Shown here: positions 1 to 64,000 of the stretch, piece after piece
Layout of the letters: the number at the start of each line of letters is the position of its first letter
Position numbering within the stretch: position 1 is the stretch's first letter
Origin: Celeribacter baekdonensis
Lineage (GTDB): Bacteria; Pseudomonadota; Alphaproteobacteria; Rhodobacterales; Rhodobacteraceae
Reading direction: 5' to 3'
DNA length: 64,000 nucleotides
NCBI RefSeq assembly: GCF_900102315.1
Contig: NZ_FNBL01000001.1
Location: 509,841 to 573,840, forward strand
Translations under genes and position numbers: made by a program
The notes under the pieces: model-generated
The model's input: only the letters and a program-made list of their open reading frames with translations
Told to the model about the DNA's origin: nothing
Databases searched by the model: none

Positions 1-39
1 GGCCATGACAAGGGCAAAATGTCCTAGTTCTACGAGCAT
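1..39 (-). CDS. ccmF: CcmF (heme lyase subunit), N-terminal fragment
   Basis: Only the first 13 codons lie in the window (MLVELGHFALVMA), running off its left edge. The motif ELGHFAL directly after the start is characteristic of CcmF, the large membrane protein that attaches heme to apocytochrome c in the periplasm. A purine-rich ribosome binding site (GGGAGA) precedes the ATG. ccmE lies about 2.9 kb upstream on the same strand, so a ccmE-ccmF order appears to be interrupted by the lysis module and a nuclease gene. The product supplies holo-cytochromes such as SoxA, SoxX and SoxD encoded further along. The identification depends on a very short but distinctive peptide. Confidence 0.75.
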   Translation of the reverse strand, partial: MLVELGHFALVMA

Positions 40-145
40 GTGCGTCTCCCTTTTGCGACTGTTCTACCCGGTTGTGGGCGACCCGCCAATGGGCTGCGCG
101 CGCATGTCGCAAGCGGATGCAATGAGACCTGCGACCAAAGCACAA

Positions 146-170
146 GAAAAAAGGGCCAAAGCGGCCCCTT
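146..170 (-). terminator. Rho-independent terminator after the lysis module
   Basis: On the minus strand AAGGGGCC and GGCCCTT pair around a GCTTT loop, followed by a run of T. It lies just past the last gene of the endolysin/holin group and before ccmF, so it separates the two transcripts. Confidence 0.65.
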
Positions 171-199
171 TTCCCGTCTCACCCCACTCCCCCTTGTCG

Positions 200-622
200 C
201 TAAAGCAACAAAAGGGCCCCAAGAGAGACAAGCATTGCGCCAAACACCGGCCAAAGAAAGGCCACACCGTGCAAGCCAAAGGAGCCTTGGATCACCGAAA
301 AGTGAAGCACCGCCCCCGAGATCAGCAGCGAGAGGAACAAAAACAGCGCCGCCGCTTCGGCGCCCCAAGCCGGATTCCCGGCAATCTGCATCAGCCACCA
401 CCACCCGATGGTCAATCCAGACCCCGCCCAAGACAGCGACATGCCAAGCGCCAAAGGGGTTGCGCGCACCACCCAGAGCCACAAAAACGTCACCGAGATC
501 ATCAACGCCATCAAGGCGATGGCCCCGTAAGCGATCAACACCGCCTGATCATATCCGACGGTCTGCACCGCCAAAAGCGCCGCCACGACAACCGCCGCGT
601 AAAGAATTGCTACCTGTTTCAT
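200..622 (-). CDS. Small polytopic membrane protein of the lysis module
   Basis: This 140-residue protein is almost entirely hydrophobic, with four probable membrane helices and Trp/Gly-rich turns (for example GWWWLMQ). No catalytic motif is visible and I do not recognise a named family. Its ATG overlaps the stop of the preceding 45-codon gene (ATGA), so it is translationally coupled to the endolysin/holin group and is the last gene before a terminator. A role in membrane disruption, holin control or release of particles is an inference from position only. The reading frame is long, in operon register and antisense frames look unnatural, so I take it as a real gene. Confidence 0.65.
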   Translation of the reverse strand: MKQVAILYAAVVVAALLAVQTVGYDQAVLIAYGAIALMALMISVTFLWLWVVRATPLALGMSLSWAGSGLTIGWWWLMQIAGNPAWGAEAAALFLFLSLLISGAVLHFSVIQGSFGLHGVAFLWPVFGAMLVSLGALLLL

Positions 623-756
623 TGTTCAAGCATCTCCTTGACGACAGCGTCCAATGCGGCGGCTGCCTCTCGGTTTTGGCGCAGGGCCGTGGCGAGCGCT
701 TCGCCCCACCAGAGTCCGCGAAGTTTGGTCCAAATCTTGCGAAAAGGATGTGTCAT
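619..756 (-). CDS. 45-residue basic/amphipathic protein of the lysis module
   Basis: The frame starts MTHPFRKIWTKLRG and ends with an acidic helical tail (KEMLEQ). A tryptophan- and lysine-rich start followed by an Ala/Glu-rich helix suggests a peripheral membrane or helix-forming peptide. Its stop overlaps the start of the downstream membrane protein by ATGA, and its start is only 4 bases after the stop of the upstream small gene. This tight packing is the main evidence that it is translated. Function is unknown; a holin accessory or antiholin role is possible by context. Confidence 0.55.
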   Translation of the reverse strand: MTHPFRKIWTKLRGLWWGEALATALRQNREAAAALDAVVKEMLEQ

Positions 757-760
757 CACG

Positions 761-937
761 TCATCCCCTCGGCAGCCGTTCGCGGATCATCGTGGTCATT
801 TCCACCAGAATCTGCGTGTTTTTATTCAGCACATCGCGAGTCGCCTGATCTTTTTGCGCATCGCGGTAGAGCAGGAAAAACACCATCAACACCCAAGGCC
901 CGTGCTCAGAGACAGCGGCAATCAATGCGTCACTCAT
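761..937 (-). CDS. 58-residue single-helix membrane protein, possible second holin or spanin-like partner
   Basis: The start at MSDALIAA was chosen because it is preceded by GGAAAGGGGGG and overlaps the 3' end of the holin gene by 8 bases; longer starts would extend into the holin frame with an arginine-rich, unnatural sequence. The protein has one N-terminal membrane helix (GPWVLMVFFLLY) and then a charged, probably coiled tail with alternating hydrophobics. Small single-helix proteins in endolysin/holin operons often act as extra holins or regulators. The function here is inferred from neighbours only. Confidence 0.6.
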   Translation of the reverse strand: MSDALIAAVSEHGPWVLMVFFLLYRDAQKDQATRDVLNKNTQILVEMTTMIRERLPRG

Positions 938-1526
938 CCCGCCCCCCTTTCCAGGCCTCAAGAGCGGGATTCTCCGCCGTCGCCCCCGGCACATAGACCG
1001 GCTTGGCCTCCCAAGAGGGCGCTGATGCCACAGGCGGAACACCCTGCCCCTGCGCCCCCGCCTCAAGCGCTTTGAGCGCCGCGATATTGGCCGTCACAAT
1101 CGGCGCTTGCGCCACGGTGGCGGCGACAGAGCGTTGAAACTCTTGCGATTTCACCTGATAGCGCGCACCAAAGTAAAACGACACGATCGTGCCCAACAGC
1201 CACCAAAGCGGCTCCGGGATCAGCGCGACCCCCTGCATCCTTGAGGCAAACCAAAGCGGATCGACCATGGCCGAGACGCACAATCCGATGGTGCCAAAGG
1301 CCATCAATGGTCGCGGCACGCGGTTGAGCGCATCCATCAGCCGATCAAACGCGCCTTTGCGTTCGACCGCAAATTCGGCGGCGAATTGTTGCATCGCGGA
1401 GCTGCGGTAATTGGCCTCGCGCACAGCTCCTGCCTCTTTGTTCTCGAAAAACACTTCGGCCGTGTCTTTGACCAGATTGCGCCCGTCGCCAAAGATCGCA
1501 TCAAACAACTTGCCGATTATCCCCAT
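930..1526 (-). CDS. Holin of the 3-TM superfamily (GTA-type lysis gene)
   Basis: The 198-residue product has a charged N-terminal part, a central pair or trio of membrane helices (about residues 70-130, including WWLLGTIVSFYFGARY) and a Pro/Ala-rich cytoplasmic tail. This layout matches the 3-TM holin family that is paired with GH108 endolysins in Rhodobacterales. Its start overlaps the endolysin 3' end by 10 bases. Holins form membrane lesions that let the endolysin reach peptidoglycan. In Rhodobacter capsulatus the equivalent pair (rcc00555/rcc00556) lyses cells to release gene transfer agent particles; the same role here is inference, since no GTA head or tail genes are in the window. Confidence 0.8.
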   Translation of the reverse strand: MGIIGKLFDAIFGDGRNLVKDTAEVFFENKEAGAVREANYRSSAMQQFAAEFAVERKGAFDRLMDALNRVPRPLMAFGTIGLCVSAMVDPLWFASRMQGVALIPEPLWWLLGTIVSFYFGARYQVKSQEFQRSVAATVAQAPIVTANIAALKALEAGAQGQGVPPVASAPSWEAKPVYVPGATAENPALEAWKGGRDE

Positions 1527-2128
1527 GACGCCACCCGCGCTGCATGCTCAGAATCTGTCAGGTGATAGCGTGGGGAAATGAAGTCCTCGGCCCGGATGAT
1601 CCAACCGCCTTTGCCGCCCTTGCGTGTGCGCGCGTATTTGCGTGAGGTCGGGCGGCGATCTGCCAGAGCGTAATAGTAATTGCGCCGGGCAATGCCGTAA
1701 GCGTCGGCCAAGTGATGCGGGGCCAAAGATTGCGCAATATGCGCGGCCTCGATGGTCTGTGGCCCAATCGCCCCATCCACCGCAATCCTCTGCCCCATAT
1801 CGGTCAAAAGCCGCTGCAAAATCCGCACGGCAGTGCCGCCCGAGTTGACATACATGTCGAACACGCTGGCTTGCAAAACCGGGGGCAATTCGTCGATGCG
1901 GGGGCGGTGAAAGTAATGTTCGACAAAAATGTCGCGCGCCTGAACCCGCGTCAGCTTGCGCAGGTCGGATGTCGTCACCCGCCCGTCGCCATCCACATCG
2001 ACGCCCAGCGTGCGCATCGTGCCGATGGTGACGCCATATTTGGTTGCCCCGCCCGGATCGTCGGGGTCATTGACGTATCCGCCCTCACGGGCAATGATCT
2101 CGTCTGCGATCTGTTGTACTGTTTTCAT
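1517..2128 (-). CDS. GH108 endolysin (N-acetylmuramidase), holin-associated
   Basis: The ATG giving MKTVQQIADEII was preferred over an upstream TTG because TTGAGG lies 4-9 bases before it. The 203-residue product carries the GH108 signature REGGYVND with catalytic Glu near residue 15, followed by DPGGATKYGVT, and a C-terminal peptidoglycan-binding segment. It cleaves the glycan backbone of murein. No signal peptide is seen, so it needs the adjacent holin to cross the inner membrane. It is first in a five-gene operon. The gene corresponds to the endolysin used by Rhodobacterales gene transfer agents for release. Confidence 0.88.
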   Translation of the reverse strand: MKTVQQIADEIIAREGGYVNDPDDPGGATKYGVTIGTMRTLGVDVDGDGRVTTSDLRKLTRVQARDIFVEHYFHRPRIDELPPVLQASVFDMYVNSGGTAVRILQRLLTDMGQRIAVDGAIGPQTIEAAHIAQSLAPHHLADAYGIARRNYYYALADRRPTSRKYARTRKGGKGGWIIRAEDFISPRYHLTDSEHAARVASWG

Positions 2129-2271
2129 ATGCCTCAATCCCACCAATTGATGGGATCAAGGTTGCGCAAAAAGGTTAACGCCCGTGGACCTGAGCGCGCG
2201 TGTCAAAATTTACCACATTATTACAATATCTTGTGAAGAATATCCGGCCCCTTATCCGGAATGAAAGAAAT

Positions 2272-2913
2272 CTAGCCGCCCCCTTGGCGCTCATCCTGTT
2301 TCACCTCGAATTGCTTCCAAACATGCATTCGCCCTTTTTGGCGCGCATCGGCGAGCCAGAGCTTTTTGCGTATATCTGGGACTTCCATAGACTGATAGAG
2401 ACCGCCAGAAAACTTGGGCCAATCAATCGCAAGGCCTTGCTTGACCATTTCCGCAGATAAGTCGCGCCCATCCGGCAAATAACACCGCGCAACGGTGCGA
2501 CCATGGCTATCCACATCAGTCACCTCGGCACGAATAGATTGCCCTTTGCAAAGACGGACCAATGCCCATTTCGCCTTTTTCCCATAGGGGTGGTTCATCT
2601 CCGGCGCATCGACACCGAAGAGACGTATTTGGGTTTTCTGGATCACAATCGTGTCGCCATCAACGACATAGGCACTCCCCCGCAGAACAGGTTTTTCCAG
2701 TGCCTCTCGTGAGGCCTTTTCGTTGAATGCGTTGGCGGGAGAAACAGGTTTGCTTCGATTAGGTGGAGTAGATGGTTTCAACGCGTGACGTGCGGCGCGT
2801 CTCACCTCTTTCTTCGCATGACGCATAAATGCAGCGCCCGCTATAAGAGCGATAATAAAAAGTAACTCAGCCAAATACCAACCCTCCCAAAAACAAAGAG
2901 GATTAGAGTTCAC
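2272..2913 (-). CDS. Membrane-anchored thermonuclease-like (SNase) protein
   Basis: The 213-residue protein has an N-terminal membrane helix (about residues 12-30), a basic linker, and an SNase domain from about residue 78. The staphylococcal-nuclease catalytic set is visible: VVDGDT, Arg97 in IRLFG, Glu105 in DAPE and Arg139 in GRT, so it is probably active as a calcium-dependent phosphodiesterase facing the periplasm. It sits between ccmE and the endolysin. Base composition is clearly more AT-rich than the neighbours, which suggests recent acquisition. It could degrade extracellular DNA or DNA liberated by lysis, but nothing in the sequence decides the substrate. Confidence 0.82.
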   Translation of the reverse strand: MNSNPLCFWEGWYLAELLFIIALIAGAAFMRHAKKEVRRAARHALKPSTPPNRSKPVSPANAFNEKASREALEKPVLRGSAYVVDGDTIVIQKTQIRLFGVDAPEMNHPYGKKAKWALVRLCKGQSIRAEVTDVDSHGRTVARCYLPDGRDLSAEMVKQGLAIDWPKFSGGLYQSMEVPDIRKKLWLADARQKGRMHVWKQFEVKQDERQGGG

Positions 2914-2969
2914 AGATGCTAGGAATTCAAGAGGCCAACAGCTTCGCGTCTCGCCTTTTAAAAAAGGGC

Positions 2970-3422
2970 TTAGCTTTCCGGCTCTTTATAGAGTCCCTGT
3001 TCCTTGAGGGCGTCCACAACCTCTTTCGGCATATAAGACTCATCGTGTTTGGCTAGGATCTCGGTCGCCACAAACACCCCGTTTTGCAGGCTGCCGGTGC
3101 CGATCATGCCCTGATTTTCATCAAACAAATCCGGCAAAACACCCTCAAAGCGCACCGGGATCGTTTCATTGGTGTCGGTCACACTAAAGGTCACATGGGT
3201 GCCCTCACCGCGCACCAAACTGCCCTCTTCGACCAACCCGCCGATGCGGAAAACCTCGCCTGCGCGCGGCGGTTCTTCGACCACTTGCGTGGGCGAGCGA
3301 AACAGGTTGATGCCATCGCGAAAGGCATAGCCGATCAGCGACACCGCCACCACAAGGGCCACGGCCGCAATCGCAATCACTTGAATGCGACGGGTCTTTT
3401 TCAGGGTCTTCAAACCGGCCAT
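2970..3422 (-). CDS. ccmE: Cytochrome c-type biogenesis heme chaperone CcmE
   Basis: The 150-residue protein has one N-terminal membrane helix (about residues 13-34) and a periplasmic OB-fold domain. The covalent heme-binding motif HDESY is present, with His126 as heme ligand and Tyr130. CcmE carries heme from CcmABCD to the CcmF/H lyase during cytochrome c maturation. An AGGAGG site precedes the ATG. ccmF begins 2.9 kb downstream on the same strand, with unrelated genes inserted between. Length and motifs are normal for the family. Confidence 0.95.
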   Translation of the reverse strand: MAGLKTLKKTRRIQVIAIAAVALVVAVSLIGYAFRDGINLFRSPTQVVEEPPRAGEVFRIGGLVEEGSLVRGEGTHVTFSVTDTNETIPVRFEGVLPDLFDENQGMIGTGSLQNGVFVATEILAKHDESYMPKEVVDALKEQGLYKEPES

Positions 3423-3462
3423 GGCGTCCTCCTGTGAGACAATGTTACGGGTAAATTCGGTG

Positions 3463-4491
3463 TTACGGATACATCGGTGCGTTCATAAGACCGGCGGTCT
3501 CATCCAGCCCAAGCATCAGGTTGGCGTTTTGGATCGCTTGACCAGACGAGCCTTTGGTCAGGTTGTCGATCACCCCCACCACGATGGTCCGGCCTTGGAT
3601 ACGATCCTCCACCACGCCAATATGACAGAAATTTGAGCCGCGCACATGTTTCATCGCCGGCACCTGCCCCAGTGGCAGCACTTTGATAAACGGCTCGTTC
3701 ATATAGGCATCGGCCAGCGCGTAATGCACCGCACTCGCCTCGCCCTGAACATAGGCGGTGGCCAAGATGCCGCGGGTGGCGGGGATCAGATGTGGGGTGA
3801 ATTGAATGCGCACATCGCGCCCGGCGACCAGGGAGAACTCCTGATCAAATTCGCCCAAATGCCGATGTTTTCCACCGACCGAATAGCCAAAGCTGTTGTC
3901 TTCAAGCTCCCCGAACAAAAGATGCTCTTTCAGCGCCCGCCCCGCGCCGGAGACCGCCACTTTGAGATCCAAAATGATCTGCTCAAGGTCGATCACCCCG
4001 GCGCCAATCAAAGGCCGCAGGATGAATTGCCCGGTCGCGGCGTTACAGCCGGTCCCGGCCACAAGCCGCGCCGTCTTGATCTGCTCGCGGTAAAATTCGG
4101 TCAGGCCGTACACTGCCTCTTGTTGCAGCTCGACCGCAGAGTGCGGTTTGCCATACCATTTCTCATACTCCGCCGGGTCACGCAGCCGGAAATCGGCAGA
4201 CAGGTCCACCACTTTCGTCGTTGCAGGCAGTTCTTTGATCACCGCCTGAGAGGTTGCATGGGGCAGCGCGCAAAAGGCCAGATCGACATGTGCGAAATCA
4301 ATATCCTCGATCTTGCACAGCGCCGGAAGGTCCATGTGGCGCAGATGCGGATAGACATCGGCCATCGCCATGCCCGCCTTGCGATCACCAGACAGCGCCA
4401 CGATCTCCATTGACGGATGGGTGGCGATCAAACGGACAAGCTCGGCCCCAGTGTAGCCAGACGCGCCCAAAATGGCGATTTTATGGGTCAT
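3463..4491 (-). CDS. argC: N-acetyl-gamma-glutamyl-phosphate reductase
   Basis: ArgC reduces N-acetylglutamyl phosphate to the semialdehyde with NADPH in arginine synthesis. The 342-residue protein begins with the dinucleotide-binding motif GASGYTGAE and carries the catalytic Cys149 in AGTGCNAATG. Length is normal for the full-size class of the enzyme. It lies 40 bases upstream of ccmE on the same strand, so the two may be cotranscribed. A sigma70-like promoter candidate lies about 50 bases before the ATG. Confidence 0.96.
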
Positions 4492-4539
4492 CAGTGTCTC
4501 TTTCGTGCATCGAGCCTCTGAGAGGCTCGGTTGAACTAT

Positions 4540-4568
4540 AATCTAGGGAGGAACGCGCCCCGCCGCAA
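4540..4568 (-). promoter_or_regulatory. Candidate sigma70 promoter for argC-ccmE
   Basis: On the minus strand TTGCGG and TAGATT are separated by 17 bases, about 50 bases before the argC start. The match to consensus is moderate. The hairpin GAGCCTC-TGA-GAGGCTC (about 4511-4528) lies in the presumed leader. Confidence 0.3.
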
Positions 4569-4614
4569 TTGCGACAGGACCGCGCGGGGCATCATACGGG
4601 TCACTCTTTGGCGA

Positions 4615-5427
4615 TCACGCCTTTTGAAACGTCACCGGTCGTCGCAAAAACTGCGTCGCCCCGCGCGACACCTTGGCCGGGTCACCCGTGGTCAAGAACA
4701 TCGACTCGGTGCCGGTGCCAATCATCTTTGGGTGGCGTTTGAGGTAATCCTCAAGGCTCGCGGCCACCAGATTGGCCTGAGAATAGACTTTCACCTCCGC
4801 GCCCAACGCATCTTGGAACGCGTCTTGCATGATCGGATAATGGGTACAGCCCAAAATCGCCGCGCCCGGATGCGGCATTTTGCGTTTGAGCGCGTCCACA
4901 TGCGAGCGCACCAAAGCATCCGCCAGGATCATATCGCCGTCTTCAATCGCATCCACGACACCGCCACAGGCCTGCGCCTCGACATCCACGCCAATGGCGC
5001 GAAACGCCAATTCGCGCTGAAAAGCGCGTGAGGCCACGGTCGCGGGGGTGGCAAACAGCGCCACATGTTTGACCTCAACTTCGCGCGGCGGCGAATTGTC
5101 GCCCCATTGCCGTTCGGTCAGCGCTTCGATCAGCGGCACAAAGACGCCCAAAACACGCTTGTCCGAGGGAATCCAGCTTTCCTGCATCCGCCGCAACGCC
5201 GCCGCAGAGGCCGTGTTGCAGGCCAGAATCACCAAATCACAGCCCGCCGCCCAAAGCCGCTCCACCGCCGCCGTGGTCAGGTTGTAGACATCATCCGCGT
5301 CGCGCACGCCGTAAGGGGCGTGGGCATTGTCGCCAAAATACACAAAAGGCACGTCCGGCAACCGCTTGGACACTGCATCCAAAACCGTCAGACCACCCAA
5401 CCCGCTGTCAAAAATACCCACTGCCAT
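4615..5427 (-). CDS. murI: Glutamate racemase
   Basis: MurI makes D-glutamate for peptidoglycan. The start at [12 protein letters not shown] was chosen because this is the family's canonical N-terminus and gives 270 residues; the longer frame runs into the preceding gene. Both catalytic cysteines are present, Cys70 in ACNTASA and Cys194 in LGCTHYP. An AAAGGA site lies upstream. It follows the acyltransferase gene after 28 bases and is probably cotranscribed with it. Confidence 0.95.
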
Positions 5428-5455
5428 GTTCAATACCGGTCCTTTAGACCCTTGT

Positions 5456-6412
5456 TTAATATCGGTCTTTAAGACCCTTGCGGGGTTTGGCCCCGTGTTT
5501 GATTTCAAACTCATACCCCAAAGCCGGATTTGGCATCGGGGTTGAGGATAAGGCATAGGTCTCGGCGCGCAGAAAATCCATCAACTTTTTCGGGTCACCC
5601 TTAAATTGTGCCAATTTTTCCGGCCCGATCGGTGCTCCCACCGACACCCGCACGGGTGCGCCGATTTTGGCGCGAAATTCCCGGATCAAAAGCCCCATCC
5701 GCAGGGTCGTGTGCAGGTGGCTGGCCAATTGAAACAACCGCGAATTGGCCCCGTCAAAATAGAGCGGCACCACCGTCGCCCCAGATTTTGCCACCATCTT
5801 TGCCGTAAACGCCCGCCAGCCCGGGTCCATCGGTCGTCCCATCGGGCGCGCCGCCGTCGACACCGTGCCGCCCGGAAAAATCCCAATACACCCGCCTGCG
5901 TCCAAATAGGACAGCGCCTCTTTGCGCGTCGCCAGATTGAGCGCCACCGCCTCTTTCGTCTCCTCAAACGACACGGGCAGGATCATCCGATCAATGTCCT
6001 CGGCGCGTTTAAACACGCTATGGGCCAAAATCCGAAAATCACCGCGCACCACGGACAGGATATGCCCCAACATCAACCCGTCCAAAATGCCATAAGGATG
6101 ATTGGCCACCACGATCAAAGGTCCGGTGGATGGAATCGCATCCAACGCACCGTTGATCACCTCAAGCTCCAACCCATAGCGTTCAACCATCACCGCCCAG
6201 AAATCGCGCCCTTCGGCGACATCAAGGCTATACCCCTTCGCCCGCCGGATCAGTGACAAGCGACCCGTTGCATTCTCCATCAACCGGATCAGAACCCGCC
6301 CCGTGCGCGTGCCCGCCGAACTGGCATAGGAAATATCGCGCGCCACCTGCCGCTCGCTCCATTTGGCCGTCTGCCATTTGGCCGTCGGACTGCGCCTCAG
6401 TTGCTCTTGCAT
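5456..6412 (-). CDS. Lysophospholipid acyltransferase-family protein
   Basis: The 318-residue protein carries a PlsC-like acyltransferase fold with the motif NHPYGILDG (His105, Asp111; an H-x5-D spacing typical of the NHPxGxxDG branch) and the downstream block FPGGTVS. Such enzymes transfer fatty acyl chains to lysolipids or glycerol-linked acceptors at the inner membrane; the acceptor cannot be told from the sequence. It precedes murI by 28 bases. The start is preceded by a GGGAGGGG site. The gene is divergent from a LysR regulator, which may control it. Confidence 0.8.
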
Positions 6413-6537
6413 GGCCCTACTGCCCCTCCCGTTCGCGGTCCACGACTATATCCCGTCCACACCCAAAGGCCAATCGGCACGAACCCGCCAATGTAATGCC
6501 TTAAAAATTTGCATTTCCTTCACTCGTCTCTGCCAAT

Positions 6538-6551
6538 TTGCGTTAGCGCAA
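6538..6551. promoter_or_regulatory. LysR-type T-N11-A palindrome between acyltransferase and LysR genes
   Basis: TTGCG-TTAG-CGCAA is a perfect inverted repeat with a T-N11-A core in the divergent intergenic region, the usual place for a LysR autoregulatory box. Confidence 0.4.
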
Positions 6552-6679
6552 TGCATTCCTCTTGCGGTCTGTGCGAAAAACGCGAATGAAACGCCCAAAT
6601 GACCTCACATCCACATCATGTTAGCGTAGGATAGATGTGCGAGACTTAAATATGTGTGGTCTTTTAACAGGTGACGGGT

Positions 6680-7588
6680 ATGGACTGGGACAAACTTAGA
6701 ATTTTTCACGCCGTGGCAGACGCGGGATCGCTGACTCATGCGGGGGATACCCTGCATCTGAGCCAATCGGCCGTGTCGCGACAGATACGCTCGCTCGAAG
6801 AATCACTCGGCACCACCCTGTTTCACCGACATGCCCGTGGGCTGATCCTGACCGAACAGGGCGAGTTGCTGTTTGATGCCACCCGCTCCATGGCCAAACG
6901 TCTGGACGCCGCCGCCGCGCGTATTCGCGACAGCGAAGAAGAGGTTTACGGCGAATTGCGTGTCACCACCGCCACCGGCTTTGGCACGCTCTGGCTCGCG
7001 CCACGCCTCTCCAAACTCTATGCCAAATATCCCGAACTCAAAATCGACCTGATGCTTGAAGAACGCGTGTTGGACCTGCCGATGCGCGAGGCCGATGTGG
7101 CGATCCGCATGAAAGAGCCGTCTCAGGCCGATCTGATCCGCAAACGCCTGATGAACATCCGGATGCGTCTGTTTGCCACCAAGGAATATCTGGCCGAACA
7201 CGGCACACCGCTCACCATGGACGACCTCTCCACGCATCGGTTGATCTGCCAAAACCCGAACGCCCCTCAAGTCGCCGCTGGCGCGCGGTTGGTCGAAGAG
7301 TTGAATGAACATGACATTCGCTCGAAACTCTTCGTGAACAACTATTTCGGCGTGCTTCAGGCCGTGCTCAACCATTTGGGCATCGGTGTTTTGCCCGATT
7401 ACCTGGTCGAAAGCGCGCCGGATCTTGTGCGCGTGCTGCCCGATTTGGAAAGTGGCGAAGTGCCGGTGTTCCTCGCCTACCCCGAAGAATTGCGTCATTC
7501 CAAACGGATCGAAGTGTTTCGCGACTTCATCACCGAAGAGATCAGCGCCCATCGCAAAAACATGCGCGACGACGAGGGATCACACTGA
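6680..7588 (+). CDS. LysR-family transcriptional regulator
   Basis: The protein starts MDWDKLRIFHAV; an in-frame GTG nine bases upstream is less likely because an AGGTGA site fits the ATG. It has the N-terminal winged helix-turn-helix (SQSAVSRQIRSLEESLG, about residues 30-46) and a LysR substrate-binding domain, 302 residues in all. It is divergent from the acyltransferase/murI pair, with a T-N11-A palindrome in between. The effector is unknown. DNA-binding sequence and length are typical. Confidence 0.9.
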   Translation: MDWDKLRIFHAVADAGSLTHAGDTLHLSQSAVSRQIRSLEESLGTTLFHRHARGLILTEQGELLFDATRSMAKRLDAAAARIRDSEEEVYGELRVTTATGFGTLWLAPRLSKLYAKYPELKIDLMLEERVLDLPMREADVAIRMKEPSQADLIRKRLMNIRMRLFATKEYLAEHGTPLTMDDLSTHRLICQNPNAPQVAAGARLVEELNEHDIRSKLFVNNYFGVLQAVLNHLGIGVLPDYLVESAPDLVRVLPDLESGEVPVFLAYPEELRHSKRIEVFRDFITEEISAHRKNMRDDEGSH

Positions 7589-7684
7589 TCCGCATCTTTG
7601 ACTTTTTGGTCAATGTTTTGCCGCAGTTACGCAAGCTATGCGCAATCAGCATATCGGCATTGCGTGAAATGTGATGAAAATACC

Positions 7685-7713
7685 TTGAACCGTTCACAAA
7701 CCGCCCCTAAATG
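7685..7713 (+). promoter_or_regulatory. Sigma70-like promoter of the candidate small RNA
   Basis: TTGAAC and TAAATG are separated by exactly 17 bases. A start site would fall near 7720, at the foot of the first hairpin of the candidate small RNA. Confidence 0.5.
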
Positions 7714-7719
7714 CATCAA

Positions 7720-7800
7720 TGAAGCCGCCGAATGAGGCAACTCCTAGCGGCTTTACCTCCCTGTTGGACTTGGGCCGAGCTTTTGCTCGGCCTTTTTTTT
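7720..7800 (+). ncRNA. Candidate small RNA of about 80 nt
   Basis: The stretch has all parts of a free-standing small RNA gene: a promoter with 17-base spacing just upstream; a 5' hairpin AAGCCGC/GCGGCTT (7722-7753) capped by GAG-GCAA-CTC with a GNRA tetraloop; a single-stranded ACCTCCCTG segment (about 7755-7763) complementary to Shine-Dalgarno sequences; and a strong terminator GGCCGAGC-TTTT-GCTCGGCC followed by eight T. The gene lies between lysR and purL, 240 bases before purL, so simple attenuation of purL is possible but less likely. The exposed CCUCCC recalls anti-SD loops of alphaproteobacterial trans-acting RNAs. No named family is recognised. Confidence 0.5.
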
Positions 7801-8038
7801 GCCCCCCGCCTTTTTTGACCCCGACTTTTTGGGACCGCCGCCATGCTCTGTCTCTCGGAGTCTCTCGCGGATTTGACACATGCGCGCGCCCCCTCCAACA
7901 TTTCCCCTCCAACACTCCCCCAATACTTCCCCTCAAAGCACCGCTCCGATGCCCCACAGCCCCGTTTAGCCCCTTCCCCATTGGCCCCACTTGCCCTAAG
8001 AGAACGCGGGAAAGACAGCTGCCGCCGAGGGACACACT
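7801..8038 (+). other. Leader region of purL
   Basis: This non-coding stretch follows the small RNA terminator. It is pyrimidine-rich. TTGACA at 7874-7879 with CAACAT 17 bases on is a weak promoter candidate. GAGGGA precedes the purL ATG. No conserved open frame was found. Confidence 0.3.
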
Positions 8039-10198
8039 ATGACCGAGCCAATGATCACCGAGGACCTGATCGCCGCCCACGGGCTCAAGCCGGACGAATA
8101 CGCACAAATTCTGCGTATTCTGAACCGCGCGCCGAGCTTTACCGAGCTTGGGATTTTCTCGGCGATGTGGAACGAACATTGTTCCTATAAATCCTCCAAA
8201 AAACATCTGCGCGGATTGCCCACAACCGGCCCGCAAGTGATCTGTGGCCCGGGCGAAAACGCCGGTGTCGTCGATATTGGCGATGGTCAGGCTGTGGTGT
8301 TCAAAATGGAAAGCCACAACCACCCCTCCTACATCGAACCCTACCAAGGGGCTGCGACCGGTGTGGGCGGCATTCTGCGCGATGTGTTCACCATGGGCGC
8401 GCGCCCGATTGCGGCGATGAACTCGCTCTCCTTTGGCGTCAAAGATCACAAGAAAACCAAACAGTTGGTTCACGGCGTCGTCGAAGGTGTCGGCGGCTAT
8501 GGCAACTGTTTCGGCGTCCCCACCGTGGGCGGTGAAGTCCGCTTTCATGCCGCCTATAATGGCAACTGCCTTGTGAACGCTTTTGCCGCCGGTCTCGCCG
8601 ATGCCGACAAAATCTTTTATTCTGCCGCCTCCGGCGTCGGTATGCCCGTGGTCTATCTGGGCGCCAAGACCGGCCGCGATGGCGTCGGCGGCGCGACCAT
8701 GGCCTCAGCCGAATTTGACGACACGATCGAGGACAAACGCCCCACCGTTCAGGTCGGCGATCCGTTCACCGAAAAATGCCTGATGGAAGCCACGCTTGAG
8801 CTGATGGCCACGGGCGCTGTGATCTCGATCCAGGATATGGGCGCGGCGGGTCTGACCTGTTCTGCGGTTGAAATGGGTGACAAGGGACACCTTGGCATTC
8901 GTCTTGATCTCGAAAACGTGCCACAGCGCGAATCCAACATGACCGCTTACGAGATGATGCTTTCCGAATCCCAAGAGCGCATGTTGATGGTGCTCAAGCC
9001 TGAAAAAGAGGCCGAGGCCCGCGCGGTGTTTGAAAAATGGGACCTCGATTTCGCCATCGTCGGCGAAACCATTGCCGAAGACCGCTTTTTGATCATGCAC
9101 AACGGCGAATGCAAAGGCGACTTGCCGCTCTCCACGCTGGCCTCCTCTGCCCCCGAATATGATCGCCCTTGGGTGCCGACCCCCGCCGCCGAACAGGTCG
9201 CGGATGTGCCACAGATCGACCCGATTGATGGTCTCAAGGGCCTGATTTCCTCGCCGAACTACGCGTCCAAAGCGTGGGTCTATGAACAATACGACACCCA
9301 GGTCATGGCCGACACCGTGCGCGCGCCGGGTCTTGGTGCGGGCGTGATCCGCGTCCATGGCACCGGCAAAATGCTGGCCTTCACCTCCGACGTGACCCCG
9401 CGCTACGTCAAGGCCAACCCGGTTGAGGGCGGCAAACAGGCGGTGGCCGAAGCCTATCGCAATCTGATCTCCGTCGGCGCGACGCCTTTGGCGACCACCG
9501 ACAACCTCAACTTCGGCAACCCGGAAAAGCCCGAAATCATGGGCCAGTTTGTCGGCGCGCTCGATGGCATCGGTCAGGCCGTGTCGTTCCTCGACATGCC
9601 GATCGTGTCGGGCAACGTCTCGCTTTACAATGAAACCGACGGTGAGGGCATTCTGCCGACCCCGACCATCGGCGCTGTGGGCCTGATCGCCTCCGAAGAG
9701 GACCTCATCTCCGGTCTGGCACAAAATGGCGATGTGGCTGTTTTGATTGGCGAAACCAAGGGCCACCTTGGCCAATCCGCGCTTTTGGCCGAAGTCTTTC
9801 ACCGCGAAGATGGCGATGCGCCACATGTCGATCTGGCAACGGAAAAGCGCAATGGCGAATTCCTGCGCGCCCATGGCAAGCTGATCCACGCGGTCACCGA
9901 TCTCTCGGACGGTGGGCTGGCTTTGGCGGCGTTTGAACTGGCCGATGCGGCCGGTGTTGGCGTGCATCTGGACAGCGACGACACCGCCACGCTCTTTGGC
10001 GAAGACCAGGCGCGCTACCTCGTGGCCTGCACCTTTGATCAAGCCGAAGCCCTCATGGTCGCGGCGGGTCAGGCCGGGGTTGTCATCTCCACCGTTGGCA
10101 AATTCGGCGGTGACGCGGTCAGCATGGGCGCTGCCTCCGCGCCTCTCGCAGAGCTTTCCACGATCTATCGCAACAGCTTTGGCGAGATTTTCGGCTAA
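8039..10198 (+). CDS. purL: Phosphoribosylformylglycinamidine synthase subunit PurL
   Basis: PurL converts FGAR to FGAM with ATP and ammonia supplied by PurQ in purine synthesis. The 719-residue size is that of the small bacterial PurL that works with PurS and PurQ. Visible blocks include [12 protein letters not shown] near the N-terminus, the ATP-binding ESHNHPS motif, and the second half-repeat with DLSDGGL. The ATG has a GAGGGA site. It is followed by a strong terminator. purS and purQ are not in this window. Confidence 0.97.
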
Positions 10199-10227
10199 GC
10201 CTTATCGCTGTGTAAACGCATCGATCA

Positions 10228-10252
10228 GGCCCGCATCATCGCGGGCCTTTTT
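10228..10252 (+). terminator. Terminator after purL
   Basis: GGCCCGC-ATCATC-GCGGGCC followed by five T, 30 bases after the purL stop. Confidence 0.85.
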
Positions 10253-10269
10253 ACGTCAAAGGACCTCGG

Positions 10270-10752
10270 ATGGACCTGCCCGACCTCACCTCAGATTGCT
10301 CCAATTGCGCGGCGCTGTGCTGTGTTGGCCTGACGCTCGACAAAGGCGATCTCTTTGCCTTTGACAAACCGGCAGGCACCCCTTGCCCCAATCTCAAAGG
10401 TCACCTCTGTTCGGTGCATTCCACGCTCAATGACATCGGCAATCCTGGCTGTGTGCTTTATGACTGTGCCGGTGCCGGGCAACGGGTGACGCAGATGCGC
10501 TTTAACGGCGAAAGCTGGCGCGACGCCCCGGAACTTTTGCCAGCCATGATCCGTGATTTTGAACGGCTGCGCCCGCTGCACGAACGCATGACGCAACTTG
10601 TGGCCGCCAAAGACCTCGCCCTCCCGCCCGCGCTTGAAACAGAGCGCCTCGCACTTTTGACCCGCCTGTCGCGCGCCTGGTCCGACACGGACAAAATGGC
10701 GGCGGAGTTTGACGCCTTTATCGCGGCCCTGCGTCAAGGTGGCTTTGAGTGA
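10270..10752 (+). CDS. Cysteine-cluster protein, YkgJ-like
   Basis: The 160-residue protein opens with DCSNCAALCC, followed by further cysteines in PCPNL, HLCSVH and GCVLYDC. This spacing resembles the YkgJ type of zinc or iron-sulfur binding domain, but with a divergent second half of helices and no obvious catalytic residues. It sits between purL and bolA-grxD, so a metal or Fe-S related role is plausible by neighbourhood. The gene has no clear ribosome binding site beyond AAAGGA. Function unknown. Confidence 0.72.
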   Translation: MDLPDLTSDCSNCAALCCVGLTLDKGDLFAFDKPAGTPCPNLKGHLCSVHSTLNDIGNPGCVLYDCAGAGQRVTQMRFNGESWRDAPELLPAMIRDFERLRPLHERMTQLVAAKDLALPPALETERLALLTRLSRAWSDTDKMAAEFDAFIAALRQGGFE

Positions 10753-10829
10753 TCTCACCAAACCCGCTTGCAGCGCCGCGCCCGCGCCCTTACATTTGGC
10801 CCAACACCAAAGATCAAGGAGCGCCATTC

Positions 10830-11060
10830 ATGGCCATCACTGCCACCGACATCGAACACCTGATCCGCGAGGCTTTTCCCGACGCCCATATCGTTGTGCA
10901 AGGCGATGACGGGCAACATTTCGCCGCCGAAGTGGTTGATGCATCGTTTGCGGGGATGAACCGGGTGCAGCAACAGCGCGCCGTCAATGCCGCGATCCGT
11001 GAAAAACTCGACAGCGGTGAATTGCACGCCCTCGCCTTGACCACCCGCGCCCCCGAATAA
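10830..11060 (+). CDS. bolA: BolA-family protein
   Basis: The start [12 protein letters not shown] has an AAGGAG site; the longer upstream frame lacks one. The 76-residue product has the BolA fold with conserved helix [17 protein letters not shown], which carries the family's invariant R-x-x-x-Q/H region, and a [10 protein letters not shown] strand. It lies 47 bases before the CGFS monothiol glutaredoxin, its known partner: the two share a [2Fe-2S] cluster and take part in Fe-S trafficking and iron sensing. Confidence 0.92.
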
Positions 11061-11107
11061 GTCCCTCACCCACATCCGTGCTGAGCGACAGCCGAAAGGA
11101 CCATCCA

Positions 11108-11467
11108 ATGACTGCCCAAGACACCATCCAAAAAACCGTGACCCATAATGACGTTGTGCTGTTTATGAAGGGCACGAAAATGATGCCGCAATGTGGCTTT
11201 TCGTCAAAAGTTGCGGGCATTCTCAATTTCATGGGTGTGGACTATGCCGATATCGACGTGCTGGCCGATGCCGATATTCGTCAAGGCATCAAAGAGTTTT
11301 CCGACTGGCCGACCATCCCGCAGCTTTACGTCAAAGGCGAATTTGTTGGCGGCTGTGACATCGTGATCGAAATGACGCTTTCGGGCGAGTTGGATCAAAT
11401 GTTCGCGGACAAAGGCGTTGTTTTTGATCCGGAAAAAGCCGAACAAATCCGCGCGGCCAACGTCTAA
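11108..11467 (+). CDS. grxD: Monothiol glutaredoxin Grx4/GrxD
   Basis: The 119-residue protein has the CGFS active site (Cys29), the [16 protein letters not shown] cis-proline region and the GGCDI glutathione-binding block. It binds a bridging [2Fe-2S] cluster with glutathione and with BolA, whose gene is just upstream. The ATG at MTAQDT is preceded by GAAAGGA. A terminator follows. Confidence 0.96.
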
Positions 11468-11521
11468 GCTACAGCCGAAGCCACACTGAGCCATATAACT
11501 GGGCCATATAAATAAATAGAA

Positions 11522-11553
11522 AGGCGCGTCGGGGCCTCCCGCGCGCCTTTTTT
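11522..11553 (+). terminator. Terminator after grxD
   Basis: AGGCGCG and CGCGCCT pair around a 13-base loop, followed by a T run. The facing mliC gene ends about 30 bases on. Confidence 0.75.
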
Positions 11554-11580
11554 ATGCTGTTAAGGACTTTCGCACCCGCT

Positions 11581-11949
11581 CTATTCAGCCACGGTGCAAA
11601 AGGCAAAAAGCGTCACGGATTCGCCGTAGTTGGCGTCAAAGTAACTCAGTGTTGCCGTATCGCCCTTGGTCCACCACTCATAGCCAGAGCCCCCTGCAGC
11701 TTCTGCATAACGCGCTCCTGAGGCCGACACCGCCTGTGACAATGCGATCAACCGCCCTTCGGCGTGGATCACCGCCGCAGGGGCGGCATCTGTGCCTGTG
11801 TACACCGCATCAATGCCAACACCGCGTTCGCACACGTAGTGAAAAATCTCCGGCGCGGCGGCCATCTGCGGCATCGCATCCGTCTGTGCCATCGCTCCGC
11901 CCGCACAAAGCACAAGCCCCGTGAGCGAGATCAGATCCTTAAATCGCAT
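11581..11949 (-). CDS. Exported MliC-type lysozyme inhibitor
   Basis: The start MRFKDLISL gives a signal peptide ending AMA-Q, and overlaps the zapA 3' end by 11 bases. The mature part has the MliC pattern: YVCERG, SGARYAE, and YEWWTKGDTATLSY, with a C-terminal Cys that can pair with the first. MliC proteins block C-type lysozyme in the periplasm. The lipobox is poor (LVLC), so a soluble periplasmic form is more likely than a lipoprotein. The protein is 122 residues including the signal. Confidence 0.8.
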   Translation of the reverse strand: MRFKDLISLTGLVLCAGGAMAQTDAMPQMAAAPEIFHYVCERGVGIDAVYTGTDAAPAAVIHAEGRLIALSQAVSASGARYAEAAGGSGYEWWTKGDTATLSYFDANYGESVTLFAFCTVAE

Positions 11950-12346
11950 CTTTGACGCCCAACCGCTCTTCAAACGCGGCGGCCATGCTTTCCGCCCGCG
12001 CCGCCATTTCGGCCAAAGTATCGGTCACCTCAATGGGCACCACAGGCACTTCAACCCGCTCGGGCGCCGGGGTGGGACGGGCGCGCATTTCTTCGATCAA
12101 GGCTTCTTGTGCCCCAAGTTTGGCTTCAAGCGCGCGCATCTGTTCTTCCAACCCTGCGGTTTTATCCGCCAACATCAAGCCCGCCATCAACAGCATCCGC
12201 TCGGCGGGCAAGCGCCCGATCTGGCTCGACAAAACCGAAGCCTCATTGTCCAAAAGCTGAGCTGCGGATTTGAGGAAATGCTCTTCGCCGCTTTGGCAAG
12301 CGACTTCAAATTCGCGTCCCCCGATGGAGATTTTCACTTCGGGCAT
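11939..12346 (-). CDS. zapA: Cell division protein ZapA
   Basis: MPEVKISIGGREFEVAC is the typical ZapA N-terminus, and a GAGGAGG site precedes the ATG. The globular part (about residues 1-60, with LAAERMLLMAGL-type helix) is followed by a coiled coil and a proline-rich break. ZapA crosslinks FtsZ filaments at midcell. At 135 residues it is longer than the E. coli protein because of a C-terminal extension (PTPAPERVEVP and a further helix). The gene follows a coiled-coil gene by one base. Confidence 0.9.
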   Translation of the reverse strand: MPEVKISIGGREFEVACQSGEEHFLKSAAQLLDNEASVLSSQIGRLPAERMLLMAGLMLADKTAGLEEQMRALEAKLGAQEALIEEMRARPTPAPERVEVPVVPIEVTDTLAEMAARAESMAAAFEERLGVKDAI

Positions 12347-12347
12347 A

Positions 12348-12905
12348 TCACACCTCCTCGTTGGACAGGTCAGACGGCGCGGGCGCGTCGGTTGGCACGG
12401 CCCCATTGGCCACCCGCGCCATCACCGCGCGCAGCTCGGTCAGGATCGCGTCCATTTCGGTCACATCCGCCTCCCGCGCCACTTTGAGCGCCTCAAGTTC
12501 AATGCGCATCCCGGCGTCAATCAGCGCCGCATCGCCCAGCCCTTGCGCATTGGCGGCCCGAAGCCCCGCGTTGTTTTCGCGCAATTGCGTGTTCATCAGC
12601 CGCAGTTTTTGCATCTCGCGGTCATGGTCCATCAATTGCCGGCGCAGCGTCTCGACCTCCTCTTCGAGGGCTGCCACATGATGTTCTTGCCGATCATGGA
12701 TCGCCCGCACCCGCTCTTCGAGCTGGTTGTTGGCGACTTTTTCCGCCTCCAACGCATCGGTCAACCGCCCAAGTTCCGCCTCCATCTCTTCAGAAGCGAT
12801 TCCCCCCGTCGTCGCCTCGGCACGCTCCTCGGCCACAGCCACAGCCCGCCCAATGCGTTCCAGCGCCGCGGTGATCCGGGCTTCGAATTCAGAAATATCA
12901 TTCAT
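12348..12905 (-). CDS. Coiled-coil protein in the zapA operon
   Basis: The 185-residue protein is nearly all heptad-patterned coiled coil (EELERVRAIHDRQEHH-like stretches, then LRRQLMDHDREMQKL), with a proline-rich tail. It ends one base before zapA, so the two are cotranscribed and probably act together. A role like ZapB, a coiled-coil partner of ZapA, is an inference; there is no recognisable sequence similarity beyond the coil. No membrane helix or enzyme motif is seen. Confidence 0.75.
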   Translation of the reverse strand: MNDISEFEARITAALERIGRAVAVAEERAEATTGGIASEEMEAELGRLTDALEAEKVANNQLEERVRAIHDRQEHHVAALEEEVETLRRQLMDHDREMQKLRLMNTQLRENNAGLRAANAQGLGDAALIDAGMRIELEALKVAREADVTEMDAILTELRAVMARVANGAVPTDAPAPSDLSNEEV

Positions 12906-13266
12906 CGCCGTTCACTCACACTTTGACTTTCTTTGTCTCTGCTCTGTTTGGTCCAAGTGACAGGCTGGACCTTTCTCCGCCCCGCTTTGGTGCCAAAACC
13001 AGAAACTTCCTTTGGCATCAAAGGCGAAGCGCACGGGCCTCATCCTATCGCACTTGATTCGAGAGCCTAGCGCATGGGGCAGGCTTTACCAATATGTCTG
13101 ACCAAGTTAGCCCCAAACACAGGCGAAAAGGGGCAGATGTCCCGCTCAAACGCCCGCGCCGCCTTGCACTTTGCTGTCACATCGTTATCACGAAACCGGA
13201 AAAGCCAAGGAATGCGGGGCTTACGCGCGCGACTTGGTTGTTTTGGGAGAGCAAGGAGATCCGCTT
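12906..13266. other. Divergent intergenic region between the zapA operon and tkt
   Basis: No convincing gene, hairpin or operator was found in these 361 bases. It must hold the promoters for both directions. AAGGAG precedes the tkt start. 6S RNA often lies next to zapA in proteobacteria, but nothing here could be recognised as such. Confidence 0.4.
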
Positions 13267-15288
13267 ATGGACATCGCAACCCTGCGCGAGGCGCACCCCG
13301 ACCATTGGATGCGCGCCACCGCCATCCGCACGTTGACCCTCGATGCCGTTGCCGCCGCCAATTCCGGTCACTCCGGGATGCCGATGGGCATGGCCGATGT
13401 CGCCACTGTTTTGTTTGGCAAACACCTGAAATTCGATGCCTCCGCCCCGACATGGCCGGACCGGGACCGGTTCATCTTGTCTGCGGGCCACGGGTCGATG
13501 TTGGTCTATTCCCTGCTCTATCTCACCGGCTACAAAGAGATGCCGCTGGAGGAGATCAAAAACTTCCGTCAGATGGGCGCAAAAACCGCCGGTCACCCGG
13601 AAAACTTCCTGCTTGAGGGCGTTGAGACCACCACCGGCCCACTGGGTCAGGGCATTTCCAATGCTGTCGGCTTTGCCATGGCCGAAGAAGCCCTGCGCGC
13701 ACGCTTTGGGTCAAAACTTCAGAACCATTACACCTATTGCATGGCCGGTGACGGTTGTTTGATGGAAGGCGTGAGCCAAGAGGCCATCGCACTGGCAGGT
13801 CGCCAGAAACTTGGCAAGCTCATCGTCTTTTGGGACAACAACAGCATCACCATCGACGGCCCCGTCGATCTGTCCGATCGCACCGATCAGGTGATGCGCT
13901 TCAAGGCGGCTGGCTGGCATGTTCAGTCCATTGACGGCCATGACCCGGAACAAATCGACGCCGCCCTCGAAGCCGCGAAAAAGTCCAAAAAACCGTCGAT
14001 GATTGCCTGCAAAACCCACATCGCTTTGGGTCACGCCGCACAAGACACCTCCAAAGGTCACGGGGCTTTGACCAATGCCGATCAGTTGGCTGCCGCCAAG
14101 GCCGCTTACGGCGTCACTTGGGGTCCGTTCGAAGTGGCCGCCGATGTGAAAGCCGAATGGGAAGCCATTGGTGCACGCGGTCACGAAGATCACGCCGCAT
14201 GGAAAGCCCGTTTTGACGAGCAATCCGAACGCCGTCAGATCGAATTCAACCGGGTGTTCGCAGGCGAGGTGCCGAAAAAGCTCTCTGCCACGATCAAGGC
14301 GTTCAAAAAACAAATCTCCGACTCGCAACCAAGCCTTGCCACCCGCGCCTCCTCGCAAAAGGTGCTTGAGGTGATCAACCCGATCATGCCGGAAACCATC
14401 GGCGGCTCGGCCGATCTCACCGGCTCCAACAACACGCTGACGGCAGATATGGGCGTGTTTGACGAGGCCAATCGCAAAGGCCGCTATGTCTATTACGGCA
14501 TCCGCGAACACGGCATGGCCGCCGCGATGAACGGTATGGCGCTGCATGGTGGTATCCGTCCTTATGGTGGCACCTTCTTCTGTTTCACCGACTACGCCCG
14601 CCCGGCGATGCGCCTGTCGGCGTTGATGCAGATCCCGGTGACCTATGTGATGACCCATGATTCCATCGGCCTTGGCGAAGACGGTCCGACCCACCAGCCG
14701 GTCGAACATCTCGCCATCTGCCGCGCCACGCCGAACACTTTGACCATCCGTCCCTGTGACACGGTCGAGACCGCGGAAGCCTGGGAAATCGCGCTGACCT
14801 CGCAGAAGACACCGTCTGTCTTGGTGCTGACCCGTCAAAACCTGCCAACGCAACGTGTCGAGCATAAAACCTCCAATCTCGTGGCCAAAGGCGCCTATGT
14901 GCTGGCCGAAGCGGAAGGCAAACGGGATGCGATCCTCATCGCCACCGGCTCTGAGGTCGAGATCGCCATGGAGGCGCGCAAAATCCTGCAAGAGAACGGC
15001 ATCGGCACTCGTGTGGTGTCCATGCCCTGTATGGAACTGTTTGCCGAGCAAGACGAAGCCTACCGCCGCAAGGTCCTGCCCGCTGGTCCGGTGCGCGTCG
15101 GCGTTGAGGCGGCTGTGCGCGATGGCGGTTGGGATCGTTGGCTTTTGGGCGAACGTGGCCGCGAAGCGAAACAGGCCTTCGTGGGCATGACCCGCTTTGG
15201 CGCGTCCGCACCCGCCGAGGAGCTTTACGCCAAATTCGGCCTCAGCGCGGAAAATGTCGTGGCTCAGGTCAAAGCACTGTTGGGCTAA
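13267..15288 (+). CDS. tkt: Transketolase
   Basis: The start [15 protein letters not shown] has an AAGGAG site and gives 673 residues, the family norm. The thiamine diphosphate motif begins GDGCLMEG and ends near [11 protein letters not shown]; substrate-binding blocks [10 protein letters not shown] and the C-terminal [16 protein letters not shown] are present. The enzyme moves two-carbon units in the pentose phosphate pathway. It stands upstream of two GAPDH genes, a central carbon cluster. A strong terminator follows. Confidence 0.97.
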
Positions 15289-15312
15289 ACCGCCCCACAT
15301 CAAGATCACAAA

Positions 15313-15340
15313 AGCCCGCGCCACATGCGCGGGCTTTTTT
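15313..15340 (+). terminator. Terminator after tkt
   Basis: AGCCCGCGC-CACAT-GCGCGGGCT followed by a T run. Confidence 0.88.
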
Positions 15341-15396
15341 ATGGTCTGACGCCTCTGTGAATTGACGTTTTGGCGCACAGTGATGTTCATACGCCC

Positions 15397-15939
15397 ATGC
15401 ATATCCTCGCCCTGTCCGGCAGCAATCGCCGCGCCTCCACCAACACCTCCCTGCTCAAAGCCCTCTCAGCCGTTGCGCCTGAGGGCATGGAGATCACCAT
15501 ATGTGACGGGCTGGGGCAGTTGCCGATCTTTTCGCCTGATCTTGAGGGGCCTGATCGCCCCAAAGCCGTGTCGGATTTCATCGCCCGGATCAAAGCCGCC
15601 GACGGGGTGATCATCGCCAGCCCCGAATATGTTCGCGCCCTGCCCGGCGGATTGAAAAACGCTCTGGATTGGTTGGTCTCCGGCGAAGAATTGATCGGCA
15701 AACCCATCGCTTTGGCCCATGCCTCCCATCGTGGCGATGACATGCTGACCGATCTGAGGCGGGTGCTCTCGACCCTGTCCACCGGCTTTGCGGCGGATAT
15801 TTTTCTGCGCGTCCCCGTGATGAAATCATCGCCTGAGGACATTCATGCGCTGGTGACCCACCCAGACACAGCCCAAGACGCCCGCGCCTTTTTGATCCGC
15901 TTTTCCGAGTGGGCACATAGCCTCGCCCCCACCCGTTAA
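15397..15939 (+). CDS. NADPH-dependent FMN reductase-family protein
   Basis: The start MHILALSGSNRR gives the flavodoxin-like FMN-binding loop LSGSNRRASTN at the very N-terminus; longer starts add unrelated sequence. The 180-residue protein also has the SPEYVRALPGGLKNALDW block typical of the family, which binds the flavin and nicotinamide. Members reduce quinones, azo dyes, chromate or free FMN; the physiological substrate is not evident. The ribosome binding site is weak. It lies between tkt and gap. Confidence 0.88.
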   Translation: MHILALSGSNRRASTNTSLLKALSAVAPEGMEITICDGLGQLPIFSPDLEGPDRPKAVSDFIARIKAADGVIIASPEYVRALPGGLKNALDWLVSGEELIGKPIALAHASHRGDDMLTDLRRVLSTLSTGFAADIFLRVPVMKSSPEDIHALVTHPDTAQDARAFLIRFSEWAHSLAPTR

Positions 15940-15946
15940 CCACGCC

Positions 15947-15979
15947 ATCGCCAAATCATCGCCAAATCATCGCCAAATC
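15947..15979 (+). repeat. Three tandem copies of an 11-bp unit
   Basis: ATCGCCAAATC occurs three times head to tail without mismatch, immediately upstream of the operator-like palindromes before the first gap gene. Confidence 0.9.
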
Positions 15980-15988
15980 ACTGTGCAG

Positions 15989-16035
15989 TGTTTGCGCTAA
16001 CCCTTATGTTTTCGCTAACATGTTGGCGCTAAAGA
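15989..16035. promoter_or_regulatory. Array of three LacI-type palindromes upstream of gap
   Basis: TGTTTGCGCTAACC (15989-16002), ATGTTTTCGCTAACAT (16006-16021) and ATGTTGGCGCTAAAGA (16020-16035) all fit a TGTTAGCGCTAACA-like palindrome with central CG, the common LacI-family operator form. In Rhodobacterales the LacI-family central-carbon regulator CceR is a candidate binder; that assignment is inference. Confidence 0.55.
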
Positions 16036-16198
16036 CTTTTCCTATGCAGCATACGCCCGTATACCACGCTCAACATCCTGCCGGTCTGCGAACCGCGATC
16101 CCTGCCACGCGCCGCATGTGACACGACACGAGAGACCGCACGGAACCGCACAGACGGCGGGCAATGCCCCGCCAACAGAGAGCTCGGGAGACGCAAGA

Positions 16199-17197
16199 AT
16201 GACCATCAGACTTGGGATCAACGGTTTTGGCCGCATCGGTCGCTGCACCTTGGCACATATCGCCGAGGCCGGCCTCAATGAGGTTGAAGTGGTGAAAATC
16301 AACGCCACCGGCCCGATCGAAACCAACGCGCATTTGCTCAAATACGATTCTGTCCATGGTCGCTTTGGTGGCACCGTGCGCGTTGAGGGCGACACGATGG
16401 ATCTGGGCCACGGCCCGATCAAAGTCATGTCCACCTACGATCCGCAGGAACTCGATTGGGAGGGCGTTGACGTCGTGCTCGAATGCACCGGCAAATTCAA
16501 CGACGGCCTGAAATCCGCCGTTCACCTTGAGCGCGGCGCGCGCAAAGTGTTGATCTCGGCGCCTGCGACCAACGTGGCGCGCACCGTGGTTTTCGGAGTG
16601 AACCACCGTGATATTTTGGCGGAAGACCGGATCATTTCCAACGGGTCTTGCACCACCAACTGCCTCGCGCCCTTGGCCAAAGTGTTGAACGACGCCATCG
16701 GCATTGAAAGCGGGATCATGACCACGATCCATAGCTACACCGGCGATCAATCCACCCATGACCGTCGCCACAAAGACCTCTACCGGGCACGCGCGGCCAG
16801 CATGGCGCTGATCCCGACCTCGACCGGGGCCGCCAAGGCGCTGGGTCTGGTCCTGCCGGAACTTGCGGGCAAATTGGACGGCACCTCGATCCGCGTGCCG
16901 ACACCGAACGTCTCCGCTGTCGATCTGACCTTCCAGGCCAGCAAAGACGTCACCGTTGCGGATGTGAACGAAGTCGTGCGCCAAGCCGCCGCCGGTCACA
17001 TGGGCGCGGTGCTGGGCTATGACCCGGAGCCGAAAGTGTCGATCGACTTCAACCACACCACCGAATCCTCGATCTTCGCCCCGGATCAGACCAAAGTCGT
17101 CGGTCGCACCGTGCGGGTTCTGGCCTGGTATGACAACGAATGGGGCTTTTCGGCGCGTATGGCCGATGTCGCCGCTGCGATGGGCCGCCTGCACTAA
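16199..17197 (+). CDS. gap: Glyceraldehyde-3-phosphate dehydrogenase, first copy
   Basis: The 332-residue protein has the Rossmann motif [10 protein letters not shown], catalytic Cys151 in SCTTNCLAP, and the substrate loop STGAAKALGLVLPEL. It oxidises glyceraldehyde 3-phosphate with NAD(P). At the position where NAD-specific enzymes, including the second copy nearby, have IND (Asp36), this copy reads INA, so cofactor preference may differ. Three LacI-type operators lie upstream and a terminator downstream. Long frames upstream of the ATG are ignored because the canonical MTIRLGINGF start fits. Confidence 0.96.
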   Translation: MTIRLGINGFGRIGRCTLAHIAEAGLNEVEVVKINATGPIETNAHLLKYDSVHGRFGGTVRVEGDTMDLGHGPIKVMSTYDPQELDWEGVDVVLECTGKFNDGLKSAVHLERGARKVLISAPATNVARTVVFGVNHRDILAEDRIISNGSCTTNCLAPLAKVLNDAIGIESGIMTTIHSYTGDQSTHDRRHKDLYRARAASMALIPTSTGAAKALGLVLPELAGKLDGTSIRVPTPNVSAVDLTFQASKDVTVADVNEVVRQAAAGHMGAVLGYDPEPKVSIDFNHTTESSIFAPDQTKVVGRTVRVLAWYDNEWGFSARMADVAAAMGRLH

Positions 17198-17228
17198 GTG
17201 CTTGGGGCCGATTAATCCAAAGTTTTGG

Positions 17229-17259
17229 GGTCCGGCATGGCTTTGCCGGGCCTTTTTTT
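17229..17259 (+). terminator. Terminator after the first gap gene
   Basis: GGTCCGGCA and TGCCGGGCC pair around a six-base loop, followed by seven T. Confidence 0.85.
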
Positions 17260-17321
17260 GTTTTTTTGATCTGAACCCTTTTTTTCTTTACCTCTCTGAC
17301 GCATTGTTCGGTCAAAGAAAC

Positions 17322-17335
17322 AGTTAGCGCTACAC
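17322..17335. promoter_or_regulatory. LacI-type half-palindrome before the 47-codon gene
   Basis: AGTTAGCGCTACAC resembles the operators before both gap genes and abuts the ATG of the small gene at 17336. Confidence 0.4.
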
Positions 17336-17479
17336 ATGACCAACCAAATTGCCGTCGGGCTCGCCATTGTGATTTTGATCGCGCTCGGTCTTGATTTTGG
17401 GCTGAACGGAGGGCACGCCTCTCTTTTCCTGACCCGTAAGTTTCTTGAATTGCTGCAATTGGTCGCCTTTTGGCGATGA
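17336..17479 (+). CDS. 47-residue single-helix membrane protein between the gap genes
   Basis: The frame reads MTNQIAVGLAIVILIALG at its N-terminus, one clear membrane helix, followed by a short Gly-rich turn and an amphipathic basic end (FWR). It was too short for an ordinary ORF search but lies alone between a terminator and the second gap promoter, with a LacI-type site touching its start. The ribosome binding site is weak, so the start is less sure than the frame. Function is unknown. Confidence 0.55.
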   Translation: MTNQIAVGLAIVILIALGLDFGLNGGHASLFLTRKFLELLQLVAFWR

Positions 17480-17493
17480 AAGTCGCATTCCGG

Positions 17494-17532
17494 TTGACCT
17501 TTTCGCTCGGATCGCGATGTTAGCGATAACAG
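17494..17532 (+). promoter_or_regulatory. Promoter and overlapping LacI-type operator for the second gap gene
   Basis: TTGACC (17494-17499) is followed after 17 bases by ATGTTA, and the palindrome ATGTTAGCGATAACAG (17517-17532) covers this -10 element. That arrangement fits repression by a LacI-family protein. Confidence 0.5.
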
Positions 17533-17652
17533 CGAATGACTCACGAATTTCTCCATGGCGGGATTTGCCACAGCGCACCATCATGGATCCCATCTGAGAG
17601 GGCCCTCTCCCATCGCCCTCTTTCCTGCCAAAGCGTCATAGGAGGTGCTGAT

Positions 17653-18654
17653 ATGGCCGTAAAAGTTGCAATCAACGGATTTGGACGAATTGGGCGTAAT
17701 ATCTTGCGCGCGATCATTGAGTCGGGGCGTACCGACATCGAAGTGGTCGCGATCAACGATTTGGGCCCGGTCGAAACCAACGCTCACCTGCTCCAATACG
17801 ACTCGGTGCATGGCCGTTTCCCGGTGGAAGTCACCTTCACCGAAGACTCCATTGACGTCGGCCGTGGCCCGATCAAAGTGACCGCCATCCGCAATCCGGC
17901 GGATTTGCCTTGGTCGCACATCGACATCGTGCTCGAATGCACCGGCATCTTCACCTCGAAAGAAAAATGCCAGGCGCATCTCGAAAACGGCTCCTCGCGC
18001 GTGCTGATTTCCGCGCCGGGCACCGATGCTGACAAAACCATCGTTTACGGCGTGAACCATGACCAACTGAGTGCCGATGACATTATCGTCTCCAACGCCT
18101 CTTGCACCACCAACTGCCTCGCGCCGGTGGTCAAAGTGCTCAACGACAATATCGGTATCATCAAGGGCTTTATGACCACCATCCACTCCTACACCGGCGA
18201 TCAGCCGACGTTGGATACGATGCACAAAGACCTCTACCGCGCCCGTGCCGCCGCTTTGTCGATGATCCCGACCTCGACCGGGGCTGCCAAAGCCGTGGGT
18301 CTGGTTTTGCCGGAACTCAATGGGAAACTCGATGGCGTTGCCATCCGCGTGCCGACCCCGAACGTCTCTGTCGTCGATCTGACCTTTGAAGCCGCGCGCG
18401 ACACCACGGTCGAAGAGATCAACGCGTTGATCCGCACCGCTGCAGACGGCCCGCTCAAAGGCATCCTTGGCTACACGGATCGCAAACTGGTGTCCACGGA
18501 TTTCAACCATGATCCGCACAGCTCGACCTTCCATTGCGATCAGACCAAAGTCATGGAGGGCACCATGGTGCGTATTCTGACGTGGTATGACAACGAATGG
18601 GGCTTTTCGAACCGTATGGCAGACACAGCCGTCGCTATGGGTAAGTTCCTTTAA
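17653..18654 (+). CDS. gap: Glyceraldehyde-3-phosphate dehydrogenase, second copy
   Basis: [15 protein letters not shown] begins the 333-residue enzyme; a GGAGGTG site precedes it. Catalytic Cys151 is in SCTTNCLAP and Asp36 of AIND is present as in NAD-dependent enzymes. The protein is collinear with the first copy, 455 bases upstream, and looks like a paralogue kept after an old duplication, with clear divergence in the second half. It serves glycolysis or gluconeogenesis. A LacI-type operator overlaps its likely promoter, and a strong terminator follows. Confidence 0.96.
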
Positions 18655-18694
18655 GCCAACGAAACCACAGCTATCCCGCGCGAACGGGAGGTGG

Positions 18695-18728
18695 GCGCTC
18701 CGAGCCTTTGGGTTCGGGGCGCTTTTTT
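18695..18728 (+). terminator. Terminator after the second gap gene
   Basis: GCGCTCCGAGCC and GGTTCGGGGCGC form a long stem with a four-base loop, followed by six T. Confidence 0.88.
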
Positions 18729-18816
18729 CCGCTTTACCGCCAAATCAGAGCCACCCCCTCTTGTGTTCTAATGTCCTGCGGCTATTTCAAAACAAACCCT
18801 CCAAACGCGCGTGCCC

Positions 18817-19467
18817 ATGTTCAATTTCTCCACCCTCCTGAGCGAATTCATCACCCTGTGGGTCGTCATTGATCCCATCGGCACCCTGCCCGTGTTCATC
18901 GGCGCAACCGCCAGCCTGGAGCCTCGATTGGCCCGCATGGTTGCGGCGCGCGCGGTGTTGACGGCCTTTCTCATCCTGTTGCTCTTCATCCTGTTTGGTC
19001 AGGTGATTTTGGACGCTTTGGGCCTTGGCCTACCCTCATTCCAAATCGCTGGCGGGCTGGTGCTTTTCCTCTTTGCGCTCACCATGATCTTTGGCGATGG
19101 CAAACCCTCGCATGAGGTCGCACAGGTCGAAAAACCGCTCTCCGACCAACAGGTGCAGGCCCGCCGCGTGGCCGTTTTTCCACTGGCGATGCCCTCCATC
19201 GCCTCCCCCGGTGCAATGCTGGCCGTGGTCATGCTCACCGACAATGATCGGTTTTCCATGGCGCATCAGGCCATGACCGCCTCGATCATGACCGTTGTCC
19301 TGTTGATCACTCTGCTGATCCTTCTGGCCGCCGCCCCCATCCTCAAGGTGCTGCGCGAAACCGGCGCGGCTGTGGTCAGCCGGGTGATGGGAATGATTTT
19401 GGCGGCTGTTGCGGTGGACACCGTTCTCAAAGGCTTTGTGGCCATTGGCGTCATCCCAAGTTTCTGA
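18817..19467 (+). CDS. MarC-family integral membrane protein
   Basis: The 216-residue protein has six probable membrane helices and the family blocks DPIGTLPVFIG near the N-terminus and FPLAMPSIASPGAM in the middle. MarC (UPF0056) proteins resemble small-molecule exporters, but no substrate is established. An in-frame GTG six bases upstream is possible; the ATG gives the usual start. It stands alone between the gap2 terminator and a small basic gene. Confidence 0.9.
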   Translation: MFNFSTLLSEFITLWVVIDPIGTLPVFIGATASLEPRLARMVAARAVLTAFLILLLFILFGQVILDALGLGLPSFQIAGGLVLFLFALTMIFGDGKPSHEVAQVEKPLSDQQVQARRVAVFPLAMPSIASPGAMLAVVMLTDNDRFSMAHQAMTASIMTVVLLITLLILLAAAPILKVLRETGAAVVSRVMGMILAAVAVDTVLKGFVAIGVIPSF

Positions 19468-19538
19468 GCACCCTCAAAAGCCATGCAGTTTCACATTGAC
19501 CCATGCGCAAATCGCATGACGACTTTGGCGAACCGGCA

Positions 19539-19568
19539 TTGGTGTTAGCGCTAATTCAGGCGCATATA
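19539..19568 (+). promoter_or_regulatory. LacI-type operator within a candidate promoter for the 52-codon gene
   Basis: TGTTAGCGCTAATT (19543-19556) sits between TTGGTG and CATATA, which are 18 bases apart. It is the closest match in the window to the gap operators and lies about 50 bases before the ATG at 19609. Confidence 0.45.
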
Positions 19569-19608
19569 GGGGGCAGAAATTCATCATAGCCCAGAAAGGA
19601 TCGGCACC

Positions 19609-19767
19609 ATGAAACTTCTCGCCAACCTGAAAAACGCCGCTCAAAAACGGGCCGCTTATCGTCGTACACTGGCCGAATTGGACGCCCTGCCGCAAAAGGT
19701 CAAAACTGATCTCGCCATGGACCATGGCCGCGCCTGCGACCTTGCCCGCCAAGCCATTTACGGCTGA
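19609..19767 (+). CDS. 52-residue basic protein, DUF1127-like layout
   Basis: The frame starts MKLLANLKNAAQKRAAY and continues YRRTLAELDALPQ, ending QAIYG. A GAAAGGA site lies eight bases upstream. Short basic proteins with the pattern YRRTxxELxALP resemble DUF1127 (YjiS-like) proteins, which in alphaproteobacteria bind RNA or affect phosphate and carbon metabolism; the similarity is loose. A good terminator follows and a LacI-type operator precedes it, so it is probably a regulated single gene. Confidence 0.68.
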   Translation: MKLLANLKNAAQKRAAYRRTLAELDALPQKVKTDLAMDHGRACDLARQAIYG

Positions 19768-19788
19768 GCGCCCCAACAGTTTCTCATG

Positions 19789-19824
19789 AAAAAGCCCCAC
19801 GGGTTCTCCCGGCGGGGCTTTTAT
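19789..19824. terminator. Bidirectional terminator between the small basic gene and coaD
   Basis: AAAGCCCC pairs with GGGGCTTTT around an inner CGGG-TTCT-CCCG hairpin. T runs occur on both strands, so it can serve both converging genes. Confidence 0.8.
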
Positions 19825-19875
19825 CATCTCGGGCTTTTATCATCTCGCAGGGCCGCCTTTCGACGGCAGAACTGG

Positions 19876-20370
19876 TCACCTCTTGAATTTTGCCAAAAGC
19901 CGGTCTGCCACATCGGGGGCCACGAATTTGGAAATATCGCCGTCCAGACGCGCAATCTCTTTGACCAGTTTCGATGCAATCGCCTGATGTTTGGCATCCG
20001 CCATCAAAAATACGGTCTCGATATTGCTATCAAGGGCGCGGTTCATGCCAACCATTTGATATTCATACTCAAAGTCTGCCACGGCTCGCAGACCTCGGAT
20101 GATGATCGACGCGTTCACATCGCGGGCGCATTGGATCAACAGGTTTTCAAACGGATGCACCACAATCTCACAGCCGGTCTCATTGGCAATACGGCTTGTG
20201 TACTGTTTCAGCATCTCCACCCGCTCTTCGAGCGTGAACAACGGCCCTTTGTCGCGGTTGATTGCCACGCCAATGACCAAACGATCGACCAAAGCACAGG
20301 CCCGGCGAATAATATCGCCGTGGCCGTGGGTCACAGGGTCAAATGTGCCGGGATAGAGTCCGATGCGCAT
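19876..20370 (-). CDS. coaD: Phosphopantetheine adenylyltransferase
   Basis: CoaD transfers AMP from ATP to 4'-phosphopantetheine in coenzyme A synthesis. The start MRIGLYPGTFDPVTHGH has a GAGGAGG site and gives 164 residues. The nucleotidyltransferase T-x-G-H motif is THGH, and RGLRAVADFEYEYQM and the C-terminal KLVKEIARLDGDIS block are present. Longer upstream extension was dropped. The size is normal for the hexameric enzyme. Confidence 0.96.
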   Translation of the reverse strand: MRIGLYPGTFDPVTHGHGDIIRRACALVDRLVIGVAINRDKGPLFTLEERVEMLKQYTSRIANETGCEIVVHPFENLLIQCARDVNASIIIRGLRAVADFEYEYQMVGMNRALDSNIETVFLMADAKHQAIASKLVKEIARLDGDISKFVAPDVADRLLAKFKR

Positions 20371-20487
20371 GGGGGTCCTCCTCTTTCTGCGGTGCACGCA
20401 ACTATATTGCGGGTGCAAAATCAAGGGGATTGGGGCGCGAACGCCCCGTCACCCCGTCATAATCACACCAAACCGCGATGAGAGGGC

Positions 20488-20922
20488 TCAATGCCCCATG
20501 ATCATCCCTTCAAGAGCGTTGTTTTCCATCGCCAATTCATCAAGACGCGCCTTCACCACATCGCCAATCGAGACGATGCCGATCATCTTATCGCCTTCCA
20601 TCACCGGCATGTGGCGAAACCGGCCCTGGCTCATCCGCTCAAGCACGGCAAGCGCAGTATCGGTCGGCTCACAGCTCACCAGTTTGCGGGTCATGAAATC
20701 ACTGACATGATGCCCAAGACTCTCGCCGCCGGTCTTGCCCAATTCGCGCACAATATCGCGCTCGGACAGGATGCCTTCGGGGCGCTCAGGGTCTGTGGCC
20801 ACAATCACCGCACCGATTTTGCGCACCGACAAAAGAGCGGCCGCATCGCCCACGGTCATATCCGGGCGGATCGTGATGGCTTCGCCAATGACTTTCGATT
20901 TCAGAATTTGTCCTACAAGCAT
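20488..20922 (-). CDS. CBS-domain pair protein
   Basis: The 144-residue protein is made of two CBS motifs in tandem (about residues 10-65 and 75-130), with GILSERDIVREL and FRHMPVMEGDKMIGIVSIGD. Such Bateman modules bind adenosyl ligands (AMP, ATP, NADH) and act as energy sensors, but here no effector domain is attached, so the partner must be another protein. A GGAGGG site precedes the ATG. It stands upstream of coaD on the same strand, 117 bases away. Confidence 0.88.
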   Translation of the reverse strand: MLVGQILKSKVIGEAITIRPDMTVGDAAALLSVRKIGAVIVATDPERPEGILSERDIVRELGKTGGESLGHHVSDFMTRKLVSCEPTDTALAVLERMSQGRFRHMPVMEGDKMIGIVSIGDVVKARLDELAMENNALEGMIMGH

Positions 20923-20992
20923 AGGCCCTCCCTTATGTGTTTGAGTTCAATCGACTCCCTGCCCTCAGCGTCCACTGAGCGGGCCATATCTG

Positions 20993-21892
20993 TCAAGTCT
21001 CGGCTTCAAGACTTTCAACCACAGCGCGCATGTCCACCGCCAACATATCGGCAAAACGCGACAGCCGCTCGACCTTGCGATCATCGGCATGGCGGACCAA
21101 ATAAAACGCCCGTTTAAGGCGGATTTGATCGGGCAAAAGCCGTGTCAAACGCGGCACATAGGGCAGGCAAAAATCATGCACGACCCCCAATCCAAGTCCG
21201 GCGCGGATCATGTTCAGCTGAACCGAAACCGAATTTGACGTATAATCGACCTTTGAAACCCCGATTTCCTCAAGATAATCGAGTTCCTTGTCGAAAATCA
21301 GATCGGGCACATAGCCGACCATCTTATGGGTCGACAGATCCTCTAGCCCGCTCACCTCGCCATGTTGGCGCATGTACCATTTCATCCCGGCAAGCGAGAG
21401 GTGATAGTCGGTGATCTTCTGCACCAAAAGCCGCCCGGAGGTCGGCGCAGAGACGCTGACCACAAAATCGACTTCGCGTTTGGACAGGTTGAAAAGGCGG
21501 GGCTGGGCCACGATTTGCACCTCAAGGTCCGGGTGCGCCTCTGCGATTCGCGCAATCACACGCGGCAACACATAATTGGCACAGCCATCCGGCGCACCGA
21601 CCCGGATCACGCCCTTCAGGCCCCGGTCTCCCTCGCCACTCATATCTTCGGCCCCAAAGGCCACCGCCTGTTCCGCCGCCTCCGCATGGCTCAACAACCG
21701 TGCGCCGTCGCGGGTCAGATCATAGCCTTGGGGCGATTTGGCAAACAGCGCCACACCAAGCCCGTCTTCCAGCCGCGCAATCCGCCGCCCGACCGTCGCC
21801 GGATCAATTTTCAACTGACGCCCTGCCCCCGACAGGCTTTCGGTGCGCGCCACCGCCAAAAACACCTTTAAATCGTCCCAATTCATGCTCAT
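20993..21892 (-). CDS. LysR-family regulator divergent from mmsA
   Basis: The 299-residue protein starts MSMNWDDLKVFLAVA behind a GGGGGGAG site. The helix-turn-helix is at about residues 20-45 (DPATVGRRIARLEDGLG), followed by a LysR effector-binding domain. It is transcribed away from mmsA, with a perfect T-N11-A palindrome in the shared 173-base gap, so control of mmsA is likely. The inducer may be a valine or inositol catabolite; that is inference from the target. Confidence 0.9.
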   Translation of the reverse strand: MSMNWDDLKVFLAVARTESLSGAGRQLKIDPATVGRRIARLEDGLGVALFAKSPQGYDLTRDGARLLSHAEAAEQAVAFGAEDMSGEGDRGLKGVIRVGAPDGCANYVLPRVIARIAEAHPDLEVQIVAQPRLFNLSKREVDFVVSVSAPTSGRLLVQKITDYHLSLAGMKWYMRQHGEVSGLEDLSTHKMVGYVPDLIFDKELDYLEEIGVSKVDYTSNSVSVQLNMIRAGLGLGVVHDFCLPYVPRLTRLLPDQIRLKRAFYLVRHADDRKVERLSRFADMLAVDMRAVVESLEAET

Positions 21893-21974
21893 AGGCGTGT
21901 CTCCCCCCTGATGTGAGTTGTCGAACCTCGTGACCTGTACTGGATACCAGCGCGCCGATGTCTCACCGCGCGCC

Positions 21975-21992
21975 TTTTGCAATACTGCAAAA
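21975..21992. promoter_or_regulatory. LysR-type palindrome upstream of mmsA
   Basis: TTTTGCA-ATAC-TGCAAAA is a perfect 7-bp inverted repeat with a T-N11-A core, centred about 82 bases before the mmsA start in the divergent region. Confidence 0.6.
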
Positions 21993-22065
21993 CGTTTTTG
22001 AAATCTTCCCTCTTTTTAACTCATTTTCGCAAGGCTACCGTGGTGCAAATGAAAAGGAGACCCCC

Positions 22066-23565
22066 ATGCAAGAGCTGCAACATTACATCAACGGTGCCTT
22101 GGTCGCCGGAACCTCTGGTCGGTTTTCCGATGTGCTGAACCCCTCCACCGGCGACGTGATCGCGCGCGTGCCGCTGGCCAGCCCCGCCGAGCTTGACGCA
22201 GCGGTGCAAAAAGCCGCTGTGGCGCAACAGGCTTGGGCCAAGGTCAACCCGCAGCGCCGCGCGCGGGTGATGATGCGCTTTGGTCAGTTGATCAACGACA
22301 ACATGGACAAGCTGGCCGAATGCCTGTCGCGCGAGCATGGCAAGACCCTCCCCGATGCCAAAGGCGACGTGCAACGCGGGCTTGAGGTGGTTGAGGTCTG
22401 CATGGGCGCGCCTGCGATGCTCAAGGGCGAATATACCGGCGACGCGGGTCCCGGCATCGACCTTTATGCCATGCGTCAACCGCTGGGTGTGGTCGCAGGC
22501 ATCACGCCGTTCAACTTCCCGGCGATGATCCCGCTGTGGAAAATGGCCCCGGCGATTTCGGCGGGCAACGCGATGATCCTCAAACCCTCTGAACGCACGC
22601 CAATGACCTCTTTGATGCTGGCCGAGCTGTTCACCGAGGCGGGGCTGCCCGAGGGCGTGTTGCAGGTTGTCCATGGCGACAAAGAGGTCGTGGACGCCAT
22701 TTTGGACCATGACACCATTCAGGCCGTGGGCTTTGTCGGCTCCACCCCGATCGCGCAATATATCTATGGCCGCGCCGCAACCAATGGCAAACGCGCACAG
22801 TGTTTTGGCGGTGCGAAAAACCACATGATCATCATGCCGGACGCCGATCTGGACATGGCCGCCGATGCGCTGGTCGGTGCGGGCTATGGTGCCGCTGGCG
22901 AACGCTGCATGGCGATTTCCGTGGCCGTGCCGGTGGGCAAAGAGACCGCAGATCGTTTGATCGCCAAACTGATCCCCAAAATCGAAGCGCTCAAAGTCGG
23001 GCCCTACACCGCGGGCGCGGATGTCGATTTCGGTCCGCTGATCACCGCCGCGTCGAAAACCCGCGTCGAGGGCCTGATTGCCTCCGGTGTCGAACAGGGC
23101 GCAAAGCTTTTGGTCGATGGTCGTGGCCTGAGCATTCAAGGCTATGAAAACGGCTTTTTCACCGGGGCCTCGCTATTTGACGATGTGACCCCCGACATGG
23201 ACATCTACAAAGAGGAAATCTTTGGTCCCGTGCTCTCCACCGTGCGGATGGACAGCTATGAAGAGGCGCTGCAACTGATCATCGCCAATGATTATGGCAA
23301 TGGCACCGCGATCTACACCGCCGATGGTGACACGGCGCGCGATTTTGCCGCGCGCGTCAATGTCGGCATGGTCGGCATCAACTTCCCGATCCCGGTGCCG
23401 CTGTCCTATTATTCCTTTGGCGGCTGGAAAAAATCCTCCTTTGGCGATTTGAACCAATACGGACCCGATGCGTTCAAATTCTACACCAAAACCAAAACCG
23501 TCACGGCGCGCTGGTTCTCCGGCATCAAAGACGGGGCGGCTTTGAACTTCAAAGCGATGGACTAA
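22066..23565 (+). CDS. mmsA: CoA-acylating methylmalonate-semialdehyde dehydrogenase
   Basis: The start MQELQHYINGALV has a strong AAAAGGAGA site and gives 499 residues, the family length. Aldehyde dehydrogenase features are seen: TPFNFPAMIPLW, GFVGSTP cofactor loop, and the catalytic Cys in GAAGERCMA near residue 284. The glutamate general base of ordinary ALDHs is replaced here by the MmsA-type GGAKNH. It turns methylmalonate or malonate semialdehyde into propionyl- or acetyl-CoA in valine and inositol breakdown. Confidence 0.95.
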   Translation: MQELQHYINGALVAGTSGRFSDVLNPSTGDVIARVPLASPAELDAAVQKAAVAQQAWAKVNPQRRARVMMRFGQLINDNMDKLAECLSREHGKTLPDAKGDVQRGLEVVEVCMGAPAMLKGEYTGDAGPGIDLYAMRQPLGVVAGITPFNFPAMIPLWKMAPAISAGNAMILKPSERTPMTSLMLAELFTEAGLPEGVLQVVHGDKEVVDAILDHDTIQAVGFVGSTPIAQYIYGRAATNGKRAQCFGGAKNHMIIMPDADLDMAADALVGAGYGAAGERCMAISVAVPVGKETADRLIAKLIPKIEALKVGPYTAGADVDFGPLITAASKTRVEGLIASGVEQGAKLLVDGRGLSIQGYENGFFTGASLFDDVTPDMDIYKEEIFGPVLSTVRMDSYEEALQLIIANDYGNGTAIYTADGDTARDFAARVNVGMVGINFPIPVPLSYYSFGGWKKSSFGDLNQYGPDAFKFYTKTKTVTARWFSGIKDGAALNFKAMD

Positions 23566-23590
23566 AGCCTCTTCAAACCGAACCAATTTA

Positions 23591-23622
23591 AACGGGAAAT
23601 CTTCGGATTTCCCGTTTTTTTT
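23591..23622 (+). terminator. Terminator after mmsA
   Basis: AACGGGAAATC-TTCG-GATTTCCCGTT, an 11-bp stem with UUCG tetraloop, followed by eight T. Confidence 0.93.
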
Positions 23623-23746
23623 GCACATATCGAACAGTCTTCGTTTTCACGCGGATCAAACCCGCGCCGTGCCGCTTGTGAGTTTGTCACAGACAGAGCG
23701 GCGAAAACCGCCTATGGTTAAATCAGTGTCATAAATGGAGAGTCCC

Positions 23747-23950
23747 ATGCTCAAAAAGAACATCGGTCAGATCGACCGCATTTTGCGGATCGTCGTCGGC
23801 GCGGCCCTTATCCTCGGCTTTTTCATGAATCCGGATGCGTCGATGCGCTGGCTGTACCTGCTCGGGATCATCCCGCTGGCCACGGGCCTGATGTCGAGCT
23901 GCCCGCTCTATTCTCTCTTTGGGTTCTCGACCTGCCCGATGAAGAAGTAA
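23747..23950 (+). CDS. DUF2892 (YgaP-like) inner membrane protein
   Basis: The 67-residue protein starts MLKKNIGQIDRILRIVVGAAL and has two membrane helices with a short loop, then PLYSLFGFSTCP with two cysteines in the conserved SSCPLYS..STC pattern. DUF2892 proteins accompany rhodanese, persulfide dioxygenase and YeeE-type transport genes. Here it lies beside a Crp/Fnr regulator at the border of the sox cluster. A GGAG site precedes the start. The frame is plus-strand, converging on the regulator gene 4 bases on. Confidence 0.82.
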   Translation: MLKKNIGQIDRILRIVVGAALILGFFMNPDASMRWLYLLGIIPLATGLMSSCPLYSLFGFSTCPMKK

Positions 23951-23954
23951 GGCG

Positions 23955-24620
23955 TTACGCCGCTTCTGACAGATTTCTCAATGCGGCGGGGTTGACCAAA
24001 GTCACTTCGCCGCGCGCGGTTTCAACCCAGCCCCGGCGTTGAAATTCCTGCAACTGACGCGAAATGACTTCGCGCGCAGTGCCCAATTCGGCGGCCAGTT
24101 GCGCATGGGTGGCTTTCAACCGGCCCGCCCCTTTCGACAATTCCAACAGCTTTTGCGCCAAACGAATATCGACCTTTTGAAAGGCGATTTCTTCGATCAC
24201 ATGAAACAGATCGGTGATCCGGCGCGAATAGGCGGAAAAGACAAAGGTGCGAAAACTTTGCGATTTCGCCACCAGATCGTCAAACACCCGGCGCGGAATG
24301 GCCACGGCTTCCACCTCGGTTTCGGCGATGCCTTCAGCGGAATAATCCTCATAGGCCAGGAGGCACGCCGTGGTCAAAACACAGCTTTCGCCCGCATGGA
24401 CCCGGTAGAGCACAATCTCGCGCCCGCCTTCGGTGGTTTGTTGCACCCGCACCGTACCTTCAAGCAACAACAACAGGTTTTCGGGGCTTTTGCCCGGCCC
24501 AAACAACACCGTACCCAGCGGCAAATGGACGATCTGCGATTGCGCCACAAGCCGCTCTCGCACGCGCGGCTCAAGGGATGATAACCCCGCAAATCGGTCG
24601 ATCCAGTCCATAGGCCTCAT
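23955..24620 (-). CDS. Crp/Fnr-family transcriptional regulator
   Basis: The 221-residue protein has an N-terminal cyclic-nucleotide-binding-type sensor fold (about residues 10-125) and a C-terminal Crp-type winged helix with AAELGTAREVISRQLQEFQRRG as recognition region. No N-terminal cysteine cluster is seen, so it is not an FNR-type Fe-S sensor; a single Cys lies in the sensor domain (SCVLTTACL has two). ATG at 24611 (MDWIDRF) is an alternative start. It faces DUF2892 and precedes, 22 bases away, the DUF302 gene. Control of sulfur-stress genes is inferred from neighbours. Confidence 0.86.
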   Translation of the reverse strand: MRPMDWIDRFAGLSSLEPRVRERLVAQSQIVHLPLGTVLFGPGKSPENLLLLLEGTVRVQQTTEGGREIVLYRVHAGESCVLTTACLLAYEDYSAEGIAETEVEAVAIPRRVFDDLVAKSQSFRTFVFSAYSRRITDLFHVIEEIAFQKVDIRLAQKLLELSKGAGRLKATHAQLAAELGTAREVISRQLQEFQRRGWVETARGEVTLVNPAALRNLSEAA

Positions 24621-24642
24621 CCCTTTGGTTCAGAGGCTACAT

Positions 24643-25080
24643 CTAGAAGCTTGTGGCCTCTTCGACAATCTCTGTCAGCAAATCTTCGACCGCTTGCATC
24701 GGGCCATCGGGATAATCGTGAAATCCGATGGTGACTTTGCCGGCTTGGTCGGCGACATAGATGGAATAGGGGCAATAGACGATATTGGCCGGATCGGCCT
24801 CCATCACCTGACGCGACACCACGGCAGAGCAGAACAAAAACACGTCAGCGGCATCGAACAGCACGACGTCAGAGCCAACATCCGCGCGGGTGCGCTCCAA
24901 CATTTCGCCGGTGTGCGAGCGATAGTCGATGACCAGACCTTTCGAGACAATGGCATCTTCAATCGCAAAGGTCGCGTCCTCAAATGTGCCGTCATAGTCA
25001 AAGGTGATGGCCTGATCTTCCGCGAAAGCCGGGGATGCGCAAATGAGACCGACCGCAATTGCCTTTATCATTGTTTTCAT
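24643..25080 (-). CDS. Exported DUF302-family protein
   Basis: A signal peptide (MKTMIKAIAVGLICASPAFA) leads a 145-residue protein whose mature part has the DUF302 shape, with alternating strands and a conserved VLFDAADVFLFCSAVVSR segment and YCPYSIYV. Family function is unknown, though members recur in sulfur-oxidation neighbourhoods. The gene lies just past the sox terminator on the same strand and before the Crp/Fnr gene. An AGGGAGG site precedes the ATG. Confidence 0.78.
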   Translation of the reverse strand: MKTMIKAIAVGLICASPAFAEDQAITFDYDGTFEDATFAIEDAIVSKGLVIDYRSHTGEMLERTRADVGSDVVLFDAADVFLFCSAVVSRQVMEADPANIVYCPYSIYVADQAGKVTIGFHDYPDGPMQAVEDLLTEIVEEATSF

Positions 25081-25115
25081 GTGATTTTCCTCCCTTTGAT
25101 CTCAGTCTACCACAG

Positions 25116-25143
25116 AAAAAGGGCGACCCATAGGCCGCCCTTT
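25116..25143 (-). terminator. Terminator of the sox operon after soxD
   Basis: On the minus strand AAAGGGCG and CGCCCTTT pair around a ten-base loop, followed by further T, 15 bases after the soxD stop. Confidence 0.8.
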
Positions 25144-25157
25144 CCGATGCGCGTCGC

Positions 25158-26243
25158 TTACTGCGACACCGATTTGAGATATTCGATCACTGCGGCGATT
25201 TCGCTGTCTTTTTTCAGCCCCGCAAAGGTCATTTTGGTCTTGGAATAGACGCTCTTGGGTTTGGCCAGGAATTCCGCCAGATGCGCCTCATCCCAAACCG
25301 CTCCAGCCTCATTCGCGCCCAACATATCGTTGGAATATTTGAACCCATCGACATGCGCGACTTTGGCCATGAACACGCCGTTGAGAATGGGACCGGTCTT
25401 GTTTTTCGCGCCCTCGCCGGTCTGGTGACAGGCTTTGCATTTTTTAAAGACCGTTTCGCCCTTGGCCGCGAGATCGGCGTCAAAGGCCGCGGTCACGACC
25501 TCGGCGGGGGCCTCAACCGGGGCCTCAACCGGCGCTTCTTCTGCCACGGCGACCTCGACAGGCGCGGCCTCGGGCGCAGGCTCGGCGGCCGCCTGATCCG
25601 TGCCCGCCTCATCGGGGGTCACGTCCAAAACAGTCGCCCGTTTGGTGATCTCAACGCTGTCTTTGCAATTCTCGTAACAGGCGTTTTCCTCGGTAAAGAT
25701 CGTGTATTCACTCGAAGGACGATCATCGATGATGAACCCGTCGGCATTGGGCATGTCGACATCGAGGAAGTTCTCGTTGGACAGCACAAAATCATCCTCA
25801 ACGATGTAGTTCGAATAGAGGATATAGGCGGTGATCGCGTAGACATCATCATCCGACATGGTCTGCGCATTGCCAAAGGGCATGGAGCGGCGGACGTAGT
25901 CATAGACGGTCGAGAGATACGGCCAATAGGAACCGACGGTTTTAAGCGGATCTTTGTCCGCCAAAGTGCCGTCGCCGCCCGCAAGTTTCGGCCAATTGTC
26001 CACACCCTCGGCAAACTCGCCGTGACACACCGCGCAGTTTTCCGAAAAGATCATTTCGCCATCTTCAACCGAGCCGGACCCGACAGGAAGCCCATCGCCA
26101 TTGGGCGAAATATCAAGGTTCCATGCGGTGATTTCTTCGGGCAAAGCCGGACGGCCCAGACCGAAGCCCTCGGCAAAAGCCGGGATGGAAAACGTGGCGG
26201 CCAGCGCCGTCGCCGTCATGAGTTTAGGAAGAAACTTCGACAT
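25158..26243 (-). CDS. soxD: SoxD diheme cytochrome c of sulfur dehydrogenase
   Basis: The start MSKFLPKLMTATALA has a GGGGAGG site and a signal peptide ending AFA-E. The 361-residue protein has two heme motifs: CAVCH (Cys70-His74) and CKACH (near residue 267), joined by a Glu/Ala/Pro-rich linker about 50 residues long. With SoxC it forms sulfane dehydrogenase, taking six electrons from SoxY-bound sulfane sulfur. The start overlaps the end of soxC by 20 bases. The gene closes the operon before a terminator. Confidence 0.93.
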   Translation of the reverse strand: MSKFLPKLMTATALAATFSIPAFAEGFGLGRPALPEEITAWNLDISPNGDGLPVGSGSVEDGEMIFSENCAVCHGEFAEGVDNWPKLAGGDGTLADKDPLKTVGSYWPYLSTVYDYVRRSMPFGNAQTMSDDDVYAITAYILYSNYIVEDDFVLSNENFLDVDMPNADGFIIDDRPSSEYTIFTEENACYENCKDSVEITKRATVLDVTPDEAGTDQAAAEPAPEAAPVEVAVAEEAPVEAPVEAPAEVVTAAFDADLAAKGETVFKKCKACHQTGEGAKNKTGPILNGVFMAKVAHVDGFKYSNDMLGANEAGAVWDEAHLAEFLAKPKSVYSKTKMTFAGLKKDSEIAAVIEYLKSVSQ

Positions 26244-27510
26244 TCTCTGCCTCCCCGTTGGCTTTGACATGCCATGTCTGAATACAGTTGTTGTGATAGA
26301 CCGAGTTCTCGCCCCGCACCTCGCGAAGCTGCGCTTTGGTCGGTTGAACATAGCCGGTGTCGTCATGCGCGCGGCTTTGCAGCAACATCTCCGAGCCGTC
26401 CCAATCGGTATCGAGATAAAAGCGGGTGAGCGCCATTTTCTCGCCGGGCTTGGCCAAACGCGCCTTTTCCCAGGTCTTGCCACCGTCTTTCGACACATCG
26501 ACGCCGGTGATGGCGCCGCGCCCGGACCACGCCAGACCGGTGATCACCAAAGGCCCGGTGCCATGGGTGATCGGGCTTTGCGGGCTGGGCGAGGTGACGA
26601 CGGATTTCGCATCCATCACCCATGTCCATTTGCGCGAGGTGCCATCCGCCAGAGTGTCCGTGTATTTCGAGGTCTCTTCGCGACCTTCCACGGCCTGCGC
26701 CGTCACTTCGATCCGACGCAGCCATTTGACCCACATGTTGCCTTCCCAACCGGGCACAACCAAGCGCACCGGATAGCCATGCTCCATGCGCAGCGCTTCA
26801 CCATTGGCCTTAAACGCCACCATGACATCATCAAGCGCCTTTTCCATCGGAATGGAGCGCCCGTTTGACGACGCATCCGCGCCCTCGACATAGACCCATT
26901 TGTCCGACAAATCGCCAGCGGCAGACAGCCCGGCCTCTTCGAGCAACGTGCGCAGGGAGACACCGGAATATTCCATGTTATGGATCATGCCATGGGTGAA
27001 TTGCGCGCCGTTCAATTGCGCCCCCGCCCATTCCATCCCGGTGTTGGCCGCGCATTCCAAGAAAAACGTACGGTTTTCGCGTGGGAAACGCTCCAGATCG
27101 GCATAGGTGAAGACCAGCGGCTGATCGACCAAACCATTGATCATCAAACGATAATCTTCTTTCTTCACTTCAATCGCACCGGAGTGATGGCGCTCAAAGG
27201 CACAGCCCTGCGGCGTGATGGTTCCGTCAAGCGCATGGATCGGCGTGAAGTTGATCGAGGAAATCGGATCGGCGGTGAGCCATGGCACATTGCGCCGGAT
27301 CACATCGCCTTCGTATTTGATCGGCAGACCATAAGGCGTTTCATCAACGCCCGCGCCGGTGGTCATGGCCCAGTCCTGTTTTTCAGTGATCAACGGATCG
27401 GGCGTGCCTTGTGCGGCGGCTGACCCTGCGGCCAAACCGACCCCCGTTGCCGCAGCTCCGCGCAAAAACGCGCGGCGCGAGGGGCTTATGTCCTTTTGGG
27501 TGTCACTCAT
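26224..27510 (-). CDS. soxC: SoxC molybdopterin subunit of sulfur dehydrogenase
   Basis: The 428-residue protein begins with a Tat signal (SPSRRAFLRGAAATG) and shows the sulfite-oxidase fold with the molybdenum-ligating Cys in FFLECAANTG, plus GYPVRLVVPGWEG. It is exported folded and pairs with SoxD. Presence of soxCD means that thiosulfate can be taken fully to sulfate without sulfur globules. The start MSDTQKDI was chosen for its AAAGGGAG site; upstream codons lack the Tat layout. Confidence 0.94.
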   Translation of the reverse strand: MSDTQKDISPSRRAFLRGAAATGVGLAAGSAAAQGTPDPLITEKQDWAMTTGAGVDETPYGLPIKYEGDVIRRNVPWLTADPISSINFTPIHALDGTITPQGCAFERHHSGAIEVKKEDYRLMINGLVDQPLVFTYADLERFPRENRTFFLECAANTGMEWAGAQLNGAQFTHGMIHNMEYSGVSLRTLLEEAGLSAAGDLSDKWVYVEGADASSNGRSIPMEKALDDVMVAFKANGEALRMEHGYPVRLVVPGWEGNMWVKWLRRIEVTAQAVEGREETSKYTDTLADGTSRKWTWVMDAKSVVTSPSPQSPITHGTGPLVITGLAWSGRGAITGVDVSKDGGKTWEKARLAKPGEKMALTRFYLDTDWDGSEMLLQSRAHDDTGYVQPTKAQLREVRGENSVYHNNCIQTWHVKANGEAENVEVSS

Positions 27511-27585
27511 GGTGCGTGCTCCCTTTTGAGATTGTGACGTTTCCGCCCGGCCACTGTGCAGCCCGGGCGACATGTTCAAATGCGA

Positions 27586-29283
27586 TCAGGCGCCAATGAC
27601 CTGAACCGAGGTGTTCGGTTGCAAGGTGATCGTGCCCTGTTTGCGGATGTGATCTTCGACCACGTCCCAAATCTGCGGCCCTTCGGTGGCCTCATTGACC
27701 GAGGCCCAGCCGGCAACGACGTAGTTTTTCGCCGGGTCGAGCTTTTCGCCGGTTTTCAACAGCGTCAGCTCGGAAATCCGTTCGCCCTGTGGTTTGGTGA
27801 TGTCGATGCGGTAGCCAAGGCCACCCATCCGCACCATATCGCCGCCCTGCTGGTAATAGGGATCGGGGTTAAAGATGTTGTCGGCCACGTCTTCCATGAT
27901 CGTACGGATGAACTCGCCGGTCATCTCGGAGCGGTACGCTTTGCCATAGGTCATCGAGGTGGCGTTCCAAATGTCTTCGCGGGTGATGTCATCGCCCGGA
28001 AGCAGCGAGGGCCCCCAACGTACGCCCGGGCTCATGGCAATATCCGCCTCGCGCTCAGAGATCAGCGCATCACAGATCAGGTCATCCCATGTGCCGTTAA
28101 AATTGCCGCGACGGTACAAAAGGCTGTCGGTCTGGCCGATCACCTCGGACATATCGGCCTCATAGGGCGCGCGTTGTTCGTCGATCAGCGCCGCGACCTC
28201 TTTGTCCGGCTCGATCACATCCGAGAAGATCGGGATCAATTTGTGCCGGAATCCCATCATCCGGCCATCGCGCACGTCCAGATCGACACGGGAGACGAAT
28301 TTGCCGTTTGACCCGGAGGCAATCAGGATCGTTTCTCCGACCAGCACAGGTTCGGGCAGCGCGTCATGGGTGTGGCCCGTCAGGATCACGTCAATACCGC
28401 TGACCAGACCCGCCATCTTTTTATCAACGTCAAACCCGTTGTGCGACAAGAGCACGACCAGCTCCGCGCCCATGGCTTTGACCTCGTCCACCACTTGCTG
28501 CATCCGTTCGGTGCGAATGCCGAAAGAGTATTCCGGGAACATCCAACCGGGGTTGGCGATCGGCATATAGGGAAAGGCCTGACCGATCACGGCAATCTTC
28601 ACGCCACCGCGTTCAAAGAACTGATAAGGCGCGAAATCCTCGCTTGGTTCGTCCCATTCGGCGTCGAAAATATTGGCGCCGAGCGCGGCAAAGGGCAAAT
28701 CGCCAACAATCTCGCGCACCCGCTCCGAACCCAGCGTGAATTCCCAATGGAAGGTCATCGCATCGGGTTTGAGCGCGTTCATCACATTGACCATGTCCTG
28801 GCCTTCGGTGTGATAACAGGTGTAGGAGCCGTGCCATGTGTCGCCACCATCCAAGAGCAACGCATCAGGACGCGCTGCGCGGATCGCGTTGATCACCGTG
28901 GCCATACGGTCCAGCCCGCCGACCTTGCCATAGGCCTGACCCAGCGCCGAGAAATCACCCGCCGAGAGCGCATAATGCGAGGGCGAGTTTTCTTCGATCC
29001 CGTAAAGTTTGCGGAAATCGGCGCCGGTGACATGGGGCACAGCCCCTTTGTTGCCGCCCACCCCGATGTTGATCGAGGGTTCGCGGAAATAGATCGGCTT
29101 GAGCTGGGCATGAATGTCGGTGACGTGGATCAGGGAGACATTGCCAAAGGTGTCAAAGTCCAAAAGCTGATCTTGGGTCAGCGCCTGTTGCGCCGCCAAA
29201 CGGGACCAATTGCCAAAACCCGAGGCACCCACCAAAGCGGAGGCGGCCATGGAGACCTGAAGGAAGTCACGACGAGAGATCAT
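27586..29283 (-). CDS. soxB: SoxB thiosulfohydrolase
   Basis: The 565-residue protein begins MISRRDFLQVS, a Tat signal, and carries metallophosphoesterase motifs: HVTDIHAQLKP, LLDGGDTWHGS, and LTGHTHD for the dimanganese site. SoxB hydrolyses the terminal sulfone of SoxYZ-bound thiosulfate to sulfate in the periplasm. A CGGAG site precedes the ATG. A hairpin with T-rich 3' side lies between soxA and soxB, so readthrough into soxBCD may be reduced. Confidence 0.96.
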   Translation of the reverse strand: MISRRDFLQVSMAASALVGASGFGNWSRLAAQQALTQDQLLDFDTFGNVSLIHVTDIHAQLKPIYFREPSINIGVGGNKGAVPHVTGADFRKLYGIEENSPSHYALSAGDFSALGQAYGKVGGLDRMATVINAIRAARPDALLLDGGDTWHGSYTCYHTEGQDMVNVMNALKPDAMTFHWEFTLGSERVREIVGDLPFAALGANIFDAEWDEPSEDFAPYQFFERGGVKIAVIGQAFPYMPIANPGWMFPEYSFGIRTERMQQVVDEVKAMGAELVVLLSHNGFDVDKKMAGLVSGIDVILTGHTHDALPEPVLVGETILIASGSNGKFVSRVDLDVRDGRMMGFRHKLIPIFSDVIEPDKEVAALIDEQRAPYEADMSEVIGQTDSLLYRRGNFNGTWDDLICDALISEREADIAMSPGVRWGPSLLPGDDITREDIWNATSMTYGKAYRSEMTGEFIRTIMEDVADNIFNPDPYYQQGGDMVRMGGLGYRIDITKPQGERISELTLLKTGEKLDPAKNYVVAGWASVNEATEGPQIWDVVEDHIRKQGTITLQPNTSVQVIGA

Positions 29284-29365
29284 GCGTGTTGCTCCGTTGC
29301 ATTTTTGCCAAAACCGGCGCATTTGCGGCCAAGTTTCATGCGTAAAATTGAATATATTGAGGAAA

Positions 29366-29396
29366 ACAAAGCCCCGCACAGCACAGCCGGCGGGGC
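29366..29396 (-). terminator. Possible attenuator between soxA and soxB
   Basis: On the minus strand GCCCCGC and GCGGGGC pair around a 12-base loop, followed by TTTGTTTT. It lies 10 bases after the soxA stop and inside the operon, so partial termination would lower soxBCD relative to soxXYZA. Confidence 0.55.
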
Positions 29397-29405
29397 ATTG
29401 TCAGA

Positions 29406-30272
29406 TCAGTTGCGGACAGACGGACCTTCGACCGACAGGCCGTTGCCACGCGACGCAACATAAAGCTCAAGCGCCAAAAATTCGGGCGAACCCGGCGCGA
29501 AAGTCTCGGCGCGGGTGTCGCGGATACAGCCTTTGAAACGGCCTTGTGCACCGGTCAGCTTGTTGTCCTTGATCCGGTACACCGGGAACCCATTGGTTTG
29601 ACCCTGCGACAGGTGATCGGCGCGGATCATGTTGCCGTAGTTCTGTTCGTGGCAATTGGCACAGGACAGATCAAGTTGGCCAAAGCGTGTGTAATACATC
29701 TCTTTGCCCTGCTCCCATGTCGACTGGGCCGGACCATCAATGGCGACATTCATCGGCGTTCCGCGGGCCACAGAGGCCAGAATGGCTTCGAAATTCAGCA
29801 TTTTCTTGCTGTCGTATTTCTCAGCTTCCGCGCCCATCCGCTCGGTCAGACAGTCATTGATCTGCATCTGAATGCTGTAAACCGCCTCTTTGGCGTCATT
29901 CCATTTCGGATAGGTCGGACGCACAGAGGCAAGGCTCTCCACACCATTGTGACAATCGACGCAGGCTTTGCCCTCCGTCCCCATCACGGTTTCGAATTGG
30001 GAAAGACCCTCTTCGGCCCCCAACATGCCGGGGTTGTCGAAATCGTCCATTTCCATCGCCTGAGTGTCATCAGAACGGAAGCGCCACCCCGACATGATTT
30101 CGGTGAGGTGGCCATCAAGATGCGCGGGTGCCGTCGTCTTGGTGACGATCTCAATCTCGCCGTTGATCACCAATTCGGCATCCTCATCGGCGAATGCGGG
30201 GGCCGCAACAGCAAAAGCGGTCAGGACCGCAGCCGTGCAGAGCTTGGTGGTGAGCGTATTTTTAATGTTCAT
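29406..30272 (-). CDS. soxA: SoxA diheme cytochrome c
   Basis: The 288-residue protein has a signal peptide (ending AFA-D) and two heme motifs, CVDCH (Cys104-His108) and CANCH (Cys204-His208). The active-site Cys249 in KGCIRDTRAE becomes a persulfide and is the heme ligand. With SoxX it forms the oxidoreductase that couples thiosulfate to the SoxY swinging cysteine. A GGAGGAG site precedes the ATG. It lies between soxZ and soxB in canonical order. Confidence 0.95.
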   Translation of the reverse strand: MNIKNTLTTKLCTAAVLTAFAVAAPAFADEDAELVINGEIEIVTKTTAPAHLDGHLTEIMSGWRFRSDDTQAMEMDDFDNPGMLGAEEGLSQFETVMGTEGKACVDCHNGVESLASVRPTYPKWNDAKEAVYSIQMQINDCLTERMGAEAEKYDSKKMLNFEAILASVARGTPMNVAIDGPAQSTWEQGKEMYYTRFGQLDLSCANCHEQNYGNMIRADHLSQGQTNGFPVYRIKDNKLTGAQGRFKGCIRDTRAETFAPGSPEFLALELYVASRGNGLSVEGPSVRN

Positions 30273-30339
30273 GCGTTTCTCTCCTCCCTGGGTGTGCCCT
30301 ATGCGCCCCGATCGTCCGGGGCGCATAGGCTGACCTTGG

Positions 30340-30669
30340 TCAACCGATTGCGATCGGTTTCACGTCTTCGTAGACGGAGCCATCGTCATCGTACCAGGTG
30401 AATTTAAATTCACCTGCTTCGGGGACCTGCGCATCGAATTCGAAATACGGGTTGGTGGAAATCGCCGGTTCCATGGTCACGTCGATCACCGACTGACCGT
30501 TGAACTCACAGGTAAAGCGATTGATGATCGAGCGCGGGATGATGTTGCCATCACCGTCTTTGCGCTGACCCGATTCCATCGGATGCGAAATCAGGGTTTT
30601 GATCGTGATCACCTCGCCAGCAGCAGCCGACTTGGGGACCTTCACGCGGGGTTTGACACCAGATGCCAT
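30340..30669 (-). CDS. soxZ: SoxZ sulfur carrier subunit
   Basis: The 109-residue protein has the SoxZ immunoglobulin-like sequence with KTLISHPMESGQRKD and INRFTCEFNGQ. It lacks a signal peptide and leaves the cell bound to SoxY, whose Tat signal serves both. The heterodimer carries sulfur intermediates. The gene follows soxY closely, with a TAGGAGAC site. Confidence 0.95.
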   Translation of the reverse strand: MASGVKPRVKVPKSAAAGEVITIKTLISHPMESGQRKDGDGNIIPRSIINRFTCEFNGQSVIDVTMEPAISTNPYFEFDAQVPEAGEFKFTWYDDDGSVYEDVKPIAIG

Positions 30670-30696
30670 TGTTTTTGTCTCCTAGAATAAGTCGAT

Positions 30697-31113
30697 TTAG
30701 CCGCCGCAGCCGCCGATGGTCACTTTCACGGTCGACGCCGCTTTGATAAAGGAGCCGTCCGCCAGTTTGGCGATGGCCACCACATCCTGCGTGCCAGCAA
30801 GACGAATGCGGGTCGAGGCGGATTGCGATCCGGCCAGCGGGCCGAAGTTGAACGTGGCCACGCCCGGAGTCGGGTTGCCCGTGGCAAACACCGCAATGGC
30901 GACTGCGCCCGGCGCGTTGACCGAGACCGGCACAGTGTTGCCGTTTTCGGCGATTTCCGGCGCGGTCAGGGTGATGTCCCCGCTGCCTGCCTCTGCACCA
31001 CCGGTAAAGGTGGCCATTTCATCCTCGGCTGCGGCCGTGGCGCGCCAGGGCAAAAATGCCGCAGCCGTCGCACCAAGGCCAAGAGCCAGAGCGTCACGTC
31101 GTGTGAGATTCAT
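30697..31113 (-). CDS. soxY: SoxY sulfur carrier with C-terminal GGCGG arm
   Basis: The 138-residue protein starts MNLTRRDALALGLG, a Tat signal, and ends GGCGG, the swinging arm with Cys136 that carries the sulfur substrate. The mature part is the usual Ig-like fold. It works with SoxZ. An AGGAG site precedes the start, and soxX lies upstream. Nothing unusual in length or ending. Confidence 0.96.
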   Translation of the reverse strand: MNLTRRDALALGLGATAAAFLPWRATAAAEDEMATFTGGAEAGSGDITLTAPEIAENGNTVPVSVNAPGAVAIAVFATGNPTPGVATFNFGPLAGSQSASTRIRLAGTQDVVAIAKLADGSFIKAASTVKVTIGGCGG

Positions 31114-31151
31114 GGTTTGCTCCTCATAAATTCAGGGGGCCGAAAAGGCGA

Positions 31152-31625
31152 TCACTCGTCTTTCAGCGTCATCAAATAGGCCACCACATCTTCGACCTGT
31201 TGCGCCGACAAAAGCGGCGGCAGATCAGCCGGTGCGGCTTTGCCCGTAAAGGCGTCGCCCGGACGGGTGAACCCGTCGACCTTATAAAAGGCAGGCATAA
31301 CAGTGCCGTCGAACGTCATTTTCGGATTGACCACCAGACCGCGCAATTCCGCCTCGGTCCAACGCGATCCCGCCCCGTCCAACAGCGGGCCAACTTCGCC
31401 GGGAAACGGCACATCGGCGTAATCTGTGGCGGCGTGACACGACACGCAGTTGCCAACGGATTTCGTGGTCATGATCGTGCGGCCTTCGGCCGGGTTGCCC
31501 GCAGTACCGGTCAGAGACTGCGCCACGGCGCCTTCCTCAAACTGAATGCTACCCGGGGCCACTTCGGCCATCGCTGCGCTTGCCGTAAGGCCCAGCGCAA
31601 CAAAACAAGTTGCGATACGTTTCAT
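31152..31625 (-). CDS. soxX: SoxX monoheme cytochrome c
   Basis: MKRIATCFVALGLTAS starts a signal peptide in a 157-residue protein with one heme motif, CVSCH (Cys60-His64), and a likely distal Met ligand in GTVMPAFY. SoxX joins SoxA in the periplasmic complex. A GGGAGGAG site precedes the ATG; longer frames begin in the promoter region. It heads the soxXYZABCD transcript, with an operator-promoter region upstream. Confidence 0.94.
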   Translation of the reverse strand: MKRIATCFVALGLTASAAMAEVAPGSIQFEEGAVAQSLTGTAGNPAEGRTIMTTKSVGNCVSCHAATDYADVPFPGEVGPLLDGAGSRWTEAELRGLVVNPKMTFDGTVMPAFYKVDGFTRPGDAFTGKAAPADLPPLLSAQQVEDVVAYLMTLKDE

Positions 31626-31679
31626 GTCTCCTCCCAAAAGACTTGTGTGTCCTAAACTGTGCGACCTTCCGCATTTCTG

Positions 31680-31700
31680 CGGTATTGGTTTTGCATACCG
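31680..31700. promoter_or_regulatory. Inverted repeat in the soxX leader
   Basis: CGGTAT-N9-ATACCG lies about 55 bases before the soxX start, downstream of the presumed -10 element. It may be a second operator or a leader hairpin. Confidence 0.35.
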
Positions 31701-31709
31701 TAGCGCACC

Positions 31710-31748
31710 ATTTTGTCGCAGGGCAAGAACAAATTCAAAAAATCGAAT
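31710..31748 (-). promoter_or_regulatory. soxX promoter with overlapping SoxR/SqrR-type operator
   Basis: On the minus strand TTGAAT and CAAAAT are 17 bases apart. The palindrome ATTC-N8-GAAT (31733-31748) covers the -35 element. This spacing is the known form of the operator bound by persulfide-sensing ArsR proteins of the SqrR/BigR/SoxR group, and such a gene (soxR) is in the cluster. Confidence 0.62.
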
Positions 31749-31787
31749 TTTTCTGCGCTGCGGCAGGTGTAACACCATCATATCCCC

Positions 31788-32387
31788 CTATTCCTTCAGC
31801 TTCAAATGGCCTGCTTCCTGCTGAAGAACCACTTGACGCGCATGGTATTTTTGGAACGGCTCATCGCCCTCATAGCCATGCTCCAACACCCAGCTCATCA
31901 TGTTGAACGTGGTGTATTTGCCAAAGGCGCCGGGCACGGTTACCACCGCCGCATCCTTGGCGGAGACACCTTCGGCCACCTCTTCGGGGAAATAGAGATT
32001 CGTCGGCGTGAACAGCGCCCCCCATTTTTGCACCATGTCTTTCTCCGGCAAGGTCTCGCCGTCAAAATCGGTCACTTCGATGTCGCCAAACATGTTGATT
32101 TGAATGACGAAAAAGTTGTCTTCGATCATCTTGGTGATCTCGGGATCGGGATAAACCTCTTCGTGCATCTTGGTGCAATAGATACAGCCGCGCTGTTCGA
32201 TCATCACCAAAAGCCGTTTGCCTTCCGCATTGGCCTCGGCCAAATCATCGCGCAAATCTTTGAACGTGTCGCGTTGCCACGCGGTTTTGTGTAGCCCGTC
32301 ATCGCCCATTTCAACCGCCAGAGCGGGAGAAAAGGCGAGTACAGAGAGGGTTGCGGCCATCATTGTGCGCCGTGCGATTTTCATCAT
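31788..32387 (-). CDS. soxW: SoxW periplasmic thioredoxin
   Basis: The 199-residue protein has a signal peptide and a thioredoxin-like fold with the active site CIYC (Cys68, Cys71) in EQRGCIYCTKMHEEVY. It receives electrons from SoxV across the membrane and keeps SoxYZ reduced. The start follows soxV by 2 bases and has a GGGAG site. Another ATG one codon on (MKIARR) is equally possible. Confidence 0.92.
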   Translation of the reverse strand: MMKIARRTMMAATLSVLAFSPALAVEMGDDGLHKTAWQRDTFKDLRDDLAEANAEGKRLLVMIEQRGCIYCTKMHEEVYPDPEITKMIEDNFFVIQINMFGDIEVTDFDGETLPEKDMVQKWGALFTPTNLYFPEEVAEGVSAKDAAVVTVPGAFGKYTTFNMMSWVLEHGYEGDEPFQKYHARQVVLQQEAGHLKLKE

Positions 32388-32389
32388 TT

Positions 32390-33145
32390 TTAAAGACTCC
32401 CTTTTGATCCGATTTTAGCAAAGCTCGGGAAGGCTTCCAAAAGCCATGCCGCGATCACATTGACCGAATTTGTAACGATCAGCAGAGCGAACAGGATCAG
32501 GAACAGCCCCATCACCTTTTCCACTTTCGGCAAATGGCGACGGAATTTTGCGGCGAATTTGAGGAAAGGTTTAATGAAAAACGCCGCCACCACAAAGGGC
32601 GCCGTCATCCCAATCCCAAACACCACCATCATGATCAACCCGCGCAGCGCCGTCGCTTCATTCGACGCCATCATCACCACGCCAACCAAAACCCCGCCCA
32701 CGCAGGGTGTCCACCCGGCAGCAAAGGCCAGCCCGACCACATAGGACGACCAGATGTTCATGTTCTTGGTGTCACCGGCCTGCATTTGGAATTGGCGGTT
32801 GAGAAATCCGATTCGGATGATGCCTAAAAAATGCAGCCCCATGACAAACACAATGGCAGCAGAGGCAAAGCGAAAAATGTCCTGATGGCTGCGAAACGCC
32901 TGCGACAGAGAAAAAGCGGCCGCGCCCAAAAGCACAAAGACCGTGATGATTCCGAGCGAAAACATCACACTTGATAACACGGCCCGGCGGCGCACGCCCG
33001 GAGCCAAATCGCCCTCGGCGTTGATTTCGCCCATCGAGGCCCCGGCCATATAGGACAGGTAAAACGGCACGATCGGCAGGATACAGGGTGAGAAAAACAC
33101 CACCAACCCGCCCAAAAGGGCCGAGATAAAATTAACATCGAACAT
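32390..33145 (-). CDS. soxV: SoxV, CcdA-type membrane electron carrier
   Basis: The 251-residue protein has six membrane helices and the two redox cysteines of CcdA: Cys21 in FFSPCILP and the one in GWTPCVGG (about residue 146). It moves reducing power from cytoplasmic thioredoxin to SoxW. An AGGGAGG site precedes the start. It is divergent from soxS across a 161-base region with inverted repeats. Confidence 0.94.
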   Translation of the reverse strand: MFDVNFISALLGGLVVFFSPCILPIVPFYLSYMAGASMGEINAEGDLAPGVRRRAVLSSVMFSLGIITVFVLLGAAAFSLSQAFRSHQDIFRFASAAIVFVMGLHFLGIIRIGFLNRQFQMQAGDTKNMNIWSSYVVGLAFAAGWTPCVGGVLVGVVMMASNEATALRGLIMMVVFGIGMTAPFVVAAFFIKPFLKFAAKFRRHLPKVEKVMGLFLILFALLIVTNSVNVIAAWLLEAFPSFAKIGSKGSL

Positions 33146-33156
33146 TCAGTCCTCCC

Positions 33157-33262
33157 TATGTGAATGTGGGGTCCATCGCCGGATCTGCCCTTTGGGCTTT
33201 TCCATGGCGCGACCCCTTCCCTCCCGTGTCACGAGTGATCCGTGACTTGTGTCATTCACATA
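33157..33262. promoter_or_regulatory. Divergent soxV-soxS control region with a 10-bp inverted repeat
   Basis: TATGTGAATG (33157-33166) and its exact reverse complement CATTCACATA (33253-33262) flank the core of the intergenic region. The right copy is followed by ATTCAAAT, giving ATTC-N4-ATTC half sites. Candidate promoters are TTGACG-17-CTAATT toward soxV and TTCACA-17-TTATGT toward soxS. In Paracoccus and relatives SoxR binds this same intergenic region; binding here is inference. Confidence 0.5.
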
Positions 33263-33306
33263 TTCAAATTAGGTTGTTTATGTCACACCCGTCAATTGGT
33301 ATACAT

Positions 33307-33714
33307 ATGTTGACAAAAATTCTGGCTTCAACCGCCGCCCTGCTCGCATCGATTCTCTCCGCCTTTGCCACCGAATTGGTTATGGTGGAGCAAGACGGAT
33401 GTGCCTATTGCGCCCGCTGGGATGCGGAAATTTCTGAAATTTATCCAAAAACGCCTGAGGGTAAATTTGCCCCCTTGCGTCGGGTGGATCTGCACGCGCC
33501 GCTGCCTGCGGACCTGACATTCACAGGCCCGGTGATCTTTACGCCCACTTTCGTTCTCGTGGAGGACGGGGTCGAACAGGGGCGGATTGAAGGCTATGCT
33601 GGTGACGAACTCTTTTGGGCGATGCTAACCATCACCCTACGCGATCATAGTGATTTTGAGATGAGTGATTTTGAGATCGAGACCACTCACACCACACAAA
33701 CACCAAAGCCCTAA
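33307..33714 (+). CDS. soxS: SoxS periplasmic thioredoxin-like protein
   Basis: A signal peptide (MLTKILASTAALLASILSAFA) leads a 135-residue protein with the active site CAYC (Cys32, Cys35) in EQDGCAYCARWDAE and a cis-Pro strand FTPTFVL. SoxS reactivates SoxYZ by reducing wrongly modified forms. ATG at 33280 (MSHPSIG) is an alternative start with a slightly better AGG spacing, but a promoter prediction and family length favour 33307. The C-terminal tail has a short repeated FEMSDFE/FEIETTHTT sequence. Confidence 0.88.
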   Translation: MLTKILASTAALLASILSAFATELVMVEQDGCAYCARWDAEISEIYPKTPEGKFAPLRRVDLHAPLPADLTFTGPVIFTPTFVLVEDGVEQGRIEGYAGDELFWAMLTITLRDHSDFEMSDFEIETTHTTQTPKP

Positions 33715-33734
33715 ATCTCTTGGGAGGAGATCCA

Positions 33735-34241
33735 ATGAAAACCCTTATTTTCGCCGCTATAACAGCCACTTGTGCACTCACAACCCCGATCTTTGCTCAG
33801 GACAGCGACGACGCGTTTGTCACCTTCAAAGTGCTCAAACCCGAGATCGCCCAAACCGCCGCCATGGCCGCGATGCAAAGCTGTCGCGAGGCGGGCTATC
33901 AGGTCGGTGTCATGGTCGTGGACCGGTTTGGCATTCCTCAGGTCTATCTGCGTGACCGCTATGCCGGGCTACATGTGTTTGAAACTGCGCGGCGCAAGGC
34001 CTGGACCGCCGTGTCTTTTCGCACCGATACGATGTCTTTGAGCGACCTTACAGAACCCGGCCAAATGATGGCCGGGATTCGCGAGTTGACAGAACCCCTT
34101 GCCTTAGGCGGAGGTCTTGTGATTGAAGCAGCAGGCTCTATAGTGGGCGGCATCGGCGTTTCTGGTGCCCCCGGCCCGGATATCGACGCAGAGTGTGCCC
34201 AAGCGGGCATTGACGCGATTATGGATGAAATCGCCTTCTAA
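33735..34241 (+). CDS. Exported GlcG/HbpS-family (DUF336) heme-binding protein
   Basis: The 168-residue protein has a signal peptide (ending IFA-Q) and the DUF336 fold: AAMQSCREAGYQVGVMVVDRFG, then the Gly-rich GGGLVIEAAGSIVGGIGVSGAPG and a final helix. Relatives such as HbpS bind heme and sense redox stress outside the cytoplasm. It sits between soxS and soxR with a GGGAGGAG site, so coexpression with sulfur oxidation is likely. The ligand is not proven by sequence. Confidence 0.85.
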   Translation: MKTLIFAAITATCALTTPIFAQDSDDAFVTFKVLKPEIAQTAAMAAMQSCREAGYQVGVMVVDRFGIPQVYLRDRYAGLHVFETARRKAWTAVSFRTDTMSLSDLTEPGQMMAGIRELTEPLALGGGLVIEAAGSIVGGIGVSGAPGPDIDAECAQAGIDAIMDEIAF

Positions 34242-34253
34242 AGGACAAAAGGG

Positions 34254-34625
34254 GTGGACACAGTGAATTCGCCTTTGCCGGTAATTTCTGAGACCATGTC
34301 GGACCACGACATGGACGTCATGATGGCCTCCGCCTGTGACGCGTCTCAGCTTTTGAAAGCGCTCTCGCATGAAGGTCGCCTGATGATCCTCTGTCATCTG
34401 GTCACGGGCGAGAAATCCGTCACCGAGTTGGAAGACCTCTTGTCCGCCCGCCAAGCCGCCGTGAGCCAACAACTTGCCCGGCTGCGTCTCGAAGGTCTGG
34501 TCACGCCCCGGCGCGACGGCAAAGCGATTTACTATTCCTTGACGGATGATCGCCCCAAACGCATCCTTGAAGTCATCTACGACATGTTCTGTTCGGTGGA
34601 TGGCGGGAAAATGAAGCGCGGCTAA
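34254..34625 (+). CDS. soxR: SoxR, ArsR-family persulfide-responsive repressor
   Basis: The 123-residue protein is a winged-helix ArsR regulator with recognition helix SARQAAVSQQLARLRLEG. Cys47 (in LMILCHLV) and Cys113 (in IYDMFCSVD) are 66 residues apart, the same spacing as the sensing pair of SqrR (Cys41/Cys107) that forms tetrasulfide bridges with sulfane sulfur. It is expected to repress soxX and soxV/soxS promoters until persulfide appears. GTG at 34254 is used, with AAAGGA upstream; the ATG at 34296 would shorten the N-terminus. Confidence 0.92.
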   Translation: MDTVNSPLPVISETMSDHDMDVMMASACDASQLLKALSHEGRLMILCHLVTGEKSVTELEDLLSARQAAVSQQLARLRLEGLVTPRRDGKAIYYSLTDDRPKRILEVIYDMFCSVDGGKMKRG

Positions 34626-34661
34626 AGCCCCCTTCACGCTCCCGGTAGGGAGGGAGACCCC

Positions 34662-35714
34662 ATGTTTGATCTATTAGACCCGGGGCTGCTTGCAGCTCTG
34701 ATTGGTGGAGTCGGCGGCCTTGTCTTGGGGCTGGCCGCGCGTTTGGGGCGATTTTGCTCCATGGGCGCCATCGAAGACGCCCTGTACCAAGGCTCCGATC
34801 TGCGTGCCCGGCAATGGGGCGTGGCGCTTGGTGTGGCCTTGATTGGCACCTTCACCCTCATCGGTTTCGGCCTGTTCGATCCCGCCATGTCGCCCTATTT
34901 GGCCCTTAAATGGTATCCCATGGCCTCGATCACCGGCGGCTTGATGTTTGGCTATGGCATGGCGCTGGCGGGCAATTGCGGCTTTGGCGCATTGGCGCGT
35001 TTGGGCGGTGGCGATCTGCGCAATTTCGTCATTGTTTTGGTCATGGGGCTGGCGACATATGTCACGCTCAACGGCCCACTGGCCGAATTGCGCGTCACCC
35101 TGTTTCCGCCCCGCCCGGCCTCCGCCCTGCCCGGCTTTGCCCAGGCGGTTTCAGCGACGCTTGGCCTGCCAACCGTGGCCACCGGGATTGTCGCAGGTCT
35201 TGCCATCCTCACCCTCGCCCTCTCCTCTCGTGCCTTTCGCGCACAGCGGCGCTTGATCCTCTGGGGAAGCGCCGTGGGTCTGGCCATCGTCTCCGGTTGG
35301 GCCGGGACAAGCTGGCTCTCTTTGGCCACATTCGAGGCCGAACCCGTTGCCTCCCACACCTTCGCCGCCCCCATCGGTGACACGTTGTTTTACCTGATGA
35401 CCTCGTCTGCCTCATCGCCCGGCTTTGGCGTGGGCTCGGTCATCGGTGTGCTTTTGGGCGCGGCCATCGGTTCGCTGATCAAAGGCCAGTTCCGCTGGGA
35501 AGCCTGCGAAGACCCGCGCGAATTGAAACGCCAGATCGGCGGCGCGGCTTTGATGGGCGTCGGCGCTGTGGTCGGCTTTGGCTGCACCGTCGGCCAAGGC
35601 CTTTCGGCCTTTTCCGTCCTGGCCTTCTCCGCCCCCGTGACCATCATCGCCATCATCATCGGCGCTGCCATCGGGTTGCGGCAATTGATCTATGGGTTTG
35701 CGTTTAGCCGCTGA
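34662..35714 (+). CDS. soxT: SoxT-like YeeE/YedE sulfur-compound transporter
   Basis: The 350-residue membrane protein has about nine to ten helices and two YeeE repeats with conserved cysteines in GRFCSMG, AGNCGFGAL and GFGCTVGQG, as in TsuA thiosulfate uptake proteins. In sox clusters this protein is called SoxT and brings sulfur compounds or signals into the cell. A GGGAGGGAGA site precedes the ATG. Gene follows soxR by 36 bases. It closes the sulfur island. Confidence 0.88.
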   Translation: MFDLLDPGLLAALIGGVGGLVLGLAARLGRFCSMGAIEDALYQGSDLRARQWGVALGVALIGTFTLIGFGLFDPAMSPYLALKWYPMASITGGLMFGYGMALAGNCGFGALARLGGGDLRNFVIVLVMGLATYVTLNGPLAELRVTLFPPRPASALPGFAQAVSATLGLPTVATGIVAGLAILTLALSSRAFRAQRRLILWGSAVGLAIVSGWAGTSWLSLATFEAEPVASHTFAAPIGDTLFYLMTSSASSPGFGVGSVIGVLLGAAIGSLIKGQFRWEACEDPRELKRQIGGAALMGVGAVVGFGCTVGQGLSAFSVLAFSAPVTIIAIIIGAAIGLRQLIYGFAFSR

Positions 35715-35738
35715 GACGGCCCGGGCGCTCGTCGCGGT

Positions 35739-35764
35739 CTATGCGGAGGTTCGAGGTGTGGGAC
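35739..35764. repeat. Degenerate intergenic repeat, copy 1
   Basis: CTATGCGGAGGTTCGAG at 35739-35755 recurs with one change at 36633-36649, each time ahead of an orphan gene and followed by a GCGGAC-like end. It looks like a short dispersed intergenic element. Confidence 0.45.
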
Positions 35765-35838
35765 GAAACCGCCGTTGACGGTTCGCGAGGAAGGCTGCCA
35801 AACTGCCTCTCGTTTCTACCTCTCGAAAGATTTCATTT

Positions 35839-36480
35839 ATGCTTACAAAACAACTCTTTTCGTTGCTGAAGACAAATCCAATACTCCATCCGACTGTTGT
35901 TCGCCAGATCACAGTATCTAATGGCACAATTACTATGGACCTGACTGGATTTCCATGGTGGCTTCCATCCGGAGACGCCAATTCAAAGGACACCATGTCG
36001 GCAACGATCGAATTCACGTCTGTATCCAGAGCGAATCTGACGGGACACTGCTTAAATCGCGATGTTTTTTGCGAAGATCTTGACACATTTGAAATATTTC
36101 AACTGGATCAAGTGTCTTGGAATAAAGGGAATATTTCTAGCGTATTCTGTTCGGAGCCAGTGCGCGACCCCATCTCAGTCTTCGCAGCCCTTGAAGGTTT
36201 TTTGATGGAGAGCGGATGTCCCTTTGATTGTTCGGAATTTTTCAATTGCGGCGAAACGATCAATGGTTTCGTTGATCTGACCAAGTCTGCCTCTTTCGAA
36301 ATTGCAAAAGGGCCAAGCGCAATATGTGACGTGGTCTCCGAAGCTCTTGCGCAGCAAGGAGTGCGGCATACAACCACGAGATCAGAAAACAGATTTGCAA
36401 CTGGATATATGATCCAATGGTGGGACGGATATTTTATCTGCGAAAGCGCAAATTTCAGCTATCATAACGACACGCACTGA
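35839..36480 (+). CDS. Orphan protein of the variable islet, 213 residues
   Basis: No family is recognised. The protein has no signal peptide or membrane helix. It is rich in aromatic residues and has eight cysteines, some in FCEDL, GCPFDCSEFFNCG. Base composition is much more AT-rich than the neighbours, and codon use differs, which suggests transfer. The ribosome binding site is weak (GAAAGA). It is followed by a decayed copy of the glycerate kinase 3' end. An orphan effector or immunity-like protein is possible but unsupported. Confidence 0.6.
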   Translation: MLTKQLFSLLKTNPILHPTVVRQITVSNGTITMDLTGFPWWLPSGDANSKDTMSATIEFTSVSRANLTGHCLNRDVFCEDLDTFEIFQLDQVSWNKGNISSVFCSEPVRDPISVFAALEGFLMESGCPFDCSEFFNCGETINGFVDLTKSASFEIAKGPSAICDVVSEALAQQGVRHTTTRSENRFATGYMIQWWDGYFICESANFSYHNDTH

Positions 36481-36574
36481 CTGATTGCGCTGGTCTCAAA
36501 CCGGACTTTCACAGCACATCACAGACCAGTCGATGATCCCTATTCACATGCCCCCAAGTCAGAGGAACGCTCAG

Positions 36575-36625
36575 CCCCCCTCACCCCGGATCAACACCTG
36601 AAGGTCGGCCACATTCGTCCCGGTC
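36575..36625. repeat. Displaced copy of the glycerate kinase 3' end
   Basis: This stretch repeats 37105-37155, the last codons and stop of the glycerate kinase gene: 38 bases are identical (36588-36625) and the flank differs by one-base gaps, one of which destroys the stop codon in frame. It continues as weaker similarity to about 36645. Confidence 0.85.
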
Positions 36626-36666
36626 AGCGCGCCTATGCGAAGGTTCGAGTGCGGACTTCGCTGCCT

Positions 36667-37035
36667 TTAATGCGTCTCGTCTTTTATCTGATCGACGCGG
36701 GTTGCATAAGTTGCATAGCGCCCCGGGAACAACTCTTCATAGAGAGGAAAGCCAATACCTAACGCATCAACCCAAAGGTCCCGCTCACCATCAAACTCGC
36801 ACGCAAACAGTACGACATCCAAACATTCGATTTGAGCACCTTCATGGTCGAAAACGGTCAACCCGACCCAACGCTTTAGCGCAGGATCATTGTCTTGCTC
36901 CGGTGAAACCCTCGCTAGAAACTCTGAAAACCCTTCGCATGGCATGAAGCGGCCTTCTGCGCACCCCATGGCCGGATCGCCTTCTTCTAATGCAGAACGA
37001 CCAATAAGCTTACCATCAAAGAAAATATGAAACAT
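36667..37035 (-). CDS. Orphan protein of the variable islet, 122 residues
   Basis: The protein reads MFHIFFDGKLIGRSALEEGDP and is acidic overall, with no membrane helix, signal or known domain. Its gene lies between two direct copies of the glycerate kinase 3' end. A recognisable ribosome binding site is missing. Acidic, small single-domain proteins in such islets are often immunity factors, but that is only a guess here. The frame is intact and codon-like. Confidence 0.55.
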   Translation of the reverse strand: MFHIFFDGKLIGRSALEEGDPAMGCAEGRFMPCEGFSEFLARVSPEQDNDPALKRWVGLTVFDHEGAQIECLDVVLFACEFDGERDLWVDALGIGFPLYEELFPGRYATYATRVDQIKDETH

Positions 37036-37104
37036 AGCTGAACCCGAATTGCTTGATTGCGACTAATCAACTTAGGGCCGTTGACTGCAAACGGGGCTTG
37101 GACG

Positions 37105-37155
37105 CCCCCTCACCCCCGGATCAACACCTGAAGGTCGGCCACATTCGTCCCGGTC
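37105..37155. repeat. Original 3' end of glycerate kinase, repeat partner
   Basis: Partner of the copy at 36575-36625; the pair bounds a segment of about 530 bases holding the 122-residue orphan gene. Confidence 0.85.
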
Positions 37156-38339
37156 GCGCCGATTTGCAACAAATCCCCTGCGGCCTCTAGCCCATGATAA
37201 CTGTCATTGCGGGCCAGAACATCTTGCGGATCAAGCCCAGAGGCGCGCATTCGATCCAGCGTGCCGGGATCGACCATGCCGCCCGCCGCATCTGTTGGAC
37301 CATCGCGCCCATCGGTGCCGCCCGAGAGAAACACATAGTCGCTAAGTCCCTGTTCTTCGGCCAAAACCGCCACACGCAGGGCCAGTTCCTGATTTCGCCC
37401 GCCCATGCCGTCTCCGGTCAATTTCACCGTGGTTTCGCCACCAAACAGGAAAATCCCCGGCTCGATCGCGCTCTCAACAATGGTGCGCGCCGCATCCGCG
37501 ACATCGCCCTCAAGCGGGATCGGAAAGACATGAACCCCATGCGTCGCGCCGCCGCCCGCTTCGCGCGCCATGGCCGCCACCGATATTTTATTCGACCCGA
37601 TCAACGCCACTTCACTCTCGGGCAAAGGCCCAAGATCGGGACGTGGGCGGGCCAGATAATCCGTCACGGCGGCGGGCAATTTGTCCCACAGATCAAGCTC
37701 TTGCAACATCTCAACCGCCTCTTCGCGGGTGCCAATGGGCGAAACCGTCGGCCCCGAGGCAATGGCGCGCAGATCGTCTGACACCACATCGGACAGCAAC
37801 AGCGCCGTCACCTTTGAGGGCGCCGCCGCGCGCAAAAAACCACCGCCTTTGAGCCGCGAAAGCTGTTGGCGCACCAGATTCATCGCCACAATATCCGCAC
37901 CCGAACCCAGCAAAAGCCGATTGACCTCCGCCTTATCCTCAAGCGAGACACCGGGCACGGGGGCGGGCAAAAGCGCCGAGCCGCCGCCCGAAATCAACGC
38001 CAAAACATCGCCCTTGGCATGGGCCAGCGCGTCCTCAATAAAAAGGGCGGCGCGGGCGCCTTCGAAATCGGGCACCGGATGCCCGGCTGCACGCACCACG
38101 GCCCCTTCCAAAGGTTTGGCATTCTCGTAATTGGTCACCACGATCACCCGCGCCGCATTGACTTGCCGCATCGCCGCCTCGGCCATGCTGCGCGCCGCCT
38201 TGCCAACCGCGATGATCAAAGGCGCGTTGAACCTGCGCCCCTTGAGGGCGTCTTCAACGGCATGGGCGGGATCGGCGCTCGCGACACCTGTGAGGAAAAT
38301 CTCGCGGGCTTGCCGGCGCATCTGGTCCAGTTCTGTCAT
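37110..38339 (-). CDS. Glycerate 2-kinase (MOFRL family)
   Basis: The 409-residue protein has the GckA/TtuD layout: an N-terminal GckA domain with IAVGKAARSMAEAA and ALISGGGSALL, and a C-terminal MOFRL domain with GGRNQELALRVA and SGGTDGRDGPTDAAGG. It phosphorylates D-glycerate to 2-phosphoglycerate, feeding serine cycle, glyoxylate or tartrate products into glycolysis. Start MTELDQMRRQ gives the family length. Its final codons occur a second time downstream. It is divergent from the selD fusion. Confidence 0.93.
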   Translation of the reverse strand: MTELDQMRRQAREIFLTGVASADPAHAVEDALKGRRFNAPLIIAVGKAARSMAEAAMRQVNAARVIVVTNYENAKPLEGAVVRAAGHPVPDFEGARAALFIEDALAHAKGDVLALISGGGSALLPAPVPGVSLEDKAEVNRLLLGSGADIVAMNLVRQQLSRLKGGGFLRAAAPSKVTALLLSDVVSDDLRAIASGPTVSPIGTREEAVEMLQELDLWDKLPAAVTDYLARPRPDLGPLPESEVALIGSNKISVAAMAREAGGGATHGVHVFPIPLEGDVADAARTIVESAIEPGIFLFGGETTVKLTGDGMGGRNQELALRVAVLAEEQGLSDYVFLSGGTDGRDGPTDAAGGMVDPGTLDRMRASGLDPQDVLARNDSYHGLEAAGDLLQIGATGTNVADLQVLIRG

Positions 38340-38496
38340 GGCTGGGGTCTCTGTTTGGGATTGTCTGTTTGGGAATGTCTGTGCTGCATCTGCATAGGCG
38401 GATGGTGTCACGATCAGACTGCGGCGTCCAGCACCCTTGCCAAGACGCCCGGATCAGACCAGATTCCCCCCAACACAACACAGAACGGACCCCGCC

Positions 38497-40692
38497 ATGC
38501 AAGAGCTTCCCCTCACTCGCGATTTGGTCCTGATTGGTGGCGGCCACACCCATGCGTTGATCCTCAAACGGTGGGGCATGAAGCCCCTGCCCGGTGTGCG
38601 TGTCACGGTGATCAATCCGGGCGCGGTTGCCGCCTATTCCGGCATGTTGCCGGGGTTTGTCGCCGGTCATTATCAACGGCAGGATTTGGAACTTGATCTG
38701 TTGCGCTTGGCCCGGTTTGCCGGGGCGCGGGCGGTTTTGGGGCGCGCCACTGGCATTGATCGCGCGGCCAAGCTGATCCATGTCGAAGGCCGCCCCTCCA
38801 TCGCCTATGATGTCGCCTCCATTGACATCGGCATCACCTCCGCCATGCCCGATCTGCCGGGCTTTGCCGATCATGGCATCGCCGCCAAGCCGCTTGAGGC
38901 CTTCGCCAGCCGGTGGCACACGTTTCGCGCCCGCGCGTTGCGTGGCGAGGTGGTGCCAGAGGTGGCGGTGATCGGCGGCGGGGTGGCCGGCGCAGAATTG
39001 GCCATGGCCATGGCCCATGCCTTGCGCGCGCTCCCTTCGGCCAAAGTCACTCTCATCGACCGCAGCGAGATCCTGTCCGAGTTGCGCCGCAGCACCCGCC
39101 GTGTCCTTTTGGACGCTTTGGCCACAACCGGCGTCGTCCTGCGTCCGCAGTCCGAGGTGGCCGAAATCGGTGCAGAGACGCTCACCCTGGGCGACGGGTC
39201 CACCCTGCCCTCCCGCTTTACCTTGGGGGCGGCGGGTGCGCGGCCTTATGACTGGTTGGCACAGACCGGGCTTGATTTGAGCGACGGTTTCGTCACCGTT
39301 GGCCCGAGCTTGCAAAGCTCCGACCCTATGATCTTAGCAGCGGGCGATTGCGCCCATATGGCCCATGACCCACGTCCCAAAGCCGGGGTGTTCGCCGTGC
39401 GTCAGGCCCCTGTGTTGTTCGACAACCTGCGCGCGCTTTTGTCGGAGCCCACCGAGCGCGCCGATCTGCGCGCCTATCATCCGCAAAACGACTATCTCAA
39501 ACTGATCTCATTGGGGTCCAAATCGGCGCTTGCCGATAAGTCTGGCATCCGTATGTCTGGGCCAATGATGTGGCGGTGGAAAAACCATATTGATCGCGCA
39601 TTCATGTCTAAACTCAAAGACTTATCTCCGATGATCGCAAAACCCTTACCAGACCGCGTGGCCTTGGGGTTGCGCGATGAGGTGGAGGGCAAAAAGCCGA
39701 TGTGCGGCGCTTGCGGTGCCAAGGTCGGGGGCGATATTTTGACCCGCGTTTTGCACGCCTCGGATGGCACAGATCCGCGCCCGGATCGCGGTGACATTTT
39801 GCATTTGCCCGGCGATGACGCCGCGATTTTGACCCATGGCGACACTTGGCAAGTGGCCTCGGTCGATCACCTGCGCGCCTTTGTCTCCGATCCGGTGTTG
39901 ATGACCCGCATCACTGCCACCCATGCGCTGGGTGACATCTGGGCGATGGGGGCAGCACCTCAGGCGGCTTTGACCGCGATCACCCTGCCACCTCTGAGCG
40001 CCGCGTTACAGGAACGCTGGCTCACTGAGATCATGCAGGTGGCGCAGGACATTTTTGCCGCGGAGGGCGCGCAGATCATCGGCGGGCATACATCTATGGG
40101 GGCGGAACTGTCGATGGGCTTCACCGTCACCGGCCTTTTGGACCGTCCGATCACACTCAAAGGTGCGCGTCCGGGCGATCAGATTATTCTGACCAAACCG
40201 ATTGGCACGGGGGTGATGTTGGCGGCGGACATGGCGATGCAGGCCCATGGCCGCGACATGGAACGGGCCTATGCCTCGATGGTGCAAAGCTCGGGCGCCG
40301 CCTCGCGGATTTTGAATGCGGCCCATGCGATGACCGATGTGACGGGATTTGGACTGGCCGGGCATTTGCTTGGCATGTGCCGCGCCTCACATGTTGGCGC
40401 GCATCTGCGGCTCTCGGATGTGCCGCTTTTGCCGGGGGCTTTGGCACTGGCGAAAGCCGGGATGCGCTCGACCATTTTCCCCGCCAACCGCGCCTATGCC
40501 GTGGAGTATCAAGGGCCAGAGACCGCCCGTGCCGATCTGTTGTTTGATCCGCAAACGGCGGGTGGGTTGTTGGCAACCGTGTCGCCGATGCGGGCGGAGA
40601 AAATCCTCAGCGCTTTGCGCGAGGCGGGCTATCCCGCTGCGATCATTGGCGAAATCACGGAAACTGTGGGCATCCTCTCGGTGACGGAGTGA
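38497..40692 (+). CDS. selD: Fusion of FAD-dependent oxidoreductase and selenide, water dikinase SelD
   Basis: The 731-residue protein has two parts. Residues 1 to about 370 form an NDH-2-like flavoprotein with LVLIGGGHTHALILK and VAVIGGGVAGAELAMA dinucleotide motifs. From about residue 400 it is SelD, with catalytic Cys/Lys in MCGACGAKVG and ATP-binding blocks such as GDDAAILTHG, DVTGFGLAGHLLG and FDPQTAGGLL. SelD makes selenophosphate. The active residue is Cys, not Sec. The flavoprotein part may reduce selenium to selenide. mnmH follows, convergent, six bases away, so selenium goes to tRNA. Confidence 0.94.
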   Translation: MQELPLTRDLVLIGGGHTHALILKRWGMKPLPGVRVTVINPGAVAAYSGMLPGFVAGHYQRQDLELDLLRLARFAGARAVLGRATGIDRAAKLIHVEGRPSIAYDVASIDIGITSAMPDLPGFADHGIAAKPLEAFASRWHTFRARALRGEVVPEVAVIGGGVAGAELAMAMAHALRALPSAKVTLIDRSEILSELRRSTRRVLLDALATTGVVLRPQSEVAEIGAETLTLGDGSTLPSRFTLGAAGARPYDWLAQTGLDLSDGFVTVGPSLQSSDPMILAAGDCAHMAHDPRPKAGVFAVRQAPVLFDNLRALLSEPTERADLRAYHPQNDYLKLISLGSKSALADKSGIRMSGPMMWRWKNHIDRAFMSKLKDLSPMIAKPLPDRVALGLRDEVEGKKPMCGACGAKVGGDILTRVLHASDGTDPRPDRGDILHLPGDDAAILTHGDTWQVASVDHLRAFVSDPVLMTRITATHALGDIWAMGAAPQAALTAITLPPLSAALQERWLTEIMQVAQDIFAAEGAQIIGGHTSMGAELSMGFTVTGLLDRPITLKGARPGDQIILTKPIGTGVMLAADMAMQAHGRDMERAYASMVQSSGAASRILNAAHAMTDVTGFGLAGHLLGMCRASHVGAHLRLSDVPLLPGALALAKAGMRSTIFPANRAYAVEYQGPETARADLLFDPQTAGGLLATVSPMRAEKILSALREAGYPAAIIGEITETVGILSVTE

Positions 40693-40698
40693 CCCTGA

Positions 40699-41748
40699 TC
40701 AGAGCGCGTTGAGCCGCGCAACGATCCGCGCGGCAGCCGCCGACCGCGCGGTCTCGCTCATGTCCAAAAGATCAATCTGCGCCAAACTCTCATGGGCATA
40801 GCGCGCCCGAGATTTCTCATATCGCGGGTCGTAATGATGCGCCATCAACGCCTCCGCCAGTTCGACAAATGCCCCGTCCTGCGCCATTGCGCGCCACGCA
40901 TCAATGCGCTCATAGCCCTGCAACGGCACAAGCTGATCCAGGCGCTGATCCATCTGATCGCGATCCGCCACAAGATCGGCATAGGCCGCGGCCAAATACC
41001 CGGCCCGCGCGGCCAGCGTGGCGTTTACCTCGATCCGGGGAGCGGCGCACATGGCGGCCCAAAGCATGGACGGCAGGTTGCGCGCGCCAATGCGCGAGCT
41101 TTCCGCCTCGACCAAGATCGGGCGGCTCGGATCAAGCGCAGCGAGCGCAGTGGCCAGCGCGGTTTCAAAGCCTTTTTGCGAGGGCTGCGCCCCCATCGTG
41201 CCAAAAATAGACCCGCGATGATGAGCCAGAGATTCGAGGTCCAAAACCTGCCCTCCTCGCCTCTCAACCCTTTGAAGAATATCCGTTTTCGCAGTCCCCG
41301 TATTGCCATCCAACAAGACGATCCGGTGCGGTAAGGCATGATCGTACAGCGCCTCCACCACCAGCCTGCGCCAGGTTTTATAGCCGCCCTCCAACACCTC
41401 AACCCGCCAGCCGATCTGTTTTAAAATCGAGGCAAAAGAGTTCGATCTTTGCCCGCCGCGCCAACAATAGACCAGCGGTTGCCAGCCGCCGTCCTTGTCC
41501 GCAAGCGGCCCTTCGATATGGCTGGCGGCATTGCGCGCGACCATGGCAGCACCGAGTTTGCGGGCCAAAAACGGCGACTGTTGTTTGTAAATCGTGCCCA
41601 CTTCGGCGCGTTCAAGGTCATTCAACACGGGTAAATTGATCGCGCCTGGGATGTGATCCTCGGCAAATTCCAAGGGCGCGCGCACGTCGATGACCGTGTC
41701 AAACGGCGTATCCAAGAGTGTCTTGAGACTGGAAAATGGGCTATTCAT
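40699..41748 (-). CDS. mnmH: tRNA 2-selenouridine synthase MnmH
   Basis: Also called SelU. The 349-residue protein has an N-terminal rhodanese domain with active Cys in VYCWRGGQRS (about residue 94) and a P-loop region GNTGTAKT after about residue 145. It changes 2-thiouridine to 2-selenouridine at the wobble base of tRNAs for Lys, Glu and Gln using selenophosphate from SelD. The P-loop reads GTAKT instead of the usual GSGKT, still with the key Lys-Thr. The start MNSPFSSLKTLLD has an AAAGGGGG site. Confidence 0.93.
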   Translation of the reverse strand: MNSPFSSLKTLLDTPFDTVIDVRAPLEFAEDHIPGAINLPVLNDLERAEVGTIYKQQSPFLARKLGAAMVARNAASHIEGPLADKDGGWQPLVYCWRGGQRSNSFASILKQIGWRVEVLEGGYKTWRRLVVEALYDHALPHRIVLLDGNTGTAKTDILQRVERRGGQVLDLESLAHHRGSIFGTMGAQPSQKGFETALATALAALDPSRPILVEAESSRIGARNLPSMLWAAMCAAPRIEVNATLAARAGYLAAAYADLVADRDQMDQRLDQLVPLQGYERIDAWRAMAQDGAFVELAEALMAHHYDPRYEKSRARYAHESLAQIDLLDMSETARSAAAARIVARLNAL

Positions 41749-41929
41749 TCCCCCTTTTAGCGCCAGATCAAGGGCGAGAACAGCGACAAGATCGTGCGGC
41801 GTTTGACCTCTGCCGCATCGCTTGGGGTCAAGTCCGAAATAGAGGCGAAAAAACACACCCCTTTTGTGCAAAAATGCCCCCCAAGCGTTTGACCTCAGAG
41901 GCATTTTACCGCAACCTGAACAGGACGAT

Positions 41930-41950
41930 TTTCCCATGAAATATGGGAAA
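41930..41950. promoter_or_regulatory. Palindrome upstream of frmA
   Basis: TTTCCCAT-GAAAT-ATGGGAAA is an 8-bp inverted repeat with 5-base spacer about 90 bases before the frmA ATG, in the divergent mnmH-frmA gap. It is an operator candidate for formaldehyde control. Confidence 0.45.
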
Positions 41951-42040
41951 TCTGCTGTTTTTCGATGTGCGGGGCAGGCCTCGCTCATCGTGCCCTTGTG
42001 ACATAACGCGATAGATACATTCGCACCGGGAGGAGACCCC

Positions 42041-43150
42041 ATGAAAACGCGCGCAGCCGTGGCCTTTGAGGCCAAGAAACCGTTGGAAATTGTTGAACTT
42101 GACCTTGAAGGCCCGAAGGCCGGCGAAGTTTTGGTTGAAATCATGGCGACCGGCATTTGCCACACCGACGCCTATACGCTCGACGGATTGGACAGCGAGG
42201 GATTGTTCCCTTGCGTGTTGGGGCACGAAGGTGCGGGCATTGTGCGTGAAGTCGGTGCGGGGGTTAAGTCCGTGAAACCCGGCGATCACGTCATTCCGCT
42301 TTACACGCCCGAGTGTCGCGAATGTAAATCTTGCCTCTCTGGCAAAACCAACCTCTGCACCTCGATCCGCGCCACCCAAGGCAAGGGGGTGATGCCCGAC
42401 GGCACCTCGCGGTTCAGCTACAAAGGCGAAACGCTGTACCATTACATGGGCTGTTCGACCTTTTCGAACTTCACCGTTTTGCCGGAAATCGCGCTGGCGA
42501 AAATCCGCGACGACGCCCCGTTTGACAAAGCCTGTTACATTGGCTGCGGCGTGACCACCGGCGTCGGGGCAGTAACCAACACCGCGAAAGTCGAAGTCGG
42601 GTCGAACGTGATCGTGTTCGGTTTGGGTGGCATCGGCCTGAACGTGTTGCAAGCCGCGCGCATGGTTGGCGCAGATAAAATCATCGGCGTCGACATCAAT
42701 GACGACAAAGAAGAATGGGGCAAACGCTTTGGCATGACCCATTTCGTCAACCCGCTCAAAGTCGAAGGCGACATCGTCCAACACCTTGTTGAGTTGACCG
42801 ACGGCGGCGCGGATTACACCTTTGATTGCACCGGCAACACCACGGTGATGCGCCAAGCACTTGAGGCCTGTCATCGCGGTTGGGGTGTTTCGACCGTGAT
42901 CGGCGTGGCCGAAGCGGGCAAGGAAATCTCCACCCGCCCGTTCCAATTGGTCACCGGACGCGTGTGGCAAGGCTCGGCTTTTGGTGGCGCGAAGGGGCGC
43001 ACCGATGTGCCGAAAATCGTCGATTGGTACATGAACGGCAAGATCGAGATTGACCCGATGATCACCCATGTTCTGACCTTGGATGAGATCAATACAGGTT
43101 TTGATCTGATGCATGCGGGCAAATCGATCCGTTCGGTCGTGGTGTTCTGA
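42041..43150 (+). CDS. frmA: S-(hydroxymethyl)glutathione dehydrogenase (class III alcohol dehydrogenase)
   Basis: The 369-residue zinc alcohol dehydrogenase has the catalytic zinc ligands in [10 protein letters not shown] and GHEGAGIV, the structural four-Cys cluster [15 protein letters not shown], and the NAD fold GLGGIGLNV. It oxidises the glutathione adduct of formaldehyde to S-formylglutathione. A GGGAGGAG site precedes the ATG. fghA overlaps its stop by one base. Length and motifs fit GSH-FDH. Confidence 0.97.
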
Positions 43151-43989
43151 TGACGCTTGGAACCGTTTCAACCAACACGGCCTTCGGTGGCACGCAGGGG
43201 GTTTACACCCACCCGTCCACCGAGACCGGAACGGAAATGACCTTTTCCGTTTTCGTGCCAGATCACGCGCCGGGGGAAAAACTCCCGGTGCTTTGGTATC
43301 TTTCGGGCCTGACCTGCACCCATGCCAATGTCACCGAAAAGGGTGAGTTTCGCGCGGCTTGTGCTGAACATGGCGTGATTTTCGTTGCCCCCGACACCAG
43401 CCCTCGTGGCGAGGGCGTGCCGGACGATGCCGATGGCGCTTATGATTTTGGTCTGGGCGCGGGGTTTTATGTCAACGCGACGGAAGAACCATTTGCCAAA
43501 AACTATCGGATGCAGGCCTATATCGAAACTGAACTGCCCGATCTGATCGCGGCCAATTTCCCCGCCGATATGACGCGTCAGGGCATCACCGGCCATTCGA
43601 TGGGCGGGCACGGCGCGTTGACCATCGCGCTACGCAATCCGGATCGGTTCAAATCCGTCTCCGCCTTTGCGCCGATCGTCTCGCCGCTGAATTGCCCTTG
43701 GGGCGAAAAGGCGCTCACGGGCTACATCGGTGCGGATCGCGCCGATTGGCGCGCCTATGATGCCTGCGCTTTGATCGAAGATGGCGCCTCTGTCCGCGAT
43801 ATTCTGGTCGATCAGGGCACCGGGGATAATTTCCTCGAAGGTCAGTTGAAGCCCGAGTTGCTACAAGCGATCTGTGACGCCAAAGGTCAAAAGCTGACCC
43901 TGCGGATGCAGGAGGGCTATGATCACAGTTACTATTTCATCTCAACTTTCATGGCCGATCACGTCGCGTGGCACGCCGCGCGGATGTAA
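43150..43989 (+). CDS. fghA: S-formylglutathione hydrolase
   Basis: The 279-residue alpha/beta hydrolase has the nucleophile elbow GHSMGGHGAL, catalytic Asp in a DQGTGDNFL block and catalytic His in GYDHSYYF. It releases formate and glutathione from S-formylglutathione. Its ATG overlaps the stop of frmA (TGATG), so expression is coupled. The formate can be used by the fds enzyme encoded just downstream on the opposite strand. Confidence 0.96.
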   Translation: MTLGTVSTNTAFGGTQGVYTHPSTETGTEMTFSVFVPDHAPGEKLPVLWYLSGLTCTHANVTEKGEFRAACAEHGVIFVAPDTSPRGEGVPDDADGAYDFGLGAGFYVNATEEPFAKNYRMQAYIETELPDLIAANFPADMTRQGITGHSMGGHGALTIALRNPDRFKSVSAFAPIVSPLNCPWGEKALTGYIGADRADWRAYDACALIEDGASVRDILVDQGTGDNFLEGQLKPELLQAICDAKGQKLTLRMQEGYDHSYYFISTFMADHVAWHAARM

Positions 43990-44004
43990 CGTTTTGGGGC
44001 CGCA

Positions 44005-44208
44005 TCACAACACGGTTGCGGCCTCAATCACCAACGGATCAAGCCCCTGCCCGCCTTCGGCCAAATAGGCGCGCAGTTGCGCAATCATCCGTGGTTCCCA
44101 AAAATCTTTAATGTGCTGTGCCACGCCGCGCGCCTGATCCACCCCCGGTTGGGTGTTGAAAAACGCGGCAATTTGATTGGCCATCAAGATCATTTTATCA
44201 TTGGTCAC
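44005..44208 (-). CDS. fdsD: Formate dehydrogenase delta subunit
   Basis: The 67-residue protein starts at a GTG whose bases overlap the fdhD stop (GTGA), giving VTNDKMILMANQIAAFF, with helical content and conserved FFNTQPG and HIKDFWEPRM. FdsD is a small subunit needed for activity or assembly of NAD-linked formate dehydrogenase. It is last in the fdsGBA-fdhD-fdsD operon. Length is typical. The start would be missed if only ATG were considered. Confidence 0.88.
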   Translation of the reverse strand: MTNDKMILMANQIAAFFNTQPGVDQARGVAQHIKDFWEPRMIAQLRAYLAEGGQGLDPLVIEAATVL

Positions 44209-44978
44209 AGAACGGTTTCCTTTCCTGTCTGCGCATGGGCATAGGGCACAATCGCCTCGCGCCGGATCACGCAAAGCGTCATGCCACAACGCCCGGCCAA
44301 ATCGACCGCCGCCCGTGTCGGGCTTGAGAGGCTGAACAATCCGCGCAGGCCCACGCGCGCGCATTTTTGCACCAAATCGACCGAAAGCCGCGAGGTGATC
44401 AACACCGCGCCTTTGCTCAGATCGCGATCCCCAAGCGCGCCGATGAGTTTGTCCAACGCATTGTGCCGCCCGACATCTTCGCGCAGCGTCACCAATCCCG
44501 TGGCGTCAAAAAACCCCGCCGCATGCATCGCGCCCACGTCTTCGCGCCGTTTCTGTCCGGCGGTCAACGCCGCAAGCGCCGCACGGGCGTGATCCATCAG
44601 GCCCGGCTCCATCGGTGCAACCTGTCCGGGAAAGGCACTCGCCTGCGCCAGACTGTCGATGCCACAAAGGCCACAACCGACGGGACCAACGGCGGCGCGA
44701 CGGCGCGCATCCACGGCCTGCGCGCGCTCCTCAGGGATGCGCCCACGCACCTCAAAGCCGGTCTCATGCCGGATCGCCGTCACCTCTGTGACCTCTGAGC
44801 CGCGGGTCACGATGCCCTCAGAGCAGGCAAATCCGCGCAAGAAATCCGGCAAATCAAACGGCGATGCCATCATCACCGCCGCCGTCGAGCCATTGAACAC
44901 CAGCGCCACGGGTTGTTCCTCCGGCAGGGCATCCACTGTCATGGGGGCCCCGGACTTGGAGGTGGTGACGCCACTCAT
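44205..44978 (-). CDS. fdhD: Formate dehydrogenase accessory sulfurtransferase FdhD
   Basis: FdhD carries sulfur from IscS to the molybdenum cofactor of formate dehydrogenase. The 257-residue protein has the conserved CGLCG motif in VGCGLCGIDSL, and EDVGRHNALDKLIG and ITSRLSVDLVQK blocks. Its ATG overlaps the fdsA stop (ATGA). A longer upstream frame was discarded. Order and coupling agree with fds operons elsewhere. Confidence 0.95.
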   Translation of the reverse strand: MSGVTTSKSGAPMTVDALPEEQPVALVFNGSTAAVMMASPFDLPDFLRGFACSEGIVTRGSEVTEVTAIRHETGFEVRGRIPEERAQAVDARRRAAVGPVGCGLCGIDSLAQASAFPGQVAPMEPGLMDHARAALAALTAGQKRREDVGAMHAAGFFDATGLVTLREDVGRHNALDKLIGALGDRDLSKGAVLITSRLSVDLVQKCARVGLRGLFSLSSPTRAAVDLAGRCGMTLCVIRREAIVPYAHAQTGKETVL

Positions 44979-47908
44979 TCGGCCGCCGCAATCCGGCGGG
45001 ATTTTTCCGCCTGTGCCGAATAGGTTTGTTGCCATTCGCTCGGCCCGTTTGAGGCCGCAACCTGCACCGCTGTCACCTTATATTCCGGGCAATTGGTCGC
45101 CCAATCGGAATACTCCGTGGTGATGACATTGGCCTGTGTGTCGGGGTGGTGGAAGGTGGTATAGACCACGCCGGGGCTGACCCGATCCGTCACTTTGGCG
45201 CGCAGCGAGGTTTCGCCCGACCGCGAGGCCAAGCGCACCCAATCGCCATCCTTGAGGCCGCGATTTTCGGCGTCATGCGGATGGATTTCCAACAGGTCTT
45301 GGTCATGCCAAAGCGAATTCTTGGTCCGCCGGGTTTGCGCGCCGACGTTATATTGGCTCAGAATCCGCCCGGTGGTCAGCAACAGCGGAAAGCGCGGCCC
45401 GGTTTTCTCGTCGGTCGGGATATATTCGGTGACGATGAACCGCCCCTTGCCGCGCATGAACCCGTCGACATGCATCAGAGGCGTCCCAATCGGATGCTCC
45501 TCATTACAGGGCCATTGCACCGAGCCTTCGGCCTCCAAAAGCGCATAATCAACACCGGCAAAAGAGGGCGTGGTGGCGGCGATCTCATCCATGATTTCCG
45601 CCGGATGCGTGTAGGTCCAGCGCCCGCCACCGGTTTCCTTCAACACAGCATTGGCCAGCATTTGGGTGACTTCCCAATCGGCATAGCCGTTTTTCGGCGC
45701 CATGACTTTACGCACCCGGTTGATCCGGCGTTCGGCGTTGGTGAAAGTGCCGTCTTTTTCCAAAAACGTCGATCCGGGGAGGAACACATGGGCGTAATTG
45801 GCGGTTTCGTTGAGGAACAGATCATGCACGATGACACAGTCCATCGCCGCAAGCCCCGCTGCCACATGTTTGGTGTCCGGGTCCGATTGCAGGATGTCTT
45901 CGCCCTGACAATAAAGCCCCTTAAAGGTCCCATCGACCGCCGCATCCAACATATTCGGAATGCGCAGGCCCGGTTCCGCGTCCAAACTGACGCCCCACAC
46001 CCGTTCAAACATCTGCCGCGCCTCATCCGTTTTGACATGGCGGTAGCCCGGAAATTCATGCGGGAAAGAGCCCATATCGCAGGAGCCCTGAACGTTGTTT
46101 TGACCGCGAAGCGGGTTCACCCCCACGCCTTCGCGGCCGATATTGCCGGTCATCATCGCGAGGTTGGCGATGGCCATGACGGTGGTGGACCCTTGGCTGT
46201 GCTCCGTCACGCCAAGCCCATAATAGATCGCGCCATTGCCACCCGTCGCAAAAGCCCGCGCAGCCTGCCGCAGCGTTTCGGCGGAGACACCTGTGAGCGC
46301 CTCTGTGGCTTCGGGCGCGTGGCGATCTTCGCTGATAAAGGCTTTGTAATCCTCCCAAGCGTCAAGATCACAGCGCGCGTTGATGAACGTCTCGTCCATC
46401 AGCCCTTCGGTCACGATGACATGCGAGAGGGCCGAGACCACGGCGACGTTGGTGCCGGGTCTGAGCGGCAGGTGATGCCCCTCGCCCATATGTGGCGTCT
46501 GCAAAAGATCAATCCGACGCGGGTCCACCACAATCAGTTTCGCGCCCTGACGCAGACGTTTGCGCAGGCGCGAGGCAAAGACCGGATGGCCATCCGTCGG
46601 GTTTGCGCCGATGACGATGATCACATCTGATTTCTCAACGGAATCAAAATCCTGCGTGCCCGCAGAGGTGCCGAATGTTTGGCCTAACCCATAGCCCGTT
46701 GGCGAATGGCACACGCGCGCGCAGGTGTCGGTGTTGTTGTTGCCAAACACCGCGCGGGTGAGTTTTTGCACCAGATAGGTTTCCTCATTGGTGCAGCGTG
46801 ACGAGGTGATCACGCCGATGCTCTTTTGGCCGTATTTGGCCTGAAGCCCGACGAGTTTCTTGGCGGCAAAGCCAAGCGCCTCCTCCCAGGACACCTCTTT
46901 CCATGGCTGATCAACGCTGTCGCGGATCATCGGGTTGAGGATGCGATCCGAATGCGAGGCATAGCCATAGGCAAAGCGCCCTTTGACACAGGAATGCCCC
47001 CGGTTCGCCTTGCCATGTTTATAGGGCACCATGCGGACCAATTGATCGCCCTGCATCTCCGCCTTGAAGCTACAACCGACGCCACAATAGGCGCAGGTGG
47101 TCACCACCGAACGGTCCGGCGTGCCCAGTTCAATGACGGATTTCTCCTGCAAGGTCGCGGTCGGGCAGGCCTGAACACAGGCACCGCAGGACACGCAATC
47201 GGAGGCCATGAAATTCTCCGCGCCGACCGCAACGCGGCTGTCAAAGCCCCGGCCTTCGATGGTCAGGGCGAATGTCCCCTGAACCTCTTCGCAGGCCCGC
47301 ACACAGCGGTTGCAGACGATACATTTGGAGGCGTCATAGGTGAAATACGGGTTGCTGTCGTCTTTTGGCAGCCATTCGGGATTGGCCGCCCCCGACGTAT
47401 CGCGCGCCTCGAAATGGTTGGCCAGTGGCGCGCTTTCCGGCGCTTTATAGCGCACATCGCGCAGGCCCACAGCCCCGGCCATATCCTGCAATTCACAATC
47501 ATTGTTGGCGGCACAGGTCAGACAATCCAGCGGGTGATCGGAAATATAAAGCTCCATCACCCCCTTGCGCAGCTTACGCAGTTTCGCGGTTTGTGTGTGG
47601 ACTTTCATCCCGGCGTGAACCGGCGTGGTGCAGGACGCGGGCGTGCCTCTGCGCCCGTCGATCTCGACCGCACAGAGGCGGCAAGACCCAAAGGCCTCAA
47701 GACTGTCAGTGGCGCATAATTTCGGCACCTGGATGCCCGCCTCACTGGCCGCGCGCATCACCGATGTGCCCGCAGGCACGGTAATCTCCATGCCGTCGAT
47801 GGTCAAAGTGACCGGCGCGCCGGTGGCGGCGGGGGTGCCACGATCCGTCTCATCCTGAATGCCATTGCCCCACGCCCCAGCCTGTCCGGGGATGATGAAA
47901 TCTTTCAT
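44975..47908 (-). CDS. fdsA: NAD-dependent formate dehydrogenase alpha subunit
   Basis: The 977-residue molybdenum or tungsten enzyme starts with a [2Fe-2S] ferredoxin domain (CATDSL, CRLCAVE), a His/Cys cluster, two [4Fe-4S] sites (CIVCNRCVRACEE, CVSCGACVQACP), then the catalytic domain with CAYCGVGC. The metal ligand is Cys in ARVCHSPTGYG (near residue 400), so no selenocysteine is used. It oxidises formate to CO2 and passes electrons to FdsB. Start MKDFIIPGQ has an AAGGAGG site and overlaps the fdsB stop by ATGA. Confidence 0.97.
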   Translation of the reverse strand: MKDFIIPGQAGAWGNGIQDETDRGTPAATGAPVTLTIDGMEITVPAGTSVMRAASEAGIQVPKLCATDSLEAFGSCRLCAVEIDGRRGTPASCTTPVHAGMKVHTQTAKLRKLRKGVMELYISDHPLDCLTCAANNDCELQDMAGAVGLRDVRYKAPESAPLANHFEARDTSGAANPEWLPKDDSNPYFTYDASKCIVCNRCVRACEEVQGTFALTIEGRGFDSRVAVGAENFMASDCVSCGACVQACPTATLQEKSVIELGTPDRSVVTTCAYCGVGCSFKAEMQGDQLVRMVPYKHGKANRGHSCVKGRFAYGYASHSDRILNPMIRDSVDQPWKEVSWEEALGFAAKKLVGLQAKYGQKSIGVITSSRCTNEETYLVQKLTRAVFGNNNTDTCARVCHSPTGYGLGQTFGTSAGTQDFDSVEKSDVIIVIGANPTDGHPVFASRLRKRLRQGAKLIVVDPRRIDLLQTPHMGEGHHLPLRPGTNVAVVSALSHVIVTEGLMDETFINARCDLDAWEDYKAFISEDRHAPEATEALTGVSAETLRQAARAFATGGNGAIYYGLGVTEHSQGSTTVMAIANLAMMTGNIGREGVGVNPLRGQNNVQGSCDMGSFPHEFPGYRHVKTDEARQMFERVWGVSLDAEPGLRIPNMLDAAVDGTFKGLYCQGEDILQSDPDTKHVAAGLAAMDCVIVHDLFLNETANYAHVFLPGSTFLEKDGTFTNAERRINRVRKVMAPKNGYADWEVTQMLANAVLKETGGGRWTYTHPAEIMDEIAATTPSFAGVDYALLEAEGSVQWPCNEEHPIGTPLMHVDGFMRGKGRFIVTEYIPTDEKTGPRFPLLLTTGRILSQYNVGAQTRRTKNSLWHDQDLLEIHPHDAENRGLKDGDWVRLASRSGETSLRAKVTDRVSPGVVYTTFHHPDTQANVITTEYSDWATNCPEYKVTAVQVAASNGPSEWQQTYSAQAEKSRRIAAAE

Positions 47909-49422
47909 TCTGCGGCCTCCTTGTGCGGGGCGAAATCTTCGGGGAAATGTCTGAGCGCGGACATCACCGGAAAGGGCGTGAAGCCGCCCAAGGCGCAAAG
48001 CGAGCCATCGGTCATCACCTCGCAGAGATCCGTGAGCAACGCGATTGCACCCGCGTCGCCTTCGGCAATCCGATCAATCGTCTCAACACCGCGCACCGCA
48101 CCGATCCGGCAGGGCGTGCATTTGCCACAGCTTTCCACCGCGCAAAATTCCATCGCAAACCGCGCCATCGACAGCATGTCGGCGCTGTCATCAAACACCA
48201 CAATCCCGGCATGTCCGATGAGCGCCTTTTGCCCGTCGAATTCTTCATAACCAAAGGGTGTGTCAAACTGATCCGGGTGCAGATAGGCCCCCAAAGGCCC
48301 ACCGACCTGCACCGCCTTGACGGGCCGTCCAGAGGCGGTGCCCCCCGCAACTGTATTGACCAATTCGCCCAATGGCATGCCAAATGCGGTTTCAAACAGT
48401 CCACCAAATTGCACATTTCCTGCAATCTGGATCGGCATCGTGCCTTTTGAGCGACCAAGGCCAAACCCCGCATAATGCGCGGCCCCCTTGGCAAAAATCA
48501 CCGGCACTGTGGCCAGAGAGATCACATTGTTGACCACGGTCGGGCGGCCCAAAAACCCCTCCAACGCGGGCAAAGGCGGCTTGGCACGGACCACGCCACG
48601 TTTGCCTTCAAGCGAGTTGAGCAACGAGGTCTCTTCGCCGCACACGTAAGCCCCAGCCCCAGTGCGGACCTCCATGTCAAACGCCTTGCCAGAGCCGAGG
48701 ATGTCCACGCCCAAAACGCCCGCAGCGCGCGCAATTTCGACCGCGCGGGACATGACGGCGATGGCGTCCGGGTATTCGGAACGGATGTAGATATAGCCTT
48801 TGGTGGCGCCACAGCCGATCCCGGCGATGGCCATGCCTTCGATCAAGGTAAACGGGTCGCCTTCCATAATCATCCGGTCGGCAAAAGTGCCGCTGTCGCC
48901 TTCGTCAGCATTGCAGACGATATATTTTTGCGCCGCATGGGCCAAACGCACCGTGTCCCATTTGATCCCGGTCGGAAAGCCCGCGCCGCCACGTCCGCGC
49001 AGGCCGGAGAGTTTGACCTCATCAATGATCGCGTCTTGCGACATGGCAATGGCGCGCTTGAGGCCGGCGAGGCCCCCATGGGCCTCATAATCCGCGATGG
49101 AAAGCGGGTCGATGACGCCACATCGGGCAAAGGTCAGGCGGGTTTGACGGGCGAAAAACGGGATGTCTTCAACCGAACCCAGCGCCTCAACGCGACCGTC
49201 CAAAAGAGCCGCCGCATCATCTGGGGCAATCGGACCATAGGCCAGACGCACACCGTTTTTCTCAATCTCAACAAGCGGTTCAAGCCAGATCATGCCGCGC
49301 GTACCATTGCGGATGATCTCGACCTCAAGACCGCGATTTTGCGCCTCGACCATGAGCGCGTCAGCCACCTCATCGGCACCCAACGCCTTGGCGGCGCTGT
49401 CTCGGGGGACATAAATCCTCAT
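47905..49422 (-). CDS. fdsB: Formate dehydrogenase beta subunit (NADH- and FMN-binding)
   Basis: The 505-residue protein resembles NuoF: an N-terminal thioredoxin-like part, then SGLRGRGGAGFPTGIKW and NADEGDSGTF for FMN and NAD, GAGAYVCGEETSLLNSLEG, and a C-terminal [4Fe-4S] site ESCGKCTPCRIG. It hands electrons from FdsA to NAD. Its ATG overlaps the fdsG stop and its stop overlaps fdsA, so all three are coupled. Confidence 0.97.
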   Translation of the reverse strand: MRIYVPRDSAAKALGADEVADALMVEAQNRGLEVEIIRNGTRGMIWLEPLVEIEKNGVRLAYGPIAPDDAAALLDGRVEALGSVEDIPFFARQTRLTFARCGVIDPLSIADYEAHGGLAGLKRAIAMSQDAIIDEVKLSGLRGRGGAGFPTGIKWDTVRLAHAAQKYIVCNADEGDSGTFADRMIMEGDPFTLIEGMAIAGIGCGATKGYIYIRSEYPDAIAVMSRAVEIARAAGVLGVDILGSGKAFDMEVRTGAGAYVCGEETSLLNSLEGKRGVVRAKPPLPALEGFLGRPTVVNNVISLATVPVIFAKGAAHYAGFGLGRSKGTMPIQIAGNVQFGGLFETAFGMPLGELVNTVAGGTASGRPVKAVQVGGPLGAYLHPDQFDTPFGYEEFDGQKALIGHAGIVVFDDSADMLSMARFAMEFCAVESCGKCTPCRIGAVRGVETIDRIAEGDAGAIALLTDLCEVMTDGSLCALGGFTPFPVMSALRHFPEDFAPHKEAAE

Positions 49423-49913
49423 GCGCCGACCTCCGCCAAAACCACATCCAAACGGGTGTCACTGACCCGACCGATCACCTTGCCGTCCACCATCGCGGCG
49501 GGCGCGCAGGCGCAAAGACCAAGGCAATAGACCGGCTCAACGGTGACCGCGCCATTGGCGGTGGTGCCGTGCCAGTCCACACCCAGTTTTTTGAGCAACC
49601 GCTCCGCCATGGCGGTCGCCCCCATCGCTTGACAGGCCTCGGCCCGACAAATTTTCAACACATGTTTGCCCGACGGGCAGGCGCGAAAATCATGGTAAAA
49701 CGACAGCACGCCTTTGAGTTCGGCGCGGGTGATTTTGAGCGCGGCACAGAGCGGCGCGTGAGCGGTCTCGGGGACATAGCCATAGACCTCTTGCAGCGCA
49801 TGCAGCATTGGCAAGAGCGGGCCTTCGAGCGTCAAAAACGGGCGGATCACCGCCTCAATTTCGGATGCATCAGGCGGCGTCAGATCGGACTGGGCTGGCA
49901 TTCGGGTGCGCAT
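49419..49913 (-). CDS. fdsG: Formate dehydrogenase gamma subunit
   Basis: The 164-residue protein is NuoE-like with a [2Fe-2S] site formed by Cys residues in CRAEACQAMG and CLGLCACAP. It is first in the operon, preceded by GAGG, about 75 bases downstream of a LysR-type palindrome. An in-frame ATG at codon 5 (MPAQSD) is an alternative start. It completes the FdsGBA core that links formate to NAD. Confidence 0.95.
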   Translation of the reverse strand: MRTRMPAQSDLTPPDASEIEAVIRPFLTLEGPLLPMLHALQEVYGYVPETAHAPLCAALKITRAELKGVLSFYHDFRACPSGKHVLKICRAEACQAMGATAMAERLLKKLGVDWHGTTANGAVTVEPVYCLGLCACAPAAMVDGKVIGRVSDTRLDVVLAEVGA

Positions 49914-49987
49914 GGCTGGCCTCTTTGGTCATTTCCACCACAAGACCCGAGCGACACACAAAAGGTCAATATCGCTATTCCGTCAAC

Positions 49988-50006
49988 TGATAGAAATTTC
50001 CTATCA
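49988..50006. promoter_or_regulatory. LysR-type operator upstream of the fds operon
   Basis: TGATAG-AAATTTC-CTATCA is a perfect 6-bp inverted repeat with T-N11-A core. It overlaps the last codon of the LysR gene and lies about 75 bases before fdsG. A near copy lies at 50906-50924. Confidence 0.68.
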
Positions 50007-50906
50007 AACTGCCCCCGTTTCCGCCCGTATCCGCCGCGCCTCGGCCAACAGCGCCTCAATCACTGGTGTGTGGGGCGCGCGTTGTGGCACGACGAGGCCA
50101 ACCGTATGGCTCTCCCGGCCCTCTTTCCCACTCATCGGCACCAAGGACAGCCCCTTGCCCACCGCCAAAAACCGCGCGATGTCATCGGGCAGGACCGTGA
50201 TCCACTCCCCCGTCGCCACATTGGCGATCAGGGCGAGGATCGAGTTGGATTCGATCTGCGCTTCGGGCGCAATGCCCGCGCGCATGAAGGCTTGGTTGAT
50301 GATCCGGCGGTTTTGCATGTCCGGGGTCATCAGCGCCAGTTTTTGCCCATTCAGCTCACCCCAATCCACTTCTATGCGGCTGGCAAAGGGTGACGTCTTG
50401 GCACAGACCAACATCAAGCGCTCTTGGCCCAAGGCCTCGGTTTCGACCCGGCCCATCGGTTCGTTGTCCAGATAAGACAGGCCCGCGTCGATCTCGAAAT
50501 TCTCCAACATCGCCAAAATATCCCGCGAGGGGCGCGACAGGATGACAAAGCGCACTTTCGGGTGTTTGCGACTGACCGCATCGGCCAATTTGGCAACCAG
50601 GTTCAGCGCCGTTGGGATCACCGCAATGCGAAGCTGACCGGACAGCCCATGCCGGGTCGAGCGCATTTCCTCGCGCAACTGTCGCGCGTCCCCCGTGATC
50701 CGCCGCGCCCAATCCAAGGCCCGCGTTCCCTCCGGCGTCAACCCGCCATAGCGCGAACCGCGAAAGATCAGTTGCACACCCAGTTGATCCTCCAACTGTT
50801 TGATCCCCGCCGAGAGCGTCGGTTGGGTGATGCCAAGGCTCACGGCTGCGCGGCCAAAATGATGTTCGCGCGCCACCGCGATAAACATGTCGAGCTTGTC
50901 CAGCAT
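50004..50906 (-). CDS. LysR-family regulator of formate dehydrogenase
   Basis: The 300-residue protein starts MLDKLDMFIAVAREHH; a TTG five codons before is less likely. The helix-turn-helix spans LGITQPTLSAGIKQLEDQLG, followed by a LysR effector domain. It lies just upstream of fdsG on the same strand, and similar TGATAG palindromes occur at both ends of its gene, so it probably activates fds and controls itself. A formate-responsive role matches LysR genes found with fds operons in other bacteria. Confidence 0.9.
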   Translation of the reverse strand: MLDKLDMFIAVAREHHFGRAAVSLGITQPTLSAGIKQLEDQLGVQLIFRGSRYGGLTPEGTRALDWARRITGDARQLREEMRSTRHGLSGQLRIAVIPTALNLVAKLADAVSRKHPKVRFVILSRPSRDILAMLENFEIDAGLSYLDNEPMGRVETEALGQERLMLVCAKTSPFASRIEVDWGELNGQKLALMTPDMQNRRIINQAFMRAGIAPEAQIESNSILALIANVATGEWITVLPDDIARFLAVGKGLSLVPMSGKEGRESHTVGLVVPQRAPHTPVIEALLAEARRIRAETGAV

Positions 50907-50924
50907 GATAGAAATTTCCAATCG
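50906..50924. promoter_or_regulatory. Second LysR-type operator, at the start of the regulator gene
   Basis: TGATAG-AAATTTC-CAATCG shares 16 of 19 bases with the fds palindrome and touches the regulator's start codon, fitting autoregulation. Confidence 0.55.
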
Positions 50925-51233
50925 CTTTGCGCTAAAGTGATGGAAAACACCCCGTTAGACAATGAAAATCCCAAGACAAAATCCCGAGACCATGAAAATC
51001 CCTCAGCTTGACCGCGCGTGTCAGGAATCAGGCCATGCGTTTACCATTCCGGCGGCGAAACCGGCGAAACCGGGGGTGCCGCCGGGATTTGGCTTTGACG
51101 TCAATGCACGGCACGCAGTTGGCGGGCGATGGTGAATTTTCTCTCTGAGGTCTTCAGATAGACCTGAGCGCCCCCGTTTGACACCGAGTAGCAGAGGTGC
51201 GACCTTTTAAAGAGACACACGGGACAATTGACT
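50925..51233. other. Intergenic region before the glycosyltransferase gene
   Basis: Non-coding stretch of about 310 bases. CCGGCGGC and GCCGCCGG (about 51048 to 51090) could pair across a 24-base loop, but no T run follows. GGGAC precedes the glycosyltransferase ATG. No other structure was found. Confidence 0.35.
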
Positions 51234-52010
51234 ATGAGTACGCAAATTTTCCAAATTCTCATCACCGATGGCCCCGTGGATGACCAGCGTTTTTCGCCCT
51301 CGCTGACACAAAACATCGCCTCATTCAAAACGATCTACCCTCAGGCCAGCTATCACCTCTACACGCATGAAGAGATTTCCGACTATCTGGCCTCCGCCTT
51401 TCCAGCCGAGGTGGCTGAGGCCTATCACGCGTTGATCCCCTTTGCGTTCAAGGCCGACCTCGCCCGCTACTGTCTTTTGTATGACAAAGGCGGGATTTAT
51501 TCGGATCTCTCGCATTTGCACATGCGAGCCATTGAACCAGACTCTGGCAAAACCCTTGTGGTGTTTCGCGACATCATGGGACATCCGTCATGGGCCACCA
51601 GCAATGCACTTATTCATGCGGCCCCGAACCTTCCGGTGTTCCAGCGGGCTATTGAGCGGATCGTCTCGCATCATCGATCAGGGTATCACGGGCAATCGAC
51701 CCTGGATGTCACCGGGCCCTACCTGTTTGGCCGTGTGCTTTCGGAGGGGGAGGATTGGACGACAACGCAATTCGGAGAGTCCCGCCTGATCTCGCGCGAA
51801 CCATCGGGACGCGCCAATATCGTCAAAATGATGCCCAGCGGTGCCATTGTCTCCCTGCGCAATAAGGAAAAGGACTCGTCTATCGACGAAATGGTCGAGG
51901 GCCATGCGAACAACTACGCGCGGCTGTGGAAGAAAGGGCAAATCTGGGGCGACCGCAGCAAACCGGGACTGTTTAAACGCGGACCCAGTCGGCATTTAGG
52001 GCGTCCTTAA
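51234..52010 (+). CDS. GT32-type glycosyltransferase
   Basis: The 258-residue protein has the block FKADLARYCLLYDKGGIYSDLS, typical of sugar transferases with a DXD-like site (Gly_transf_sug, GT32). The usual second Asp is Ser here (DLS), so metal binding may be altered. No membrane helix is visible. It opens a small plus-strand group with a PhyH protein and a second glycosyltransferase, probably for surface polysaccharide. Donor and acceptor are unknown. A TTG two codons upstream is an alternative start. Confidence 0.82.
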   Translation: MSTQIFQILITDGPVDDQRFSPSLTQNIASFKTIYPQASYHLYTHEEISDYLASAFPAEVAEAYHALIPFAFKADLARYCLLYDKGGIYSDLSHLHMRAIEPDSGKTLVVFRDIMGHPSWATSNALIHAAPNLPVFQRAIERIVSHHRSGYHGQSTLDVTGPYLFGRVLSEGEDWTTTQFGESRLISREPSGRANIVKMMPSGAIVSLRNKEKDSSIDEMVEGHANNYARLWKKGQIWGDRSKPGLFKRGPSRHLGRP

Positions 52011-52084
52011 AACAAAGTCTTTCGACACTGCGGCACCTTCGGGCTACACTTGCCGGATAAAATGGCTCAAAAAGGGGATGTGAT

Positions 52085-52810
52085 ATGCCAAATCCTTCTG
52101 TAGACGCACTGAAGCAAGATGGGGTGTGCTGCCTCAAGGCAGTCTTCCGTCCAGACGAGGTCGCCCATTTTCGCGATAAGGTTTTGCAAAACCTAGATCA
52201 GATGGGACGAACACGAAGCGCCAGCCATTCGCACCACCTCGCGGGGTTTCATCGGTTTCCCACCTTTGCCAAACTTCACGCGGAATTGGCCACCCATCCG
52301 ACCGTCACGGCATTTCTGTCACACGTCTTTGATCAAGACCCGTATCTTTCGATCGGTCTGAGCGACATCACCGTCAATCGCTCGCAACATTGGCACACAG
52401 ATTTATTGCGCGGCCCTTACGCCCAGCATTTAGAAGGCATCGATCCTTGGGCGCCCACTGTCGGCCCCTGCATCAAAGTGTTGCTCTATTTACAGCCCGG
52501 CAAAAGCCTGCGCATTGTACGTGGGTCCCACCTCTCTCCCACGCCGCTTGATGACGCGGCTCTCGAACAGCTCGCCCAATCTGAGACTGTCGATCGGCTT
52601 GAACTTGAAACCGGTGACGTGGTGATGATGGACCTGAGGGCATTGCATCGCGGCTCCACCGACGAGGAAATGGCGGCAACGGCAGGAGGGGCGCAATCGA
52701 AAATCCTGATGTCCACCGTTTTCGCGCCGCTCTCCTCCCCCCTCTCGCAGGCCATTCAGGTTGGAAACGCACATCGCATGGTCGATTGGGACCGGCGGCA
52801 TTTGCTATGA
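52085..52810 (+). CDS. Phytanoyl-CoA dioxygenase-family (Fe(II)/2-oxoglutarate) protein
   Basis: The 241-residue protein carries the iron-binding facial triad: His104 and Asp106 in HWHTD and distal His188 in RALHRGS, with surrounding jelly-roll sequence (GDVVMMDL, IVRGSHLSP). It probably hydroxylates a small molecule or glycan precursor with 2-oxoglutarate and oxygen. Position between two glycosyltransferase genes suggests modification of a surface sugar or lipid. AAGGGGATG precedes the ATG. Confidence 0.85.
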   Translation: MPNPSVDALKQDGVCCLKAVFRPDEVAHFRDKVLQNLDQMGRTRSASHSHHLAGFHRFPTFAKLHAELATHPTVTAFLSHVFDQDPYLSIGLSDITVNRSQHWHTDLLRGPYAQHLEGIDPWAPTVGPCIKVLLYLQPGKSLRIVRGSHLSPTPLDDAALEQLAQSETVDRLELETGDVVMMDLRALHRGSTDEEMAATAGGAQSKILMSTVFAPLSSPLSQAIQVGNAHRMVDWDRRHLL

Positions 52811-52817
52811 GCCGCGC

Positions 52818-53243
52818 TTAGGGAATTTCGATCATCTTGCGCTCATATTGCGCCTGATCGGATGTGCCATCGTCAAAGATCACATTCACCGACACGGTTT
52901 GCACCGATCCGGGCGCGAACATCACCAAAATGCTGTCGAGGCTTTCCGCCTTCAGAGCATTCGGTTGCGCGGTATCACCGTAACAAGGTTCGGCCTTGAA
53001 CGGCACCATGTCACCGCCATTGACCGCATAAAAAATCTCGCTCACACCGCAACGCCACGACAAAAGATTGGTGAAATACAAAAGGTCTTGGCCGTCATAG
53101 CTGCGCACCGCGACCCATTGCGGTTTGGTCGCTTGCAAAATCGGCTTAACTTCCGCCGCTGTGGTGAAATTTTCAGCCATTGCGGGGGCGTGGGCACCAA
53201 AGGTGGCCGCGAAAAGTAGAAGAGTGGTGATGACGGGCCTCAT
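52818..53243 (-). CDS. Exported protein of unknown function
   Basis: A signal peptide (MRPVITTLLLFAATFGAHA, cleavage near AMA-E) leads a 141-residue protein with mature cysteines in WRCGVSE and AEPCYGD that could form a disulfide. Predicted beta-rich pattern, no known motif. The start MRPVIT was chosen because the signal peptide begins there. It lies head to head with the second glycosyltransferase gene, convergent with the PhyH gene. Function unknown. Confidence 0.7.
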   Translation of the reverse strand: MRPVITTLLLFAATFGAHAPAMAENFTTAAEVKPILQATKPQWVAVRSYDGQDLLYFTNLLSWRCGVSEIFYAVNGGDMVPFKAEPCYGDTAQPNALKAESLDSILVMFAPGSVQTVSVNVIFDDGTSDQAQYERKMIEIP

Positions 53244-53350
53244 GGAAACAATCCTTTTGCAAACAAGGGAATTAGCACCTTTTGATACACAGCGAACCAC
53301 CGTATAGTCCGACGAACAGGTGCCCTCCCGATCAGATCAAAGTAGTGCGT

Positions 53351-54355
53351 ATGACCAGTAAGCCTCAAAATCCCACTCCATTCAATATTGTCATCGTCGG
53401 CCAAAACGGTCGCTTGATGTATGAGGCTCTGCTGTTCGCGGCCTCTCTGCGTGCCTCGGACCCGGAGTTCAAAGGCCGGCTGTTTATCGCCGAACCGCAA
53501 CCGGGCGCGCTTTGGAATGGCGATCCGCGGATGAAACAATCCGATGCGCTGGAGGCGTTCAAACGCCTTGATGCGGAGATCCTGCCGTTTGAATCGCGCC
53601 ATTTCGGCCAGGCCTACCCCTATGGCAATAAAATCGAGGCGCTGTTTGCCTTGCCCAAGGGCGAGCCTTTCGTGTTTTTCGACAGTGACACGCTGATCAC
53701 CGGGCCGCTCTCCGCAGTGCCGTTCGATTTTGACCGTCCCTGCGCCAGTCAAAAGGTCGAAGGCACCTGGCCACAAATCGAACTCTACGGGCCGGGTTAT
53801 GGCGAGATTTGGAAATCGCTCTATGACAAATTCGGGTTGGAGTTTGAAACCACGCTCGATCTCGATCAACCGGACGAATATTGGCGCCGCTACCTCTATT
53901 TCAACGCGGGTTTTTTCTTTTACTCATGTCCGCATGAATTTGGTCAGCGGTTCTTGGACTACGCCCTCGCCATTCGCGATGATCCGCCCCAAGCCGCAGC
54001 GCTTCAGACCTTTGATCCTTGGCTCGATCAGGTCGCTTTGCCCTTGGTGATCCATTCCTTTGGCGGTGCGCGCACCACCTTGCCAGAGAACACGCTCGAT
54101 GGCGCGATCTCGTGCCATTACCGCACTTTCCCGCTGCTCTTTGCCCGCGAAAGCGATCACGCGGTTGACGTGCTGCGCGAGATTTCTTCGCCCAACTGGA
54201 TCAAAAAGGTGCTCAAAGAATATGAGCCAATCAAACGCTTGGTCTATCAGCCCAAAGGCGAAAAAATCCGCGCCATGTTTGATCGCGACCATTTGCCCCG
54301 GCGCGAACAGATGATCCGCAATCAAATCAAAAAAGCCGGGCTTTGGATGCGCTAA
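53351..54355 (+). CDS. GT-A-type glycosyltransferase-like protein
   Basis: The 334-residue protein has a nucleotide-sugar transferase layout: N-terminal IVIVGQNGRLMYEALLFAASLR, GNKIEALFALPKGEPFVFFDSDTL with a DXD site (Asp111, Asp113), and RYLYFNAGFFFYSCP. No membrane helix is seen. It lies in the short polysaccharide-like group. The start is preceded only by a weak AAAGTAG site, and a longer start is possible. Specificity is unknown. Confidence 0.8.
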   Translation: MTSKPQNPTPFNIVIVGQNGRLMYEALLFAASLRASDPEFKGRLFIAEPQPGALWNGDPRMKQSDALEAFKRLDAEILPFESRHFGQAYPYGNKIEALFALPKGEPFVFFDSDTLITGPLSAVPFDFDRPCASQKVEGTWPQIELYGPGYGEIWKSLYDKFGLEFETTLDLDQPDEYWRRYLYFNAGFFFYSCPHEFGQRFLDYALAIRDDPPQAAALQTFDPWLDQVALPLVIHSFGGARTTLPENTLDGAISCHYRTFPLLFARESDHAVDVLREISSPNWIKKVLKEYEPIKRLVYQPKGEKIRAMFDRDHLPRREQMIRNQIKKAGLWMR

Positions 54356-54522
54356 GGCGGGTTTGACTCGGGCGGGGCTGAGGCACGGTCCTCCCGGCGG
54401 GGCGGCAAGAGTTCGCCCGCCGCAGCACCACGGCCAAATCCGGGGTCGGTTTCGCTTTGCACCATCCAAAAGCTGCGTTAGGGTGCCTCTCGAACCGCGT
54501 CAAACCGAGCCAGTCCCCGGAA

Positions 54523-57432
54523 ATGAAACCGAATTTTGCCCTCAACCTAAGCCATGATGGCATCGTTCTGTTGCACCGCGCCTCCGCCGGGTGGCATCAG
54601 ATGGGCGAGGTCGCACTGGACGCCCCCGACATGGCCAAAGAGCTGGCCGAGCTGCGGCGCACCGCCACCGCTGTCTCGACCGCCGGTCTGGCCACCAAAC
54701 TGGTCATCCCGAACAGTCAAATCCTCTATCGCAGCCTGCCCGATCCCGGCGGTTCAGACAGAGCGCGCGAGACCGCTATTCGCGCCTCTCTTGAGGGCGC
54801 GACCCCCTATGACTTGACCGATTTGGTTTGGGATTGGGTGGTGACATCCGGCACCATCCAAGTCGCGATCGTTGCCAAGGAAACCCTTGAAGAAGCTGAA
54901 TATTTCGCAACGGAGCATCGGTTCAACCCGGTGTCTTTTGTCGCTCTGCCCGCGGCTGAATCCTATCTGGGCGAGCCGTTTTTTGGCCGCGCCAAAGCCG
55001 CCGACGATTTGGTCGGGGCAAAGACACGGATTGAACCGGACGTTGACGCGATTACGATTTTGGCGCATCGCGAGGTGGAGCCTGCGCCCGTTCCCGAACC
55101 TGTTCCTGCGCCCGTTCCTGCCCCTGCGCCCGAACCCGCAGCGATTGCCGATATAGACGAGGGCCAGACGGCTGAAGAGACGGCTGATGTTGCCCCCAAA
55201 CAGGCAGAGCAGATCGAAACACCTGCCCCGCGACACGAGCCGGAACCCGCGTTTGAGCCTGAGGATGTGACGGCCCCCGACAGGCTTGAGGCCAATCTGC
55301 TTACACCCGAGGCACAAGAGCCAAAGGTCACCCCGCCTGATACGCCAGACACAGCTGACGCTTTCAGAGCCGCGACGCCCGAAGCGCCCTCTTCGTTTCA
55401 ATCCCGTCGCGCTTTGGGTGCCGCACCGGCTGACAATCCTGAGGCCCTGTCGGGTGTGCCACGTGTGTCGGCCCAGCCGCTGCGGGTCCTGGCCGATGTG
55501 CACAAATCCCCTGAGGTCACATCCGCACAGATGCCCAACGTGGCGGCCCCTGCCTCTACCCCTACCCCTGCCCCCGCGCCGCAAGACCATCCGCATATCG
55601 CGGTGCATGTGCCTGTGACCTCGGGCGACCTGCCTTTGGCCCCGGACGACAGCGCGCCCAAACCCAAACCGATCAAGCCGCGCAAAACCGGGCCTTTGCC
55701 GGAACCGCCCCCCATGCCCGCGCCCCTGCCTGCACAGACGCGACCGTCCCCCGCGTCGCCTTCTGATAAACCCAGCAAAGCGGCCGCGACCCTTGGCAAG
55801 CTCAAAACCCTCTCAGTGCGCGCCGCGCAAAAGGCAAAACCTGCCGTCACAAAGGCCAAAACCGAGCTTGCGACCCCCGCGAAGAAAAGCACCAAAGGCT
55901 TTAGCACCACCGATATCCTCACTGCACCTGTCGCTCAGAACGGCGGTGACGACACGGCGATGAGGCCGCTTTCAGATCGCGCCGCGGGTCTCGACTCGGT
56001 TGACAACACGCGCGATGAAGCCGAGGCGATGACCGTCTTCGGTGCCCGCCGCCGCAACCGCGAGGCCGCGCGCAAACCGCGTCGCCTTGGGTTGATCCTG
56101 ACCGGGGCGTTGGTGGCGTTGCTCTTGTTGGTTGGTCTGATTGCCGGGCTTTTGCCAACGTCTGAAACCTCAGAGACACCCGCCGAGACCAGTGCAACGG
56201 AGTCTCTCCCCGACGACGAGCCAACTGTACCCAACACGGCTCTGGTCGAAGCCGATCCCGCGTCTGACACGGCGGGGACGGCTCCCGCATCTGACGCGGT
56301 GGGGACGGTCGAAACCGATGTGGCTGACGAAGAGGCGGAATTGACGCCTGAGCTTTTGGAAGAGGCCTCCCGCCCTGCCCCGCTTGGCACTGTGGATGAG
56401 GCGCCCCAAACCGATCTGGCGGATCTCACTGCTGATTATGCCGCGACCGGCATCTGGCCGCTGGCCCCCGATGCGGGGGACGGCGCGGTTGTGGAAGACA
56501 GCGTGGATGACGTCTACGTCGCCTCGATCGATCCCGGCATCCAGTCGCAAGATGCGGGGGCTTTGGTCGATGTGGCCCGCCATCAAGGCGACGTGCCACC
56601 ACGCGCGGCCCCCACGCCTGCGCCTTTTGGCACACGCTATGACTATGATGATGCCGGGTTTATCCGTGCCACACCCGAGGGGACCGTGACACCGGATGGC
56701 ACGGTGATTTATGCCGGACGTCCCGCAATTGTCCCCGGTGCCCGCCCCGGCAGCGCCGTGAATGAGGCGGTGGAAACCGCACTCAATCCGGCCCCTGTGG
56801 CGGCGGATGATCCGGTGCGTTTGGCGCTTGCTGAATTCCGCCCCAAATTGCGCCCCGAGGCCTTGGTTGAGAACAATGAAAAGGCCAATCTGGGTGGTAT
56901 CACCCGCGCGCAACTGGGTGGGTTCCGGCCAAAATTCCGCCCGGCTTCCGCTCAGGAACAAGCCGCCCAAGAGGCGATTGTGGCCGGGGCCAACGCCCCC
57001 GCACCGACCGCGCCGGTCGTGGTTGCCTCTTTGATCCCGAAAGAGCGCCCAAAAGATTTCTCAAAACTCGCCGCTGCCGCCGCAGCCGCAGCGGCTGCCG
57101 CCGCCATTGCCACCGATGAGGGCACAACGAAAACCTCCGCCGCCTCGACCGTCACGGCGCGTGTACCCGATAGCAAAATCCCGTCCAGCGCCCCCACCAC
57201 CGTGGCGCGCGCCGCGACGGTGAAAAATGCGATCAACCTGCGCGCCTTGAACCTGATGGGCGTCTATGGCTCCAGTTCAGATCGCCGCGCCCTTGTGCGT
57301 CTGCCATCTGGGCGTTTTGCCAAGGTCAAGATCGGTGACAAGATCGACGGCGGACGGGTGCAATCCATTGGCTCTGACTCTCTGACCTATGTGAAAAACG
57401 GCCGTTCGATCACACTTGAGGTTGCGGGCTAA
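54523..57432 (+). CDS. Large bitopic envelope protein with GspL/PilM-like start and GspC/PilP-like end
   Basis: The 969-residue protein has a folded N-terminal domain (about 1-150; MKPNFALNLSHDGIVLLHR, SLEGATPYDLTDLVWDW) that looks like the actin-like cytoplasmic part of GspL or PilM. A long Pro/Ala/Glu-rich disordered region follows, then one membrane helix (about 525-545, LILTGALVALLLLVGLIAGLL), a second disordered stretch with a poly-Ala run (about 849-862), and a conserved end (about 904-969, LNLMGVYGSSSDRRALVRL, KVKIGDKIDGGRVQSIG) like the GspC/PilP HR domain. A periplasm-spanning scaffold role is inference. Homologues are often misnamed as translation initiation factors. Confidence 0.72.
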   Translation: MKPNFALNLSHDGIVLLHRASAGWHQMGEVALDAPDMAKELAELRRTATAVSTAGLATKLVIPNSQILYRSLPDPGGSDRARETAIRASLEGATPYDLTDLVWDWVVTSGTIQVAIVAKETLEEAEYFATEHRFNPVSFVALPAAESYLGEPFFGRAKAADDLVGAKTRIEPDVDAITILAHREVEPAPVPEPVPAPVPAPAPEPAAIADIDEGQTAEETADVAPKQAEQIETPAPRHEPEPAFEPEDVTAPDRLEANLLTPEAQEPKVTPPDTPDTADAFRAATPEAPSSFQSRRALGAAPADNPEALSGVPRVSAQPLRVLADVHKSPEVTSAQMPNVAAPASTPTPAPAPQDHPHIAVHVPVTSGDLPLAPDDSAPKPKPIKPRKTGPLPEPPPMPAPLPAQTRPSPASPSDKPSKAAATLGKLKTLSVRAAQKAKPAVTKAKTELATPAKKSTKGFSTTDILTAPVAQNGGDDTAMRPLSDRAAGLDSVDNTRDEAEAMTVFGARRRNREAARKPRRLGLILTGALVALLLLVGLIAGLLPTSETSETPAETSATESLPDDEPTVPNTALVEADPASDTAGTAPASDAVGTVETDVADEEAELTPELLEEASRPAPLGTVDEAPQTDLADLTADYAATGIWPLAPDAGDGAVVEDSVDDVYVASIDPGIQSQDAGALVDVARHQGDVPPRAAPTPAPFGTRYDYDDAGFIRATPEGTVTPDGTVIYAGRPAIVPGARPGSAVNEAVETALNPAPVAADDPVRLALAEFRPKLRPEALVENNEKANLGGITRAQLGGFRPKFRPASAQEQAAQEAIVAGANAPAPTAPVVVASLIPKERPKDFSKLAAAAAAAAAAAAIATDEGTTKTSAASTVTARVPDSKIPSSAPTTVARAATVKNAINLRALNLMGVYGSSSDRRALVRLPSGRFAKVKIGDKIDGGRVQSIGSDSLTYVKNGRSITLEVAG

Positions 57433-57598
57433 GGCACAGCAGCGCCGTTTGCCCGATTGCGGACATTTGGCGGGTTTGCGACGATTTAAATGCCCTCAGC
57501 GCAACAATCTTTTGGAAAATGGCCACGCGCTCTTGTCGCGCGCGCGCAGGCCTATACCTCTTAGATCAAACAGACACACCCCAGATCGGAGTCCCCGG

Positions 57599-59512
57599 AT
57601 GCAAGGCATGTTGGCCCAAGCCGTCATTTACCTCGCCGCCATTGTTGTCGCCGTGCCTCTGGCGCGCAGGCTCGGGTTGGGGTCTGTGTTGGGCTATTTG
57701 ATTGCCGGGATGATGATTGGGCCGGTGCTTGGTTTGGTCCAGCATTCGCAGAGCACCGATCTGATGCATTTTGCCGAATTTGGCGTGGTGATGATGCTGT
57801 TCCTTATCGGGCTTGAGCTTGACCCGCGTGCCCTTTGGGAGATGCGCCATCGGTTGATTGGTCTGGGCGGGCTGCAAATTATCGCCACTGGCGCCGCGAT
57901 CACCGGGGCTTCGGTCTGGGCCGGGCTGGAATGGCAGACCGGGCTGGCGCTTGGGATGATCTTATCCTTGTCCTCGACTGCCGTGGTGCTTCAGACCCTC
58001 TCTGAAAAGAAACTGATCCATACGGGCGGTGGGCGCGCGGCGTTTTCCGTGCTTTTGACCCAAGACATCGCGGTGATCCCGATGTTGGCCGTCATGCCGC
58101 TTTTGGCCACGGGATCGCTCCTGACGATCAACCCGGATGGCTCGATCAGCCGTCCATCGGATTTGGCGAAAGTGGCCAGCGAACATAGCGTGTCTTTGGT
58201 CGAAGGCCTGCCCGCATGGGGTGTCACCTTGGTGACTTTGGGTGCCGTTGCGGCGATCATATTGGCCGGGATTTTTCTGACCCGTCCGGTATTTCGCTAT
58301 ATCCACGCCGCCAATATGCGCGAGATTTACACGGCGGTGGCCCTGCTCATCGTCATCGGCATCGCACTGTTGATGAGCTCCGTCGGTCTCTCCCCCGCCC
58401 TTGGCACATTCCTGGCCGGTGTCGTCTTGGCCAACTCCGAATTTCGCCATGAATTGGAAAGCTCAATCGAGCCGTTCAAAGGTCTGCTTTTGGGGCTGTT
58501 TTTCATCGCGGTCGGCGCCGGTATCAACTTTACGGTGCTGTTTCGCGATCCGATTTTGATCATCGGGCTGACCGTGGTGTTGATGGTGTCAAAGGGGGTG
58601 ATCCTGTTTGTCATCGGGCGGATTTTTGCGCTGCGCAAACAGGCGCAATGGCTCTTTGCCCTCTCGCTGGCGCAGGCCGGGGAGTTTGGCATGGTCTTGA
58701 CCACTTTCGCCCTGCAACAGCATGTTTTGTCGACCTATTTGGCCGAACGCGTGTTGCTGGTCATTGCCCTGTCCTTGATGTTCACGCCGCTGTTTTTCAT
58801 GCTGCATGATACCCTGCGCCAAAAATTGGCCGACCGGGTCGAGGATCAGCCTGACGACAAGATCGACGAACAACATTCCATCATCATCGCCGGGATCGGG
58901 CGGTTTGGCCAGGTGGTGAACCGCTTGGTGCAGGCCTCAGGCTTTCACACCACGGTGTTGGATCATGATCTGAAAACCATTCAACTGATGCGCAAATTTG
59001 GCTTTAAGGGCTTTTTTGGCGACCCGACCCGCCCCGAACTTTTGCATGCGGCCGGGCTTGAGACGGCAAAGATTTTGGTGGTGGCGCTTGATGATCAAAA
59101 AGCGGCGGTGCATTTGGTCGCCTATGCTCGCAAACAGCGGCCCGACCTGTTCATCATCGCCCGTGCCCGCGACCGCATCCATGTCTATGAATTATACCAA
59201 GCCGGGGCCGATAAAATCGTGCGCGAAATGTTCGACAGTTCCCTGCGTGCGGGCCGCTATGTCTTGGAACAGATGGGGTTTTCCGAATACGATGCCTCGG
59301 TCACCGAACAGGCCTATTACCAACATGACCGCGAGGCGTTGCGGATCATGGCACAGCTTTGGGACCCGAATATTCCGACGGCGGAGAACACCGCCTATAT
59401 CGAACGCTCGCGCAGTTTGGCCACCGATTTTGAGGCGGAATTGATTGCGCTTTTGGAAAAGAAGCGCGCGGAAATTAAGGATAAAAGCAAAGAGCCTCAG
59501 GAGCGCGCGTAG
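57599..59512 (+). CDS. CPA2-family cation:proton antiporter with TrkA-N domain
   Basis: The 637-residue protein has about twelve membrane helices (residues 1-400), with antiporter motifs such as FLIGLELDP, LSLSSTAVV and LSPALGTFLAGVVLA, and then a Rossmann TrkA-N domain (IIIAGIGRFGQVVNRL, from about residue 425) that binds nucleotide. It resembles KefB/KefC, the glutathione-gated potassium efflux systems, and may protect against electrophiles. A CGGAG site precedes the ATG. The tail is charged. Confidence 0.93.
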   Translation: MQGMLAQAVIYLAAIVVAVPLARRLGLGSVLGYLIAGMMIGPVLGLVQHSQSTDLMHFAEFGVVMMLFLIGLELDPRALWEMRHRLIGLGGLQIIATGAAITGASVWAGLEWQTGLALGMILSLSSTAVVLQTLSEKKLIHTGGGRAAFSVLLTQDIAVIPMLAVMPLLATGSLLTINPDGSISRPSDLAKVASEHSVSLVEGLPAWGVTLVTLGAVAAIILAGIFLTRPVFRYIHAANMREIYTAVALLIVIGIALLMSSVGLSPALGTFLAGVVLANSEFRHELESSIEPFKGLLLGLFFIAVGAGINFTVLFRDPILIIGLTVVLMVSKGVILFVIGRIFALRKQAQWLFALSLAQAGEFGMVLTTFALQQHVLSTYLAERVLLVIALSLMFTPLFFMLHDTLRQKLADRVEDQPDDKIDEQHSIIIAGIGRFGQVVNRLVQASGFHTTVLDHDLKTIQLMRKFGFKGFFGDPTRPELLHAAGLETAKILVVALDDQKAAVHLVAYARKQRPDLFIIARARDRIHVYELYQAGADKIVREMFDSSLRAGRYVLEQMGFSEYDASVTEQAYYQHDREALRIMAQLWDPNIPTAENTAYIERSRSLATDFEAELIALLEKKRAEIKDKSKEPQERA

Positions 59513-59547
59513 TCAAACCACGCGCGCCGTGACACCCGACGCTCCGT

Positions 59548-60552
59548 TTACCCCGCCGACACGCCAGCCTCGGCAAAGGTCGCCATGCCCGACAGGCATT
59601 CGACCGCGCCTTTGACCAAAGGGATAACCAAGCCCGCGCCCGAGCCTTCGCCAAGGCGCAGACCCAGTGACACCAACGGCTCTTTGCCGATCTCCTTGAG
59701 GACGGCGCGATGGGCCGCTTCGGCGGACTGATGCCCGGCGATGCAATGGTCCAAAGCCCCCGGCACCGCCTTTTCAAGACAAGCCGCCGCCGCACAGCAA
59801 ATGAACCCGTCCAAAATCACCGGGATGCGCAGGACCCGCGCCCGCGCGATCGCGCCCGCCATCGCCGCCACTTCACGCCCGCCTAAACTCGCAAGGATCG
59901 CAAGCGGGGCTTTGCCGCCATGCAGGGCCACGCCCGCGGCACAGACCTCTTCTTTGATCTTCAGCCCGGCGTCATCCACGCCGGTGCCGCGCCCGACCCA
60001 ATCCGCCGCAGTGCCGCCAAACAAAGCATTGGCCATCGCCGCCGCCGAGGTGGTGTTGCCGATGCCCATTTCGCCGACGACCAAAAGATCGGCCTTTGGA
60101 TCGACCGCGTCCCAGCCAGTTTTGAGGGCGCGCACGCAGTCCTCATCAGACATCGCCACGGTCTCGGTGAAATCCCCGGTTGGGCGGTCCAGATCAAGCG
60201 CATGCACCGACATCGACGCGCCTGCGTTGCGCGCCAATTGGTTGATCGCCGCCCCGCCCTGTTGGAAATTCGCGACCATTTGCACCGTCACTTCGACCGG
60301 AAAGGCCGACACGCCGCGCGCGGTCACACCGTGATTTCCGGCAAAAATCGCCACCTGAGGCTTTTCAATCCGGGGACGGCCCTCACCGCGCCAGGCCGCA
60401 TACCAAATGCCGATCTCTTCCAAACGGCCAAGGCTGCCGGCGGGTTTGGTCAGTTGCGCATTGCGCGCGGTCGCTGCGGCTTGCGCCTCCATATCCGGGC
60501 CGGGGGCCTGTTTCAGAATCCGTTCAAATCCGGCAAGATCGGAAAAAGCCAT
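59548..60552 (-). CDS. cobT: Nicotinate-nucleotide-dimethylbenzimidazole phosphoribosyltransferase
   Basis: The start [14 protein letters not shown] gives 334 residues, the family norm. Typical blocks include [27 protein letters not shown] and [10 protein letters not shown] with the catalytic Glu. It makes alpha-ribazole phosphate for the lower ligand of cobalamin. The gene is divergent from cobS, which uses the product. An imperfect 16-base tandem repeat lies between them. Longer N-terminal extension reads through non-coding sequence. Confidence 0.95.
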
Positions 60553-60566
60553 GTACCGCGCTCCCT

Positions 60567-60613
60567 CATTGTTTGTCTGGGCATTGTCTTTGTCTGGCAT
60601 TGTCTTTGTCTGG
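60567..60613 (+). repeat. Tandem 16-bp repeat between cobT and cobS
   Basis: CATTGTCTTTGTCTGG occurs twice head to tail (60582-60597, 60598-60613), preceded by a one-base-shorter copy (60567-60581) and followed by a partial one. It lies just upstream of the cobT start in the shared promoter region. Confidence 0.9.
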
Positions 60614-60691
60614 CATTGTATTCGTGTCTCTGGGGTTTTATCCCGAGAGACAGACCAAGGACAGGACCGATTTGCCGCAAAGGAGACGTCC

Positions 60692-61468
60692 ATGACCAAA
60701 GCCGACACACCACGTTTCACACCGCGTTTTAAACCACGGGCCGAGGACATCGCCACCAGCCTCGCCCTTCTGACGCGCATCCCGGTCAAGGCCGGGTTCA
60801 CCCGCACGGCACAGGCGGCTTGGGCCTTTCCTGTGGCCGGGCTTGCGGTCGGGCTTGTGGCCGGTGCCGTGGCAACCATTGCCGGTTGGTTTGGATTGGG
60901 CGCGAGCCTGACCGCCGGGTTCGCCATGGCGGCGGCGGTGATTGTCACGGGCGCGATGCACGAAGACGGCTTGGCCGATTGTGCCGATGGGTTTTGGGGC
61001 GGCTGGGAGCGCCTTAGGCGCCTTGAGATCATGCATGACAGCCGCATCGGCACCTACGGGGTTTTGGCGCTTGGCTTGGCCTTGCTGTTGCGGTTCTCGG
61101 CGCTCTCCGTTTTGGCGCATGAGGATGTGATCGTCACCGCGCTCATCGCCTCTGCCGTGCTGTCGCGCGCCTCTCTGCCCTATGTGATGCTGCTTTTGCC
61201 CCATGCCCGCGCGGATGGTCTCTCCGTCAAAACCGGGCGGCCACCGCGCGATGCGGCGAGTCTTGGGGCCATGGTGGCTTTGGCGCTGTCTTGGATTGTG
61301 GTCGGCTTTGTCCCGACCGTGATTGCGGCCTCTGTCGTCATGCTGACCAGCTTTGTCGCGGGCAAAATCGCGCGGTCCAAAATCGGCGGACAAACCGGCG
61401 ATGTTTTGGGCGCAACCCAAGTGCTTTGCGAGATTGCGGCCCTGACGGTGTTTACGGCGCTGACTTAA
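60692..61468 (+). CDS. cobS: Cobalamin synthase (adenosylcobinamide-GDP ribazoletransferase)
   Basis: The 258-residue membrane protein has about six to seven helices and the active block [15 protein letters not shown], with later [10 protein letters not shown]. It joins adenosylcobinamide-GDP and alpha-ribazole. The ATG at MTKADTPRF has an AAGGAGA site. Its stop codon lies inside a tandem 14-base duplication. The gene is divergent from cobT. Confidence 0.95.
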
Positions 61469-61486
61469 CTTGGCTGACTTAACTTG
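61459..61486 (+). repeat. Tandem 14-bp duplication spanning the cobS stop codon
   Basis: GCTGACTTAACTTG occurs twice directly in tandem (61459-61472, 61473-61486), so two TAA stops lie in the same frame only in part. Confidence 0.9.
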
Positions 61487-61494
61487 TATGCCGA

Positions 61495-61528
61495 TAAAAA
61501 ACCGCCGCAAGGTTTCCCTTACGGCGGT
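61495..61528 (-). terminator. Terminator after carD
   Basis: On the minus strand ACCGCCG-T-AAGG and CCTT-G-CGGCGGT pair around a GAAA loop, followed by six T, 25 bases after the carD stop. Confidence 0.88.
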
Positions 61529-61553
61529 CATCATGTCTACATCACAGGCGTGA

Positions 61554-62069
61554 TCAGGCGGCGGCCACACGGCCGACGAGCACGTCAGAGATTTTCTTTT
61601 GCGCCTCGGTCTCATCCGAGCCGGACACGGCCGCGAATTCGCGGGTCAGGCGGTCGAGGGCGGCTTCATAGAGCTGACGCTCAGAATAGCTTTGCTCGCG
61701 CTGATCGTCGGTGCGATGCAGGTCGCGGACCACTTCGGCGATGGCGATCAGGTCGCCGGAGTTGATTTTTTGCTCATACTCCTGCGCCCGGCGTGACCAC
61801 ATGGCGCGTTTGACCTTGGCCTTGCCTTTAAGCGTACGCATGGCTTCGTTGACCACATCGGGCGAGCTGAGTGAGCGCATGCCCACTTCGGTCGCTTTGT
61901 TGGTCGGAACGCGCAGCGTCATCTTGTCCTTTTCAAAGGAGATGACGAAAAGCTCGAGGGACATGCCCGCGATTTCCTGTTCTTCGATCGACACGATCTG
62001 ACCCACGCCATGGGCGGGGTAAACAACGAAATCACTGGGGCGGAAGTCTAATTTTCTGGTCTTGCTCAT
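61554..62069 (-). CDS. carD: CarD-family transcriptional regulator
   Basis: The 171-residue protein has the CarD N-terminal Tudor-like RNA polymerase-interacting domain (DFVVYPAHGVGQIVSIEEQEI) and a C-terminal helical DNA-binding domain with MWSRRAQEYEQKINSGD. CarD stabilises open promoter complexes at weak promoters, including many in alphaproteobacteria. A GAGGAAA site precedes the ATG. An earlier in-frame start is less likely. It lies downstream of fdxA on the same strand. Confidence 0.94.
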   Translation of the reverse strand: MSKTRKLDFRPSDFVVYPAHGVGQIVSIEEQEIAGMSLELFVISFEKDKMTLRVPTNKATEVGMRSLSSPDVVNEAMRTLKGKAKVKRAMWSRRAQEYEQKINSGDLIAIAEVVRDLHRTDDQREQSYSERQLYEAALDRLTREFAAVSGSDETEAQKKISDVLVGRVAAA

Positions 62070-62542
62070 TTGCAGTCTTTTTCCTCGCAGGAACCTTTTA
62101 GGCACATCATCGGGCGCTTATCCTCGGCGCGGGTCTCACATTGCCTCACCCAATCCGGCACCATAAACGCCTACGGTCGGGAACCATCTGGCCCCGAGGG
62201 AGCTTTTGGGTCTAAATTTGGCGCGAAAAACCCAATCCCCTGAAAAGCAAGCTTTGGGGGTTGAGGTTGATATGCCCTGATGTGGTTTGATCAATATAGC
62301 ACAAAAATAGGGCCAAAGAAAGCGCGGCGCGCAGCCCGGATCGGATATCCACCCGGTTTTCAGGCCCCTTCCCCTTGTTTTTAAGAGGATGAGCCGACTC
62401 TAAAGACGAAAACGGCTCCGAAATCGAAACCATGAACACCGCGAATCATCTATAGAAATCTGCATCTGTGCCGCAAGGCGGGGTCGGCGCGTGGTTTAAA
62501 GCGTCACGCCCTTAACCTGAGACAGCGGAAAGGCCGAACGCT
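62070..62542 (-). other. Leader region between fdxA and carD
   Basis: These 473 bases hold no convincing gene. TATATT at 62293-62298 (minus) is a possible -10 for carD, without a good -35. CCCC and GGGG around GAAAAGCAAGC (about 62238 to 62258) may form a hairpin. The long leader implies untranslated mRNA or an unseen small transcript. Confidence 0.3.
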
Positions 62543-62881
62543 TTAGGAACCTTCACCCGGTGCTTCGGAGAAATATTTCTCCATCTTGCCGCTTTCGCCG
62601 TCTTTTTCTTCGTAGCCCGGCAGCGGGTCTTTTTTGGCCAAAATGACCGGCCAGGCTTCGGAATATTTGCGGTTGAACTCGACCCATTTTTCCATGTCCG
62701 GCTCAGTGTCCGGGCGGATCGCATCGGCGGGGCATTCCGGTTCGCAGACACCACAGTCAATGCACTCGTCCGGGTGGATCACCAACATGTTTTCGCCCTC
62801 GTAGAAACAATCCACAGGGCATACCTCGACACAGTCGGTGTATTTGCAGGCGATGCAGTTCTCGATAACGACGTAGGTCAT
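62543..62881 (-). CDS. fdxA: 7Fe ferredoxin FdxA
   Basis: The 112-residue protein has the FdxA pattern: [19 protein letters not shown] near the N-terminus for the [3Fe-4S]/[4Fe-4S] pair and [12 protein letters not shown] for the second cluster, followed by a C-terminal extension. It carries low-potential electrons. A GGATGAG site precedes the ATG. S4 gene lies 54 bases upstream on the same strand. Confidence 0.96.
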
Positions 62882-62934
62882 GTCGGCTCATCCAAATCTA
62901 ATATCTCGCGCCTTTGCTAACTGGATAGGCGCGA

Positions 62935-63330
62935 TCATTCAAGCATATCGGAGCGAGAAAGGAGACCAGTGCGACGATCTTTCTTTGTGGGACGCCCTTT
63001 TCCCTCAAACTTTGGCGCGGGCGGAACATAATCCTTATCTCCCGGCACATGGGTCATCGGCGGGCTGAGATCCTCGTACAGCGCTTGGGCTTCGGGGGCA
63101 GGTCCGCGGCGGGTGCCACAGGCGATCAGTTTAACAACGCGGACGTGATTGCCCTGTGCAAAGGTCAAAACATCCCCTGCCCCAACGGCGGTGGAGGCTT
63201 TCGACACTTTGTTTGCGTTGACCCGCACATGGCCGCCGGTGACGATCTTGGCGGCCAAGCTGCGGGTTTTGAAAAAGCGGGCATACCAAAGCCACTTGTC
63301 GAGGCGAAGGCTGTCCCGCTTTTCCATCAT
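62935..63330 (-). CDS. S4-domain RNA-binding protein (Hsp15-like)
   Basis: The 131-residue protein has an S4 RNA-binding motif at its start (LRLDKWLWYARFFKTRSLAAKIV, with GGHVRVNANKVSKAST) and a basic, flexible C-terminal tail. Hsp15-like proteins bind 50S subunits carrying stalled nascent chains. A second Met follows the first directly, so either may be used. It lies between the helicase-tail gene and fdxA, the order seen in Rhodobacteraceae. Confidence 0.88.
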   Translation of the reverse strand: MMEKRDSLRLDKWLWYARFFKTRSLAAKIVTGGHVRVNANKVSKASTAVGAGDVLTFAQGNHVRVVKLIACGTRRGPAPEAQALYEDLSPPMTHVPGDKDYVPPAPKFEGKGRPTKKDRRTGLLSRSDMLE

Positions 63331-63356
63331 AGGCGCACCGTAGACATTGGGGCCTC

Positions 63357-64000
63357 TTACTTTTTGTCTTTCAAACCCATCAGCGCAGCGGCGAAGGGGT
63401 TATCCATGTCGATCGGCTTTTCTTTGCGCGGCGGGCGGGCGGAGAAGCTTTGCGGCTTGTTGCCGTCTTTGCCTTTGCCCCCATCCCGGCGCGGTTTGCC
63501 ACCTTTGCCATCGGGTTTACCATGTGGTTTGCCGCCGGATTTTTTGCCCTGCGGACGCTCACCGCCTTGGCGTTCGCCAGCTTGGCGATCCCCGCCCTGA
63601 CGATCACCACCTTGACGGTTTTGACCCCGGTTGCCGCCACGGTTTCCACCGCGATTGCCGCCCCAAGTGAAGGTCACAAAGCTTTCCATCTCAGCGCCAG
63701 CCAAAGCCGCATCTGCGGCCTCACCTGTTGGCACTTCGGCATCTGTGACCTCGGAAATGGCATCAGCCGGAGCCAGATCAGCCGCGATCTCGGCGCTTGG
63801 CGCAAGGCCCTCGTCGATGATTTCAGCCGCCTCAGCCACAGCATCCGCAGCAGGCAAAGCCTCTTCGGTCACAGCGCCCACATTGACCACAGCCGGCGTC
63901 CCGGCGTCAAACACCGGCGTGTCGGTGACTGCGTCGCTCGCGTCAGGGTCGGTCGGTGCAGCGTCAGTTGGTGCGGCGTCAGTCGGGATCACCTTATCAA
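63357..64000 (-). CDS. C-terminal tail of a larger protein, probably a helicase, cut by the window edge
   Basis: The frame is open to the right edge with no stop, so the real start lies outside. The visible 214 residues are an Ala/Asp/Glu/Pro-rich linker, then a GGNRGGNRGGNRG repeat and a run of RQGGDRQ, GERQGGERPQGKK units, ending DNPFAAALMGLKDKK. Such RGG-like tails bind RNA. The link to a helicase comes from its usual position next to S4, fdxA and carD in Rhodobacteraceae; no helicase motif is visible here. Confidence 0.6.
   Translation of the reverse strand, partial: DKVIPTDAAPTDAAPTDPDASDAVTDTPVFDAGTPAVVNVGAVTEEALPAADAVAEAAEIIDEGLAPSAEIAADLAPADAISEVTDAEVPTGEAADAALAGAEMESFVTFTWGGNRGGNRGGNRGQNRQGGDRQGGDRQAGERQGGERPQGKKSGGKPHGKPDGKGGKPRRDGGKGKDGNKPQSFSARPPRKEKPIDMDNPFAAALMGLKDKK

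What the first reader, a model, noticed from the sequence alone, without database searches (positions are those of the whole stretch)
200..2128. GTA-type endolysin/holin module inserted between ccmE and ccmF
A GH108 endolysin, a 3-TM holin and three tightly packed small genes (two overlaps and a coupled ATGA) lie between ccmE and ccmF. In Rhodobacter capsulatus the matching pair rcc00555/rcc00556 lyses cells for gene transfer agent release. The three unnamed small proteins (58, 45 and 140 residues) may be holin accessories or antiholins not yet described.
Basis: partly seen in the sequence, partly recalled or inferred. Interest (0 to 1): 0.72.

Follow-up and report, generated by a model that had tools for sequence, protein, structure and literature searches.

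The report
RNA lock on GTA lysis genes
A bacterium keeps the self-destruct genes of its domesticated virus right behind ordinary household genes, and a conserved foldable stretch of RNA in front of the lethal enzyme probably stops it from being made by accident; three small companion genes are real and mostly undescribed.

Summary
A GTA head-tail cluster is on the same contig. 'Inserted' misleads: ccmE directly precedes the endolysin in 65 of 79 loci. s58 and s45 occur in the same 20 of 80 loci, s140 in 15 of them. s58 resembles BhlA/UviB holins below Pfam's cut-off; antiholin roles are untested.

The new part lies just upstream. A rigid promoter motif (CGNRCGST-N14-TTAACC-N9-cAgccT) overlaps a hairpin that pairs the endolysin Shine-Dalgarno. 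Arms differ between genera yet stay matched. RNA starting at the predicted start site loses at least half of the lock pairs in 97 of 106 loci; starting 10 nt upstream, in 6. This is the architecture of phage T4 gene e: read-through RNA from argC-ccmE would be locked, dedicated late RNA free. In this genome ghsAB (head spikes) has a near-match of the motif and a strong hairpin; elsewhere ghsA mostly has neither. No start site is mapped; R. capsulatus could not be checked. New variant of a known kind.

The parts
2970..3422 (-). ccmE, haem chaperone; co-directional housekeeping gene upstream (argC lies before it, 4491-3463)
   Evidence: NF009731 213 bits, cut-off 152; PF03100
2272..2913 (-). SNase-domain protein with N-terminal hydrophobic segment; a relative is found in 2 of the 80 other loci (L005, L006)
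   Evidence: PF00565 E 4.8e-15; tblastn
2193..2200 (-). promoter box 1, CGCGCGCT (consensus CGNRCGST)
   Evidence: columns over 55 loci; hold-out genomes; coordinates read
2173..2178 (-). TTAACC, CtrA half-site-like box
2158..2163 (-). predicted -10 element AACCTT (consensus cAgccT)
   Evidence: A+16 51/55, T+20 51/55; hold-out 40/49 and 42/49
2151..2151 (-). predicted transcription start (TTAA +27); inferred, not mapped
   Evidence: from the -10 geometry; consequences tested
2132..2161 (-). 13-bp hairpin (arms 2161-2149 and 2144-2132, loop 2148-2145) that pairs the endolysin Shine-Dalgarno; predicted to form in read-through RNA only
   Evidence: -19.1 kcal/mol, z -4.06 (2161-2123); RNA from the predicted start -3.5 kcal/mol; family-wide:
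1517..2128 (-). GTA endolysin, GH108 N-acetylmuramidase with PG_binding_3 domain
   Evidence: NF040573 360.5 bits; PF05838, PF09374
930..1526 (-). GTA holin, PF11351
   Evidence: 94.8 bits, cut-off 24.8
761..937 (-). s58: hydrophobic N-terminal helix plus charged helix, BhlA/UviB-like
619..756 (-). s45: short protein with a conserved C-terminal helix-like motif, no family
200..622 (-). s140: hydrophobic five-helix protein, no family
145..175 (-). terminator-like hairpin with T-run, behind s140 and before ccmF

Best explanation
This is the lysis operon of an RcGTA-type gene transfer agent (shown by family membership and by the GTA cluster in the genome). It is transcribed from its own late promoter, of the class that R. 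capsulatus drives with CtrA-P and GafA (motif shown, regulators inferred), and ends at a terminator before ccmF (predicted). Because it sits behind the co-directional housekeeping genes argC-ccmE, read-through RNA would carry the endolysin gene into cells that make no GTA (inferred). A hairpin around the endolysin start would hide its Shine-Dalgarno in such RNA (folding computed). The promoter's -10 and predicted start lie inside the 5' arm, so RNA made on GTA command lacks most of that arm and can be translated (inferred from geometry). The endolysin then passes the membrane with the help of the PF11351 holin (known for R. capsulatus from papers). s58, probably a second BhlA-like holin or a holin partner, together with s45 and s140, tunes this step in about a tenth of the genera (inference).
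For: Identity. Motif: A+16 and T+20 each in 51 of 55 loci; hold-out genomes: TTAA[CG] in place in 49 of 56 (2.8 in shuffles), at least four of six key bases in 46 of 56 (shuffles 0.2), all six in 35 of 56 (shuffles 0). One of 18 one-mismatch hits in the own genome is the promoter of ghsA/ghsB (PDB chains Rcc01079 E 4.5e-7, Rcc01080 E 2.5e-9); by z the lysis and ghsA sites have the two strongest hairpins of the 19 hits. Hairpin: mean z -2.21 (n=80) against 0.12, 0.05, -0.23 and -0.77 at ccmE, argC, holin and ccmF starts. Arm swap: own 3' arm in the best 5% in 49 of 135 loci (6.8 expected; hold-out alone 17 of 56, 2.8 expected); ccmE 3/67, argC 3/59, holin 7/63, ccmF 6/53. Start-site test, 107 loci: Shine-Dalgarno region unpaired 0.24 in long RNA, 0.26 if RNA starts 10 nt before the predicted start, 0.48 at it; half or more of the lock pairs lost in 97 of 106 loci at the predicted start, 6 of 106 at -10. 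The 5' arm moves with the promoter: r 0.71 (106 loci), 0.53 (46 hold-out). Only 2 of 136 loci have a T-run after the stem.
Against: No start site is mapped and the -10 is a weak match to TATAAT; the base at +27 is A or G in only 58 of 107. 29 of 136 loci lack the motif at the score used. Hold-out hairpins are weaker (median z -1.28, 22 of 56 below -2; control window 4 of 56). In 52 of 107 loci the Shine-Dalgarno gains no more than 0.2 on truncation, and in nine of 106 most lock pairs survive. The 14 of 79 loci without ccmE directly upstream still have a mean z of -1.80, though L026 and L050 have none. Controls are not all flat: holin and ccmF starts show a slight arm-swap excess (p 0.04 and 0.05), and truncation raises the controls too, by 0.04-0.09. 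ghsA leaders elsewhere mostly lack motif and hairpin: 3 of 30 below z -2, own genome included. The one-mismatch pattern has fewer hits in the own genome (19) than its reversed control (51). Six other head-tail promoters did not show the arrangement seen in the own genome. R. capsulatus was not found. In the window GAGG lies only 3 nt from ATG.
Confidence: 0.6

Rival explanations
1. The hairpin is in all endolysin mRNA and is a regulated translational switch (opened by a protein, small RNA, temperature or ion), not an anti-read-through lock.
For: A stem into -20..-1 is seen in 136 of 136 loci, and in 108 of 122 loci with an SD-like 4-mer that 4-mer is paired. If TTAACC itself were the -10 element, RNA would start before the hairpin.
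Against: A+16 and T+20 have the spacing of A-11 and T-7 of a -10 element at fixed distance; the lock pairs vanish just at the start predicted from it; loop and arm letters are poorly conserved in the promoter-anchored columns; no Rfam match at the hairpin.
Confidence: 0.22
2. The hairpin is an intrinsic terminator of the argC-ccmE operon.
For: It lies behind ccmE and would also insulate the lysis genes.
Against: At least 5 T in the 8 nt after the stem in only 2 of 136 loci; the terminator scan of the window did not list it; the stem runs up to the start codon.
Confidence: 0.08
3. The palindrome is a DNA operator, or a by-product of a G-rich Shine-Dalgarno next to C-rich promoter sequence.
For: Positions +24 to +26 are C in 73-76 of 107 loci, complementary to G-rich Shine-Dalgarno sequences.
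Against: Own arms fit better than foreign arms from the same promoter class (49 of 135 in the best 5%). Two ghsA leaders with the promoter motif do not fold (L297 z -0.1, L299 z 1.1).
Confidence: 0.1
4. s58, s45 and s140 do not serve lysis (for example a cytochrome c maturation or stress membrane module that happens to sit there).
For: G048 keeps s58-s45-s140 between ccmE and ccmF although endolysin and holin are gone from the locus and no NF040573 is found in that genome.
Against: In 28 of 30 loci with s58 endolysin and holin lie upstream of it (of the other two, L105 is cut by a contig end with part of a holin). s140 occurred in no genome without s58 (24 of 295), s45 in one, as a weak hit (28 of 29 in genomes with s58). 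G048 still has GTA_TIM genes and the promoter motif.
Confidence: 0.2

Closest known systems
R. capsulatus RcGTA lysis genes rcc00555/rcc00556
   Same: Endolysin of the GTA equivalog family, holin of the GTA Pfam family, locus apart from the head-tail cluster; a TTAACC near rcc00555 (the EMSA primer printed in PMC6854486 holds GGTTAACG, passage seen). CtrA half-sites are reported there (PMC9638019, passage) and GafA binds the lysis promoter (PMC6363796, passage).
   Different: Whether rcc00555 has the hairpin or the small genes was not testable here; the passages seen do not mention them.
Phage T4 gene e (lysozyme) leader
   Same: Shine-Dalgarno hidden in a helix in long early RNA; the late promoter lies in the 5' strand of the helix, so late RNA is free (PMC3014915, passages).
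   Different: Unrelated sequence; here the long RNA would come from host housekeeping genes and the late promoter is CtrA/GafA-like. In T4 the structure and its effect were measured; here they are predicted.
Bacillus phage SPbeta endolysin-BhlA-BhlB genes (yomC-yomB-yomA)
   Same: Endolysin next to a BhlA-type small protein and another holin; s58 shares the QGPF/HGPW and LLF/LLY segment. The names BhlA/BhlB/BlyA for these genes are recalled.
   Different: Profile match weak (hhalign probability 23%, E 0.0009, 23 columns); below the Pfam cut-off; partner genes differ.
Caulobacter GTA lysis system LypABC
   Same: Controls lysis for GTA release (PMC13236601, passages).
   Different: The paper found no holin-endolysin there; another mechanism.

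Membership tests
RcGTA-type lysis cassette | endolysin of family NF040573 over its cut-off | tested here: met
   360.5 bits, cut-off 240
RcGTA-type lysis cassette | adjacent PF11351 GTA holin | tested here: met
   94.8 bits, cut-off 24.8
RcGTA-type lysis cassette | GTA head-tail cluster in the same genome | tested here: met
   capsid Rcc01687 E 6.3e-183; terminase, portal, tail and GTA_TIM/Rcc01698 genes
RcGTA-type lysis cassette | control by CtrA and GafA | tested here: inconclusive
   TTAACC box; near-match of the motif at ghsAB; binding not tested
RcGTA-type lysis cassette | needed for particle release | not testable with these tools
   needs a knock-out
T4 gene e-type lock | Shine-Dalgarno paired in the long transcript | tested here: met
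   computed folding only
T4 gene e-type lock | dedicated promoter lies in the 5' strand of the helix | tested here: met
   by motif prediction
T4 gene e-type lock | dedicated RNA starts inside the helix and is translated, long RNA is not | not testable with these tools
   no 5'-end or translation data at hand
BhlA/UviB holin (PF10960) | score over the Pfam gathering cut-off | tested here: not met
   window protein 13.9 bits, cut-off 22.6; 16 of 20 members match at E<=1, best 0.00095
BhlA/UviB holin (PF10960) | hydrophobic N-terminal helix followed by a charged helix; gene beside endolysin and holin | tested here: met
   model H2-12, H15-54, pLDDT 92; loci
Antiholin | binds and delays the holin | not testable with these tools
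   no sequence family defines it here
Intrinsic terminator (hairpin 2161-2132) | T-run after the stem | tested here: not met
   2 of 136 loci; not listed for the window

The most novel reading that the evidence does not exclude
Across Rhodobacteraceae the suicidal GTA lysis gene is kept safe behind housekeeping genes by an RNA lock laid over its own promoter: only RNA born at the GTA-late promoter escapes the lock. It is a family-wide counterpart, with matched changes in both arms, of the T4 lysozyme leader in a domesticated element; the head-spike operon of this genome has one too; and in about a tenth of the genera it is joined by an undescribed three-gene module (s58-s45-s140) that acts with the holin.
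Probability: 0.55. Interest if true: 0.75.

Novelty: new variant of a known kind. Interest (0 to 1): 0.62.

Why it matters
GTA producers kill themselves, yet the killing gene sits behind argC-ccmE, which should be expressed in growing cells. How leaky expression is avoided has been treated as a matter of transcription alone (CtrA, GafA). A lock nested in the promoter would add a second, RNA-level safety catch, predict where the endolysin RNA begins, and give a sequence signature (promoter motif plus matched hairpin) for finding working GTA lysis loci. It would also be an independent instance of the T4 gene e solution. The nested occurrence of s58, s45 and s140 gives concrete new candidates for lysis timing in GTAs. 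Each claim can be tested with a reporter or a deletion in harmless laboratory Rhodobacteraceae.

Tried and rejected
Small ORFs as chance ORFs: rejected. s45 as a soluble copy of the s58 helix: no support (hhalign probability 0.4%). s58 relatives in phages or viral contigs: two matches at E 4 in 50,697 phage records; none confirmed in viral contigs (43 pattern matches). Fold of s140: no PDB or BFVD match at E<=0.001; best BFVD hit F8TV82 E 0.025. Hairpin as terminator: rejected for 134 of 136 loci. The lock as a general feature of GTA-late genes: not supported outside the lysis gene and the own ghsA. A -10 hexamer shared with the head-tail promoter: TTGACG-N17-CAGCCT is in the own genome, but not found in the six other head-tail regions in which g1 or g2 could be placed (ten fetched for this, four not placed). 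R. capsulatus: not among 32 genomes of one genus (exact 20-mer) nor among 394 of the family (up to 1 mismatch). s58 on the ArgC tree of 60 rows (19 with s58): 7 changes, shuffles 16.2 on average, so clustered but patchy. Literature: searches listed no paper that by title or abstract start describes a hairpin or lock at a GTA lysis gene; 'gene transfer agent' with 'hairpin' and 'shine-dalgarno' gave two unrelated papers. Only open-licence papers are held, and only passages were read.
Full report
What is there. The genes run on the minus strand: argC, ccmE, an SNase-domain gene, the endolysin, the holin, s58, s45, s140, a terminator-like hairpin, then ccmF. The endolysin scores 360.5 bits against NF040573 'holin-associated N-acetylmuramidase' (cut-off 240) and the holin 94.8 bits against PF11351 'Holin of 3TMs, for gene-transfer release' (cut-off 24.8).

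The genome has a GTA. The window lies at bases 509,841-573,840 of a contig that holds, about 110 kb away, a head-tail cluster: large terminase, portal, connector, tail tube, DUF2460, baseplate hub, NlpC/P60 and the GTA_TIM/Rcc01698 protein, with a capsid that matches Rcc01687 at E 6.3e-183. NF040573 is found in 260 of 295 genomes of the family, 249 over the cut-off, and once in this genome.

The place is shared, not newly inserted. Among 80 named loci (159 confirmed, the best 80 kept), ccmE lies directly upstream in 65 of the 79 that could be scored, argC upstream within 3 kb in 58 of 80, and ccmF downstream on the same strand in 54 of 80. On an ArgC tree the window falls among Celeribacter.

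The three small genes. Iterated profile searches of the downstream ORFs found s58 in 20 of 80 loci, s45 in the same 20 and s140 in 15 of these; in four loci the order is s58-s140-s45. Genome-wide, s58 is in 31 of 295 genomes and s140 in 24 of 295, all with s58. s45 is in 29 of 265; 28 of these have s58, and the odd one, G221, is a weak hit (E 8e-4) on another contig than its endolysin. Thirty of the 31 s58 places were fetched: endolysin and holin are upstream in 28, one is cut by a contig end, and one, G048, has lost both but keeps s58-s45-s140, the promoter motif and GTA_TIM genes. dN/dS is low. s58 is modelled as a short and a long helix (pLDDT 92). 16 of 20 members resemble PF10960 Holin_BhlA at E<=1 (best 0.00095), the window protein at 13.9 bits under the cut-off of 22.6; the profile match to SPbeta-type BhlA is short and weak. 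s140 is modelled with five helices (pLDDT 89) and matches no family or fold securely. I read s58 as a likely second holin or holin partner; s45 and s140 are open.

The promoter. Upstream of the endolysin, TTAA[CG] at -60..-42 was used as anchor in 55 of 80 leaders (window and 79 loci). The flanks then show fixed columns: C-22 G-21. R-19 C-18 G-17 S T, TTAACC, and A+16 and T+20 in 51 of 55 each. A+16 and T+20 have the spacing of A-11 and T-7 of a -10 element, which puts the start at about +27. Hold-out: of 60 further genomes 4 near-copies were dropped; of the 56 left, 49 have TTAA[CG] in place, and of these 49 the six key bases are right in 40 (A+16), 42 (T+20), 43, 46, 47 and 46. The best-scoring TTAA was taken per leader; with the same rule dinucleotide shuffles gave 2.8 in place and 0.2 with four or more key bases, against 49 and 46 of 56. 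In the own genome a short form of the motif hits exactly once, here (by construction, since the window was in the set). The count of one-mismatch hits is no evidence (19 in all, reversed control 51), but one of them stands directly before two genes that match the RcGTA head-spike proteins Rcc01079 and Rcc01080. CtrA half-sites at the lysis, head-spike and tail-fibre promoters and GafA binding at the lysis promoter are reported for R. capsulatus (PMC9638019 and PMC6363796, passages).

The hairpin. In the window, 2161-2132 folds into a 13-bp stem that pairs GAGG before the ATG (-19.1 kcal/mol, z -4.06). Over 80 leaders the mean z is -2.21, 47 of 80 below -2; at the starts of ccmE, argC, holin and ccmF it is 0.12, 0.05, -0.23 and -0.77. 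The region -14..-5 is unpaired at 0.25 against 0.48, 0.46, 0.35 and 0.44. Hold-out: mean -1.88, median -1.28, 22 of 56 below -2, control window 4 of 56. Arm letters differ between genera, so I tested matching without an alignment: each 5' arm binds its own 3' arm better than foreign ones (best 5% in 49 of 135; 6.8 expected; hold-out alone 17 of 56), with nothing at ccmE (3/67) or argC (3/59) and little at holin (7/63) or ccmF (6/53). No Rfam family lies there.

How the two fit. In the window the predicted start, 2151, leaves only 3 of the 13 bases of the 5' arm in the RNA, whose fold drops to -3.5 kcal/mol. Over 107 leaders with the motif (of 136), the Shine-Dalgarno region is unpaired at 0.24 in long RNA, 0.26 when RNA starts 10 nt before the predicted start, 0.48 at it; it gains more than 0.2 in 55 of 107, while equal truncation raises the control genes by 0.04-0.09. 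Half or more of the lock pairs vanish in 97 of 106 loci at the predicted start, 24 at -5 and 6 at -10. The 5' arm shifts with the promoter (r 0.71; hold-out 0.53), the 3' arm also, less (0.54). This is the layout described for T4 gene e, where long early RNA is locked and late RNA begins inside the helix (PMC3014915, passages).

What speaks against it. No start is mapped; 29 of 136 leaders lack the motif; some hairpins are weak or absent (L026, L050); loci without ccmE directly upstream have hairpins too, so the danger guarded against may be read-through from any neighbour. The own ghsA leader has motif and a strong hairpin over its GTG start (z -5.4 to -7.3), but of 30 ghsA leaders only 3 fall below z -2, one of them with a doubtful start, and only 4 have a motif score of at least 5. 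R. capsulatus could not be read.

Verdict. The finding is a real, largely known kind of locus: the GTA lysis cassette. Beyond it I report two things not found in the papers searched: a promoter-nested RNA lock at the endolysin start, well supported as a structure and inferred as a mechanism, and a nested set of three accessory genes of unknown action.

Noticed in passing
window 2272-2913 (-): SNase-domain gene between ccmE and the endolysin; a relative at this place in L005 and L006 only, of 80 loci.
   Followed up: partly
L216 / L283 (own genome, C25 near 87893-88234): Head-spike genes ghsA/ghsB behind a near-match of the lysis promoter motif, with a strong hairpin over the GTG start.
   Followed up: partly
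L101 (G048) 1200-1520: Endolysin and holin missing between ccmE and ccmF while s58-s45-s140 and the late promoter motif remain; no NF040573 in that genome, two GTA_TIM matches.
   Followed up: partly
L010: Celeribacter neptunius: lysis genes before ccmF, but ccmE lies about 6 kb downstream on the other strand; the hairpin is kept.
   Followed up: no
Paracoccus loci, e.g. L045, L063, L066: Upstream of the endolysin two TTAAC boxes 11 bases apart (TTAA-N7-TTAA), which looks like a full CtrA site; the site's form is recalled.
   Followed up: no
L028, L018, L022, L081: Order s58-s140-s45 instead of s58-s45-s140.
   Followed up: no
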